From positions 1-46,707 of the forward strand of contig JAPOXY010000241.1 in assembly GCA_026706845.1 (NCBI GenBank): 46,707 nucleotides of DNA, written 5' to 3'. The stretch's first letter is position 1. Each line of letters begins with the position of its first letter. A program made the translations under genes and the position numbers. The notes below the pieces were generated by a model. The model had not been told where the DNA came from. It worked only from the letters and a program-made list of their open reading frames with translations, and made no database searches. Source of the stretch: Gemmatimonadota bacterium (GTDB taxonomy: Bacteria; Latescibacterota; UBA2968). Shown here in pieces: positions 1 through 46,707 of this stretch.

Positions 1-1
1 T

Positions 2-262
2 GTGATGGAAACATCGCTTTCGGGTGAAAGGCGGCGCGTGAATTACACGTTTTCAACTGGCGGAAGTATGGCGACGGATCTCGTGTGCGATGTCGATGGC
101 GATGGGCGCGTTGCATTTTCTGATTTCCTGCGCTTTGCAGATGGTTTTAAGCTCTTACACACGGATAATAGATATGATCCAAAATTGGATTTCAACGGGG
201 ATGGGCCTGTTGATTTTCTGGATTTTCTCATTTTTGTTTCTCATTTTGGTGAATCGCGTTAA
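2..262 (+). CDS. C-terminal fragment of an EF-hand/dockerin-like protein
   Basis: The reading frame is open to the left edge, so this is the tail of a longer gene and the first codon here is not a real start. The visible 86 residues hold two calcium-loop-like segments, 'DVDGDGRVAFSDF' and 'DFNGDGPVDFLDF', about 34 residues apart. Each is followed by a hydrophobic helix, as in the paired loops of type I dockerins and in the C-terminal repeats of secreted proteins of FCB and PVC bacteria. The family role is calcium-stabilised anchoring or assembly of an extracellular protein; the role here is inferred. It ends 12 bases before map. The missing N-terminal part would decide what the protein does. 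Confidence 0.7.
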   Translation: MMETSLSGERRRVNYTFSTGGSMATDLVCDVDGDGRVAFSDFLRFADGFKLLHTDNRYDPKLDFNGDGPVDFLDFLIFVSHFGESR

Positions 263-274
263 GGGAGTGGAGCT

Positions 275-1039
275 GTGATTGTATTGCGAACAGATCGAGA
301 ACTGGATTTGATGGTTGAAGCAAACCGCATTGTGGGGCTGGTGCATCGCACACTCAAGCCGCTTATTAAAGTGGGGACGACGACAAGAGAGCTGGATAGC
401 GTGGCTGAAGATGTGATTCGGTCGCACGGAGCAGAACCCGCATTTAAGGGCTATAAGGGGTATCCCGCAGCGAGTTGTATTTCAATTAACGAACAGGTCG
501 TACACGGGATTCCCGGATCGCGGAAGCTGGTGGATGGCGATATTGTCAGCATTGATATCGGTGTGAAATTGCGTGGTTACTACGGCGATCAGGCGATTAC
601 ACGCGTTGTAGGTAATATTTCGGAGAGAGAGAAAGAGTTACTCAAGGTGACGCGAGAATCCCTGTTTAAGGGAATTGAGCAAGCGGTTGCCGGGAAACGC
701 CTGAGTGATATTTGTGGGGCGGTACAAAACTGGGTTGAGCAATTTGGTTTTTCAGTCGTGCGGCAATTTGTGGGGCATGGCATTGGGCGCAGATTGCACG
801 AAGAACCCGCCGTGCCCAATTATGTGCCCCCAGAGCGCAATCCTCGTTTGCGAAAGGGGATGGTGCTCGCCATTGAGCCGATGGTCAATTTGGGAACGCA
901 CGAAGTTGTGGTGGCCGATGACGGATGGACAGCGTCGGCTGCCGATGGGTTGCCTTCGGCGCATTTTGAACATGTGGTGGCGATTACGCGTGGAGAACCC
1001 AGGATTTTGACGATGTTTGAGGAAGATATCGATGCGTAA
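275..1039 (+). CDS. map: Methionine aminopeptidase, type I
   Basis: This cytoplasmic metalloenzyme removes the initiator methionine from new proteins. The 254-residue length is normal for the short type I enzyme without an N-terminal zinc-binding extension. Family metal ligands are all visible: D94, D105, H168, E201 and E232, with H77 and H175 at the substrate-binding positions. The motifs 'VSIDIGVKLRGYYGD', 'GHGIGRRLHE' and 'AIEPM' are typical. The start is GTG at 275, preceded by a purine-rich ribosome site (aagggagtgg, 261-270). It is not in its common ribosomal-protein neighbourhood (secY-adk-map) but heads a forward run with two lipoproteins and a glycosyltransferase. Its stop overlaps the next start. 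Confidence 0.97.
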   Translation: MIVLRTDRELDLMVEANRIVGLVHRTLKPLIKVGTTTRELDSVAEDVIRSHGAEPAFKGYKGYPAASCISINEQVVHGIPGSRKLVDGDIVSIDIGVKLRGYYGDQAITRVVGNISEREKELLKVTRESLFKGIEQAVAGKRLSDICGAVQNWVEQFGFSVVRQFVGHGIGRRLHEEPAVPNYVPPERNPRLRKGMVLAIEPMVNLGTHEVVVADDGWTASAADGLPSAHFEHVVAITRGEPRILTMFEEDIDA

Positions 1040-1517
1040 ATCTATTCTCTTATGCATTCTTATGTGGTTGATGTCTTGTAGTCAGCACTATGAAGAGGGA
1101 GCGCATCCACCGCCAAAGCCTCCATCTGATCAGGCTCCAGCAGGAGATAAAGAGGTCTCACAGACATCAGGCGCCGTGGTTTCGGGGACGATTCGACTGG
1201 CCGATGGGCTGGGCGAGCGCATTGGGAGCAATGCCGTGCTATTTGTTATTGCGCGACCTGCCCCTGTTGGCGGGCCACCACTGGCCGTGAAGCGACTCGA
1301 CGTTTCCGATTTTCCCCTTTCGTACACACTGACGCGAGGGGATGCGATGATTGAGATCGACTGGTCTGAGATTGATGCGTTATACGTTTCTGCTAAAATT
1401 GATGCAGACGGACGCGTGGGTGGCTCAAAGATAGGGGATATGGAGGGGATTTATCCGCAAAATCCCGTTGCGCCCGGGGCCGTGGAAGTGAATATTTTGA
1501 TCGATACGGTGCATTGA
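1032..1517 (+). CDS. Lipoprotein resembling the C-terminal Ig-like domain of CcmI/CycH
   Basis: This is a 161-residue protein with a lipoprotein signal peptide: lipobox L13-M14-S15-C16. A short proline-rich linker leads to one domain at about residues 49-161. The pattern 'SGTIRLADGLGERIG', 'VLFVIARPA', 'PLAVKRLDVSDFPLSYTL' and 'GDMEGIYPQNPVAPGAVEV' is the one I know from the C-terminal Ig-like domain of the cytochrome c maturation protein CcmI (CycH). The usual CcmI membrane segment and TPR part are absent, so here the domain is lipid-anchored alone. ATG 1032 is preferred over TTG 1017 because gaggaag at 1019-1025 lies just upstream. It overlaps map by eight bases. No other cytochrome maturation gene is in view. 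Confidence 0.75.
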   Translation: MRKSILLCILMWLMSCSQHYEEGAHPPPKPPSDQAPAGDKEVSQTSGAVVSGTIRLADGLGERIGSNAVLFVIARPAPVGGPPLAVKRLDVSDFPLSYTLTRGDAMIEIDWSEIDALYVSAKIDADGRVGGSKIGDMEGIYPQNPVAPGAVEVNILIDTVH

Positions 1518-1520
1518 GTT

Positions 1521-3263
1521 ATGAGCTATACGGTGATTCACGCGACACACGAAGCGGTGCGCAAGGCTGGCGGTATTGGGACTGTACTCGAAGGCTTGAT
1601 GACCTCTTCTGTGTATCAGAAAGCCGTGCGGCGTTCTTTTCTCGTCGGTCCGCTTTCGCGCCCAGAGGATGAGGATCTTCTTGCGGAAAGTGGCGAGGTG
1701 CTTTTTTCGACCATTTCCGGCGTGCAAAATGCGGATTGTGCTGACGCGCTCAATCGCGTAGCAGAGCGGTACAATGTCAATATTGTTTACGGGATACGCC
1801 GATTCACTCGTGGATATGAAGCCGATGTGTTGCTCGTTGATGCCGAAGATATCAATCCGCGGCATTCTCGCAATTTTAAGTACAATCTCTACCGGTATTT
1901 TGGCCTTACGTCTGACCGATACGATACGATTGCGGATTACGCGCTTTATATCGATAGTGCGGAAGCCGTTTACGACGCTGTTGTCGCGCTGATTGGTGAG
2001 GCACCGGGACCGCATATTGTGCTGGCCCATGAATATATGGGCATGCCCGTTGCGCTCAAAACTATTGTGGATAATGATCCGCGCTTTTGGGCGGTTTTTT
2101 ACGCCCATGAGGTTTCAGTGATGCGCGGGATCACAGAGGACAACCCGGGGCACGATGTGATGTTTTACAACGCGATGGCGCGATCACTTGCACAGGGCGA
2201 AGTGGTTGAGGATGTATTTGGAGATCAGTCCGATTATTATCGGCACGCGCTGGTTCAATTGGCGTCGCACTGCGATGGTATTTTTGCCGTAGGCGACCCA
2301 ACGCTTGATGAGCTTCGGTTTATGGGGCTTGAAGCGCAAGCGATAGACCTGGTGTACAATGGTATTCCCGCAATGCGGATTTCCTATGCAGAGAAATTAC
2401 AGTCTCGCTCGCGTTTACAGGAGTATGCGCAAAATTTACTCGGATATGAGCCGGATGTGGTGATGACACATGTCACGCGTCCGGTGATTAGCAAAGGGCT
2501 GTGGCGCGATTTGCTCGTGTTGTCGCATCTCGATAGATTGTTGGGAGACACTGGACAAACGGGCGTGTTTTTTGTGCTTACAACAGCTGCAGAACAGCGC
2601 AATGCGAGAGATATCGAGACTATGGAGTCCGAATATGGATGGCCGGTTGTACACCATACAGGACCACCCGATCTGGTTTCAAATGAGCTGGATATCTGGC
2701 GGGATATGGAAGCGTTTAACCGCGAGTCTGTTGCGATTCAAACAATTTTGGTCAACCAGTTTGGATGGGACAGGGCGAGTTGTGGGCAGCGCATGCCGCA
2801 AGATATGGCGTTTGCGGATTTGCGTCAGGGCACGGATGTCGAATTTGGACAATCAATTTACGAACCTTTTGGTATTGCCGTGCTCGAACCGCTGACTTTT
2901 GGGGGGCTTTGCGTGCCGAGTAGTGTGTGCGGATGCTGTGGTTTTTTGGCTCGCGTAACAAAAGAACAGGCCGATCCTCTCGTCGTGGTAGCCGATTATA
3001 CGGCAGATGTCGCATTGGATAGTGTCGCGTCTGCTCGTGCGATAGGAGAGTATGAACGCCGTATTCAGGAGGATAGAGTGTCGAAGAAAGTCGCGTGGGA
3101 TATCGCAGATGCGTTGCCATCATCGGATAGAGAACGCGAGGCGCGATTGCATTCGGGGTATAAGTTGGCCGCACAAATGAGCTGGGACCGCGTGTGCGAA
3201 GCATTTTTTTTACCGGGTATAGCGCGCGCGATTTCCCGCGGTCGAGCACAACGAAACGTTTGA
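1521..3263 (+). CDS. Glycogen/starch synthase-like glycosyltransferase (GT-B fold)
   Basis: This 580-residue cytoplasmic protein resembles GT5/GT3-type glycogen synthases. The N-terminus carries 'KAGGIGTVLEGL' at residues 15-26, matching the K-x-G-G nucleotide-sugar loop. The C-terminal half has 'YEPFGIAVLEPLTFGGLCV' near residue 446, the E-x7-E type nucleotide-sugar motif of GT-B enzymes. The family transfers glucose from ADP- or UDP-glucose to an alpha-glucan; the acceptor is not proven here. It starts three bases after the preceding stop and is probably co-transcribed. No branching enzyme or phosphorylase lies nearby, so another alpha-glycosyl transfer role is possible. Confidence 0.75.
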   Translation: MSYTVIHATHEAVRKAGGIGTVLEGLMTSSVYQKAVRRSFLVGPLSRPEDEDLLAESGEVLFSTISGVQNADCADALNRVAERYNVNIVYGIRRFTRGYEADVLLVDAEDINPRHSRNFKYNLYRYFGLTSDRYDTIADYALYIDSAEAVYDAVVALIGEAPGPHIVLAHEYMGMPVALKTIVDNDPRFWAVFYAHEVSVMRGITEDNPGHDVMFYNAMARSLAQGEVVEDVFGDQSDYYRHALVQLASHCDGIFAVGDPTLDELRFMGLEAQAIDLVYNGIPAMRISYAEKLQSRSRLQEYAQNLLGYEPDVVMTHVTRPVISKGLWRDLLVLSHLDRLLGDTGQTGVFFVLTTAAEQRNARDIETMESEYGWPVVHHTGPPDLVSNELDIWRDMEAFNRESVAIQTILVNQFGWDRASCGQRMPQDMAFADLRQGTDVEFGQSIYEPFGIAVLEPLTFGGLCVPSSVCGCCGFLARVTKEQADPLVVVADYTADVALDSVASARAIGEYERRIQEDRVSKKVAWDIADALPSSDREREARLHSGYKLAAQMSWDRVCEAFFLPGIARAISRGRAQRNV

Positions 3264-3317
3264 CGCTTTGAAGCGTGTAAAGGGTTATTGTAGGTAACTA
3301 TTTTTATCTTTTGAGTG

Positions 3318-4496
3318 ATGATTATGATGAGAAAACGATTTTTACTGATTTTTTTACTTGCAGGTCTCGCTGGTTGCAATACCGAAAAGCGCAACCCATT
3401 GGGCGAGGGCTTTGTTGGACGCGATCCCGGCGATATAGTAGCGTTGCCCGCTGTTCCGTTAAAATCGGCGCGGTCCTTTCAATCTCTGATTTTTCCCACT
3501 GTGATGGGAGAACAAGAGGAATTGCTGATTGGACAGATGAATGGGTTTTTGTTGCGCAGTCTGTTGCGTTTCAACGTGCCAGATGAGCTGTCTGGCGGTG
3601 TGCCATCGGGTTTGACGATAGATTCCCTGCGCGTCAATCTGGGCATTCGGTCGGCGCGGTTGGTCGAAAATGCATCGCTGGTCGCATTGCGGCCCGATTC
3701 GCCATGGGAAGAACTTCAGACTTATGTCGATTCAATCTCGCTGGTCGAGACCGAAGTGCTTGCGACACCAATCCCCGATGCTATGGCGCAGGTGTTTGAA
3801 GATCGCGTTCGGATCGATTTGCCTGTGTCGCTCTTGAAGGATGCGGTAGAAGCGGGGACGTCGTCTTTGGAAATCCTGTTACAACCCGATGGGGAGGCAT
3901 CTTTTTTGTTGGATATTTTTGCACGCGAAGCTACCGATATTCGCGCAGATGCACCGATTCCCGAATTGGAGGCCGTATATCGGGTGGGTGATGTGACAGA
4001 GCGTGCAGCTGTTCAAGCCGATGCAGATACCTATTGGAGTGCGCGGGTCAGTGGTGGTCCTTCAGAAGATCTGGCGATTCTTTCAGAGGGCTTGTTTTAC
4101 GGCAGTGTTCTGGATTTTGATCTGCCCGATATTCCGCAAGGCGCGACGATCAATTCGGCCAAATTGCAATTGGATATCGATCTGGATCGTTCCTATTTTT
4201 CATCTTTTCCCTTTGAAATATATGGCCTGAAGATTGCAGAGGGCGATACTGCGTTTACGCGGTTCAATGAGAGATTACTCCTTGAACCAGCGACAGCCAC
4301 TTATACGATTAACCAGACTTTGATTCAGGCATGGATATCTGGTGTGCGAGTAAATCATGGATTGGCTCTTTCACCTGTCTCTTTTGTTTCTTTAAGAGGC
4401 TTGCCCGTGCCCTTAAATTCGCCCCCGCTCATCCGATGGATTGTGTTAAAAGATGTGCGTTTGAACCTCATTTACTCTCTTCCTCCGGAATTGTAA
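3318..4496 (+). CDS. Lipoprotein with two DNRLRE-like beta-sandwich repeats
   Basis: The protein has 392 residues from ATG 3318. Lipobox L17-A18-G19-C20 follows a hydrophobic core, so it should be lipid-anchored in the envelope. Two similar halves are visible. Each has the pattern of a polar strand, then 'R-S-L-L-R-F' or 'S-V-L-D-F-D', a proline, and 'G-A-T-I-N-S-A-K-L'-like strands. This pattern is typical of DNRLRE/CBM96-like modules that bind carbohydrate or decorate surface proteins. Four in-frame starts (GTG 3315, ATG 3318, 3324, 3327) lie together and no strong ribosome site separates them. It ends two bases before the outer-membrane protein gene, suggesting joint expression. The exact ligand is unknown. 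Confidence 0.6.
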   Translation: MIMMRKRFLLIFLLAGLAGCNTEKRNPLGEGFVGRDPGDIVALPAVPLKSARSFQSLIFPTVMGEQEELLIGQMNGFLLRSLLRFNVPDELSGGVPSGLTIDSLRVNLGIRSARLVENASLVALRPDSPWEELQTYVDSISLVETEVLATPIPDAMAQVFEDRVRIDLPVSLLKDAVEAGTSSLEILLQPDGEASFLLDIFAREATDIRADAPIPELEAVYRVGDVTERAAVQADADTYWSARVSGGPSEDLAILSEGLFYGSVLDFDLPDIPQGATINSAKLQLDIDLDRSYFSSFPFEIYGLKIAEGDTAFTRFNERLLLEPATATYTINQTLIQAWISGVRVNHGLALSPVSFVSLRGLPVPLNSPPLIRWIVLKDVRLNLIYSLPPEL

Positions 4497-4498
4497 TT

Positions 4499-5662
4499 AT
4501 GATGCGAATAATTCTCGCTTTGGGTTTTATTTTGTCACTGGTGCTGCCAGCTTGTGCCAATACAATTTTTTCTTTTTATGGTGTTGGAGATCCAGTCAGG
4601 CGCGTTGATGCGCGATCTCGAAGTATGGGCGGTGCCGGGCGGTCACTTGCAGATGGACTAAATTTTTCATCCCAAAATCCCGCTTTGTTGGGCGCTTTCC
4701 GCAGAGCATCTGTGAGTATGCAATTTATGGCTCAGCACCGATTTTTGAATGGCGAAAGCATTGTAAATGACGGGGATATCGGGGCTTTTCAGATCGCACT
4801 GCCTATGAGACGTGGTCCTGTCATAGGTGTCGGACTTGAACCGCTTACAGATATGGATTTCGGGGCGATAGAAGATCGAGGCACAGGTGATTTGAAGTAT
4901 CAACTGGAAGTGGAAGCGACTGGGGGTATCCAGGCTATTTCTCTGGGGGTGGGGCATCGAATCGGGCACAGACTTTTTGTGGGAGGGCGTATAAATTGGG
5001 TGGCTATGGGGACATTTAATGAGTCTTGGATCAAGGATTTTGACAATGAGACGGTCTTCTTTTCTCACGATGAAATCACGCGCACCCACCGCGGATGGTT
5101 GCCTTCATTCGGGATTATCTATACGCCCACTTCGCGGTGGAGTTTGGGGGCAAATGTCGATATCGGAGGCAGTATCAAGCAGCGTCAGGTTCAAAGAAAT
5201 CGCTTTGTGGGACAGCGTGAAGCCGTTGAAGTCGAGACGGAAAGCGATGTGGAATTTCCCCGGGAATTTGGAGCGGGGATAACGTATCTGGCGGGTTATC
5301 GCTGGCTGGCATCGATCGATGTATCTCGAGGACTGTGGCGCGCGACAGGAGATGGACGTTTTGATACGTGGGATGTAAGTGCAGGGATGTTGTGGCGCAC
5401 GGGAGACCCCGATGTGCTGGTGCGGAGCCGGCGCTTTGAGCTTGGCGCGGGTTTTCATTATCGGTCGCTTTATTTTCCGACGACCTCTAATAGCCAGATT
5501 GGCGAATTAGGCGTCAGCTTCGGCATGGCGGTGCCATTTGTGAATAATAGTGGTCGGTTTCGCTATGTGCTCGAGGTGGGAAGGCGAGGCGATCGCTCAA
5601 AACACGGCGCATCAGAGCGATTTATTCAACACTCTTTTTCCGTAGTCGGTTTTGTAAGATAG
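4499..5662 (+). CDS. Outer-membrane beta-barrel protein, PorV/FadL-like
   Basis: The protein has 387 residues with a signal peptide ending near 'LPACA' at residue 20. The mature start carries 'RSMGGAGRSLADG' and 'NPALLG', the hallmark of PorV/PorQ/FadL-related barrels in which a 'SMGGA-x-x-A' segment plugs the barrel and is followed by 'NPA'. The rest is alternating amphipathic strands with aromatic girdle residues ending in 'HSFSVVGFVR'. Members carry hydrophobic molecules or act as type IX shuttle proteins; which applies is unknown. ATG 4499 is chosen because the signal peptide begins there, although the frame is open further upstream inside the lipoprotein gene. It converges with the reverse-strand antiporter gene 16 bases on. 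Confidence 0.72.
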   Translation: MMRIILALGFILSLVLPACANTIFSFYGVGDPVRRVDARSRSMGGAGRSLADGLNFSSQNPALLGAFRRASVSMQFMAQHRFLNGESIVNDGDIGAFQIALPMRRGPVIGVGLEPLTDMDFGAIEDRGTGDLKYQLEVEATGGIQAISLGVGHRIGHRLFVGGRINWVAMGTFNESWIKDFDNETVFFSHDEITRTHRGWLPSFGIIYTPTSRWSLGANVDIGGSIKQRQVQRNRFVGQREAVEVETESDVEFPREFGAGITYLAGYRWLASIDVSRGLWRATGDGRFDTWDVSAGMLWRTGDPDVLVRSRRFELGAGFHYRSLYFPTTSNSQIGELGVSFGMAVPFVNNSGRFRYVLEVGRRGDRSKHGASERFIQHSFSVVGFVR

Positions 5663-5678
5663 TTTGCCGTGAGACAGT

Positions 5679-6860
5679 TCAAACGGTCTGTGTTCGGCGC
5701 GCGAGCGCGCGGATGCGGCCGTTTTTGATTTTCTGAACGATTTGATCGGATAGAAGGTGCAGAAGGGGAAGAGCAATTCCCGTGCAAACAAAGTACAGAG
5801 GGGCGGTTTCGGGTGCAATAGATTCAAAGCTGACGATTGCAAGGAGGCCCTGCGGCAAGAGCGGCAGCCAGGCTTGAACGGGTTGTGAGGTGAAATGCCT
5901 GCATAGCAGGCCTCCCGCAATTTTGCCCAAAACCAGGGCTGTGATCAGGGCATAAAAATAAGGCGGTACAGTAGATATTTGCCAGTCTAAAACAAGGCCA
6001 GTAGCATAGTGTGCGAGGGCAAAAGCAATCAGTGCTTCCGCATTTGGTGGACGCATATTGGGTCTCAGTCCGCGTTTGGTGCGCAAGGACAATACAAGGC
6101 CCACTGTCCAGGCCAGGATAAGGGGCTGAATCCAAACGTGCCACGAAGCAAGTGCGAGCAGAAATGATAGGGCAAACCAACTCGTAAATTGGCCTGTGAG
6201 GGTGTGGATATGCTGCAGCCAGCGATATACGAGTTCAATGCCAATAATTCCGATCAAAACGGCCAGTGCGATATCGGCGGCAAGATGAAGGAAGGAATCG
6301 AACCCGTCATTCAGGATGAATTCGACGCCAAAAATAAGCCCTGTTAAAAAGAGCAAGACGAGGCCGATTGCCGTAACGCATAAAGAAAAAGGCCATGTAT
6401 CTCTCAGATTGTGTTCTGTGCGGTCTAAAAACATGGGGGCTGAGATACCTGATAGGATGGCAAGTTGCAAGGTGGTGACTAAGTGGAGGTCGAAAAATAT
6501 GAGTACTGAAAAGGTTGCAAGAACGGGGGCTGCATACAGGTAAATACTACCCCTGAGCAAGCGATGATTTGCGAGGATAGGATGGGAGAGCGATGTGCCC
6601 AAATAAAGGCCGACCCAGGCCATTGCGATATCTGCAAAGGGTTTTATGCTCTGATGACTATCAGCGGTTGTAATAGGTGCGAAGCCGATGGCGAGACCCG
6701 CGGCAATCATGCCCAGGACATCGGGCAATTTGGCGCGATGGGCCAGTCGCGCACCCACGATAGAGGCCGTCAGCAGAAAGCCGACCCAGACCATTTCGGG
6801 GGGGGATTGGAGTAGCCAGATCAGGATACCGATACCAAGTGTAATGCAAAGAAGGCGCAT
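5679..6860 (-). CDS. CPA2-type cation:proton antiporter-like membrane protein (second of pair)
   Basis: The protein has 393 residues with about 11-12 hydrophobic segments and belongs to the Na_H_Exchanger fold. Recognisable landmarks are 'LPDVLGMIAAGLAIGFAP' (second helix), 'DIAMAWVGLYLGTSL' (third) and 'LLPQGLLAIVSF' near the end, matching the R-G-x-x-A-L position of Kef/NapA-like proteins. The stretch where family members usually carry one or two ion-binding aspartates reads 'SLCVTAIGLVLLF', without an acidic residue, so transport activity is doubtful. No RCK/TrkA domain is attached. It begins 10 bases after the upstream paralog, so both are likely translated from one transcript. Confidence 0.78.
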   Translation of the reverse strand: MRLLCITLGIGILIWLLQSPPEMVWVGFLLTASIVGARLAHRAKLPDVLGMIAAGLAIGFAPITTADSHQSIKPFADIAMAWVGLYLGTSLSHPILANHRLLRGSIYLYAAPVLATFSVLIFFDLHLVTTLQLAILSGISAPMFLDRTEHNLRDTWPFSLCVTAIGLVLLFLTGLIFGVEFILNDGFDSFLHLAADIALAVLIGIIGIELVYRWLQHIHTLTGQFTSWFALSFLLALASWHVWIQPLILAWTVGLVLSLRTKRGLRPNMRPPNAEALIAFALAHYATGLVLDWQISTVPPYFYALITALVLGKIAGGLLCRHFTSQPVQAWLPLLPQGLLAIVSFESIAPETAPLYFVCTGIALPLLHLLSDQIVQKIKNGRIRALARRTQTV

Positions 6861-6870
6861 GGAAATCGTC

Positions 6871-8088
6871 TCAGGTGTGAGATTGTGGTGAGTTTGCGGG
6901 TGGAATGAGTATCATTTGACTCAGAAAAACAGCAATTACGAGTCCCGTAATAAGCGTGTAATGCTGAAAGTCGAGGAGGTAAATGGCTTGTATACTAACA
7001 GCGATACTCAGCGTGCCTTGAGGACGCCAGCTCATGGCGAGCAATTCGCGCCAGGTCTGCGGTATTTGCCAGAGGGTTTGGGATACTGTGAAACCGATTG
7101 TGCGACCCATTCCGCGCACGAGTATCACGGTGAGAGCAAGTGGAAAAAGAGGCGACCAGAAAAAAAATATATCACCACCAAATTCCCCTATTATTGAGCC
7201 GATCAGTGCGAAAAAGATCGGCTCGATCACGTCATTTGCGCGTGTTGTAAATTCGACGATCTCGCGTTTTGCCACGGTTGTATTAATCAGCCAGATACCC
7301 GATAGAAATCCCACAGCAAGAGATGGCAAGTCCGGTGCTTGGCACAATCCAGAAAGGGCGATTACAATGCCCAGGACGAGGCTTAGTGCGCGAGCACCTG
7401 TGCGATGGCTGCGGAATGAAAAATCGAGCGCGATGCCTCCGACCACGCCTGCGCCGAGCATGAGCAGTGCAATACCAGTTACGCCTATAAATGGCAAGTT
7501 GCCCAAATAAAAAATGGGGTTTTCTGAAAGTGGGGGAAAAGCGATGCACAATACGGCCATGGCCGCGATATTTCCAAGTGGCAAGTTTTGACCTGGAACA
7601 GGAGTTGGGATCGGGCGATTGGGCCACTGAAAAAAAGGTGTGGGAAAGCGCACTGTAAGTGCGAAACAGGTGAGCAGGACTATCGCGAGGGGTAAATTTT
7701 GGAGCAACCCGAGGTAGCGATAAAGTATCAAACCACTGGCGAAAGCCGCAAGGACAGTGAATCCGCCGGTTGCGAGTACAACGGTTGTTTGAGAGTAAAT
7801 CACTGAGGTACCGTGGTCTCGCAGATTTTGGAGGTCTGTTGACAGGCCTGTTTGCAGACCAATCCACAGCAAAATAGCGCTGATGCAATTGTACCGCAGC
7901 ACTTCAAACAGGTGAAACACCTCATCGGTTTCAGAAAAAAACATCCCTACGAGAACCCCGAGGAGCAGATAATGTGCTCTGCCTATTCGAAGACTGTCTA
8001 TCAGCGGATATGGCGGCATCCACCGGAAAATTTTTTGGCCGAGAAAAAAAGCACCAAAACCGGCAATTAAGCTCAAAATAAAGGCCAT
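6871..8088 (-). CDS. CPA-type cation:proton antiporter-like membrane protein (first of pair)
   Basis: The protein has 405 residues and around 12 membrane segments, and appears distantly related to its downstream neighbour. Family landmarks are 'HYLLLGVLVGMFF', 'ISAILLWIGLQTGLS' and 'SWRPQGTLSIAVSIQ', the last at the conserved R-G position of Na_H_Exchanger proteins. The helix that should hold the ion-binding aspartate pair reads 'GNIAAMAVLCIAF', again without acidic residues. The start at 8088 lies about 45 bases downstream of a strong reverse-strand promoter. As a tandem pair, the two proteins could form a heteromer. A regulatory or sensor role cannot be excluded. Confidence 0.72.
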   Translation of the reverse strand: MAFILSLIAGFGAFFLGQKIFRWMPPYPLIDSLRIGRAHYLLLGVLVGMFFSETDEVFHLFEVLRYNCISAILLWIGLQTGLSTDLQNLRDHGTSVIYSQTTVVLATGGFTVLAAFASGLILYRYLGLLQNLPLAIVLLTCFALTVRFPTPFFQWPNRPIPTPVPGQNLPLGNIAAMAVLCIAFPPLSENPIFYLGNLPFIGVTGIALLMLGAGVVGGIALDFSFRSHRTGARALSLVLGIVIALSGLCQAPDLPSLAVGFLSGIWLINTTVAKREIVEFTTRANDVIEPIFFALIGSIIGEFGGDIFFFWSPLFPLALTVILVRGMGRTIGFTVSQTLWQIPQTWRELLAMSWRPQGTLSIAVSIQAIYLLDFQHYTLITGLVIAVFLSQMILIPPANSPQSHT

Positions 8089-8136
8089 AAAATGCCTGCA
8101 CTTTAGGGATAACGGGTGTCGTCTTTACCGCGGTGG

Positions 8137-8165
8137 ATTATACTTTTTTCCAAAGTTTGGGTCAA
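8137..8165 (-). promoter_or_regulatory. Sigma70-type promoter for the antiporter pair
   Basis: On the reverse strand the sequence reads TTGACC, a 17-base spacer, then TATAAT. The -35 box occupies 8160-8165 and the -10 box 8137-8142. The predicted transcript would start near 8130, about 42 bases before the start codon at 8088. It is back to back with the forward promoter at 8188-8216; the two -35 boxes are 22 bases apart. Confidence 0.75.
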
Positions 8166-8187
8166 GGGCGAAGTTGACGACCCGCGC

Positions 8188-8216
8188 TTGACAGCCGATA
8201 AAATATAGTGTATAGT
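8188..8216 (+). promoter_or_regulatory. Sigma70-type promoter for the rsbW-like/hpf/hprK operon
   Basis: TTGACA at 8188-8193, a spacer of exactly 17 bases, and TATAGT at 8211-8216 give a near-consensus housekeeping promoter. Transcription would begin near 8223 and leave a leader of about 110 bases before the RsbW-like start at 8334. That leader contains two hairpins. Confidence 0.8.
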
Positions 8217-8233
8217 CAAGATTGATTGTAACA

Positions 8234-8319
8234 GAAGGGGTGTGAGAGAGCCCCTTCCCAGAGTTCTACGTAATGTTGTGCTGTGCACAGGGGCCGATGG
8301 CCGGGTACTGACAGCACAA
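8234..8319 (+). promoter_or_regulatory. Structured 5' leader with two hairpins
   Basis: Just after the promoter, GAAGGGG (8234-8240) pairs perfectly with CCCCTTC (8251-8257) around a ten-base loop. Further on, TTGTGCTGT (8276-8284) pairs perfectly with ACAGCACAA (8311-8319), enclosing a GC-rich loop that contains GGCC twice. The second stem ends only a few bases before the ribosome site (tggag, near 8324-8328). No uridine run follows either stem, so they are not terminators. They may affect mRNA stability or translation start; this is inference. Confidence 0.5.
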
Positions 8320-8333
8320 GTTCTGGAGACCTC

Positions 8334-8780
8334 ATGCCCGATTCATTACCTCAGGTGCTGATGCACAGTGCCCCAAGTTTGTACGAGCATCTCGACGCAT
8401 TTGCCCAGATTGTTGAGTCGGCTGTTCGGATAGCTGGTGCTTCAGAAGATGAGCAAGTCGATCTGATGGTTGCAGTCATGGAAGCACTCAATAATGCGAT
8501 TGATCATGGCAATGGTGAAGATGCTTCAAAGAAAGTACATCTCAAGATCGATATCCACCCCACTTCCATCACAGTTTGGGTACAAGACGAGGGGGGAGGT
8601 TTTGATCCCAATACCGCCCCTGACCCGCTTGCGCCAGAAAATCTAATGAATGATTCCGGGCGTGGGCTTTTGATGATGCGTGCGTTTATGGATGAAGTGG
8701 ATTTTATGCCTTCTCGGAAGGGCACGCTGGTTAAGATGATCAAATATTTTTCCTCTAAGTCGTCACCATCTCACTGTTGA
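8334..8780 (+). CDS. RsbW/SpoIIAB-like anti-sigma factor serine kinase (HATPase_c_2)
   Basis: This 148-residue cytoplasmic protein has the full small GHKL kinase signature: N-box 'EALNNAIDHGN' (50-60), G1 'DEGGGFD' (85-91) and G2 'SGRGLLMMR' (108-116). The family binds a sigma factor or phosphorylates an antagonist STAS protein on serine. ATG 8334 is chosen over an upstream in-frame start because a ctggag site precedes it and the domain starts soon after. No STAS partner or sigma gene lies in the window. It is the first gene of an operon with HPF and HPr kinase, which suggests a link to growth-phase or stress control. Confidence 0.88.
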   Translation: MPDSLPQVLMHSAPSLYEHLDAFAQIVESAVRIAGASEDEQVDLMVAVMEALNNAIDHGNGEDASKKVHLKIDIHPTSITVWVQDEGGGFDPNTAPDPLAPENLMNDSGRGLLMMRAFMDEVDFMPSRKGTLVKMIKYFSSKSSPSHC

Positions 8781-8791
8781 GGAGGACGCCC

Positions 8792-9106
8792 ATGCAAATG
8801 GTCATTTCTGGACATCATTACCATGTCTCGGACAGCACGCGTACCCATATAAAAGCTGCTATCTCTCGGTTTGAGCGATTTTACACACCCGTGCTGGGTT
8901 GTCAGGTCACCATTACAAAAGAGGAGCCTGCATTTCGCGTTGATATTATTGTCAATGTGCATGGACAAACCCTCAAAGCTTCCAATGCTGGTAGTAAGCT
9001 CTTTCCCGTTATCGATGGTTCGGCAAAGAAGATGATCCGACAATTGAAAAAACTGCGCGACCGGCGTAGAAAACCTCGCGTTATTTCCAGTCTAAGTGAG
9101 GTATAA
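8792..9106 (+). CDS. hpf: Ribosome hibernation promoting factor, short form
   Basis: This 104-residue HPF/RaiA-family protein binds the 30S subunit across the mRNA and tRNA channel and silences ribosomes in slow growth. Visible family features are 'MVISGHHYHVSDSTRTHI' at the N-terminus, the central 'VDIIVNVHGQTLKA' strand, and a basic helix 'KLRDRRRKPR' near the C-terminus. The C-terminal dimerisation domain of long HPF is absent. ATG 8792 follows a strong gaggagg site at 8779-8785, so the earlier in-frame TTG is rejected. It begins 11 bases after the kinase gene and is followed three bases on by hprK, a pairing known from many Gram-negative genomes. Confidence 0.93.
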   Translation: MQMVISGHHYHVSDSTRTHIKAAISRFERFYTPVLGCQVTITKEEPAFRVDIIVNVHGQTLKASNAGSKLFPVIDGSAKKMIRQLKKLRDRRRKPRVISSLSEV

Positions 9107-9109
9107 GCC

Positions 9110-10078
9110 GTGCCACAGATTTCTATTGGCAAGATGTTAGAAGATTACGGTGACCAACTCGCGCTCTCGTCCGTTGCAGGAAAAGGGGGAATTGGCAACA
9201 CGCTATCTACCAGCGATGTCCATCGTCCCGGTCTCGCGCTTGCGGGGTTCCTCGGTCTTTTTACTTTTGACCGCGTTCAGGTTATGGGCAATACGGAGAT
9301 GCTCTATCTGTCGAGTCTTGATCCCGATATTTGCCGTCAAACCCTTGAAACCATTTTTCAATTTGACATTCCCTGTATGGTTATCACAGATGGGAATGAA
9401 GTATTACCCGTGATGGTCGAATTGTCCAATGCGAGGCATATCCCCTTGTTGGCCACACCGTTTGCGACTACTAAGTTCGCCCACCTTTTTTCTTATTATC
9501 TCGACGATGTGTTTGCACCGCGCACAGCCATTCACGGTTCGCTGGTCGATGTGTATGGCATTGGACTGTTATTTGTTGGTGCGAGCGGGATTGGAAAAAG
9601 TGAGATTGCCGTTGACCTCGTTGAACGCGGGCATCGATTGGTCGCGGATGACGTCGTGCTCGTGTCGCGCAAGGTACAGGGAATGATTATGGGCAGTAGT
9701 GGGGAAACACTGCGAGATCATATAGAAATACGCGGTCTGGGCATTTTGAATGTTCGCAATATGTTTGGCGTGCGTGCCGTTCGCATGCAAAAGCGCGTCG
9801 AGGTTGTTGTCAAGCTCATTAAATGGGATGAGACCGCAGCGTACGATCGCATTGGACTCGATGAGGATTGGGTCTCGATTCTCGACCTCGAGGTGCCGCA
9901 GGTTACAGTGCCGATCTATCCGGGGAAAAATATTACGGTGATTGCAGAGACGATAGCCTTGAATTATCAACTCAAAATACAGGGCTATCACACGGCACAA
10001 GAATTTAATCGCCGCCTTGTTGAGCGCATGAAAAACAAAGTTCGAGACGATATGTCTATTCGCGCAGATATCGAGTAA
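9110..10078 (+). CDS. hprK: HPr kinase/phosphorylase
   Basis: This 322-residue enzyme phosphorylates and dephosphorylates serine 46 of HPr or a HPr-like protein. The N-terminal half has the usual HprK domain. The C-terminal half has the P-loop 'GASGIGKS' (157-164), the catalytic region 'IHGSLVDVYG' with H142, 'LVADD' (178-182), and the family signature 'IEIRGLGILNVRNMFG' (205-220). GTG 9110 is preferred to a later ATG because residues 2-10 (PQISIGKML) match the conserved family N-terminus. No HPr, enzyme I, rapZ or ptsN is present locally. It probably belongs to a regulatory PTS rather than a sugar-uptake PTS. Confidence 0.95.
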   Translation: MPQISIGKMLEDYGDQLALSSVAGKGGIGNTLSTSDVHRPGLALAGFLGLFTFDRVQVMGNTEMLYLSSLDPDICRQTLETIFQFDIPCMVITDGNEVLPVMVELSNARHIPLLATPFATTKFAHLFSYYLDDVFAPRTAIHGSLVDVYGIGLLFVGASGIGKSEIAVDLVERGHRLVADDVVLVSRKVQGMIMGSSGETLRDHIEIRGLGILNVRNMFGVRAVRMQKRVEVVVKLIKWDETAAYDRIGLDEDWVSILDLEVPQVTVPIYPGKNITVIAETIALNYQLKIQGYHTAQEFNRRLVERMKNKVRDDMSIRADIE

Positions 10079-10092
10079 CTACGGAGGCATAA

Positions 10093-11019
10093 ATGAAGTT
10101 AAAGTGTGTTGTCTTATTGTTGTTTGGACTCATGGGGTGTGGAGGACAGAATGCTTTGGAAAGCGATGCCCAGCGCATGCTGGCTTCTGTGCGAGATCTG
10201 GAAGAAGAATTGACCGATTTGCCACAGGCGATTGCGCGGTATGGAGAAATCTCAGCGCAATTCCCACGCACTGAGGCGGAAAAAACAGCGCGCGCGCGTC
10301 GGGCGATGCTCGAGCGGTTGCAGACGCGTCTGGCTGATCGAGAAGCTATTCAAGAAGATAGTATAGAGGCATTTTACGAGGGTGTGGTCGAGATCGCGCC
10401 CGATTATTTTGCTACGTTGAAGATGCTCGGTACAAATTACAGCAATCAGATACACTTTACCACGCGTTTTGCCGCCAATACAGGGGCGGTTCAAATAAAA
10501 GAACAGGCCATAAGAATATGGGAAAAGCAGGATCGCATGTGGTCGCGCTACACCTTTCGCCCAATCCCATCAAATCGTTTCTGGCAGGATCAGTTGTGCA
10601 AGGACGCGCTGAATATTACAGAGATGTTAATTGCTAAATCCTTTCGCGAGTACAACCGCGCACTGGATATCATCAATAAAGGATTGGATTATGCTTCGGG
10701 CGAGGATGTGATTTCACGGGCTAAAGTCTATGCCGCCTATTGCACGTTTTGGCAGGGAAAATCAGAAGAATTTCTGAAGGGTGTCGCACTGGCAAAAGAG
10801 GCTTTGAACTATGAATTTTTGTCGGCTAATAATCGCGCGCGCGCCTATCATGTTATTGGCCTGTGTTATGCGTATATCTATCAGGATACAGAAGACATGA
10901 CGCATCTCGATGAGGCGATAAAAGCACTCAATGAAGCGGTGAATATCGATGGAAATATGGGCGAAGCCAAGCAATTGCTCAAAGCATTGCGACTACAGCG
11001 CGGAAGGGTAGCGTCTTAA
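10093..11019 (+). CDS. TPR-containing lipoprotein
   Basis: The protein has 308 residues. Lipobox L13-M14-G15-C16 predicts a lipid anchor. The mature part is alpha-helical: an early segment 'LTDLPQAIARYGEISAQFPRTEAEKTA' shows the tetratricopeptide rhythm, and the C-terminal part 'AIKALNEAVNIDGNMGEAKQLL' is a clear repeat. Such proteins act as envelope scaffolds; no enzyme motif is seen. A good acggagg ribosome site precedes ATG 10093, 14 bases after hprK, so it is the likely fourth gene of that operon. The aspartate kinase gene follows four bases later. Confidence 0.8.
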   Translation: MKLKCVVLLLFGLMGCGGQNALESDAQRMLASVRDLEEELTDLPQAIARYGEISAQFPRTEAEKTARARRAMLERLQTRLADREAIQEDSIEAFYEGVVEIAPDYFATLKMLGTNYSNQIHFTTRFAANTGAVQIKEQAIRIWEKQDRMWSRYTFRPIPSNRFWQDQLCKDALNITEMLIAKSFREYNRALDIINKGLDYASGEDVISRAKVYAAYCTFWQGKSEEFLKGVALAKEALNYEFLSANNRARAYHVIGLCYAYIYQDTEDMTHLDEAIKALNEAVNIDGNMGEAKQLLKALRLQRGRVAS

Positions 11020-11023
11020 GATT

Positions 11024-12331
11024 ATGAAAAAAATTGTTTGTAAATTTGGTGGTTCATCGATCGCCGATGCCGCGCAGGTCGAGAAGGTAGTGTCTATTGT
11101 GCGAAGCGATGAACGCCGCTGTTTGGTCGTGCCATCCGCGCCGGGTAAGCGGTCTGAAGATGATACAAAAATTACTGATTTGCTCTATTTGTGCCACGAA
11201 CTCGCGCGACAAAATGTCGATTTTTCAGAGCCGTTTAACAAAATTAGTACGCGATTTTTGGATCTCTCAAAGGCTCTTAGTGTGTCGATTGATATGGAGA
11301 GACTCCTCGCTGAGGTCGAGAGCCGGATAGCGGATGGTGCGGGGCGAGATTACGTGGCGTCGCGCGGCGAGTATTTGTGCGGACGCATCTTAGCCGATGT
11401 TTTGGGTGCAGCGTTTGTCGATCCAGCCGAGGCGATTCTATTTCGGGCTGACGGACGCCTTGACAGCGATTCATATCGGCGACTGAGGGTGCATCTTTCA
11501 GATGAACGCCTCTATGTTATTCCGGGATTTTACGGTGCGGATGCAGAGGGCGAGATAGTGACATTTTCGCGCGGTGGATCGGATATTACCGGTGCGATTG
11601 TCGCCCGCGCAGTTGGGGCAGAAGTGTACGAAAACTGGACGGATGTATCCGGATTGCTCATGGCCGATCCCCGCCTGGTGCCCAATCCATTGCCCGTAGA
11701 GGAAATTACATATCGCGAGATGCGCGAGTTGGCCTATATGGGGGCCGACGTCTTGCACGACGAGGCGATGTTTCCGGTGCGCACAGCTGAAATTCCCATT
11801 CATATTCGCAATACCAATCGACCAGAGGATGCCGGCACGCTGATTTTGCCGAGCCGAGAGCTTACAGAGCGCCTGATCGCCGGGGTTGCAGGGCGTCCCA
11901 ATTTTAGTATGCTGTTTATTGAAAAAGATCTGATGAATCAGATGACGGGATTTGGGCAGCAGGTCCTGGAGGTAGTCGCACGACACGGGATCAGTTATGA
12001 TCACACGCCGTCGGGCATCGATACAATGTCGGTGATCATACAGGATGAGCAATTGGATGGCAAGGGCGAACTTCTCGTCGAAGACATTCAGCGCATTATC
12101 GAGCCTGATCGCGTCGAACTGATCCACGGACTTGCGCTGATTGCGACGGTTGGCGAGGGGATGTCGCACAGGGTTGGCATTGCCGCGCGTCTGTTTACTG
12201 CGCTGGCAAATGCAGGTGTGAATGTGCGGGTAATTGATCAGGGGGCTTCAGAGATCAATATTATTGTGGGGGTCGAAGAAGCCGATCTCGAGACAGCACT
12301 GGTCGCTATTTATCGCGCTTTTGTTAATTAG
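11024..12331 (+). CDS. lysC: Aspartate kinase
   Basis: This 435-residue cytoplasmic enzyme makes aspartyl phosphate, the first step toward lysine, threonine and methionine. The N-terminus has 'KFGGSS' (7-12). 'FSRGGSDITGA' and 'YENWTDVSGLLMADPRLV' are the aspartate and nucleotide segments of the amino-acid kinase fold. The C-terminal third has two ACT-like units, including 'HRVGIAARLFTALANAGVNVRVI', where feedback inhibitors bind in the family. The length matches monofunctional enzymes. It follows the TPR lipoprotein by four bases, so transcription may come from the hpf operon. No other lysine-pathway gene is local. Confidence 0.95.
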   Translation: MKKIVCKFGGSSIADAAQVEKVVSIVRSDERRCLVVPSAPGKRSEDDTKITDLLYLCHELARQNVDFSEPFNKISTRFLDLSKALSVSIDMERLLAEVESRIADGAGRDYVASRGEYLCGRILADVLGAAFVDPAEAILFRADGRLDSDSYRRLRVHLSDERLYVIPGFYGADAEGEIVTFSRGGSDITGAIVARAVGAEVYENWTDVSGLLMADPRLVPNPLPVEEITYREMRELAYMGADVLHDEAMFPVRTAEIPIHIRNTNRPEDAGTLILPSRELTERLIAGVAGRPNFSMLFIEKDLMNQMTGFGQQVLEVVARHGISYDHTPSGIDTMSVIIQDEQLDGKGELLVEDIQRIIEPDRVELIHGLALIATVGEGMSHRVGIAARLFTALANAGVNVRVIDQGASEINIIVGVEEADLETALVAIYRAFVN

Positions 12332-12355
12332 AGAAGAGAAAGTGGGGAGGGATTT

Positions 12356-13405
12356 ATGAAAGTTCTCGTGACGGGATCACACGGTAGGGTAGGGGGCAAT
12401 CTGGTCAGACGTTTGCTCGATAAAGGCCACGATATACGCGGCTTTGTCTATCCCGGGGACGCCAGCCGGGCGGGCAAATGGGATGGCATTGATGCAGTCG
12501 AGGTCGTAGAAGGCGACTTGCGCGATTACGAGGCTGTATCTCGTGCGGTTGAGGGTGTGGATGCCGTATATCACCTGGCTGCGGCTTTTGCAAGTCCGCA
12601 TAGCCATATTGAATATTTGCAGATCAATGGGCTGGGCACACTGCATTTACTCGAAGCGGTGCGCGAGAAAATCCCCAATTTACAGCGTTTTGTCTATGCA
12701 TGTACAGAAGCGATATACTGGAAGGTTGAAGAAGCTGGACGTTTGTTTGAGAAGCCAGTTTCCGAAGATATGGTCAGTGCGACTCATGCAATGCCGTATT
12801 TTTTGACCAAGTGGATCGGCGAAGAATTGGTGATGAATTACCATGTTCAATACGGCGTTCCGAGCGTTGTGTGTCGGTTTGCAACTATTTTTGAGCCGAG
12901 TGAATTTTTGACCGAAGATGGTGTCCCCAAATTTTGTACCCTCAGACCTCCGCTCGAAAGATTGCGACGTGTGAAAAACCCCACAGATGAACAGAGGGCG
13001 CAACTCGCATTGATGGAAGAAGCCTGGGCAGATGGTGCGCGGGTTCTGGTTAGCAGGTGCCCCGATGGCAGGAGTTTTAAGCAGGAGTGGGCAGATGTGC
13101 GGGATATTGCCCTCGGCCTTTCTCTGAGTTTGGAGCGCGATGAAGCCGTGGGCGAGGCATTTACACTTGGCGGAATGCTCATCGTGTGGGAAGACGATGT
13201 TCCAAAAGTTGCCGATTATCTCGGCGTAGGCTACACAGAAGCGACCATGCCTGCGCCGAATTTTTTTGAATTTGATCGGACAAAAACGCAAAATTTGCTC
13301 GGGTATCACGCTGAGCACGACCTGTGGAGCACGCTGAATACAGCTCTTGCGATGCAAGAGGGTAAAGAGACAGATGTTGTTCCCACGGGGGTGCGATACG
13401 GATAA
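12356..13405 (+). CDS. NAD-dependent epimerase/dehydratase (extended SDR)
   Basis: The protein has 349 residues. The Rossmann motif G7-x-x-G10-x-x-G13 lies in 'VTGSHGRVGG'. 'GDLRDYEAV' marks the usual D-x-x-D cofactor segment, and Y148-x-x-x-K152 in 'MPYFLTKW' is the catalytic pair, with a threonine in 'YACTEAIYW' at the usual serine/threonine position. The family acts on nucleotide sugars or related NAD(P)-linked substrates. A strong gtggggaggg ribosome site precedes the start. It lies 24 bases before the first TonB receptor gene, so the two may be co-transcribed. The substrate is not readable. Confidence 0.85.
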   Translation: MKVLVTGSHGRVGGNLVRRLLDKGHDIRGFVYPGDASRAGKWDGIDAVEVVEGDLRDYEAVSRAVEGVDAVYHLAAAFASPHSHIEYLQINGLGTLHLLEAVREKIPNLQRFVYACTEAIYWKVEEAGRLFEKPVSEDMVSATHAMPYFLTKWIGEELVMNYHVQYGVPSVVCRFATIFEPSEFLTEDGVPKFCTLRPPLERLRRVKNPTDEQRAQLALMEEAWADGARVLVSRCPDGRSFKQEWADVRDIALGLSLSLERDEAVGEAFTLGGMLIVWEDDVPKVADYLGVGYTEATMPAPNFFEFDRTKTQNLLGYHAEHDLWSTLNTALAMQEGKETDVVPTGVRYG

Positions 13406-13429
13406 AATTCCACGTAATGGGGAGGTCCT

Positions 13430-16400
13430 ATGGTTTTTTGGCAGAGATCTATTCCTATTCTGGTATGCGCGGCATTGCTTTTTGGCGTGAGTGAGGCGCA
13501 ATCTGTTGGAACTATTACCGGCACAGTGACCGATGCTGAAAGTGGAGAGAAGTTGGAAGCGGTACAGGTCTATATTCCGGCGCTGACACTGGGCGCAGTG
13601 TCGGATGAGCAAGGTCGCTTTATTATCGACAATGTGCCGGGTGGCACGTATGAACTGAAGGCCGATTTGATCGGCTATGCGAGCGCGACAGTAGCGATTA
13701 CTGTGAGGGCTGGACAGACAACGACGGTTGCTTTGCAGATGGCGTTGTCCGCACTTTATCTGGACGAAGTGGTGGTAACGGGCACGGCATTTAAGGAGTC
13801 ACCCATCAACTTGCCCTATGCGGTCACTGTCGTTGGGCGAGAAAAGATGGCAGAACAGGGGTCTCCACAGGCGGTTGATTTCTTCAAGAATCTGGGTGCG
13901 AGTCACGGCGTGATCGGCGAGGCGAATAGCTGGTACAACGACCAATCTGTTTCGGTTCCAGAGACCGTTGCGAATGTGAACCTGCGCGGACTCGGGGCTT
14001 CGAGGACGCTGGTGCTGATCAACAGCCGCAGGCAGGTGTACATCCCCGCGCGTTTATTCGGCGGTCGCTTTGTGGATGTAAATGCGATGCCTTCGATAGC
14101 CATTGACCGGATTGAGGTGCTCAAAGAGGGAGCCTCGGCCATCTACGGATCGGATGCGGTAGCCGGAGTCGCCAATTTCTTGACGCGCAACGACTTCACG
14201 GGTTTTGAAGTTTCGGCGGCTCACGACTATTTTTCCGGTGCGGGCGATACGAATTTCGGTGCAATATGGGGAAGGAGCCTCGGTAAAGCCCATGCGGTTA
14301 TTTCTGCGGAATGGATGGGACGACAGGAATTGAACGCACGCGAGCGGAGCTGGACATTGCGTGGGTTCCCATTTTGGGGATGGTCGGGTACTGGCAATCC
14401 CGGTGCATTTCTCAGGCCGTCGCTATCGGGCGCGGAGAACAAGGATGAATTTGTTCAGGCACTTGTCAATGCGCCCCGCTTTATTGACCCCAATTGTGAG
14501 GCCCTCGGAGGCCATGCCGAAAGCTGGACGTGTCGTTTCCGATACCAGCCCTGGGATATTCTGATCGAGAAACAGCGCCATCTTCGAACTTTTGCCGAGA
14601 TCAATGGACCTTTGGGCGATGACGCGAAGTATCATATAGAGGCCATGTGGGCCGACACCTATATGCCTCATTACACGACGACACCTTCTTTTCCGCCGAT
14701 CACGCTGTTCAACGGGAATCAACTCGTTGAGAGCAATCATCCGGGTCGGCAGGCGTATTGCCGTTCGCTGATAGGTTCTAAACTTCAAGAAAACTGTCTC
14801 GAAGGCGACTGGTACTTTTTCGGTCGGCTCGTTGGCAACGAGGGACCTGGACGCTCACTGAGCCGTCAATCGCAGACTGAGCGCATCTCGGGGTCTATTA
14901 CGCGCGATTTTCAGATTGCTGATCGAGACGCCCGGTTTGATTTTGGCATCAGTTATTCCCGTAGCAGTGGGAATATGAACCAGCCAGCGGAATACGCCTA
15001 CCGCAAGTTCCTCGCCTTTCGCGGCTTTGGGGGACCAGATTGTGGCGTTGAGGTTATCGCAGATCCAACTGCTCCCGAAGGGATGCGCTTGGGTCCTCTC
15101 AATGGCAAAGTGGCTGGGCAGGGGGATTGCATGTACTACAACCCGCTCAGCAACGCGATTCAATTTTCCACGCAAGCTCCTGACGGATTGGACCCCTTTG
15201 CGTTTGTATTTGCGGATAAGCAAAACCCCGATTATGTCCCCGGTCTTGAGAATAGCGCGTCGTTGATTGATTGGATTAACGAGGAAGTCGATTTGGAAAA
15301 CGACGCTGCGCTACTGGTCGCAGACGCGACGCTGACGGGAACATGGACGGAAAATGTCTGGCTCAACGCGAGTTATGCCGCCGGATATCAGTTCCGCCGC
15401 CTCGATGTGTCTGCGCAGCCAAATGATCCGGGCAATCTGACTACCAATCCCTGTCTGGTTCCCGGCGATAGATCGTGTATCGACGCGACCGGGCGTCAGA
15501 TTGGTTTCGGCTCTGGTCTTTTTACGCTTACCAACGGACATTATCCCTACGAAGACAATCAGATCGTGCATCGGATTTTTGGCGAACTTCCCCTTAGTAT
15601 GGGCGAGAATCTTGACGCGCAATTTGTTGCTAACTACGAGTTCCACAAGGAAGCAAGCAGTTTTAATCCCAAGGTGGCGGCAAGCTGGCGTTTCTCGGAT
15701 TCTGATGCACACTCATTGGATTTGCGCGGATCGGTGCAGACGACTTTTCGCACGCCTTCGGTAGATGATCTGAACACAGATGTTCGCACGACTCTCGAAT
15801 ATCTCGATCCCGTAGGGGTTTACAAAGCTATAGACGCTTATGGGAGTACTGATCTCAAACCCGAAGAGGCATTTACCTATAATGTAGGGGTTGTTCTGCT
15901 TGCAAATCCAGATATAGAAATGACCTTTGATTACTGGCGTTATGACTTCAAAAACGTGATCGCTACCCTGCCGCAAAACGATGTAGTGCGGCTCTACGGC
16001 GAAGGTTATAATGGCGACGAAAGAAAATTAAACGCCGTAAAGGATCGCATTTCATGCCCTGGCAATGTCACGGACGGTTCTTGTGTCCCTGGAGATATTG
16101 AGCGCGTGCGGATTGATTTGATCAATTGGCCCGGTGTCCAGACTTCGGGATTCGACTGGCATATAGGAATGCGTTTCAATGCCGGGACGGGTCAGCTTTC
16201 TGGCGGTCTGGATGGCACGTACACGCGCGAGTATTACATGAAGGAACTTCGCATAGATGGCGTGGAATACCGCGCTGCGCTGGATGGCGCGGGATATTAC
16301 AATAGAACCCATCCGCTGGCATCACCGATTCCACAGTGGAAATGGCGAGGCTCTGCTGGCTACCACTGGGGCAACTACAGTCTGGTCAATTACGTCAACT

Positions 16401-16645
16401 ACATATCCGCGTATGAGGATAGGGACGTGTGGACGCTGGATGGTCGCATTGATTCATTTCTCACCTATGATGTCAATTTTGTGTGGTACTTGCCCAAGCG
16501 CGGTATGAATATCACGTTCTCCGCGTTGAATCTGGCCGGGCAAGTGCCGCCTCTCGTCGATTTTGAACTGGGGTTCGACGGCTTGACGCATAATCCCAAA
16601 GGCCGACGGTTCAAATTGGCGGCTACATATCAACTCGGGCGTTGA
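13430..16645 (+). CDS. TonB-dependent receptor with N-terminal carboxypeptidase-regulatory-like domain (paralog A)
   Basis: The protein has 1071 residues with a signal peptide ending at 'SEA' (21-23). Residues 26-105 form a CarboxypepD_reg-like domain ('GTVTDAESGEKLEAVQVYIP'). 'DEVVVTGTAF' (112-121) looks like the TonB box. The plug follows, with 'VNLRGLGASRTLVLINSRR' and 'IEVLKEGASAIYGSDAVAGV', and the remainder is a 22-strand-type barrel. The family imports scarce or bulky solutes through the outer membrane using TonB energy. No SusD partner is next to it, so it is not a standard SusC pair. A paralog lies 1.7 kb downstream beyond a BCCT carrier, suggesting a shared substrate class. A ggggagg ribosome site precedes ATG 13430. 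Confidence 0.95.
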   Translation: MVFWQRSIPILVCAALLFGVSEAQSVGTITGTVTDAESGEKLEAVQVYIPALTLGAVSDEQGRFIIDNVPGGTYELKADLIGYASATVAITVRAGQTTTVALQMALSALYLDEVVVTGTAFKESPINLPYAVTVVGREKMAEQGSPQAVDFFKNLGASHGVIGEANSWYNDQSVSVPETVANVNLRGLGASRTLVLINSRRQVYIPARLFGGRFVDVNAMPSIAIDRIEVLKEGASAIYGSDAVAGVANFLTRNDFTGFEVSAAHDYFSGAGDTNFGAIWGRSLGKAHAVISAEWMGRQELNARERSWTLRGFPFWGWSGTGNPGAFLRPSLSGAENKDEFVQALVNAPRFIDPNCEALGGHAESWTCRFRYQPWDILIEKQRHLRTFAEINGPLGDDAKYHIEAMWADTYMPHYTTTPSFPPITLFNGNQLVESNHPGRQAYCRSLIGSKLQENCLEGDWYFFGRLVGNEGPGRSLSRQSQTERISGSITRDFQIADRDARFDFGISYSRSSGNMNQPAEYAYRKFLAFRGFGGPDCGVEVIADPTAPEGMRLGPLNGKVAGQGDCMYYNPLSNAIQFSTQAPDGLDPFAFVFADKQNPDYVPGLENSASLIDWINEEVDLENDAALLVADATLTGTWTENVWLNASYAAGYQFRRLDVSAQPNDPGNLTTNPCLVPGDRSCIDATGRQIGFGSGLFTLTNGHYPYEDNQIVHRIFGELPLSMGENLDAQFVANYEFHKEASSFNPKVAASWRFSDSDAHSLDLRGSVQTTFRTPSVDDLNTDVRTTLEYLDPVGVYKAIDAYGSTDLKPEEAFTYNVGVVLLANPDIEMTFDYWRYDFKNVIATLPQNDVVRLYGEGYNGDERKLNAVKDRISCPGNVTDGSCVPGDIERVRIDLINWPGVQTSGFDWHIGMRFNAGTGQLSGGLDGTYTREYYMKELRIDGVEYRAALDGAGYYNRTHPLASPIPQWKWRGSAGYHWGNYSLVNYVNYISAYEDRDVWTLDGRIDSFLTYDVNFVWYLPKRGMNITFSALNLAGQVPPLVDFELGFDGLTHNPKGRRFKLAATYQLGR

Positions 16646-16658
16646 CGGAAGGAATATT

Positions 16659-18209
16659 TTGAAAACGCATTTAGAAGGAATACATGATCGAGAGTATCGC
16701 AAGCTATTCGGTTTAGATATTTATCTGACGCCAGTGTTTGTGATTTCCGGTATTACCATTGTCGCATTTGTGACTGGCGCTCTTGTCTTTCAGGAAGCCG
16801 CGACTGAAGGGTTTAAAAATATCCGCGAGTGGCTCACTGCGAATCTCGATTGGTTTTTTATTATTGCGGCCAATCTCGTCGTGCTCTTTTGTTTTTATGT
16901 GGCGCTATCGCCTCTTGGAAAGGTGCGCCTGGGCGGCGCAGATGCAAAACCCGAATACACCTATTTAACCTATCTTGCCATGCTTTTTGCTGCTGGCGTG
17001 GGCATAGGTTTGCTGTTTTTTGGGGTGGCGGAACCGGTGTACTACTTTAAAGCACCACCACTCGGCATTACGCCAGGAACTGAGGATGCCGTATCCGTAG
17101 GGATAGCGGCGACGGTTTTTCATTGGGGGCTACACGGCTGGGCAATCTATGGCGTCGTTGGACTCGCTCTGGGTTACTTCTCGTACAACCGGGGGTTGCC
17201 CCTCACCATTCGCTCGGCGTTCTATCCCTTATTTGGCGACCGCGTCTGGGGCTGGCCCGGACATATTATTGATACTTTCGCCATATTCGCGGGATTGTTT
17301 GGGCTTGCAACCTCTCTCGGTCTGGGGGTTCAGCAGGTTACTTCCGGATTAAATTATCTGTTTGATATTCCCGCGAACAACACCACTATGGTGGTGCTGA
17401 TTGTGGCGATTACTTCCATCGCGCTCATATCGGTGCTGACGGGTATTAATGTTGGTATTAAGCGTTTGAGCCAGTTCAATATCATTATCGCGTTTTTGTT
17501 GTTATTGACTGTTATCTCGCTGGGTCCGACGCTCTACATTTTTCGCAGTATCTTCGCTGGTCTCGGCAGTTATTTCGCGCAGGTTGTACCGCTCAGCAAT
17601 TGGATTGGGCGGGAGGATGTCGCCTTTGTGCGAGACTGGACGACTTTCTACTGGGCGTGGTGGTTTGCCTGGGCGCCGTTTGTCGGTACGTTCATCGCTC
17701 GCATTTCAAAGGGGCGCACAGTGCGCGAATTTGTCGTCTCTGTGCTTCTGCTGCCAACGCTTTTATGCCTGCTGTGGTTCGGCACTTTTAGCGGTACGGC
17801 GTTTTATCAACACCTCGTTGAGGGCTATACCGGTGTAACTGAGAATGTCGAGGCGTGGAAGCTCGAAATCGCATTGTTCAAAATGTTTGACAAATTGCCT
17901 ATGGCGACACTGCTTTCATCTGTGGCGATGCTTCTGACCGTCGTGTTTTTCGTTACTTCGTCAGATTCTGGATCGTTGATTCTCGACACCATTGCAGCCG
18001 GGGGCAAGGTTGATGCGCCAGTCGCACAACGCGTTTTCTGGTGTACTATTGAGGGGTTAGTCGCCATAGCGCTTCTGCTGGGCGGAGGTTTGAGTGCGTT
18101 GCAGGCTGCCTCGCTCACTACTGGTTTTCCGTTCGCCATTGTGCTATTGGGAATGGCCGTCTGCGTGTGGATGGGGCTTCGCAGCGAAGTGCGGGAATCG
18201 CGTGGATGA
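16659..18209 (+). CDS. BCCT-family betaine/choline/carnitine-type transporter
   Basis: The 516-residue inner-membrane protein has about 12 helices. Residues 111-126 carry the family motif 'AAGVGIGLLFFGVAEP'. The segment 'FYWAWWFAWAPFVGTFIARI' near residue 330 matches the BetP/CaiT signature, including the W-x-W-W-x-x-W tryptophans that bind trimethylammonium groups. Substrates in the family are glycine betaine, choline, carnitine and the sulfonium analogue DMSP. It starts at TTG 16659 with a ggaagga ribosome site 5 bases upstream; no closer ATG fits. No long osmosensory C-terminal tail is present, arguing against a BetP-like stress sensor. It sits between two TonB receptors. Confidence 0.95.
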   Translation: MKTHLEGIHDREYRKLFGLDIYLTPVFVISGITIVAFVTGALVFQEAATEGFKNIREWLTANLDWFFIIAANLVVLFCFYVALSPLGKVRLGGADAKPEYTYLTYLAMLFAAGVGIGLLFFGVAEPVYYFKAPPLGITPGTEDAVSVGIAATVFHWGLHGWAIYGVVGLALGYFSYNRGLPLTIRSAFYPLFGDRVWGWPGHIIDTFAIFAGLFGLATSLGLGVQQVTSGLNYLFDIPANNTTMVVLIVAITSIALISVLTGINVGIKRLSQFNIIIAFLLLLTVISLGPTLYIFRSIFAGLGSYFAQVVPLSNWIGREDVAFVRDWTTFYWAWWFAWAPFVGTFIARISKGRTVREFVVSVLLLPTLLCLLWFGTFSGTAFYQHLVEGYTGVTENVEAWKLEIALFKMFDKLPMATLLSSVAMLLTVVFFVTSSDSGSLILDTIAAGGKVDAPVAQRVFWCTIEGLVAIALLLGGGLSALQAASLTTGFPFAIVLLGMAVCVWMGLRSEVRESRG

Positions 18210-18226
18210 GAGTGTTGAGTCTCTCA

Positions 18227-18246
18227 AAATTTCCAGACGGAAATTT
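18227..18246. promoter_or_regulatory. Perfect inverted repeat overlapping a -35 box
   Basis: AAATTTCC (18227-18234) and GGAAATTT (18239-18246) are perfect 8-base inverted arms around AGAC. The right arm runs into the TTGACA at 18245-18250. This suits an operator for a dimeric repressor, or a hairpin at the end of the BCCT transcript. No uridine run follows, so it is not a standard terminator. A smaller inverted repeat, TGAGAG/CTCTCA (18207-18226), lies over the BCCT stop. Confidence 0.5.
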
Positions 18247-18273
18247 GACATTGAGAAAATTACAACGTATTTT
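18245..18273 (+). promoter_or_regulatory. Candidate sigma70 promoter for the second TonB receptor
   Basis: TTGACA at 18245-18250 is followed, after 17 bases, by TATTTT at 18268-18273, matching four of six -10 positions. Transcription would begin near 18280 and leave a leader of about 83 bases before ATG 18363. The -35 box shares two bases with an inverted repeat. Confidence 0.6.
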
Positions 18274-18305
18274 TTATGAATGTAAACCTTAGAATTAAAG
18301 GTACG

Positions 18306-18365
18306 GTTGAAACAACAAATAGGGGAAATCCAACTGTTGAAACAATAAAAAAGGGAGGACCAATG
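18306..18365 (+). repeat. Imperfect 30-base tandem duplication in the receptor leader
   Basis: Two adjacent 30-base units begin with the identical GTTGAAACAA at 18306 and 18336 and agree at about 22 of 30 positions by eye. Each contains a purine-rich stretch (aggggaaa, then agggagga); the second is the ribosome site of the receptor gene. The duplication therefore covers a ribosome-binding leader. The frame is also open across it, but the signal peptide begins at ATG 18363. Confidence 0.6.
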
Positions 18366-21300
18366 GTGTTCTTGAGCAGATTTATTCCGATTCTGGTATG
18401 TGTGGGATTGCTTTCTGGCGTGGTCCAGGCGCAATCTGTTGGAACAGTCACAGGTACTGTGGTCGATGCGTCAAGCGGAGAGAAATTGGAAGCGGTACAG
18501 GTCCATATTCCGACTCTGAAACTGGGAGTAGTGTCGGATGAACAAGGTCGCTTTACCATTCCAAATGTGCCTTCTGGGGCACACGAACTGAGAGCTGATC
18601 TGATCGGCTATGCGACCGCGACAGCAGTGATTACCGTGATTGCAGGAGAAACCGTGACGGTTGCGTTGCAGATGAATCCCTCCGCGCTTTATTTGGACGA
18701 AGTGGTGGTGACGGGTACGGCGTTTAAGGAAGCGCCCATCAGTATGACGTATGCGGTCGCGGTGGTTGGGCGAGAGAAGATGGCAGAACAAGGTTCTCCA
18801 CAGGCGGTTGATTTCTTCAAGAATCTGGGTGCGAGCCACGGCGTGATCGGCGAGCGGAGCAGTTGGTACAATGCGAGCCAGGCTGGCACTCTGACGGAGA
18901 GCATTGCCAATGTGAACTTGCGCGGGCTGGGGGCTTCAAGGACGCTGGTGTTGATCAATAGCCGCCGACAGACTTATGTTCCCGCGCGCTTGATCGGTGG
19001 ACGCTTTGTCGATGTCAATGTTATTCCCTCTATCGCCCTTGACCGGATTGAGGTGCTCAAGGAAGGGGCCTCGGCTATCTATGGATCGGATGCAGTGGCC
19101 GGCGTTGCCAATTTTTTGACCCGATCCGATTTTGAGGGTTTTGAAGTCTCGGGAGCGCACGAGTATTTCGAAGGCGCTGGTGATACAAATATAGGCGCGA
19201 TATGGGGTAAAAAACTCGCTGAAGGAACCCATGCGGTTATTTCTGTGGAATGGATGGGGCGCCAGGAGCTACCTTCTACAGAGAGAGACTACCTGTTGCA
19301 GCCGTGGCACGGTGGCGGGCAACGCCTCGGATGGTCGAGTTTGGGGAATCCCGGCACCTTTGCCATTGGTGCTCCCGCTCCGTGGACCGCTGCCATCCAC
19401 GCTCCTCGATGTGAGGAATTTGGCGGTTTCCGGGAATCCTGGACATGCCGCTTCCGCTATCAGCAGTATGAGAATCTGGTCGAAAAAATGAGCCATATCC
19501 GTGCTTTTGCCGAGATCAATGGTACTCTGGACAATGGTACAGATTATCATGTGGAGTACCTGTGGGCCGAGGCAGAGATTCCCAATTGGTACACGACGCC
19601 TTCGTATCCGCCGTTCCCACTGACAGACACGAGTATTATGGAAGTAGCGCCCAATCACCCGGGGCGGCAGGCATTTTGCGAGGATTACGGTGCAAATCCC
19701 GGCGATCTGTATTACGACGCCTGCCATGGCGGCGAGAACTGGTATTTCAATGGGCGGCCATTCGGGAACTCGGGGCCAGGGCGCACGTTGAGTCGTCAAT
19801 CGAATACTTTGCGCATGGCGGCTTCCGCAAATGGCGATTTTAAGGCGTTCGGCGGTCGAGATGCCCATTTTGATGTGGGGCTTGCTTATTCGCGCACTGC
19901 GGGAAATTACAATTTGCCGGGGGTGTATATTGAGCGTTTATTCCTCGGTTTCCGCGGTTTTGGAGGACCAAATTGCGGTGTTGGTGTGGAGGCAGATCCA
20001 ACGTCTCTGGCAGGGATGCGACTCGGACGGATCTACGACCAGGTGGCAGGTCAGGGCAACTGCGAGTACTACAACCCCTTCGGCAATGCCATCGAGTTCA
20101 CGGATCAACATGGCTCGAATTTTGAGAACTCGCCGAATCCTGGTTACCGCCCCGATCTTGCGAATAGCCCCGAATTGCGGGAGTGGCTCGCCAATCAGGA
20201 GGTCAATCTACAGAGCACCTCGGATATGCTGGTTGCCGATGCGACGCTGACGGGAACATGGACAGAGAACGTCTGGCTCAACGCGAGTTATGCCGCTGGA
20301 TATCAGTTCCGAAAGCTCAGTGCTACTGGCGATCCGAACGACCCGGGTGATGTGACCATCAACCCATGTCCGGTTCCGGGCGATAAGGGGTGCTCAGAGG
20401 AAGATAAGTTCGGTCCCTATGCGTTCACGAATGTGAATCGACCGTACTCCGAAGACCAGACGGTACACCGCTTTTTTGGCGAAATTCCCCTGAGTCTGGG
20501 AGAGCGCGTTGATGTGCAACTCGCCGCGAATTACGAGTTCCACGATGTGGCGAGCAGTTTTGATCCCAAGTTCGGCTGGCGCGTGCAACTCTCAGAGTCT
20601 CCAACCCATTCAGCGTTTTTGCGCGGCTCGGTGCAGACGACATTTCGCACGCCATCGCTGGACGATGTAAATGAAAGCCCGTTATCGACGCTTGAGTGGA
20701 TCAACCAGACAGGTGCGTACCAAACAGTGGATCGAATCGGGAGCAAGGACCTCAAACCGGAACAGGCATTTACCTATAATGCGGGTCTCGCGCTGGTCAC
20801 AGAGGCAGGCTCTGAAGCGACTTTTGACTATTGGAGCTACGATTTCAGCGATGTCATCGGGAGAATTACCGACTTATATGCCGAAGAAGCCAATAAGAAT
20901 GCCCTGAAGCAATTCATTGTCTGTCCAGATGGGGTAGGCACTGGTACCTGCGCGGCCTCAGAACTCGAGCGGGTGCGGGTTGATATTGTCAACTGGCCGG
21001 GGGTCAAGACTTCGGGAATCGATGTACATCTGGGCACGCGGATACCAGCGGGTACAGGGCAATTCGCGGCCAGTCTGGATGGCACTTACACGCTGTCGTA
21101 TGAGACAAAGGCACTAATGCATGGCAATTTGGTACTCCAGGACGCGGCGGACGCGGCGGGTTATTTGAATTTTGGCAATCCCATTGCGACTTCGCTTCCC
21201 AAGTTGAAGGGGCGGGCATCGGCGGGCTATCACTGGAAGACCTATAGCCTCGTGAGTTATCTGAACTATATTTCGTCTTATGAGGACCGGGGATCAATGA

Positions 21301-21536
21301 GTTCCGATAATGATAATATTAGAAATCTATTCGGTACTATTGATTCGTTTGTCACATGGGATGTGAGTTTCCTCTGGAATGTGTCCAGGGGTGTGAATAT
21401 CGCGTTCTCCGGAATAAATCTGCTCGGCACCAGGCCACCTCTGGTGAATATCGAGCAAGCCTACGATGGCTTCACGCACGATCCCAAAGAGCGGCGGTTG
21501 AAGCTGGGGTTAACGTATCAATTCGGGAGTCCATAA
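18363..21536 (+). CDS. TonB-dependent receptor with N-terminal carboxypeptidase-regulatory-like domain (paralog B)
   Basis: The protein has 1057 residues and the same layout as paralog A: signal peptide ending 'VQA' (21-23), regulatory-like domain, TonB-box-like 'DEVVVTGTAF', plug and barrel. ATG 18363 is chosen because it starts the signal peptide and follows a gggagg site; the frame stays open 87 bases upstream. The plug is nearly identical to paralog A, while extracellular loop regions (for instance around 19260-19420) differ in sequence and length. This suggests two receptors with one mechanism and different ligand surfaces. It has its own promoter candidate and ends before a bidirectional terminator. 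Confidence 0.95.
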   Translation: MVFLSRFIPILVCVGLLSGVVQAQSVGTVTGTVVDASSGEKLEAVQVHIPTLKLGVVSDEQGRFTIPNVPSGAHELRADLIGYATATAVITVIAGETVTVALQMNPSALYLDEVVVTGTAFKEAPISMTYAVAVVGREKMAEQGSPQAVDFFKNLGASHGVIGERSSWYNASQAGTLTESIANVNLRGLGASRTLVLINSRRQTYVPARLIGGRFVDVNVIPSIALDRIEVLKEGASAIYGSDAVAGVANFLTRSDFEGFEVSGAHEYFEGAGDTNIGAIWGKKLAEGTHAVISVEWMGRQELPSTERDYLLQPWHGGGQRLGWSSLGNPGTFAIGAPAPWTAAIHAPRCEEFGGFRESWTCRFRYQQYENLVEKMSHIRAFAEINGTLDNGTDYHVEYLWAEAEIPNWYTTPSYPPFPLTDTSIMEVAPNHPGRQAFCEDYGANPGDLYYDACHGGENWYFNGRPFGNSGPGRTLSRQSNTLRMAASANGDFKAFGGRDAHFDVGLAYSRTAGNYNLPGVYIERLFLGFRGFGGPNCGVGVEADPTSLAGMRLGRIYDQVAGQGNCEYYNPFGNAIEFTDQHGSNFENSPNPGYRPDLANSPELREWLANQEVNLQSTSDMLVADATLTGTWTENVWLNASYAAGYQFRKLSATGDPNDPGDVTINPCPVPGDKGCSEEDKFGPYAFTNVNRPYSEDQTVHRFFGEIPLSLGERVDVQLAANYEFHDVASSFDPKFGWRVQLSESPTHSAFLRGSVQTTFRTPSLDDVNESPLSTLEWINQTGAYQTVDRIGSKDLKPEQAFTYNAGLALVTEAGSEATFDYWSYDFSDVIGRITDLYAEEANKNALKQFIVCPDGVGTGTCAASELERVRVDIVNWPGVKTSGIDVHLGTRIPAGTGQFAASLDGTYTLSYETKALMHGNLVLQDAADAAGYLNFGNPIATSLPKLKGRASAGYHWKTYSLVSYLNYISSYEDRGSMSSDNDNIRNLFGTIDSFVTWDVSFLWNVSRGVNIAFSGINLLGTRPPLVNIEQAYDGFTHDPKERRLKLGLTYQFGSP

Positions 21537-21618
21537 TATTTGAGTGTGTCGATTGGGAATCCGTAGAAGCGTATTACGAGGGTCTCGGTATCTAAGCGTA
21601 CCCTCAGGTACAATACAA

Positions 21619-21651
21619 AAGCCCGTCAAGTCGTGATGACGGGCTTTTTTG
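21619..21651. terminator. Bidirectional intrinsic terminator
   Basis: AAGCCCGTCA (21619-21628) pairs perfectly with TGACGGGCTT (21637-21646) around an eight-base loop. It is followed by a run of six T on the forward strand; on the reverse strand the stem is followed by TTTT. It sits between the ends of two converging genes, the second TonB receptor and the reverse enolase-like gene, and can end both transcripts. Confidence 0.92.
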
Positions 21652-21673
21652 TTTAAATATGTACAGCAATTCA

Positions 21674-22927
21674 TTATACCTCACATTTTTTTCGCACGGC
21701 CGACTTTTGCGATTCGCTGTACAATTTGTCAAATGCTTGTGTGCCGTCGTCTTCGATGACATCGAGCGATGAGTCGGGTTCTGATATGGGCTGGGAATCT
21801 TCGGGATAGACATGGTGCATGTCCTGTTTGGTGCAGGCATAATAGGTGACTTCACCGCTTTTGCGACGGTACGCGTAAAGGTGGCGAGGGGGATCGACCC
21901 AGGTGTAGTCTGCGGCGTATTGTTCTATTGCTGCAGGGTCAATTTCTACGCCGAGGCCAGGCGTTTCAGTGACGCGGTAAAAGCCGCCCCGAACTTCAAT
22001 CGCGGGTTTTACGAGCTGATGCTCCCAGATGTTCATACACGTAATGGCTGGCCATTTGGCCTGGGGGAGGATCGCACCCAGATGCGCTGCCCAGGCTGTT
22101 GTGATGCCAGAGCCGACGAGTTGCAGCCAGAAGGGTTTGTTCCATTGCTCGCATACGGATGCTTGTTTGAGGAGGCGCAAGGCACCTGCACAGATGACAA
22201 AACCATCGGTGACATCTTCTTTCATGGTCGTTTCAATGGGCGGGTTGTTGTAGTGCATGGCAATGGGCCGCGCGATCAAATTTCTGATTTGCTTGTTGCC
22301 CGCTACGTCGTTTTGTGGAATCGGCGTTTCGATCATCGCCACTTCGGGATAGGCTTCCAATTCTCGAAGATGCGGGATTGCATTGGCGGAATTGGCGAGG
22401 GTGCCGTTATAGTCGAGGTCGAGGTGAAAGCCGGGTGGAACTACTTTTTGAACGGCCTGAATGGCTGCGTGCAGGTCGAACCAGGGGCGGGCTTTGAGTT
22501 TTGAACTGGTATATCCCGCCTGGGCGGCTTGCCGGCATTCTTCTGCCCATCCTTCGGGTGGCATGTCCATATTCCACCAGGATATGGGGCACCAGTCGCG
22601 CACTTTTGCGCCCAGCAGGCGGTATATCGGAACATCTTGCGCTTTTGCTATGGCATCAAACAGAGCCATCTGTACGCCAGCGCCAAGGCTGTCATCCCAC
22701 ATCAATTCAGCGGCGGGTCTGCCGACGATTCTGTCTTCGATATCGCCGGGTACTTTGGCCCAGGTGTAGTTGGGTATGGTTTCGCCCCATCCTTCAATGC
22801 CATTTTCGAGTGTGATATGACAAATCTGGTGTATCCGCCAGTGGGGAAGCCAGTAGCCGAGGTGTTTCTGGCTGTGTGGCGTGAAGGGGACGTCGAGATT
22901 GATGAGTTCAATGGCTTTGATTTTCAT
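21674..22927 (-). CDS. Enolase-superfamily (mandelate racemase-like) protein with altered metal site
   Basis: The protein has 417 residues. The start at 22927 (MKIKAIEL) follows a cggaggc ribosome site and begins the capping domain, so upstream in-frame codons are rejected. The barrel shows K143-x-K145 ('SSKLKARPW'), D172 ('LDLDYNGT') and E200 ('MIETPIP'). The third acidic ligand expected after 'RPIA' is replaced: the strand reads 'RPIAMHYNNPP', with H225. The later 'GSGITTAWAAHLGAIL' matches the usual substrate helix. The family abstracts a proton next to a carboxylate in acid-sugar dehydration or racemisation. Because of the changed ligand, activity may differ. It is divergent from a Gfo/Idh/MocA gene. 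Confidence 0.82.
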   Translation of the reverse strand: MKIKAIELINLDVPFTPHSQKHLGYWLPHWRIHQICHITLENGIEGWGETIPNYTWAKVPGDIEDRIVGRPAAELMWDDSLGAGVQMALFDAIAKAQDVPIYRLLGAKVRDWCPISWWNMDMPPEGWAEECRQAAQAGYTSSKLKARPWFDLHAAIQAVQKVVPPGFHLDLDYNGTLANSANAIPHLRELEAYPEVAMIETPIPQNDVAGNKQIRNLIARPIAMHYNNPPIETTMKEDVTDGFVICAGALRLLKQASVCEQWNKPFWLQLVGSGITTAWAAHLGAILPQAKWPAITCMNIWEHQLVKPAIEVRGGFYRVTETPGLGVEIDPAAIEQYAADYTWVDPPRHLYAYRRKSGEVTYYACTKQDMHHVYPEDSQPISEPDSSLDVIEDDGTQAFDKLYSESQKSAVRKKCEV

Positions 22928-22961
22928 ATTTGCCTCCGCGAAAAGTTGATGTGTATAGCGC

Positions 22962-22990
22962 ACGATATGACACGGATTACACGATGTCAA
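22962..22990 (-). promoter_or_regulatory. Sigma70-type promoter for the enolase-like gene
   Basis: On the reverse strand TTGACA (22985-22990) is followed after 17 bases by TATCGT (22962-22967), four of six matches to the -10 consensus. Transcription would start about 28 bases upstream of the ATG at 22927, leaving room for the cggaggc ribosome site. Confidence 0.65.
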
Positions 22991-23067
22991 GTACAACGGG
23001 AGAAAGAAAACGTGCATGGGCTAAAAAGTTGATTTATATTGGTCGCGATCTTATCTATCAACAATTC

Positions 23068-23078
23068 AAGGAGGTGAT
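23068..23078 (+). promoter_or_regulatory. Full-length Shine-Dalgarno site
   Basis: AAGGAGGTGAT is complementary to the whole canonical anti-Shine-Dalgarno end of 16S rRNA and lies two bases before ATG 23081 (six bases from the central GGAGG). It fixes the start of the following oxidoreductase and shows that this organism uses a standard 16S tail. Confidence 0.85.
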
Positions 23079-23080
23079 GT

Positions 23081-24070
23081 ATGGCAGTGCAGTGTATTCA
23101 TCTGGGTGTTGGCGGCAGGGGAAAGTGGCCGGTTGCTATGTTTGCCGATCGAGATGATGTGGAAAGTGTGGCTTTTGTCGATGTTGACGAAGGCAATATG
23201 AATGCGGCTATGGAAGTGTCGGGTTTGCCCGAGTCGCGGTGTTTTAGGACGCTTGAGCAAGCCCTGAACAATGTGGAATCGGATTGCGTGATTGTTATCA
23301 CCCCTCCAGATTCCCATGTGGAGATGATTTTAGAAGCGGTTCGAGCGGGTAAGCACGTTCTGGTCGAAAAGCCATTTACGAAAACTCTGGCGTCGGCAAA
23401 GCATGTTGTGGAGGAGGCCGACCGCATGGGGGTCAAAGTGGGGGTGAGTCAAAATGCCAAATACAATCCGGCGACGATGACCCTATCGCGCCACTTGCGA
23501 GAAGAGACATATGGCAAGGCGAGTTTTGGGCTTTTTACCAAGATAGGTTGGCGCAGCAAGGGAGTCCACCATTCGGGTCACGACGATCATTCCTATTTGT
23601 GGGAGCGAGGCATTCACGATTTGGATACCATGCGATATATTTTGGGCGCGTTGCCCGTGCGGATGTGGGCACATAGCTTTAATCCGCCCTGGAGTCCGTA
23701 TAAGGACGGGGCAGGAGTTTCGGGCTGGGTGGAATTTGATGGTGGGGCGACTGCGACCTATTTTGCGACTTTTGAGCCGCATAAATCGGGCGGCGAAACC
23801 CGGGTGGATGTGGATGAAGGCACGCTTTCCCTTGAGGGTGGCAATCTCGTTTTGACGCGCCGCAAGGCCGATCCAGAAATATTGCCTCTGGACGAGGGAC
23901 CCACTTCGACAGACCTGATTGTCAATCAATTTGTCGCGTGGATAAATGGCGGTGAAGAACCCGAGTTTTCAGGGCGCAATAATCTGGTGACTGTGGCAAT
24001 GGTCGAGGGGATGGGCATTTCCTCAGAGTCCGGACGGATTGTGTCGCTCAAGGAGTTTGTGAATGTGTGA
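23081..24070 (+). CDS. Gfo/Idh/MocA-family oxidoreductase (first copy)
   Basis: The 329-residue cytoplasmic NAD(P)-dependent dehydrogenase has Rossmann motif 'GVGGRG' (9-14), the family motif E96-K97-P98 in 'VLVEKPF', and the catalytic helix 'RGIHDLDTMRYILG' near residues 183-196. Members oxidise or epimerise sugars and inositols. It begins with a full-length ribosome site and lies divergent from an enolase-like gene across a 153-base region, a setting typical of jointly controlled catabolic genes. Two further paralogs occur in the window. The substrate is unknown. Confidence 0.88.
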   Translation: MAVQCIHLGVGGRGKWPVAMFADRDDVESVAFVDVDEGNMNAAMEVSGLPESRCFRTLEQALNNVESDCVIVITPPDSHVEMILEAVRAGKHVLVEKPFTKTLASAKHVVEEADRMGVKVGVSQNAKYNPATMTLSRHLREETYGKASFGLFTKIGWRSKGVHHSGHDDHSYLWERGIHDLDTMRYILGALPVRMWAHSFNPPWSPYKDGAGVSGWVEFDGGATATYFATFEPHKSGGETRVDVDEGTLSLEGGNLVLTRRKADPEILPLDEGPTSTDLIVNQFVAWINGGEEPEFSGRNNLVTVAMVEGMGISSESGRIVSLKEFVNV

Positions 24071-24103
24071 GCAGGGCGTTGCCATCATCCGAATGAGAGA
24101 TAC

Positions 24104-25174
24104 ATGAACTATATCGGAAGCAAGTATTCTCTGCGTGACTTTCTCGAAGCGGGTGTCCTGAAAAATGTAGATGCAGATTGTAAGGTGTTCTGTGATGTTT
24201 TTGCTGGCACTGGTGTTGTGGGGACGCATTTTAAGCAGAAGGGCTTTAAGATTATCGCTAATGATATCCAATACTACTCCTTTTGTCTCAATCGCGCACT
24301 TGTAGGCATTAGTCAAGTACCCGCATTTGATGGCGTTCTGGATGATGGAAAAATAGTTCCGACAACACTAATTTGCGACGCAACCGACATTGTATTGGAA
24401 TATCTCAATACTTTGGATGGAAGGTCCGGATTTATCTATCGAAATTATTGCCCAGGAGGGACAGAGGGGACAGAGTTTAAGAGACAGTATTTCTCTGATG
24501 AGAATGGCAGGCGGTGTGATGCGATTCGGATGCAGATTGAAGACTGGTGGCAAGCGGGCAAATTGACGGAGGATGAGTACTTTTATCTTTTGGCGAGTTT
24601 GATCGATGGGGCAGATCGGGTTGCAAATACGGCGTCGATCTATGGTGCGTTTTTGAAGCATATCAAGAAGAGTGCACTGAAACCCCTGCAATTAAAGCGG
24701 CTCGGTATTGTCGAGAGCGATGAGGACCATGAAGTACACAATGTAAATGGGCAGGCGTTGGTTGAGCATCTGTCTTGCGATGTGTTGTATATGGATCCGC
24801 CCTATAATCATCGCCAGTATTGTGCGAATTACCATGTGCTTGAGACGATTGCGCGTTACGATGATCCGGTCTTGAAAGGTGTGACGGGTCTGCGTCCTCA
24901 TGACGAGCAAAAATCTGATTTTTGTATGAAGAGACGGGCTTTACCCGCATTTGAGGAGATGGTTAGAAAGACATCGGCGCAGTATGTATTCCTCAGCTAT
25001 AATAGCGAGGGAATTATGGGTAAGAATGAGATTTTGCAGACAATGGGACAATATGGGCAAGTGGATTTGATGACGCGAGATTACCAGCGTTTTCGGGCGG
25101 ATGTAGATCGGGAGAACCGGGTTTATAAAGCAGATCAGGTGGAAGAGTATCTGTTCTGTTTGAGCAAGCAGTGA
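24104..25174 (+). CDS. D12-class adenine-specific DNA methyltransferase (orphan)
   Basis: This 356-residue enzyme of the alpha (D12) class should methylate adenine at N6. The N-terminal 'NYIGSKYSL' and motif I 'DVFAGTGVVG' (31-40) bind S-adenosylmethionine. Motif IV 'DPPY' (231-234), extended as 'DPPYNHRQY', is the catalytic loop. The region between holds the target-recognition part, whose site cannot be read. No restriction endonuclease, specificity subunit or Vsr gene flanks it, so it is an orphan methylase that may regulate genes or protect DNA. It interrupts a catabolic gene series, which hints at insertion by horizontal transfer. Confidence 0.88.
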   Translation: MNYIGSKYSLRDFLEAGVLKNVDADCKVFCDVFAGTGVVGTHFKQKGFKIIANDIQYYSFCLNRALVGISQVPAFDGVLDDGKIVPTTLICDATDIVLEYLNTLDGRSGFIYRNYCPGGTEGTEFKRQYFSDENGRRCDAIRMQIEDWWQAGKLTEDEYFYLLASLIDGADRVANTASIYGAFLKHIKKSALKPLQLKRLGIVESDEDHEVHNVNGQALVEHLSCDVLYMDPPYNHRQYCANYHVLETIARYDDPVLKGVTGLRPHDEQKSDFCMKRRALPAFEEMVRKTSAQYVFLSYNSEGIMGKNEILQTMGQYGQVDLMTRDYQRFRADVDRENRVYKADQVEEYLFCLSKQ

Positions 25175-25189
25175 GGTGCGGGACGTTTT

Positions 25190-26323
25190 ATGGAGCGGGT
25201 TACATATATTGCGTTGTTTTTGGTGCTGGTTTTTGCAGTTCATCAACCATCTCAAATACAGGGTAGAACGATGATTGTTGCAACGCAGAGTTCATCGGAA
25301 AAGTCAAAAGCTGCAGCCGATTTTGTGGGCGATGGAGTGGGCGATCAGGAGGAGATTTACGCGGCGATTCACGCGTTGCCAGCATCCGGTGGGACGGTGA
25401 CGCTGATGGAAGGGACGTATGATATTCGCAAGGTGAAAGATAAGCTCGGGGGATTGATTATTGACCGCAGCAATGTGACGCTAATAGGGCGGGGTGCAGC
25501 CACGCGGTTGATTCTGGCGCCGGATCAGAATACCAATGTGATCCGAATTATCGGGAATGGCGTGGGAAATATTGTGATTCGAGATCTTTGGGTGGATCAG
25601 AACCGGGATCAGAACCCGTATAATGGAGCGGAGTTTGTGAATATTTCGCACGGGCGGTTCGAGTATAATGGCATTAAAGCGTTTTGTGCAGAGCCGGGTG
25701 GGTCCTGTCCGGAGCCGACACACAATATTACGATTGAGAATTGTACGGTGCTGAACGCGCAGAGGCTGGGTATTATGCTGGATGGTCCCAATATGCGGGT
25801 GGTGAATAACCGCCTGGGCAATGCCCATTCCGATGCGGTGGAGCTTCTGGAGGGTCCGGGCTTTGTGATGGGAAATTTTGTAGAGATTACCGGGCGCACG
25901 CATGTGGCGGTGGGTTCTGATCGTGGAAATTCGATCATTATGGCAAATAATGTCGTGCATGTGCGAGAGGGAGGAGATCTGGATATCGCTTTTCGATCCT
26001 GGGCAGATTCCGAGCGGCATGTGATTTCCAATAATATTGTTATGGTGGATAAAGGCGGAAAGCTGGGGCTGGCGATGGATGTGCGTGGGTTTGATACGTC
26101 TATTACGGGAAATGTGATTCGAGGCCGGGGCGAGGCGGAGCGCCTGCCGCTGTGGCTTACTGGTGCAGGTATGGCGGTTACTGGCAATCATTTTCAGAAT
26201 GTAGAACTGATTGTAAATGACCAGACCGGTACGAATCGTCCGATTTTGATTCAGGGTAATGTGATGGAAAATTCCAGAGTTTCGCATGAGGTGGGAAATT
26301 TGATTCGCTCGGAGGGAGATTGA
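25190..26323 (+). CDS. Secreted right-handed beta-helix protein
   Basis: The protein has 377 residues. A signal peptide ends near 'SQIQG' (about residue 25). The opening 'GDQEEIYAAIHALPASGGTVTLMEGTYDI' is the usual first turn of pectate-lyase-like beta-helices. The rest is short repeated strands with asparagine ladders, for example 'HNITIENCTVLNAQRLGIMLD' and 'NNRLGNAHSDAVEL'. Many such proteins are polysaccharide lyases, epimerases or hydrolases; no specific catalytic set is recognisable here. It starts 15 bases after the methylase gene and slightly overlaps the leader of the VOC gene. A role in extracellular glycan breakdown fits the neighbourhood but is inferred. Confidence 0.8.
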   Translation: MERVTYIALFLVLVFAVHQPSQIQGRTMIVATQSSSEKSKAAADFVGDGVGDQEEIYAAIHALPASGGTVTLMEGTYDIRKVKDKLGGLIIDRSNVTLIGRGAATRLILAPDQNTNVIRIIGNGVGNIVIRDLWVDQNRDQNPYNGAEFVNISHGRFEYNGIKAFCAEPGGSCPEPTHNITIENCTVLNAQRLGIMLDGPNMRVVNNRLGNAHSDAVELLEGPGFVMGNFVEITGRTHVAVGSDRGNSIIMANNVVHVREGGDLDIAFRSWADSERHVISNNIVMVDKGGKLGLAMDVRGFDTSITGNVIRGRGEAERLPLWLTGAGMAVTGNHFQNVELIVNDQTGTNRPILIQGNVMENSRVSHEVGNLIRSEGD

Positions 26324-26325
26324 GT

Positions 26326-26760
26326 ATGGGAGAAAACAAGCTGTTGTTTGACCACATCCATATTATCAGCGAGGATCCGCGAGCTTCGGCAGCGTGGTAC
26401 GTCGATAAATTAGGCGCGACGATTAATAGTGAGTACGAACTTCGCAGCGCGCCGCAGATCAACGTGAGTCTGGGAGAATTGACGCTTCTGATCCGAGGAA
26501 GACGCTCCGGTGAAGATCCGTCCAGGCCCGCGCCTATGCGCGATTTTGAGGATTATTCGAGCCATAACGAATACGGTACCGATCATTTTGGTTTTACATA
26601 TCGAGGCGACTTGCAGGCGTATTGCGAGGTGTTGCGCGATAAAGGGGTAGAGTTCGTAGTCGAGCCGTGGGAATTTATCCCCGGTAGCGGCGGTGTGATA
26701 TGTTATATCGCTGCACCCGATGGTGTCAGTATTGAGCTTGTTCAGGCGAGGCAGCATTGA
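26326..26760 (+). CDS. VOC-superfamily (glyoxalase/dioxygenase fold) protein
   Basis: The 144-residue protein has two beta-alpha-beta-beta-beta units typical of the vicinal oxygen chelate fold. Candidate metal ligands are H10 or H12 in 'FDHIHII', H87 in 'GTDHFGF' and E137 in 'SIELVQ'. Members include glyoxalase I, extradiol dioxygenases and methylmalonyl-CoA epimerase. ATG 26326 lies seven bases after ggagggaga (26311-26319), so the TTG six bases earlier is too close and rejected. It follows the beta-helix gene by two bases. The reaction is not known. Confidence 0.8.
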   Translation: MGENKLLFDHIHIISEDPRASAAWYVDKLGATINSEYELRSAPQINVSLGELTLLIRGRRSGEDPSRPAPMRDFEDYSSHNEYGTDHFGFTYRGDLQAYCEVLRDKGVEFVVEPWEFIPGSGGVICYIAAPDGVSIELVQARQH

Positions 26761-26884
26761 TTGGTAGGGCGATATCGATGTAGATAAGAATAGCTTCTTG
26801 CCTCTTGAAGCCATCTGCATTATGTTAGATAGATAATGAAACTCTATATTGATTATTTGTGTCGGATAATAGAGGAGATTTGGC

Positions 26885-27781
26885 ATGTCAGAACAGAAAT
26901 ATCGCGTGGCACCGCCGGGGTTTACGCGGGATCAGTGGGACGAATTTCAAGAGGATGGCATGCTCGTTGTGGAAGACGCACTGACAGACGAGGAATGCGA
27001 TCGCTATATCGAGATGATGGATGCTGCAGCTACCCGCAGTGAAAAATACGATTCAGCGAAATTTTTTGGTCCAAACAATATCGTAGAACGGTATCCCGAA
27101 TTTGCCGAGTTGATTGATCATCCCCGGCATATCGGTTTTATGCACGATGTGTATGGCGAATTGTTAAAGCTCCATATTTCTCAATTTTTTTTGCGTCCCC
27201 GCGATACGAGCCGCAACAAGTGGCATCCCGATGGCGCACGCGCAGTGCCCTATGGCGTTTTTTCACCGGTTTTGCCCATACAAATCAAAGTGGCGTATTG
27301 GCTGACTGATCTTCCCGATCCGGATATGGGAAATTTTGTCTATATGCCCGGCAGCCACAAGGGGCAGTATTTTGATTTTTACGATACCCATGATGAAGTT
27401 CCCGGCGAAAAAGTAATTTGTCCAAAGCGCGGCACGATGACGTTTATGCACTGCAATACCTGGCATCGCGTGGCGCCCAATAATACGGATACCGTGAGAA
27501 AGAACATCTTTTTGGCTTATTGTCCGTCGTGGATTTGCGAAGCGGACAGGCACCAATGCGATCCCGATTGGCTCGCCACGCTCAACCGCGAGCAGCGCAT
27601 TATTATGCGAAGCTATAATGGCGGATATGCGAGGACCAAGCCCGCAGCCAGTGAATTTCCGCTCTTTCTGGATCGGGAAACGGGTTCTGATCGAGACTAT
27701 GGCGTTTGGCCCGATCACGTTGCGTTGCATCGGCGCAAACGCATGACCACCGTTGAAAAATTTGAGTTGGCATCCGCTTGA
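26885..27781 (+). CDS. Phytanoyl-CoA dioxygenase-family (PhyH) Fe(II)/2-oxoglutarate oxygenase
   Basis: The protein has 298 residues. The facial triad is visible: H114-x-D116 in 'WHPDG' and H194 in 'NTWHRVAPN', with R205 in 'VRKNIFL' in place to hold 2-oxoglutarate. 'YMPGSHKGQY' is the common family segment before the second half. These soluble enzymes hydroxylate diverse small molecules, including ectoine, phosphonates and natural products. An agaggaga site precedes the ATG. The stop region abuts the D-2-hydroxyacid dehydrogenase gene, whose ribosome site follows at once, so the two probably act in one pathway: hydroxylation, then oxidation or reduction of a 2-hydroxy acid. Confidence 0.9.
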   Translation: MSEQKYRVAPPGFTRDQWDEFQEDGMLVVEDALTDEECDRYIEMMDAAATRSEKYDSAKFFGPNNIVERYPEFAELIDHPRHIGFMHDVYGELLKLHISQFFLRPRDTSRNKWHPDGARAVPYGVFSPVLPIQIKVAYWLTDLPDPDMGNFVYMPGSHKGQYFDFYDTHDEVPGEKVICPKRGTMTFMHCNTWHRVAPNNTDTVRKNIFLAYCPSWICEADRHQCDPDWLATLNREQRIIMRSYNGGYARTKPAASEFPLFLDRETGSDRDYGVWPDHVALHRRKRMTTVEKFELASA

Positions 27782-27795
27782 TGCAGGAGGCTGCT

Positions 27796-28740
27796 GTGAA
27801 AGTATTGATTAACGATCGCCTGGACGATCACCACCTGGTACAGATTCAATCGTCGGTTGATGATATCGACCTGATTATCCCCGAGTCAAGTGATGATGCG
27901 CTGGAAATTATGCCCGAAATTGACATCATTTTTGGGGGTATGAGCCGCGATATGTTCAAACGTGCCGAACGCTTGAAGTGGGTGCAGACCTGGGGCGCGG
28001 GCGTCGATGGCATGATGTATGCCGAATTTATCCATAGTGAGGTGATTCTGACGAGTGCAAAGGGCACTGTGGGCGTTCATTTGTCGGAACACGCGATGGC
28101 TCTTTTGCTCGGATTGACGCGAGGAATTGCGCGCGCGGTCCGAACGGCTGATTGGAATGAGCGTATGCCCATTCGCCACGCATCGTGGGAATTGATCGAT
28201 AAAACAATGGGTATTGTGGGGTTGGGGGGCACTGGATGCGATGTGGCAATTCGGGCGCATGCGTTTGGCATGAAAATTATAGCTGTTGATCCAGAAGACG
28301 TCGAGGTGCCAGACTGTGTAGAGGCATGCTGGAAGATGGATCGTTTTTACGATCTTTTATCCGCGTCTGACATCGTGGTGGTCTGCTGTCCATTGACAGA
28401 GGAAACGCGCGGGCTTTTTGACCACCTGGCATTTGAGAAGATGCAGAATCACGCGCTTTTGATCAATGTCACGCGGGGTAAAATTATGGATGACGCCTCT
28501 CTGGTTGCGGCATTGGAAACCGGACAGATTGCCGGGGCGGGGTTAGATGTGACGCCACAAGAGCCATTGCCGGACGATCATCCGCTGTGGCATATGCCCA
28601 ATGTTATTATCACACCGCATACTGCAGGGGGGTCTCCCAATAGACAGGATCGCATTGTGAATCTGTTTTGCGAAAACTTGCGGCGTTTTCTGAATGGGGA
28701 AGATATGCTGAGTGTGATCGATAACAATAAGGGGTATTGA
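27796..28740 (+). CDS. D-isomer-specific 2-hydroxyacid dehydrogenase
   Basis: This 314-residue NAD-dependent enzyme interconverts a 2-oxo acid and its D-2-hydroxy acid. The nucleotide motif 'GIVGLGGTG' (139-147), R227 in 'VTRGKI', E256 in 'PQEPLP' and H275 in 'TPHTAGGS' are the conserved binding and catalytic residues. GTG 27796 is chosen because caggagg (27784-27790) lies five bases upstream, and the protein begins 'MKVLIND' as in the family. Earlier ATG and TTG codons would place the ribosome site inside the gene. It is 14 bases from the PhyH gene. The specific acid is unknown. Confidence 0.92.
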   Translation: MKVLINDRLDDHHLVQIQSSVDDIDLIIPESSDDALEIMPEIDIIFGGMSRDMFKRAERLKWVQTWGAGVDGMMYAEFIHSEVILTSAKGTVGVHLSEHAMALLLGLTRGIARAVRTADWNERMPIRHASWELIDKTMGIVGLGGTGCDVAIRAHAFGMKIIAVDPEDVEVPDCVEACWKMDRFYDLLSASDIVVVCCPLTEETRGLFDHLAFEKMQNHALLINVTRGKIMDDASLVAALETGQIAGAGLDVTPQEPLPDDHPLWHMPNVIITPHTAGGSPNRQDRIVNLFCENLRRFLNGEDMLSVIDNNKGY

Positions 28741-28752
28741 ATACGTTTTCTC

Positions 28753-28782
28753 TTGACACAATGTTACATATATATTGATATT
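28753..28782 (+). promoter_or_regulatory. Candidate promoter upstream of the structured leader
   Basis: A perfect TTGACA (28753-28758) lies 18 bases before GATATT (28777-28782), which matches four of six -10 positions. Downstream, perfect TATAAT hexamers occur at 28817-28822 and 28829-28834, but neither has a good -35 box at the right distance. Transcription from this region would read into the hairpin and terminator element that follows. Confidence 0.45.
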
Positions 28783-28840
28783 TACAACGAAGCAGGTGCT
28801 GGCGTGTATTACTCAGTATAATTCTAAATATAATGGTCTC

Positions 28841-28927
28841 GGGCAAGGGTGACTCGAGGTCATGTGCCCTTCTCTCAAGTAGGAATCCCTGTGTTGGGAT
28901 CACCGAATCGGGAGAAGGGCGTTTTTT
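28841..28927 (+). promoter_or_regulatory. Attenuator/riboswitch-like leader with competing hairpins
   Basis: Hairpin 1 forms from GGGCA (28841-28845) with TGCCC (28865-28869) and, inside it, TGAC (28850-28853) with GTCA (28859-28862). Hairpin 2 is an intrinsic terminator: GCCCTTCTC (28866-28874) pairs with GAGAAGGGC (28912-28920) and is followed by G and six T. Bases 28866-28869 belong to both, so the two structures exclude each other. The terminator loop holds two small stems, ATCCC/GGGAT and CCG/CGG. I do not recognise a known riboswitch class. The DUF6785 gene starts 65 bases after the T run. Confidence 0.7.
28866..28927 (+). terminator. Intrinsic terminator in the DUF6785 gene leader
   Basis: A nine-base perfect GC-rich stem (28866-28874 with 28912-28920) is followed by six T (28922-28927). 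It could simply end the upstream PhyH/dehydrogenase transcript, but its 5' arm is also used by a competing upstream hairpin, so conditional read-through into the membrane protein gene is plausible. Confidence 0.82.
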
Positions 28928-28991
28928 GTGTGGCAGCACCCTTGTAAGGCGTTATATTAGGCGGTCAGAAAGGTAAGAAGGAGGTTTTTGA

Positions 28992-30938
28992 GTGGCTTTA
29001 GCAAGAGAAGTAAGCATTTCCGAATCTGTCAGGCCTGCCGTGACACTCCGCGCACTCGTTTTGGGCACTTTTCTCACGGTGATGGCGACGGTTGCCGGGT
29101 CTTACGCGAGATTTATTCTTCACACTACGAGGTTGGACCAAAACCATCTTTCAGTCGCTGCTGTTTTTCCCATTGTTGTGATCGCGCTCGTGCTTTTGCG
29201 CCCGCTCAAGCTGAGTCGGGGCGAGCTTATTGTCATGTTTACTATGGCATTGATTGGCGCGACTATGCCCACGTATTTTGTCGGGAAATTGATCGCCAAT
29301 TTTACGGTGCCGTACTATCTGGCAACACCTGAGAATCAGTGGGCTACCTATTACGAACCCTATTTGCAAGAGTGGTCTATTCTGCCCGCGGGCGAACCCC
29401 TGCGGTGGTTTTTTGAAGGGCTGCCGCGCGGGGTTTCTGTGCCGTGGGATGCGTGGATTGTGCCGGTGTTCTGGTGGATGACTGTGATTGCGGCTTTTTA
29501 TGGCTGCTGCCTTTTTTTAATGGTTATTCTGCGAAAGCAGTGGATTGAGCACGAGCGCATTGATTACCCGTTGATGGAAATGCCCTTGGCCGTGATGGAG
29601 GAGGACAACAGGCGGGGCTTTTTTCCAATTCCCATTATGAATAACCCGTTGTTCTGGGCGGGCTTCAGTCTTACGTTGTGTATTATTCTGTGGAATGTCA
29701 TTTCATATTTTAGCCCGACCTTTCCGACGATTCCCTGGCGCTTTGGGGGTATTCAGTTTGGGCGCGAATTTCCCCCCATTCCCGTGCGGCTATATCTGAT
29801 GGTTGTGGGCTTTGGGTATTTTATCAATCTGGATATTTCGCTGAGCCTGTGGGTTTTCAATGTTCTGACCAATCTGGAAAATGGCTTTTTTAACCGCTTT
29901 GGACTAAAAGCCGGTACAGATGAGGAGTATTCCACGGGACCCCTGGCGATGGGCGCGCAGTCCATGGGAGCGTTTATCGTGGTGGTACTGGTTGGCTTCT
30001 GGATGGCGCGCGGGCATTTGCGCAGGGTTTTTCGCAAGGCATTTTATCGCGATGATTCGGTTGATGATTCCGATGAGATTGTTTCGTATCGCACAGCGGT
30101 TTTTGGCATTATAGCCTGTTCTGCCTATCTGGTCGTCTGGCATTTGGCAACGGGCATGGCGTTTAAGTATATCCCGATTTTTCTTTTTGGCGCTCTGGTC
30201 ATGTATCTGGGAATTACGCGGGTTATTGCAGAGACCGGTCTGATTTCTATTCGCGCCCCTCTGATGCCGCAACCTTTTGCCATGTTTGTGATGGGGTCGG
30301 ATGTACTTTCGCAACAGACGCAGGTTTCCATCGCGCTTTCGTATTCATGGTGCAGCGATACCAAAACCACGATTATGCCCGCGCTTGCCCATTCTGTAAA
30401 GCTTTACGATACTATTCGGGTCAATCAGCGGCGGTTGATTATTCCCATTGTTCTGGCGATGGCCGCAGGGGTGGTGGCTACATTTATCTATACAATTTAT
30501 ATGGGCTATTTGAATGGCGCTGCAAATTACGGGGGTATTTTTCATGGGGGGCTCGCGCGGTTTCCCTGGGATAATCTGGTCAAAAAGTCGAAAGATCCCT
30601 TTTCGGTACAGTGGCTGCCCATTATGTATATGAGTATTGGTGCTGCAGTAACACTGCTCTTGATGATCTTGCGCTATCGGGTTTCGTGGTGGCCGCTGCA
30701 TCCGATTGGGTTTGCTGCCGGGCCGGTTTATCCTGTGAATAATGTCATTTTTGCAATTTTTCTCGCCTGGGCGATCAAGTCTATTGTTTTGCGGCTTGGC
30801 GGCATTCGCGCCTATCGCGCTGGTCGGCCGTTTTTTATTGGGCTTATTATGGGGCATTTTGTAGGGGCTGGTATTTCGTTTGTCGTCGATATGATCTGGT
30901 TTCCGGGGCAGGGGCATAGCATTCCGTTTTCGGATTAG
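28992..30938 (+). CDS. DUF6785/DUF6784 polytopic membrane protein, OPT-transporter-like
   Basis: This 648-residue protein with roughly 14-16 hydrophobic segments belongs in the inner membrane. It resembles the DUF6785 (N-terminal) and DUF6784 (C-terminal) proteins of Planctomycetes and FCB-type bacteria, including 'RKQWIEHERIDYPLMEMPL' near residues 181-199, a segment also similar to oligopeptide-transporter (OPT) proteins. A small-molecule uptake role is inferred from this resemblance. GTG 28992 is preceded by aagaaggagg at 28976-28985. It is followed 28 bases later by an acid-sugar dehydratase-like gene, so it may import that substrate. Its leader holds a probable attenuator. Confidence 0.75.
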   Translation: MALAREVSISESVRPAVTLRALVLGTFLTVMATVAGSYARFILHTTRLDQNHLSVAAVFPIVVIALVLLRPLKLSRGELIVMFTMALIGATMPTYFVGKLIANFTVPYYLATPENQWATYYEPYLQEWSILPAGEPLRWFFEGLPRGVSVPWDAWIVPVFWWMTVIAAFYGCCLFLMVILRKQWIEHERIDYPLMEMPLAVMEEDNRRGFFPIPIMNNPLFWAGFSLTLCIILWNVISYFSPTFPTIPWRFGGIQFGREFPPIPVRLYLMVVGFGYFINLDISLSLWVFNVLTNLENGFFNRFGLKAGTDEEYSTGPLAMGAQSMGAFIVVVLVGFWMARGHLRRVFRKAFYRDDSVDDSDEIVSYRTAVFGIIACSAYLVVWHLATGMAFKYIPIFLFGALVMYLGITRVIAETGLISIRAPLMPQPFAMFVMGSDVLSQQTQVSIALSYSWCSDTKTTIMPALAHSVKLYDTIRVNQRRLIIPIVLAMAAGVVATFIYTIYMGYLNGAANYGGIFHGGLARFPWDNLVKKSKDPFSVQWLPIMYMSIGAAVTLLLMILRYRVSWWPLHPIGFAAGPVYPVNNVIFAIFLAWAIKSIVLRLGGIRAYRAGRPFFIGLIMGHFVGAGISFVVDMIWFPGQGHSIPFSD

Positions 30939-30966
30939 AATTAACCTTTTTCGAGGAGTTGTGGGA

Positions 30967-32058
30967 ATGAAAATTACAGGTATTGAACTCGACGCCGTGC
31001 GTGTCAATCACCGGGGGGATTGGGTGTTTGTACATGTGCTTACAGATGAGGGTATCCGGGGAATAGGGGAGATGCGCTCGGGAAGCAATTATGCGGCGCA
31101 ACTATCGGCTTTGCGCGCTCTGGGTGAAACGGCCAAAGGATGCGATCCGAGAAGGATTGAAGCTTTTGTTTCGCGCTATACAAGCACAGAGCGCACAAAG
31201 GTGGAATTGTTCGCCTTGAGTGCATTTGAACAGGCATTGTGGGACATTTTGGGCAAATCGCTCAATGTGCCCGTTCACGCGCTTTTGGGGGGCGCGTGTC
31301 GAGACGAGATCCGGCTGTATGCCAATATCAATCGGGCGACGACGGACCGTTCGCCTGAGGGATTTGCCAAGAATGCCGCTGCTGCGGTGGCAGAGGGGTT
31401 TGATGCGGTCAAGTTGGACCCTTTTGACGGGGTGCGCGGTGCCGACAATGCCAGAGACGCTGCAAGGGGTATTGCGTGTATGCAAGCAGTTCGTGAAGCT
31501 ATCGGGACAGAGGTCGATTTGCTCGTGGATTGTCACAGTAAGTTCACGGTTCGCGGCGCGATTGAGGTCGCGGATGCGTTGCGCGATGTCAATCTGTTCT
31601 GGTTTGAGCAACCCACACCCGAAGCGAGTCTCGATAATTGTCTTGCAGTTAAAGAAAGGTGTGGATTGACCATTGCGGGAGGCGAACAGCGGGGCTTGCG
31701 ACGGGATTGGGTTGAGGTGGTGGAGAATCTCAGCATGCATATTCCCATGCCCGATGTGACGGTTGTGGGCGGTATCGGCGAGTTAAAAAAAATAGGGGAT
31801 ATGCTCCACGCCTGGGGGCTGCCCACCGCGCCACACGGTCCCTTTGGTCCGGTGGTGATCGCGGCTGGCGTGCATGCGATGGCTTCTTTACCCGGATTTC
31901 TCATTCTGGAATACGGATGGGGAGAGATTCCCTGGCGAAAAGATCTGACTATTCCCGGCGAGGAGATTGTGAATGGACGCATTCGCATCAATGATCGCCC
32001 GGGCCTCGGCGTTGAATTAAATCCCGAGATGGTAGAGAAGCATAGAGTTCAGGTATAG
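30967..32058 (+). CDS. Mandelate racemase/muconate lactonizing-type enolase-superfamily enzyme (acid-sugar dehydratase-like)
   Basis: The protein has 363 residues. All metal ligands are present: D188 ('LLVDCHSKF'), E214 ('FEQPTP') and E240 ('AGGEQRG'). H190 follows the first ligand, K149 ('DAVKLDP') lies on the second strand, and H290 in 'APHGPFGP' is the general acid-base position seen in galactonate- and related acid-sugar dehydratases. ATG 30967 follows gaggagtt (30952-30959); the GTG six bases earlier is less well spaced. The likely reaction is dehydration of a sugar acid to a 2-keto-3-deoxy acid. It is coupled to a DUF6785 transporter upstream and a TIM-barrel isomerase downstream. Confidence 0.9.
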   Translation: MKITGIELDAVRVNHRGDWVFVHVLTDEGIRGIGEMRSGSNYAAQLSALRALGETAKGCDPRRIEAFVSRYTSTERTKVELFALSAFEQALWDILGKSLNVPVHALLGGACRDEIRLYANINRATTDRSPEGFAKNAAAAVAEGFDAVKLDPFDGVRGADNARDAARGIACMQAVREAIGTEVDLLVDCHSKFTVRGAIEVADALRDVNLFWFEQPTPEASLDNCLAVKERCGLTIAGGEQRGLRRDWVEVVENLSMHIPMPDVTVVGGIGELKKIGDMLHAWGLPTAPHGPFGPVVIAAGVHAMASLPGFLILEYGWGEIPWRKDLTIPGEEIVNGRIRINDRPGLGVELNPEMVEKHRVQV

Positions 32059-32095
32059 ATAGGATAAGGTTGACTAAAATACAAAGGAGTATTCG

Positions 32096-32953
32096 ATGTT
32101 TAAAAGTCTCAATGCGGGTGCTATTGGTGTAAGAGGTAGCGTTGATGAGTTGATCGGCTATGCAAAACGCGCTGGATTTCAGGGGGTTGATCCCAGTATT
32201 CAGGAGATTACTTCTCTGGTCAATGCGCATGGTGCAGAACATGTAAAAGGGCTGTTTGCCGATGCTGGTTTGAGAATAGGTGCGTGGGGTTTGTCTGTGA
32301 ATTGGCGAGGCAATGAAGCTGAGTACAAAGCCGGTCTATCAAAACTGAAAGAGTTTGCTGCTGCCGCTGCCGCTGTGGGGGCTACGCGGGCTGCTCAATG
32401 GGTGCCTTCTGCTTCTGAAGACCGCAAATTTGGCGATAATTTAAGGTGGCATATTGATCGCTTTAAGCCGATTGCCGAAATTCTGGGTGAGCATGGATGT
32501 AGCCTGGGGCTGGAATTTATTGGGCCGCGCACTCTACGGATTGATAAATCTTATGGATTTATTCATTCGATGGATGGCATGCTCGCACTTGCCCATGCGA
32601 TTGGCACCGGCAATGTGGGGCTGCTTCTCGATTGCTGGCACTGGTACACGGGATTGGGGACTATATCAGACCTGATGGCTATGACCGCTGAAGATGTGGT
32701 GCATGTCCACGTCAATGACGCACCCGATGGCGTTGATGTGAGCGATCAGATTGACAATAAGCGGGCATTGCCGGGTGAGACTGGCGTAATTGACCTGGTT
32801 GGCTTTTTGAGCGTGCTGCAAAAAATTGGCTATGACGGCCCGGTGTCGCCCGAGCCTTTTAGCCAGTCGGTGCGGGAAATGGCGGCGCAAGATGCTGTGC
32901 AAACAACACACGACGCGCTGGATAAGAGTTGGCAAGCCGCTCAGTTATCCTGA
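32096..32953 (+). CDS. Xylose isomerase-like TIM barrel sugar epimerase/isomerase
   Basis: This 285-residue protein of the AP_endonuc_2 superfamily has probable metal ligands E140 ('LGLEFIG'), D179 and H182 ('LLLDCWHW'), H205 ('VHVHVND') and E253 ('VSPEPF'), a set seen in tagatose/psicose epimerases, hydroxypyruvate isomerase and inosose enzymes. A caaaggag site precedes the ATG. It lies 37 bases after the enolase-type gene and 11 bases before a SIS isomerase, forming a compact carbohydrate operon. The exact sugar is unknown. Confidence 0.87.
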   Translation: MFKSLNAGAIGVRGSVDELIGYAKRAGFQGVDPSIQEITSLVNAHGAEHVKGLFADAGLRIGAWGLSVNWRGNEAEYKAGLSKLKEFAAAAAAVGATRAAQWVPSASEDRKFGDNLRWHIDRFKPIAEILGEHGCSLGLEFIGPRTLRIDKSYGFIHSMDGMLALAHAIGTGNVGLLLDCWHWYTGLGTISDLMAMTAEDVVHVHVNDAPDGVDVSDQIDNKRALPGETGVIDLVGFLSVLQKIGYDGPVSPEPFSQSVREMAAQDAVQTTHDALDKSWQAAQLS

Positions 32954-32964
32954 GGAGAATTGCG

Positions 32965-33519
32965 ATGGAGGCTTTTGTCGAGAATTATATCGCACAAAAT
33001 TTGACCTTGCTCAAGTCGCTGGATGCTGGGGCGATAGCCCGTATTATTGCCGAGTTTGGCAAGGCGAGAGATGCGCGCAAGAGAATTTACGCCATCGGGA
33101 ATGGAGGCAGCGCGAGTACGGCGTCGCATTTTGTGAACGATATGGGCAAGGGGGCTTCAATTGGGCGCGAAACGCGTTTTAAGACGATTCCGCTGACGGA
33201 TAATGTGGAATGGATGACGGCGTTGAGCAATGATTTGTGTTACGAAGATGTATATGTCGAGCAATTGAAAAATTTTGCAGAGCCAGACGATGTTTTGCTG
33301 GCGATAAGTGGGAGTGGAAATTCAGAAAATGTGTTGCAGGCGGTGCGGTATGCCAACGATGTGGGCTGTGTTACTATTGGGTTTACGGGATTTGAAGGAG
33401 GAAAGCTGAGAGAACTCGTTCAACATTGCGTGGTGATCCCCTCTGACCACATGGGGCGTATCGAAGATATGCATCTTATTTTGCAACACATGATTTGTTA
33501 TTATTTTATCGAACAGTGA
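32965..33519 (+). CDS. SIS-domain phosphosugar isomerase, GmhA-like
   Basis: The 184-residue cytoplasmic protein matches sedoheptulose-7-phosphate isomerase in size and layout: 'IGNGGSASTASHFVNDM' (44-60), 'ALSNDLCYEDVYVEQL' and 'AISGSGNSENVLQAV'. A late 'IEDMHLILQHMICYYF' helix resembles the E...H active-site helix of GmhA. GmhA supplies the heptose of lipopolysaccharide, but no gmhB or heptosyltransferase is close. In this neighbourhood it may act on a catabolic sugar phosphate. ATG 32965 follows cctgaggaga, and the earlier in-frame TTG lies within the preceding gene. Confidence 0.85.
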   Translation: MEAFVENYIAQNLTLLKSLDAGAIARIIAEFGKARDARKRIYAIGNGGSASTASHFVNDMGKGASIGRETRFKTIPLTDNVEWMTALSNDLCYEDVYVEQLKNFAEPDDVLLAISGSGNSENVLQAVRYANDVGCVTIGFTGFEGGKLRELVQHCVVIPSDHMGRIEDMHLILQHMICYYFIEQ

Positions 33520-33528
33520 GCATTATGC

Positions 33529-34569
33529 ATGGTTCGACTATTTGGGTTTCTGCTCATTCTCGCGCTCGGATCCGAGATCGGGTATCTCTATCAGTTGCTC
33601 AAAGGGCAGGTCGCGCTTCTGTGGCGAGCAGAATCCATTGAAAAAGTGCTGGAGGCGGGAAAGCTTTCGCCCGATCAGCGCGCAAAATTGGAACTCGTAC
33701 AGGCTATTCGCACATTTGCCCAACGCGAAATTGGTCTGAACACCTCGAAAAATTACACTAAGTATGTCGATATCGGGCGCGGGCCAGTGTCGTGGAATCT
33801 CGTTGTTTGTCCCAAAGATCGCCTCGAACCGCTGGAGTGGTCTTACCCGGTTGTGGGCGCGGTTCCCTACCGGGGATATTTTGATCGATCAAAAGCCGAG
33901 GAAGCGCGCGATCAATATGTGGCTGAGGGGTATGACACATATTTGCGACCGGTGAGCGCGTATAGTACGCTGGGGTGGTTTTCCGATCCGGTATTGAGCT
34001 CTATGTTGCGTTATTCCGAAGGCGATCTGGCCGATCTCATCATTCACGAGTTGACGCATGCAACTGTGTGGATTGAAGGAGATGTTACCTTTAATGAGAG
34101 TCTGGCGAGTTTTGTCGGTGAAACCGGGGCGTTGATGTGGTTGCAGCGCAAATACGGTACAGATTCCGAAGTAGTGCATCGGGTGCTTGACGAGCGTGCA
34201 GATGGTGTTGTTTTTCGGAAATTTATGCGCGATATTGCTTCTCGCCTCGATTCACTTTACCAGTCCGATTCTCCCCAGAAAATAACGCTCCGCCAGCAGA
34301 TTTTCGATTTCGCACGCACAGAGTTTCGCACTCTCCCTCTTAAGACTGAGCTATATGCCCGATTTCCTTCGTGGAAACTCAACAATGCGCGGATGGCGCT
34401 TTACCGGATTTACCGGGAGCGTACGGATGTTTTTGCGCGCGTGTATCTGATGTGTGATAGTGATTTAAAAGCTACGGTTGAGGTTTTGTACCAGTGCGCG
34501 AGCGCAGAGGATCCGGGATTGTGGCTGGAGGAATGGTTGCGTAAAAATCAGGATAAGGATTCGCTATGA
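33529..34569 (+). CDS. Aminopep-family (DUF2265) zinc aminopeptidase
   Basis: The protein has 346 residues with an N-terminal hydrophobic anchor or signal ('LFGFLLILALGSEIGYL'). The zinc motif H173-E-L-T-H177 and the glutamate in 'FNESLASFVGE' (E190) form a gluzincin-like site. The middle 'RGYFDRSKAEEARDQYVAEGYDTYLRPVSAYSTLG' pattern, cited here in outline, is typical of the family. Such proteins are predicted periplasmic aminopeptidases with little biochemical characterisation. It starts nine bases after the SIS gene and overlaps the next gene by four bases (ATGA), so it is translated with a sugar oxidoreductase. Confidence 0.85.
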   Translation: MVRLFGFLLILALGSEIGYLYQLLKGQVALLWRAESIEKVLEAGKLSPDQRAKLELVQAIRTFAQREIGLNTSKNYTKYVDIGRGPVSWNLVVCPKDRLEPLEWSYPVVGAVPYRGYFDRSKAEEARDQYVAEGYDTYLRPVSAYSTLGWFSDPVLSSMLRYSEGDLADLIIHELTHATVWIEGDVTFNESLASFVGETGALMWLQRKYGTDSEVVHRVLDERADGVVFRKFMRDIASRLDSLYQSDSPQKITLRQQIFDFARTEFRTLPLKTELYARFPSWKLNNARMALYRIYRERTDVFARVYLMCDSDLKATVEVLYQCASAEDPGLWLEEWLRKNQDKDSL

Positions 34570-35720
34570 CTTACAGAGTCGGTATTATTGGATGCGGTTC
34601 AATTGCGCGCAGTCACGCCGATGGGTATTTGCGCGTGGCCAATGCAGAGATGGTGGCGGTTGCCGATCCCCATCCGGTTGCGCGAGAGCAATTTTGCGAG
34701 GAGTTTGGGATTCCCAAAGCGTACCCTTCACTTGAGGAGATGGTAGCAAACGAAGGACTCGATATCGTCAGCGTTTGTACATGGCATCTTCTCCATCCGG
34801 ATTGTACGATTGGCGCGGCGAATGGCGGTGTGCCTGGTGTTATTTGCGAAAAGCCTATGGCGATTGGCCTTGGCGAGGCAGATCGTATGCTGGATGCGTG
34901 TGAAAAAAATGGGACAAGGCTGGTGGTCAGTCATCAGCGGCGTTTTACGCCCGGTTGGGAAAAGGCGCGGGCGTTGATGCGCGAGGAGGTCATTGGCGAT
35001 GCTATAATGGTGCATGGACAGGTCGCGCAGGGATTGATCAACTGGGCGACGCATACTATCGACGGCATTCGGTTTGTATTGGACGATCCAGAGGGCGAAT
35101 GGGTGATGGGTGCTGTCGAGCGGCAGACCGATCGCTTTGAGCGCGATACGCCGATTGAAGATGCGTGTATGGGGCTGGTCGCGTTTGCCAATGGGGCTCA
35201 GGCTTTGATCCAGGCGGATTTGAATCGCCCGGGTGAACAGGCAGGGCATTTTCAGATTCGCGGCTCAGAGGGATTGATGGAGGTGACCGAAAACTCGGTT
35301 CGCGTATTCAATGCAACGACCAATGGGTGGAAAGATGTGGAAATTGTAGCTGATGAGGGGGCTCGCGCAATTGGTGGCGAGACCAACGCCGCTTCTGTGC
35401 GCGAGTTGATCGCGTGGTTAGAAGGAGGGGAGGAACATCGCGCTTCAGGGCGCAAAGCGCGTGCAACTGTCGAGATTATGATGGCGCTTTTTGAATCGGC
35501 ACGGCAACATCGGGTTGTGCATCTACCACTTGAGGAAATGGGCTATCCGCTGCAATTGATGATCGAAGAGGGCAAGTTGCCCGTTGCAGTGCCCGGACGA
35601 TACGATATTCGCGCATTTCTCAATCCCGAAGGGATGGATGAAGCAGCTTACAGGCGGCTACGGGCTGAAGGTGTGACCCATTCTGCGGCGATGCGTCAGC
35701 TTGCGGACGAAAATGAGTGA
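34566..35720 (+). CDS. Gfo/Idh/MocA-family oxidoreductase (second copy)
   Basis: This 384-residue NAD(P)-dependent dehydrogenase has Rossmann motif 'GIIGCGSIA' (6-14), E95-K96-P97 in 'VICEKPM', and 'NWATHTIDGIRFVL' as the catalytic helix with the histidine. The final 60 residues are an extra tail ('LNPEGMDEAAYRRLRAEGV') beyond the usual domain. ATG 34566 overlaps the peptidase stop by four bases, so translation is probably coupled. Its own stop overlaps the start of the next gene. The substrate is unknown. Confidence 0.88.
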   Translation: MTYRVGIIGCGSIARSHADGYLRVANAEMVAVADPHPVAREQFCEEFGIPKAYPSLEEMVANEGLDIVSVCTWHLLHPDCTIGAANGGVPGVICEKPMAIGLGEADRMLDACEKNGTRLVVSHQRRFTPGWEKARALMREEVIGDAIMVHGQVAQGLINWATHTIDGIRFVLDDPEGEWVMGAVERQTDRFERDTPIEDACMGLVAFANGAQALIQADLNRPGEQAGHFQIRGSEGLMEVTENSVRVFNATTNGWKDVEIVADEGARAIGGETNAASVRELIAWLEGGEEHRASGRKARATVEIMMALFESARQHRVVHLPLEEMGYPLQLMIEEGKLPVAVPGRYDIRAFLNPEGMDEAAYRRLRAEGVTHSAAMRQLADENE

Positions 35721-38128
35721 TGGCTATGGACGCAAATCGAAAGTTTTTGCCTTTTCTAATTATCCTCTTTGTAGGAAGTGGATGCGCCGCGCTCATTTAT
35801 GAAATTGTCTGGTTTCAGATGTTGCAACTGATTATCGGGTCTTCGGCAATTTCTCTCGGCATATTGCTGGGTACGTTTATGGGCGGGATGTGCGCTGGTA
35901 GTGTGATGCTTTCGCGCATTATTTCAACGCGCTACCATCCGTTAAAGGTCTATGCGCTTTTGGAATTGGGCATTGGTGTCATAGGCCTGATTTTGCTTTT
36001 CGTTCTGCCCATGATTGGCACGATTTATATCGGTGTGGCAACCTATGGATTGTGGGGACATTTCCTGCGGGGGATTGTCTGTGCAATCTGTCTTTTTTTT
36101 CCTACGGTGTTGATGGGTGCGACCCTGCCTGCGATGGCGCGGTGGACAGAATCAACGCCTCGCGGTGTTTCGTGGCTCGGTTTTTTTTACGGGGGAAATA
36201 TTGCCGGTGCTGTTTGCGGGTGTTTGTTCGCGGGTTTTTATCTGCTGCGCCTGTACGATGTGGTTACGGCGACTTATGTGGCGGTCGCGCTCAATTTAGC
36301 CGTGGCATTTGTCGGGTATGGGTTGGCAAAATGGGCTGAATACGATGCGTCAATGGGAAAGACGACCACGCGCAGTTTGTGGATGATAGAGGCCTGGCGA
36401 GTTTATGTGACGATTGCAATTTCCGGCGCGTGCGCGCTGGGTGCTCAGGTAATTTGGACGCGGTTGCTGTCGCTTATGATGGGGGCGACTGTTTACGCTT
36501 TTTCGATTATTCTCGGGGTTTTTCTAATCGGGTTGGGAGTGGGTAGCAGTGTGGGGGCGTATTTTGCACGCACAAAAGTAAATCCCAAAATTGCTCTTGG
36601 ATGGTGCCAGCTTCTTCTGGTTGGCGCGGTTGCCTGGGCGGCTTACGCGCTTTCTCAGTTGCTTCCCTACTGGACATCGGGAGGAATAACCACAGTGCGT
36701 TTTCAACTGGATTTGTTGCGTTGCTTTGTGGCTATTTTTCCCGCGACTGTGTTGTGGGGGGGGAGTTTTCCGCTTGCTCTCGCTGCGGCGCGTTCGCAGG
36801 GTGGCGACCCTGGCGCATTGGCCGGTAGTGTGTATGCGGCCAATACGGCAGGTGCAATTGTGGGGGCGCTGGGTTTTAGTGTGGTTTTGATCGCGCTTTT
36901 GGGGACGCAGATAGCGCAACAGGTGTTACTCATCCTTTCTGCATTTGGGGCCGTTTTGATGTTCGGGCGCAGTTTGTGGCAGGTGAGAGATGGGGATAGA
37001 ACGGTCAGGTCAGATCGGTGGGTCGGCGTTGTGGTGGGGGTTATTTTTCTGGTGTGGAGTATACAGGGACCGCCGCCGTCGCTGATTGCTTATGGTCGTT
37101 CGCTCCTCGATTGGGGAGAGGACGCGACATATATTTACGCGGATGAAGGGATGAATGCATCGGTTGCAGTGTCGGAACTGGATAATGGCGTGCGGAATTT
37201 TCACGTTAGTGGAAAAATCGTGGCTTCCAGCGAGCCACAGGATATGCGTTTGCAGCGCATGTTGGGGCATCTTTCAGCATTGATGCACAGGGAACCGCGT
37301 TCTGTGCTCGTGGTTGGGTGTGGTGCGGGGGTGACGGCCGGGATTTATGTTTTATATCCGAGTATTGAACGCATTGTGATCTGCGAAATTGAGCCGCTGA
37401 TTCCACCTGCGGCTGAGGTGTATTTTGGCCCAGAGAACTACGGTGTATTAAAAGATCCCCGCGTGGAAGTTGTGATTGACGATGCGCGACATTATCTGCT
37501 GGCAACAGATGAGAAATTCGATATCATTACTTCTGATCCGATTCACCCCTGGGTTAAGGGTGCTGGCGCGCTGTATTCGAAAGAGTATTTTGAGTTGTGC
37601 AAAGAGCGTTTGAATCCCGGAGGTGTTATTACGCAATGGGTTCCACTTTACGAGTCGCGGTTAGATGCGGTGAAGAGCGAGATAGCGACTTTTTTTGAGG
37701 TGTTTCCGCACGGGACAATTTGGGGCAATCAAGATGATGGCGAAGGGTATGATGTTGTGCTGTTGGGACAAGAGGGAGCACTATCCGTCGATGTCGATGC
37801 TTTGCAGACGCGTTTGGACCGCGAGGATTACACGGAGGTGTGGTACTCGCTGAATGATGTGTCTTTGGGATCAGCTGTCGCACTGCTTTCTACGTATGCC
37901 GGGCGCGCACGCGATCTCGACGAATGGCTCGCAGATGCGCAGATCAATCTGGATCGCAATATGCGGCTCCAGTATTTGGCCGGGTTGGGTTTGAATAACT
38001 ATGAGGCAGATGCGATTTATACGGCACTTTTGGAACATGCGCGTTATCCCGATAATTTTTTTATTGCGACCGAAGCGATGGAAAACGCATTGAAGGCGCA
38101 ACTTGATCGGCAGCATACGGGTAGATGA
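35720..38128 (+). CDS. Membrane-fused spermidine synthase-like protein
   Basis: The 802-residue protein has an MFS-like membrane part (about 500 residues) joined to a C-terminal spermidine-synthase-like methyltransferase-fold domain. Two membrane halves each begin with a related motif, 'GCAALIYEIVWFQML' and 'GACALGAQVIWTRLL'. The C-terminal domain has 'VLVVGCGAGVTAG' (near 530), 'EIEPLIPPAAEVYF', 'VVIDDARHYLL' and 'SDPIHPW'. Such fusions are common but their reaction is mostly unproven; polyamine synthesis and export is only one idea. The start overlaps the preceding stop (TGATG); ATG 35726 is also possible. It is 31 bases before a third Gfo/Idh/MocA gene. Confidence 0.85.
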   Translation: MAMDANRKFLPFLIILFVGSGCAALIYEIVWFQMLQLIIGSSAISLGILLGTFMGGMCAGSVMLSRIISTRYHPLKVYALLELGIGVIGLILLFVLPMIGTIYIGVATYGLWGHFLRGIVCAICLFFPTVLMGATLPAMARWTESTPRGVSWLGFFYGGNIAGAVCGCLFAGFYLLRLYDVVTATYVAVALNLAVAFVGYGLAKWAEYDASMGKTTTRSLWMIEAWRVYVTIAISGACALGAQVIWTRLLSLMMGATVYAFSIILGVFLIGLGVGSSVGAYFARTKVNPKIALGWCQLLLVGAVAWAAYALSQLLPYWTSGGITTVRFQLDLLRCFVAIFPATVLWGGSFPLALAAARSQGGDPGALAGSVYAANTAGAIVGALGFSVVLIALLGTQIAQQVLLILSAFGAVLMFGRSLWQVRDGDRTVRSDRWVGVVVGVIFLVWSIQGPPPSLIAYGRSLLDWGEDATYIYADEGMNASVAVSELDNGVRNFHVSGKIVASSEPQDMRLQRMLGHLSALMHREPRSVLVVGCGAGVTAGIYVLYPSIERIVICEIEPLIPPAAEVYFGPENYGVLKDPRVEVVIDDARHYLLATDEKFDIITSDPIHPWVKGAGALYSKEYFELCKERLNPGGVITQWVPLYESRLDAVKSEIATFFEVFPHGTIWGNQDDGEGYDVVLLGQEGALSVDVDALQTRLDREDYTEVWYSLNDVSLGSAVALLSTYAGRARDLDEWLADAQINLDRNMRLQYLAGLGLNNYEADAIYTALLEHARYPDNFFIATEAMENALKAQLDRQHTGR

Positions 38129-38159
38129 TGGTAGGTTTAAAAGAGGAGGTGTTTACAGT

Positions 38160-39278
38160 ATGGTAAAGGTGAGAGTTGGCATTATTGGCATTGGCGGCAG
38201 AGGGGGAGGTCACGCGAAGTATTTTGCGGAGGGGGATATTCCGCATGGTGAATTGACAGCGGTGTGCGATGTCGATCCGAATAGGATTCAGTGGGCACGC
38301 GACAACCTCGGAGAAAACGTGCGGACATTCGACAATGGCGATGAGCTGATCACGTCGGGAGCTGTTGATGCGATTATTGTGGCGACGCCGCATTACGATC
38401 ATCCGACATTTGCGATAAAGGGATTTGAGAACGATTTACATGTTCTGATAGAGAAACCCGCAGGCGTATATACCAGACAAGTCTATGAGATGAATGAGGC
38501 GGCTGAAAAAAGTGGCAAAGTGTTTGCCCTGATGTTCAATCAGCGAACCCGCCCACACCATCAAAAATTGCGAGAATTGGTGGCTTCTGGCGAATTGGGA
38601 GATATTCAGCGCACGAATTATATCGTCACAAACTGGTTTCGCGCTCAAAGTTATTACGATAAGGGCGAATGGCGCGCGACCTGGTCGGGCGAGGGGGGCG
38701 GTGTGTTGATGAATCAGTGCCCGCATAATTTGGATCTGTGGCAGTGGATCTGCGGGATGCCTTCGCGCGTGCGCGCTTTTATCAGCTATGGCAAATATCA
38801 CGATATTGAGGTGGATGACGATGTCACTGCGTATGTGGAATACGACAGCGGTGCGACGGGCGTGTTCATCACCACGACCGGGGAGTTTCCCGGAAGCAAT
38901 CGCCTGGAGATAGCGACGGATCGCGGCAAGGTGGTTATGGAAAACAACAACATTGTGTGGTGGCGGTCAAATGTTTCTCTGAGTGAATTCTCTCGGGGAT
39001 ATACGGGCGGCTTTGGCAAACCCAGGTCGGAAAAACTCGATATACCTCTCGGCGAAGACGGGGGGGCGCACCGCGGCATAATTAACAACTGGTGTGACGC
39101 CATATTGAACGGCAGTCCACTGCTCGCGCCCGGGGTTGAAGGCATTCACGGGGTTGAATTGTCGAATGCGATGCTTTTGTCTTCATGGCTGAATGATTGG
39201 GTCGATATTCCCGTTGATCGAGATCTGTATTTTGAAAAATTGCAAGAGAAAATTCAAAATTCGCAGCAGGAGACTTGA
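38160..39278 (+). CDS. Gfo/Idh/MocA-family oxidoreductase (third copy)
   Basis: The protein has 372 residues. Rossmann motif 'GIIGIGGRG' (7-15), E98-K99-P100 in 'VLIEKPA', and the catalytic helix 'MNQCPHNLDLWQWI' place it in the same family as two other genes here. The C-terminal beta-sheet domain contains 'TTTGEFPGSNRLEI' and 'GGAHRGIINNWCDAIL', typical of members acting on sugars. ATG 38160 follows aagaggaggt (38141-38150), and the frame open further upstream overlaps the previous gene, so it is not used. It overlaps no other gene and is followed at once by an enolase-superfamily gene, a likely pathway partner. Confidence 0.9.
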   Translation: MVKVRVGIIGIGGRGGGHAKYFAEGDIPHGELTAVCDVDPNRIQWARDNLGENVRTFDNGDELITSGAVDAIIVATPHYDHPTFAIKGFENDLHVLIEKPAGVYTRQVYEMNEAAEKSGKVFALMFNQRTRPHHQKLRELVASGELGDIQRTNYIVTNWFRAQSYYDKGEWRATWSGEGGGVLMNQCPHNLDLWQWICGMPSRVRAFISYGKYHDIEVDDDVTAYVEYDSGATGVFITTTGEFPGSNRLEIATDRGKVVMENNNIVWWRSNVSLSEFSRGYTGGFGKPRSEKLDIPLGEDGGAHRGIINNWCDAILNGSPLLAPGVEGIHGVELSNAMLLSSWLNDWVDIPVDRDLYFEKLQEKIQNSQQET

Positions 39279-39279
39279 A

Positions 39280-40431
39280 ATGACACCGAGTATTGCGGCA
39301 CTGGATGAGGCGGCTGAAAAACCCGTTCTGGTTCTGGATGGGCTGGATGAGCCGGTTGTGATCGAATCTATTCAGTTGCTCAAAGATGCGCGAGAGTATT
39401 ACGTGCATGTGCGTTCGAGAGATGGTGCGGAGGGTCTGGCATTTACAAATGGGCGGGCACAATACGTGTATCCGATTCTCAACGAGTTGGTAATTCCCTA
39501 TTTTATCGGGAAAGATGCCCGCGATCTCGAAAACCATCTGTGGGGCGTGTACCGCCACAGCAGCAATTACAAATTGCAGGGGTTGGCTTTCTGGTGCTGC
39601 GTGGCGTGGGTTGAGATGGCGCTGTTGGATTTGCTCGGTCGAATTGCACAAAAATCCATTCCCGAACTCCTGGGCGGCGTTGTGCGCGAGTGGGTTCCCT
39701 TTTATGTTGCGAGCGGACGCAGGGATAGCACACCGGAAGAAGAGGTGGTTTATTTGCAGAATCTGATCGACGAGACGGGTGCGCCAGCCGTGAAGTTTAG
39801 AATTGGTGGACGCATGAGCAAAAACGCAGATGCCATGCTCGGGCGAACACCAAATTTGATCGCGTTATCTCGCAAGGTGCTCGGTGATGCGATTGATATT
39901 CACGCGGATTCCAATAGTTCTTACGATCCGCCGCAGGCTATTGAAGTGGGACGTATGCTCGAAGATATTGGAGCGGTTTATTTTGAAGAACCCTGTCCGT
40001 TTGATCACCTCGAAGATACGAAGGTCGTTGCCGATGCGCTGGACATTCCCGTTTCTGGAGGCGAACAGGAGTTCAGCGACAGGCGGTTTCGATGGATGAT
40101 TGCCAATCGCGGTGTGGATATTGTACAGCCCGACCTGCATTATTACGGGGGACTTATTCGCTCGACGCGCGTTGCGCGAATGGCCGCTCTGGCCAGGATG
40201 CCGACGACCGTACATATTTCCGGTGGTTTTGGGTTTATCTATATGCTTCACTTTGCCGCCTGTACACCGGATATTGGTCGATATCAGGAATACAAAAGGG
40301 GGATTGAGAAATACTGCGAGTGGTTTGATCCTGCGCTCGAGATCCGAGATGGGCAGATGAGTGTACCCAGGGGACCAGGGTGTGGGATTGTGGATATTCA
40401 GGGAATTATTGACGGTGCGGATCGCTTATAG
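39280..40431 (+). CDS. Mandelate racemase-type enolase-superfamily enzyme (third enolase-like gene)
   Basis: The protein has 383 residues. The barrel has K172-x-R174 ('VKFRIG'), D210 ('IHADSNSSY'), E236 ('YFEEPCPF'), E262 ('SGGEQEF') and H312 ('TVHISGGFG'), so the metal site is complete. The family acts on hydroxy acids such as sugar acids by racemisation, cycloisomerisation or dehydration. ATG 39280 follows gcaggaga, one base after the preceding stop; the frame open upstream lies inside the dehydrogenase gene. Tight coupling with that dehydrogenase suggests sequential oxidation and dehydration of the same sugar. Confidence 0.89.
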   Translation: MTPSIAALDEAAEKPVLVLDGLDEPVVIESIQLLKDAREYYVHVRSRDGAEGLAFTNGRAQYVYPILNELVIPYFIGKDARDLENHLWGVYRHSSNYKLQGLAFWCCVAWVEMALLDLLGRIAQKSIPELLGGVVREWVPFYVASGRRDSTPEEEVVYLQNLIDETGAPAVKFRIGGRMSKNADAMLGRTPNLIALSRKVLGDAIDIHADSNSSYDPPQAIEVGRMLEDIGAVYFEEPCPFDHLEDTKVVADALDIPVSGGEQEFSDRRFRWMIANRGVDIVQPDLHYYGGLIRSTRVARMAALARMPTTVHISGGFGFIYMLHFAACTPDIGRYQEYKRGIEKYCEWFDPALEIRDGQMSVPRGPGCGIVDIQGIIDGADRL

Positions 40432-40444
40432 GACGTAACAAATC

Positions 40445-41785
40445 ATGGAAATGGCACAGCATGGGGGACCGCCGCTACGCGATGTGGTAGCGGCGAGGCG
40501 CTCGCAAAGGGAGACGCGCCGAAATAGCTGGTTGCTGGTGATCAATGGCGGCATGGTGATGATGGCGTACACGTTTATTAGCTCAGACCTGGTGATGCCG
40601 GCTTTTGTACAAACGCTGACCACATCCAGCATTCTGGTTGGGATGGCCGGCGCGCTCATGAGAATGGGGTGGGCCTGGCCGCAGGTTTTTATTTCCCGGG
40701 TTATCGAACCCAAACCCCGAAAGATGCCCTTGTTGATCTGGGCGGGTATGGCTCGAAGTGTGATGTGGATTTTGGTGGGTGTGATGACCATTTTTTTGGG
40801 CGAGTCGGATCCCGCAATTTTTTTGTCTTTGTTTATGGTGTTTTACGCGATGGGAACGTCGCTGATGGGTGTGATGAGTGTGCCGTGGATGGATTTGATG
40901 GGCAAGGCAATTCCCGCGTCGGATCGGGCAAAGGTTTTTGCTCTGCGCCGATTTTCAGGTGGTGTGATGTCGATGGTTGCGGGCATTTTGATTTCGTATA
41001 TCCTGAGCGTGCAAAGCGGTCTCGCGTTTCCGAATAATTACGCGGTATTGTTTATGCTCTCTGGTTTGGGCACTACGCTGGCAGTGCTGACATTCGGCAG
41101 GATCCGCGAACCCATTGAAAAGCGCACGCGCGCGCAGCTTTCCCTGAAAAATTATTTGCTCAGTGGCCTGAGTCTGATGAAAGAGGATGTGAATTTCAGG
41201 CGTTTGTGCATGGTGCAATTTTTGTGGGGCTTTAGCATGATGGGTGGGCCGTTTTACATGCCTTACGCGATTTCTGGTCTGGGCATTGGAGCGGTTTATA
41301 TTGGATTTTATGTGACTGCTATGCAATTTAGTTCGGTTTTTTCAAATGTCGCGTGGGCCTGGGTTGGGCGTTACAAGGGCAATCAGGCGTTGTTTTTGTA
41401 TGGCACCTTCTTGCTCGCGCTGTCCAGTCTGATTCCAATATGTATTGTGTATGTACCCAATCATCCCATCTGGATCTGGGGTAAAGAGGTGGATTTTAGG
41501 GTCGTGGTATATGCGTTTACATTCATTTTTGCTGGCGCAGCCCAAAGCGGCATGTATTCGGGACGCATGACGTATGTCCTCGATATTGCGCCTGCTGACC
41601 GGCGGCCTACTTATACCAGCTTTATGAATATGTTTATGTTTCCACAGGGGTTATTGCCCATGCTGGCCGGATTGCTGGTCGCGTGGATTTCCTATCAGAA
41701 TTTGTTTCGCATTTCCCTGTTATTTATCCCATTTGCTGCAATAACCGCCTATCGGTTAAAACCCGTTATTCACCGCGAGGAGTGA
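40445..41785 (+). CDS. Major facilitator superfamily transporter
   Basis: The 446-residue protein has about 12 membrane helices in two halves separated by a basic loop ('RIREPIEKRTRAQL'). 'RKMPLLIWAGMARSVM' occupies the loop 2-3 region, and 'GKAIPASDRAKVFALRRFSGG' is a conserved loop of MFS proteins in this group. Substrates cannot be deduced; the position directly after an enolase-superfamily gene suggests a sugar acid or sugar. Its 3' end overlaps the end of the reverse flavoprotein gene by 16 bases, a convergent overlap with no room for a terminator hairpin between them. Confidence 0.87.
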   Translation: MEMAQHGGPPLRDVVAARRSQRETRRNSWLLVINGGMVMMAYTFISSDLVMPAFVQTLTTSSILVGMAGALMRMGWAWPQVFISRVIEPKPRKMPLLIWAGMARSVMWILVGVMTIFLGESDPAIFLSLFMVFYAMGTSLMGVMSVPWMDLMGKAIPASDRAKVFALRRFSGGVMSMVAGILISYILSVQSGLAFPNNYAVLFMLSGLGTTLAVLTFGRIREPIEKRTRAQLSLKNYLLSGLSLMKEDVNFRRLCMVQFLWGFSMMGGPFYMPYAISGLGIGAVYIGFYVTAMQFSSVFSNVAWAWVGRYKGNQALFLYGTFLLALSSLIPICIVYVPNHPIWIWGKEVDFRVVVYAFTFIFAGAAQSGMYSGRMTYVLDIAPADRRPTYTSFMNMFMFPQGLLPMLAGLLVAWISYQNLFRISLLFIPFAAITAYRLKPVIHREE

Positions 41786-43149
41786 ATTTCCTCAACGAGG
41801 TCTTCTGCCGGATAGGTGAGAATTTCCGATAGTGTGGGATGGTAATGCGGAATGCTCATGAGGTCGTGTACTGTGCCGCGAAAGTGCATGATGGCGATGA
41901 GTTCGTGAAAGAGTTCGCCCGCTTCTGGACCGACGATATGCCCACCGATGATTTCGCCTGTTTCGGGATGGCAGAGGATTTTGACAAATCCATGAAGTTC
42001 CCCCATGACCATGGATTTGCCGTGGTCGTCAAAGGGATAGGACGCAACGCGATAGGGGATGTTTTGCTCGCGGCATTCTTTTTCGGTGAGGCCCACAGAC
42101 GCAAATTGCGGATCGGTGAAGACCACTTCGGCTTTGAGCCTGTAGTCGATGCATTGCTGTTGGGTTCCTTCAACGGCGTTGTGACCGGCTATCTCGCCTT
42201 GTTGAACGGCGATGTGTACGATTTCGTAGAGTCCCGTACAATCGCCCGCTGCATAAATATTGGGCGCGTTGGTACACATGTGATGATCCACGAGAATGCG
42301 TCCGCGCTCGACGTGTACGCCGGCATTTTCAAGTGCGAGCGATTGGATGTCGGGCACGCGCCCCAGAGCATGGAGGATTATGTCTGCTGACGCGCGGCGG
42401 AGTTTGCCACTGTGGTGAAAGTGGGCGATTTTGGCATTGTTTTTGGTCGTAAATTTTTGCAATTGCGTGTCGGTAAAGACTTCCATGCCTTCTTCTCTGA
42501 AGCGGGCTTCTACCGGACGTGCGAGGTCTTCGTCTGTGTTGCTGAAAATGTGATGGCTGCGCTGTATAAGTGTGGTGCGCGTTCCCAAGCGGCAGAAAAA
42601 TTGTGCAAATTCCGTTGCGACAGGTCCGCCACCCAGGACGATCATCGATTCTGGCAATTCCCGCAGTTCAAGTGCTTCATCGCTGGTGATATAGCCCACT
42701 TCTTTCAAGCCGGGAATGGCGATGTCGGCAACGGTTGATCCCGTGCTGATGATAAAACTTCGCGCAGTGATATTTTGTTTTCCTACTGTGATGGTATTGC
42801 GATTGACAAACTGCGCTGTGCCGTCGATGAGGGTGAACCGCGGATTGCGCAGTTGCTCGATGCGATAATCTGCAAATTCGCTGACGAGTGCGCGTTTGCG
42901 GTCGTTGATTTCGGCGAGGTTTGCGCGCAAATTAGAAGCACGCAGGCCAAATTCTCTGGCGCGACGCATTAAGGACATGACGTCTGATGAGCGCAGAATG
43001 GTTTTGGTGGGCATGCAACCGCGCAAGATGCACAGGCCACCGAGAGGTCCCTTGTCGATAATGGCAACTTTTGCGCCGAGTTCTTGTGCCGTGCGTGCAG
43101 CGGCGTATCCCGCACTCCCGCCGCCTATGACGATGACATCGTAATCCAT
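41770..43149 (-). CDS. Dihydrolipoyl dehydrogenase-like FAD disulfide oxidoreductase
   Basis: The 459-residue flavoprotein has FAD motif 'GGGSAG' (9-14) and redox disulfide C40 and C45 in 'GGLCILRGCMPTKT'. The NAD motif is 'VLGGGPVATEFAQFF', and 'IYAAGDC' is the second FAD site. The C-terminal H437-P-T-L-S-E442 provides the catalytic base for dithiol oxidation, so this is a complete enzyme of the lipoamide/mercuric/glutathione reductase group. Mercury reductase is unlikely because it lacks the heavy-metal N-terminal domain and the vicinal C-terminal cysteines. The start follows aaggaaa on the reverse strand. No E2 partner is adjacent, so the partner is unknown. Confidence 0.88.
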   Translation of the reverse strand: MDYDVIVIGGGSAGYAAARTAQELGAKVAIIDKGPLGGLCILRGCMPTKTILRSSDVMSLMRRAREFGLRASNLRANLAEINDRKRALVSEFADYRIEQLRNPRFTLIDGTAQFVNRNTITVGKQNITARSFIISTGSTVADIAIPGLKEVGYITSDEALELRELPESMIVLGGGPVATEFAQFFCRLGTRTTLIQRSHHIFSNTDEDLARPVEARFREEGMEVFTDTQLQKFTTKNNAKIAHFHHSGKLRRASADIILHALGRVPDIQSLALENAGVHVERGRILVDHHMCTNAPNIYAAGDCTGLYEIVHIAVQQGEIAGHNAVEGTQQQCIDYRLKAEVVFTDPQFASVGLTEKECREQNIPYRVASYPFDDHGKSMVMGELHGFVKILCHPETGEIIGGHIVGPEAGELFHELIAIMHFRGTVHDLMSIPHYHPTLSEILTYPAEDLVEEIHSSR

Positions 43150-43193
43150 GATGATTTCCTTACAGATAAGAGGTGAAACGTAAAATTAAGACG

Positions 43194-43248
43194 ACCCAAT
43201 CTCTCCTGTGTTTCCCCTTTCATGTCTTATCTCGGAGAACGATTGGGT
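43194..43248. promoter_or_regulatory. Inverted repeat between divergent genes
   Basis: ACCCAATC (43194-43201) and GATTGGGT (43241-43248) are perfect eight-base inverted arms. Inside them TCTCC (starting 43202) can pair with GGAGA (ending 43238) after a two-base bulge. The element lies midway between the reverse flavoprotein start (43149) and the forward Ldh_2-type start (43303). A TAAAAT hexamer at 43261-43266 could be a -10 box, but no good -35 accompanies it. An operator or an RNA hairpin are both possible. Confidence 0.5.
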
Positions 43249-43302
43249 GTGCTGACAACTTAAAATGTCTTTTTGATTTGGGCAAGGAGTTTGGAGGTTT
43301 TT

Positions 43303-44379
43303 ATGCATGAACTCGTGAATGGTATTGTGCCGATAGAGGCAGGCGAACAGGAGCGATTGATTCAGGTTCGCGATTTGAGAGAGACGACACAGCGGCTTTA
43401 TGAAGCGGTTGGTGTGCCGAGGGCAGATGCGCGGCTGATGGCTGATTTGCAAGTTGAGACAGATGTGCGCGGCGTTCACTCACACGGTACGCGGGCTGTG
43501 CCGGGTTACTTAAAGCGCATTCAAACTGGTCACACAAATCCCAAACCCGAAATTCGCGTTGTCCGCGAAGGACCCGCGTCGGCAACGGTAGATGGCGATG
43601 GGTGTTTGGGACATCTGGCATCTTATCGGGCGATGCAAATGGCAATTGCAAAAGCAGATAAACTGGGGATTGCGGCGACAACAGTTATAAACAGCCGTCA
43701 CTACGGCGCAGCGGCCTGTTATGCGACGATGGCATTGGACCGGGATATGATCGGCTTTTGCGTGTCGAGCAGCAGTCGGGGCGTGGCGCCTTATGGAGGG
43801 ATAGACAGGTTGTTGGGCAATCACGCGCTGGCTTATGCGATTCCGGCGAATCGGGAATATCCCATTGTTCTGGATATGGCGACGGGGCGGTCCGCCTGGG
43901 GGCGAGTGGGCACTATGCGTTTGTACGGTAGAAAATTAGACGGCGAATGGGTGTTAGATGAGGATGGACAGGTGACTGATGATCCCCATCGCGCGCACGC
44001 GCTGGTAGCGCCTGGTGGTGCAAAAGGATCGGGGCTAAATGTGGTGATGGATGTTTTGAGCGGTATTCTGCCTTTTTGCCTGGCAACGGTAAATCGGGAA
44101 GATGAATATCAAGGACAGCGGCGGGCCAGTCACTTTTTTCAGGCGATCAAGATTGAGACATTTTGCGATGTGTCTGATTTCAAACGAGAAGTTGACCGGA
44201 TGATTCAAACGATTCGGGCTTCTCGCCCAAAAGAAGGTGTGGATCGCATTTACGCGCCCGGTGAGATTGAGTCGTTAAAAAAGGCGGCCTGGGAAAAGAC
44301 GGGGATTCCGATGCATAAAACCCATGTGGAAAGTTTGGAAAAAGCGGCTGAAGAATTGGGTGTAGAGGTGGTGTTTTGA
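43303..44379 (+). CDS. Malate/L-lactate dehydrogenase-type (Ldh_2) oxidoreductase
   Basis: This 358-residue NAD(P)-dependent oxidoreductase of the Ldh_2 fold is unrelated to Rossmann malate dehydrogenase. The catalytic region 'GVHSHGTRAVPGYL' carries H59, H61 and R64. 'NSRHYGAAACY' (130-140) is the usual substrate loop, and 'GNHALAYAIP' and 'DMATGRSAWG' follow. Members reduce or oxidise malate, ureidoglycolate, sulfolactate or 2,3-diketogulonate. ATG 43303 lies after gtttggaggt, and the frame open 30 bases upstream contains no better site. It could serve the hydroxy-acid steps of the neighbouring pathways. A glycosyltransferase overlaps its stop. Confidence 0.9.
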   Translation: MHELVNGIVPIEAGEQERLIQVRDLRETTQRLYEAVGVPRADARLMADLQVETDVRGVHSHGTRAVPGYLKRIQTGHTNPKPEIRVVREGPASATVDGDGCLGHLASYRAMQMAIAKADKLGIAATTVINSRHYGAAACYATMALDRDMIGFCVSSSSRGVAPYGGIDRLLGNHALAYAIPANREYPIVLDMATGRSAWGRVGTMRLYGRKLDGEWVLDEDGQVTDDPHRAHALVAPGGAKGSGLNVVMDVLSGILPFCLATVNREDEYQGQRRASHFFQAIKIETFCDVSDFKREVDRMIQTIRASRPKEGVDRIYAPGEIESLKKAAWEKTGIPMHKTHVESLEKAAEELGVEVVF

Positions 44380-45461
44380 TGGAGGAAGTCCGAGATTTTC
44401 AGATGGCAGAGAATAATAAACCATTAGTCTCAATTATCATCCCCCATTATTTGGGGGATATTCTTTCCGAATGCCTGGCATTTGTCTATGCGCGGACATT
44501 GGATATTCCTTTTGAAGTTATTGTAGCAGATGATCAGCCTTATCCCGACGGCAGTCTGGATCGGGCATTGGAAAAATTTCCGGATATTCGCATTGTGAAG
44601 ACGGGTGGGGGAAATGGGAAGCCGAGCAAGGGGATGGGCGCCGGGTGCAACCGGGGGTTAGAGATTGCAAAGGGCGCGTATGCGATGTTGTTAAATTCGG
44701 ACGTGGAGGTGGGCGAAGGGTGGTTGCCGCCGCTGATTGATGCCCTGAAATCCGATCCTGAAATTGGGGCGTGTCAGTCCAGGGTTAGGTCATTGCAGAA
44801 TCGCAAAATGTTTGATTATGGCGGGGCTGCAGGCGGGCTGATGGATAAGTGGGGATTTACGTTTTGTCAGGGTAGGATATTTGAGTTTGTCGAAGAAGAT
44901 GTGGGGCAATACAATCACCCTCGCGATATTTTTTGGGCTATTGGGGGGGCTATGTTTTTGCGTATGGATTGTCTCGAAAAAACGGGATTGATCGATGAGG
45001 GTTTTGTAATGCATATGGAAGAGATCGATTTGTCCTGGCGGTTTCACCTTGCCGGGTATCGCATCGTCTATGTGCCCGATTCTCTCGTATATCACTACGG
45101 TGGGTTTACGCTGGGTGCAGAGAGTTATAGAAAAGCGTATTTGAATCACCGCAATCAACTCGTGATGTTGTTGAAAAATTTCTCCCTTTTGCGGCTGTTG
45201 TATAAATTCCCGGTTCGCGTCGCTATGGAACTGGCAAATTTGGGTTTGTTGCTAAAGGGCCATTGGAAACATCCCGTTGCGGCAATAGCTGGCCTTTTAT
45301 GGGTATTGCTGCATCCGTTCAATATCTTGCGGCGACGACGAGAAGCCCAGCGGTTCAGAAGCGTGGGAGATAGTGAGATTGAACGGCGTCTTTTCAAGGG
45401 GTCAGTCGTTTATCACTATTTTATTCGCGGTGTCAAAACCGTTCGCGAGATAGGAGCGTGA
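44379..45461 (+). CDS. Family 2 glycosyltransferase (rhamnosyltransferase-like)
   Basis: The protein has 360 residues. The GT-A fold starts with 'VSIIIPHY' (17-24) and 'EVIVADDQ', and the metal motif region 'LLNSDVEV' lies near residue 108. 'MHMEEIDLSWRF' carries the E-D-x-D-W-like catalytic motif of rhamnosyltransferase-type GT2 enzymes. The C-terminal 100 residues contain hydrophobic stretches ('ANLGLLLKG', 'AAIAGLLWVLLHPF') that suggest membrane association. ATG 44379 overlaps the previous stop, with gaggtgg nine bases upstream. It probably adds a sugar to a cell-surface glycan. anmK begins one base after its stop. Confidence 0.88.
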   Translation: MEEVRDFQMAENNKPLVSIIIPHYLGDILSECLAFVYARTLDIPFEVIVADDQPYPDGSLDRALEKFPDIRIVKTGGGNGKPSKGMGAGCNRGLEIAKGAYAMLLNSDVEVGEGWLPPLIDALKSDPEIGACQSRVRSLQNRKMFDYGGAAGGLMDKWGFTFCQGRIFEFVEEDVGQYNHPRDIFWAIGGAMFLRMDCLEKTGLIDEGFVMHMEEIDLSWRFHLAGYRIVYVPDSLVYHYGGFTLGAESYRKAYLNHRNQLVMLLKNFSLLRLLYKFPVRVAMELANLGLLLKGHWKHPVAAIAGLLWVLLHPFNILRRRREAQRFRSVGDSEIERRLFKGSVVYHYFIRGVKTVREIGA

Positions 45462-45462
45462 A

Positions 45463-46641
45463 GTGAAAGCAATCGGTCTCATGTCTGGAACTTCTGCCGA
45501 TGGAGTGGATGCCGCGCTTGTGGAGATCGGCGAATCTGATCTGTCTCTGCTCGGGTATATTGAGGTTCCTTTTCCCCAGGATGTCAGAAGGGAGATTTTG
45601 TCACTTTGCGAAAATGGGCGGGTCGATGCAATCTGCCGCATGGATGCCGCGCTTGGGGAATGGTTTGCAGAGGCTGCGCTGCGCGTGTGCGAGGAAGCTA
45701 ATGTCAGCGCGGGAGAAGTCGATGTGATTGGATCGCATGGGCAGACGATTCACCATTTGCCCGCGCTTGCCGTGGTTGCCGGCAAGAGGGTGAGAGCAAC
45801 GCTGCAGATTGGCAATCCCTCGGTGATTGCGGAACGCACGGGAATCACGACGGTATCGGATTTTCGATCGCGGGATATGGCTGTGGGTGGCCAGGGAGCA
45901 CCGCTTGTTCCGCTGGTGGATTATCTGTTGTTTCGGTCTGAATACGTGGGACGCGTGATGCTCAATATTGGTGGTATCGCCAATGTAAATATATTGCCTG
46001 CAAACTGTGGCGTGTCAGATATTTTCGCATTTGATACAGGCCCCGGCAATATGGTCATTGATGGGGTTGTGCAGGTGATTACTCACGGTAAACAGAGCTT
46101 CGATAAGGATGGTGCACTTGCGGACAAAGGCCAGGTGTGTGAGGATCTGTTGGCGGTGCTTATGGCGCATCCTTTTTTGGATCTGGAGCTACCCAGGACA
46201 ACGGGACGCGAGGATTTTGGAGCCGATATGGTCCAAAAAATTTTCGATTGGGAGATAAAAGAGGAAGACCTCGTGCGTACGGCAACGCAGTTCACGGTGG
46301 AAAGCATTGTGCATGGGCTAAAGCGATTTGTTTTGCCCAGGTGTGAAATCCATGAGGTGATTGCAAGTGGGGGCGGTACCAAGAATCCGGTTATGATGGA
46401 TCTTTTGGATCGGGCACTGGGAAATATCGCATTCAAGCGATTGGATGATCTTGGAATGGCGTCAGAGGCAAAAGAAGCTATTGCATTTGCGATCCTTGCA
46501 TGTCAGAGCATGAATGGGCAACCGGGCAATGTGCCGGGTGTAACCGGTGCAGATAAACAGGTGGTATTAGGCTCTGTTACGCCGGGTGAGAGGATAGCCC
46601 AACCATACGATCCCAAGTTGTTGGGCGCATCATTGCATTGA
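45463..46641 (+). CDS. anmK: Anhydro-N-acetylmuramic acid kinase
   Basis: The 392-residue cytoplasmic kinase converts 1,6-anhydroMurNAc to MurNAc-6-phosphate in peptidoglycan recycling. 'GLMSGTSADGVDAAL' (5-19) is the phosphate-binding signature of AnmK. 'GSHGQTIHH', 'GNPSVIAERTGI' and 'NIGGIANV' are further family segments, and 'FDTGPGNMVID' includes the catalytic aspartate region. GTG 45463 follows taggagcg. It is coupled to a GT2 gene; murQ or nagZ may lie beyond the window. The length is slightly above that of the E. coli protein. Confidence 0.96.
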   Translation: MKAIGLMSGTSADGVDAALVEIGESDLSLLGYIEVPFPQDVRREILSLCENGRVDAICRMDAALGEWFAEAALRVCEEANVSAGEVDVIGSHGQTIHHLPALAVVAGKRVRATLQIGNPSVIAERTGITTVSDFRSRDMAVGGQGAPLVPLVDYLLFRSEYVGRVMLNIGGIANVNILPANCGVSDIFAFDTGPGNMVIDGVVQVITHGKQSFDKDGALADKGQVCEDLLAVLMAHPFLDLELPRTTGREDFGADMVQKIFDWEIKEEDLVRTATQFTVESIVHGLKRFVLPRCEIHEVIASGGGTKNPVMMDLLDRALGNIAFKRLDDLGMASEAKEAIAFAILACQSMNGQPGNVPGVTGADKQVVLGSVTPGERIAQPYDPKLLGASLH

Positions 46642-46707
46642 TGATACTGGCGCAGTTGTACAGGTATAAGAAAGTCAAGTAAAAGTGTGCCAAATTCGAG
46701 CGCGAGC

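Follow-up and report, generated by a model that had tools for sequence, protein, structure and literature searches.

A conserved RNA core with a loop-E-like module in its terminator lies upstream of a DUF6785 gene in Latescibacterota and may belong to an undescribed small RNA family

Analysis of the window (the whole stretch of 46,707 nucleotides, contig JAPOXY010000241.1, from a bacterium placed by GTDB in Latescibacterota) revealed a structured RNA core of ∼92 nt (28834-28927, 94 positions) ahead of a DUF6785 gene, an arrangement found in 11/11 genomes of the genus. The core consists of a hairpin, P1, and an intrinsic terminator hairpin with an internal loop-E-like module. We propose, with about an even chance of being right, that the window copy is a self-contained small RNA gene, made of promoter, core and terminator, and that it belongs to an RNA family of Latescibacterota that has not been described. 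The first-pass annotation had suggested an undescribed regulatory RNA at this place; a conserved structured RNA between the putative promoter and the DUF6785 gene is indeed borne out by covariation across genera, and it matches no Rfam family. The features of the locus and the related sigma-54 units are listed in the table.

Features of the locus (window coordinates) and related sigma-54 units in other genomes (genome:contig:position)
Feature	Position	Strand	Details
D-2-hydroxyacid dehydrogenase gene, upstream neighbour	27778-28740	+	PF02826, E=4.4e-54
Putative distal promoter	28753-28782	+	-35 TTGACA 28753-28758, 18 nt, -10 GATATT 28777-28782; sigma-70-like
P1 hairpin	28834-28862	+	28834-28843 paired with 28853-28862; loop CAAGGGUGA (28844-28852)
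P1 loop AGGGU, candidate pseudoknot with GCCCU 28866-28870	28846-28850	+	complementarity
Intrinsic terminator hairpin	28866-28927	+	stem 28866-28876/28910-28920, T6 28922-28927; -30.6 kcal/mol
Loop-E-like module within terminator	28878-28907	+	AGUA 28878-28881, GG ... CC, GAA 28905-28907
Possible second promoter, 3' of terminator	28930-28958	+	GTGGCA, 17 nt, TATATT; weak
Ribosome-binding site of DUF6785 gene	28977-28984	+	GAAGGAGG; sequence
DUF6785 + DUF6784 membrane protein gene, 648 aa	28992-30938	+	PF20581, E=3.7e-111; PF20580, E=5.6e-27
Sigma-54 units, intergenic	G002:C375:8774, G003:C5:149233, G004:C48:21976, G033:C13:9670		TGGCAY-N5-TTGY, CTCTGAGTGNTACC, terminator
Sigma-54 units, intergenic	G032:C23:17283, G040:C65:29957, G058:C39:14586		TGGCAY-N5-TTGY, CTCTGAGTGNTACC, terminator

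Across relatives P1 is 8-10 bp long, its loop in the window type (type 1) follows the pattern C-N-R-GGG-U-G-A, and a spacer of 3-5 nt separates it from the terminator helix. The terminator is retained in all 11 genus genomes, with a run of 6-7 T, and is followed by only 4 T in G033 and G003; since these two genomes keep the whole hairpin with only four T, selection beyond termination is indicated. Within the hairpin the module GUAGG...CCGAA is near-invariant, and the apical stem that caps it (28885-28889/28896-28900) varies in length and sequence, still pairs and covaries. AGUAGG...CCGAA probably adopts the loop-E/bulged-G form, a three-dimensional motif. The 161-nt leader as a whole folded somewhat better than shuffled sequence (z = -1.99).

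Within the genus, 85/94 core positions are invariant and the mean identity to G000 is 98% (11 genomes), compared with 78% for the 51 nt before the core and 89% for the 64 nt after it. The box of the distal promoter is at 94% mean identity over the same 11 genomes, against 78% for the next 51 nt. Conservation thus marks out what appears to be a functional unit, in which two variable spacers set a rigid core apart from the promoter before it and the gene after it. The first copy outside the genus (G002:C435, in a sister genus) is 80% identical and carries a compensatory change in P1, from G-C to U-A at 28843/28853. A covariance model, R1, was built from the genus copies plus G002:C435 and detected G033:C79 (67 bits), G002:C157 (64), G003:C24 (61) and the more distant G002:C62 (35). 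In alignment A7, which comprises 11 rows of genus and other-genus copies and, being fitted to the model, is biased towards the structure, 98.2% of cells were paired and two-sided changes were seen in 20/26 pairs. None of 500 shuffles reached the observed values, and slid registers gave far lower ones. By helix, two-sided changes occurred in 6/8 counted pairs of P1 (98.8% of cells paired), 9/11 pairs of the terminator stem and 5/7 pairs of the apical stem. The effect is large in spite of the model-fitted alignment, and the fold supported by these data is P1 plus a terminator helix with a loop-E-like module.

The first-pass annotation read the leader as two mutually exclusive hairpins that share GCCC at 28866-28869. 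These bases do begin the 5' arm of the strong terminator. The upstream partner, in which GGGC (28841-28844) pairs with GCCC and UGAC with GUCA, can also form, and when bases 28834-28870 were folded alone it was the best hairpin (-14.1 vs -10.8 kcal/mol for P1); therefore mutually exclusive pairing is, by this calculation, physically available in the window sequence. This partner is not, however, the conserved first hairpin. As an element conserved outside the genus it was rejected, since 3/8 of its pairs are lost in G002 and none covaries, and the nascent 5' region of four divergent type 1 relatives folds as P1 instead. Covariation, sought in both hairpins, was thus found in the terminator and in P1, which is another pairing, but not in GGGC/GCCC. 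The conserved P1 does not overlap the terminator, so that both can form together, and the switch is not supported in the form proposed. The sole conserved route to mutual exclusion would be a candidate pseudoknot between RGGGU of the P1 loop and GCCCU of the terminator arm. Both motifs are present in every type 1 sequence; their bases are invariant, without covariation, and this constancy amid covarying surroundings would fit a double use.

The idea of a sensor for the transported compound fared less well. In other genera the core stands ahead of an unrelated operon for cell-envelope functions, in G002 a sigma-factor gene in convergent orientation intervenes before DUF6785, and distant relatives resemble stand-alone sigma-54 RNA genes or 3'-UTR elements, so a sensor of this kind is unlikely; no ligand is indicated. 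The absence of a leader peptide was confirmed: a single reading frame spans the core, with its ATG at 28833, but in G014 a one-base insertion in the loop interrupts it, and in G002 the ATG is missing.

Transcription of the core may start near 28789, from the distal promoter. Its box is a 10/12 consensus match, although the region holds just as many such matches as expected by chance, and it is retained even in G014, the most divergent genus member. The boxes 3' of the terminator (9/12 consensus match, chance level) are conserved in 10/11 genus genomes, with varying sequence between them, and are absent in G014; they could, weakly, supply DUF6785 with a separate promoter. A sigma-54 promoter right after the terminator (TGGCAGCACCCTTGT, 28931-28945) was also considered and judged a chance match, because most members of the genus lack its -12 box. 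Downstream of DUF6785 (window 30961-34569) lie genes for an enolase-superfamily sugar-acid dehydratase-like protein, a xylose-isomerase-like TIM barrel, a GmhA-like SIS protein and a PF10023 aminopeptidase, which suggests sugar-acid catabolism.

Within the genus, window-type copies lie 5' of DUF6785 in 11/11 cases. For almost every copy of the window type, a co-directional gene lies no more than ∼250 nt away, which is the pattern of leaders. Outside the genus the neighbours differ. In G002 and G003 the copies precede an operon coding for a Zn-ribbon protein, DUF4398, YkuD, an Era-like GTPase and LPG synthase (cell envelope), and the G033:C79 copy precedes a Zn-ribbon/DUF4398/YkuD operon, with a decayed response-regulator frame in between (L047:3166-3536). 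The G002:C435 copy lies 3' of a dehydrogenase/enolase-like operon and is followed by the convergent sigma-factor gene and then by DUF6785. This sigma-70 family gene, on the opposite strand (L051:5382-6107), may have been inserted since the genera diverged. The downstream genes have no common pathway; the core family is not tied to one downstream gene.

Covariance searches revealed relatives of the core beyond the genus, in further genera and families of Candidatus Latescibacterota; a distant type among them was found with two further covariance models, R2 and R3. Its P1 loop reads GUGGUACCGAUUGGUC, and GUGGUACCG is near-invariant in it. The case for relating the window type to the sigma-54 type rests chiefly on the terminator module (R1 matched G002:C62 with E=4e-5; R3 matched G003:C24 with only 0.0025). 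In G002, G003, G004 and G033 the distant type lies between dnaE and aroA; the G032:C23 copy adjoins aroA as well, yet is oriented away from that gene and runs into the 3' end of a gene for an FtsX-like protein. In seven genomes from several families a sigma-54 promoter of the TGGCAC-N5-TTGC type precedes a common CTCTGAGTGGTACC motif by 29-31 nt, the motif CTCTGAGTGNTACC standing exactly 29-31 nt past the -24/-12 promoter in G002, G003, G004, G032, G033, G040 and G058. A sigma-54 box was seen upstream in G016 as well, and none of the other one-mismatch motif matches, among those listed, had a sigma-54 promoter. The terminator lacks the loop-E module in the G040 and G058 units. RpoN is encoded in 60/64 genomes of the phylum. 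It is likely that the seven short intergenic units constitute a sigma-54 small RNA family of Latescibacterota.

Copies of a third group lie directly 3' of orthologous genes for one protein, in four genera (G002:C62, G033:C42, G003:C31 and, as a tandem pair, G032:C71). The protein begins with MPIF, ends with ILAQ and belongs to no Pfam family. These copies (L333, L339, L335, L310 and L338) carry an additional 9-bp hairpin with a constant loop, UCGGAGUGG, in which nearly every pair has changed in a covarying manner. Copies without a co-directional gene downstream were observed at G032:C23, G058:C39 (convergent gene), G002:C62, G033:C41 and G002:C435 (convergent sigma gene). Weak matches in G055 (R2) and in G006:C244, G001:C19, G039, G022 and G024 (R3) proved to be ordinary terminators or coding DNA and were not counted.

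As the first-pass annotation had stated, no riboswitch class could be recognized. Rfam gave no match to the window core, either with the whole window at gathering thresholds or with the leader at E values up to 10; for 15 relatives searched at E up to 0.5 there was no match save one irrelevant sub-threshold miRNA. A search of 44 genomes from other groups with R3, run without a positive control, returned nothing at E≤0.01, and degenerate-pattern scans of viral contigs and of bacterial contigs from other phyla gave mostly chance matches among the matches listed. Rescanning of 80 contig loci with R2 yielded one strong match, a genus member. With the searches used, which were limited across phyla, the core RNA family appears only in Latescibacterota. 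In the literature we found no mention of DUF6785 and nothing on a Latescibacterota riboswitch of this kind.

Under the small RNA hypothesis, the RNA would be transcribed from its own promoter (28753-28782) and would usually end at the built-in terminator near 28927, releasing a free RNA of ∼140 nt that may act in trans. The terminator hairpin with its loop-E module would be part of the functional RNA, as a binding site for a protein or another RNA, and a contact surface would be provided by the P1 loop, which has RGGGUGA in the window type and GUGGUACCGAUUGGUC in the distant one. Most transcription of DUF6785 would begin at a promoter 3' of the terminator, or else result from read-through; some cis control of read-through may coexist, because the P1 loop can pair with the terminator 5' arm. 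We favour a small RNA for the window copy because the family overall resembles small RNA genes or 3'-UTR RNAs built on a common core, and a promoter box and a terminator frame the conserved core. Several points count against it: DUF6785 follows all 11 genus copies, nearly all copies of the window type are placed as leaders would be, the kinship with the sigma-54 type depends mostly on the terminator module, and the consensus match of the second promoter, which is absent in G014, does not exceed chance. Hfq is the usual sRNA chaperone, and no Hfq homologue was found in any of 64 phylum genomes in a search that did match control genomes; this argues against an ordinary Hfq-type sRNA, not against binding of another protein or RNA.

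The serious rival is a cis-acting transcription attenuator or riboswitch of DUF6785 with a corrected switch, in which RGGGU/GCCCU, or GGGC/GCCC in the window genus, gives the antiterminated state and a ligand or factor on P1 or the loop-E module sets the balance. We regard it as possible, though doubtful, and retain it because a gene follows the window type almost without exception and the pairing of loop and arm is preserved. The constant position ahead of DUF6785 in the genus speaks for it, as do the operons that follow window-type copies elsewhere, the invariance of RGGGU and GCCCU amid covarying pairs in the remainder of P1 and in the inner terminator, and the preference of the nascent genus 5' end for the GGGC/GCCC hairpin. 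Such an attenuator is harder to reconcile with a conserved P1 that is compatible with the terminator, with an alternative hairpin that is broken in G002 and does not covary, with downstream genes that share no pathway, and with several relatives that have no downstream gene at all.

It is improbable that the element is a mere terminator or insulator ending the upstream 2-hydroxyacid dehydrogenase operon, even though the terminator is strong, lies 126 nt past the operon's stop codon, and a copy in G002 likewise follows an operon end. P1 and the terminator-internal loop-E module are conserved, neither being needed for termination, and because they covary across genera the core must be more than a shared operon end; furthermore, a promoter-like box lies between operon and terminator, and the structure is kept in G033 and G003 in spite of their short T-run. 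A relic or offshoot of a tRNA-sensing T-box-like element seems very improbable. It was suggested by the distant-type sequence GGUGGUACCG, which we take to equal the T-box core, UGGNACC bulge included, by the near-invariance of GUGGUACCG and by aroA, an amino-acid pathway gene, which adjoins several copies. Rfam gave no T-box match for the 15 loci at E up to 0.5, and UGGNACC is absent from the window type; neither Stem I nor a specifier loop would be possible in the distant type, because the sigma-54 promoter lies just 29-31 nt upstream of the motif.

Returning to the small RNA reading and extending it to the whole phylum, we tentatively envisage, at somewhat less than an even chance, a phylum-specific family of RNA regulators in which the intrinsic terminator doubles as a loop-E recognition module, and in which sigma-54 small RNAs, 3'-UTR RNAs and 5' leaders are linked by a common contact motif, in bacteria that lack Hfq. 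The covariation adds an RNA family to a phylum that is almost uncultured and in which RNA regulation has hardly been described, and points to selection on a terminator hairpin for its internal module. Because the family has both sigma-54-driven and leader-like versions, it allows cis and trans roles of one RNA core to be set side by side.

Among known systems, attenuators and riboswitches with an intrinsic terminator resemble the core in having a structured leader that extends from promoter to gene with a terminator at its end. The core differs in that it apparently has no conserved mutually exclusive antiterminator, it has no Rfam class, the terminator itself carries the most conserved internal module, and some relatives have no downstream gene. 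T-box riboswitches have GGUGGUACCG in common with the distant type; no relative searched matched them in Rfam, the core family lacks Stem I and specifier, and the T-box core motif is absent in the window type. Sigma-54-dependent sRNAs such as Qrr, GlmY/GlmZ and CrcZ come from short genes that have -24/-12 promoters and end in an intrinsic terminator. The distant type alone shares this promoter and terminator arrangement; the core family differs from these sRNAs in the lack of Hfq in the phylum and of sequence kinship, and in the sigma-70-like promoter of the window copy. The glutamine riboswitch (glnA RNA) contains a GUAGG ... CCGAA loop-E-like module within a junction-based aptamer. This module is common to both RNAs, with no Rfam match at E up to 10, and in the core it interrupts the terminator helix.
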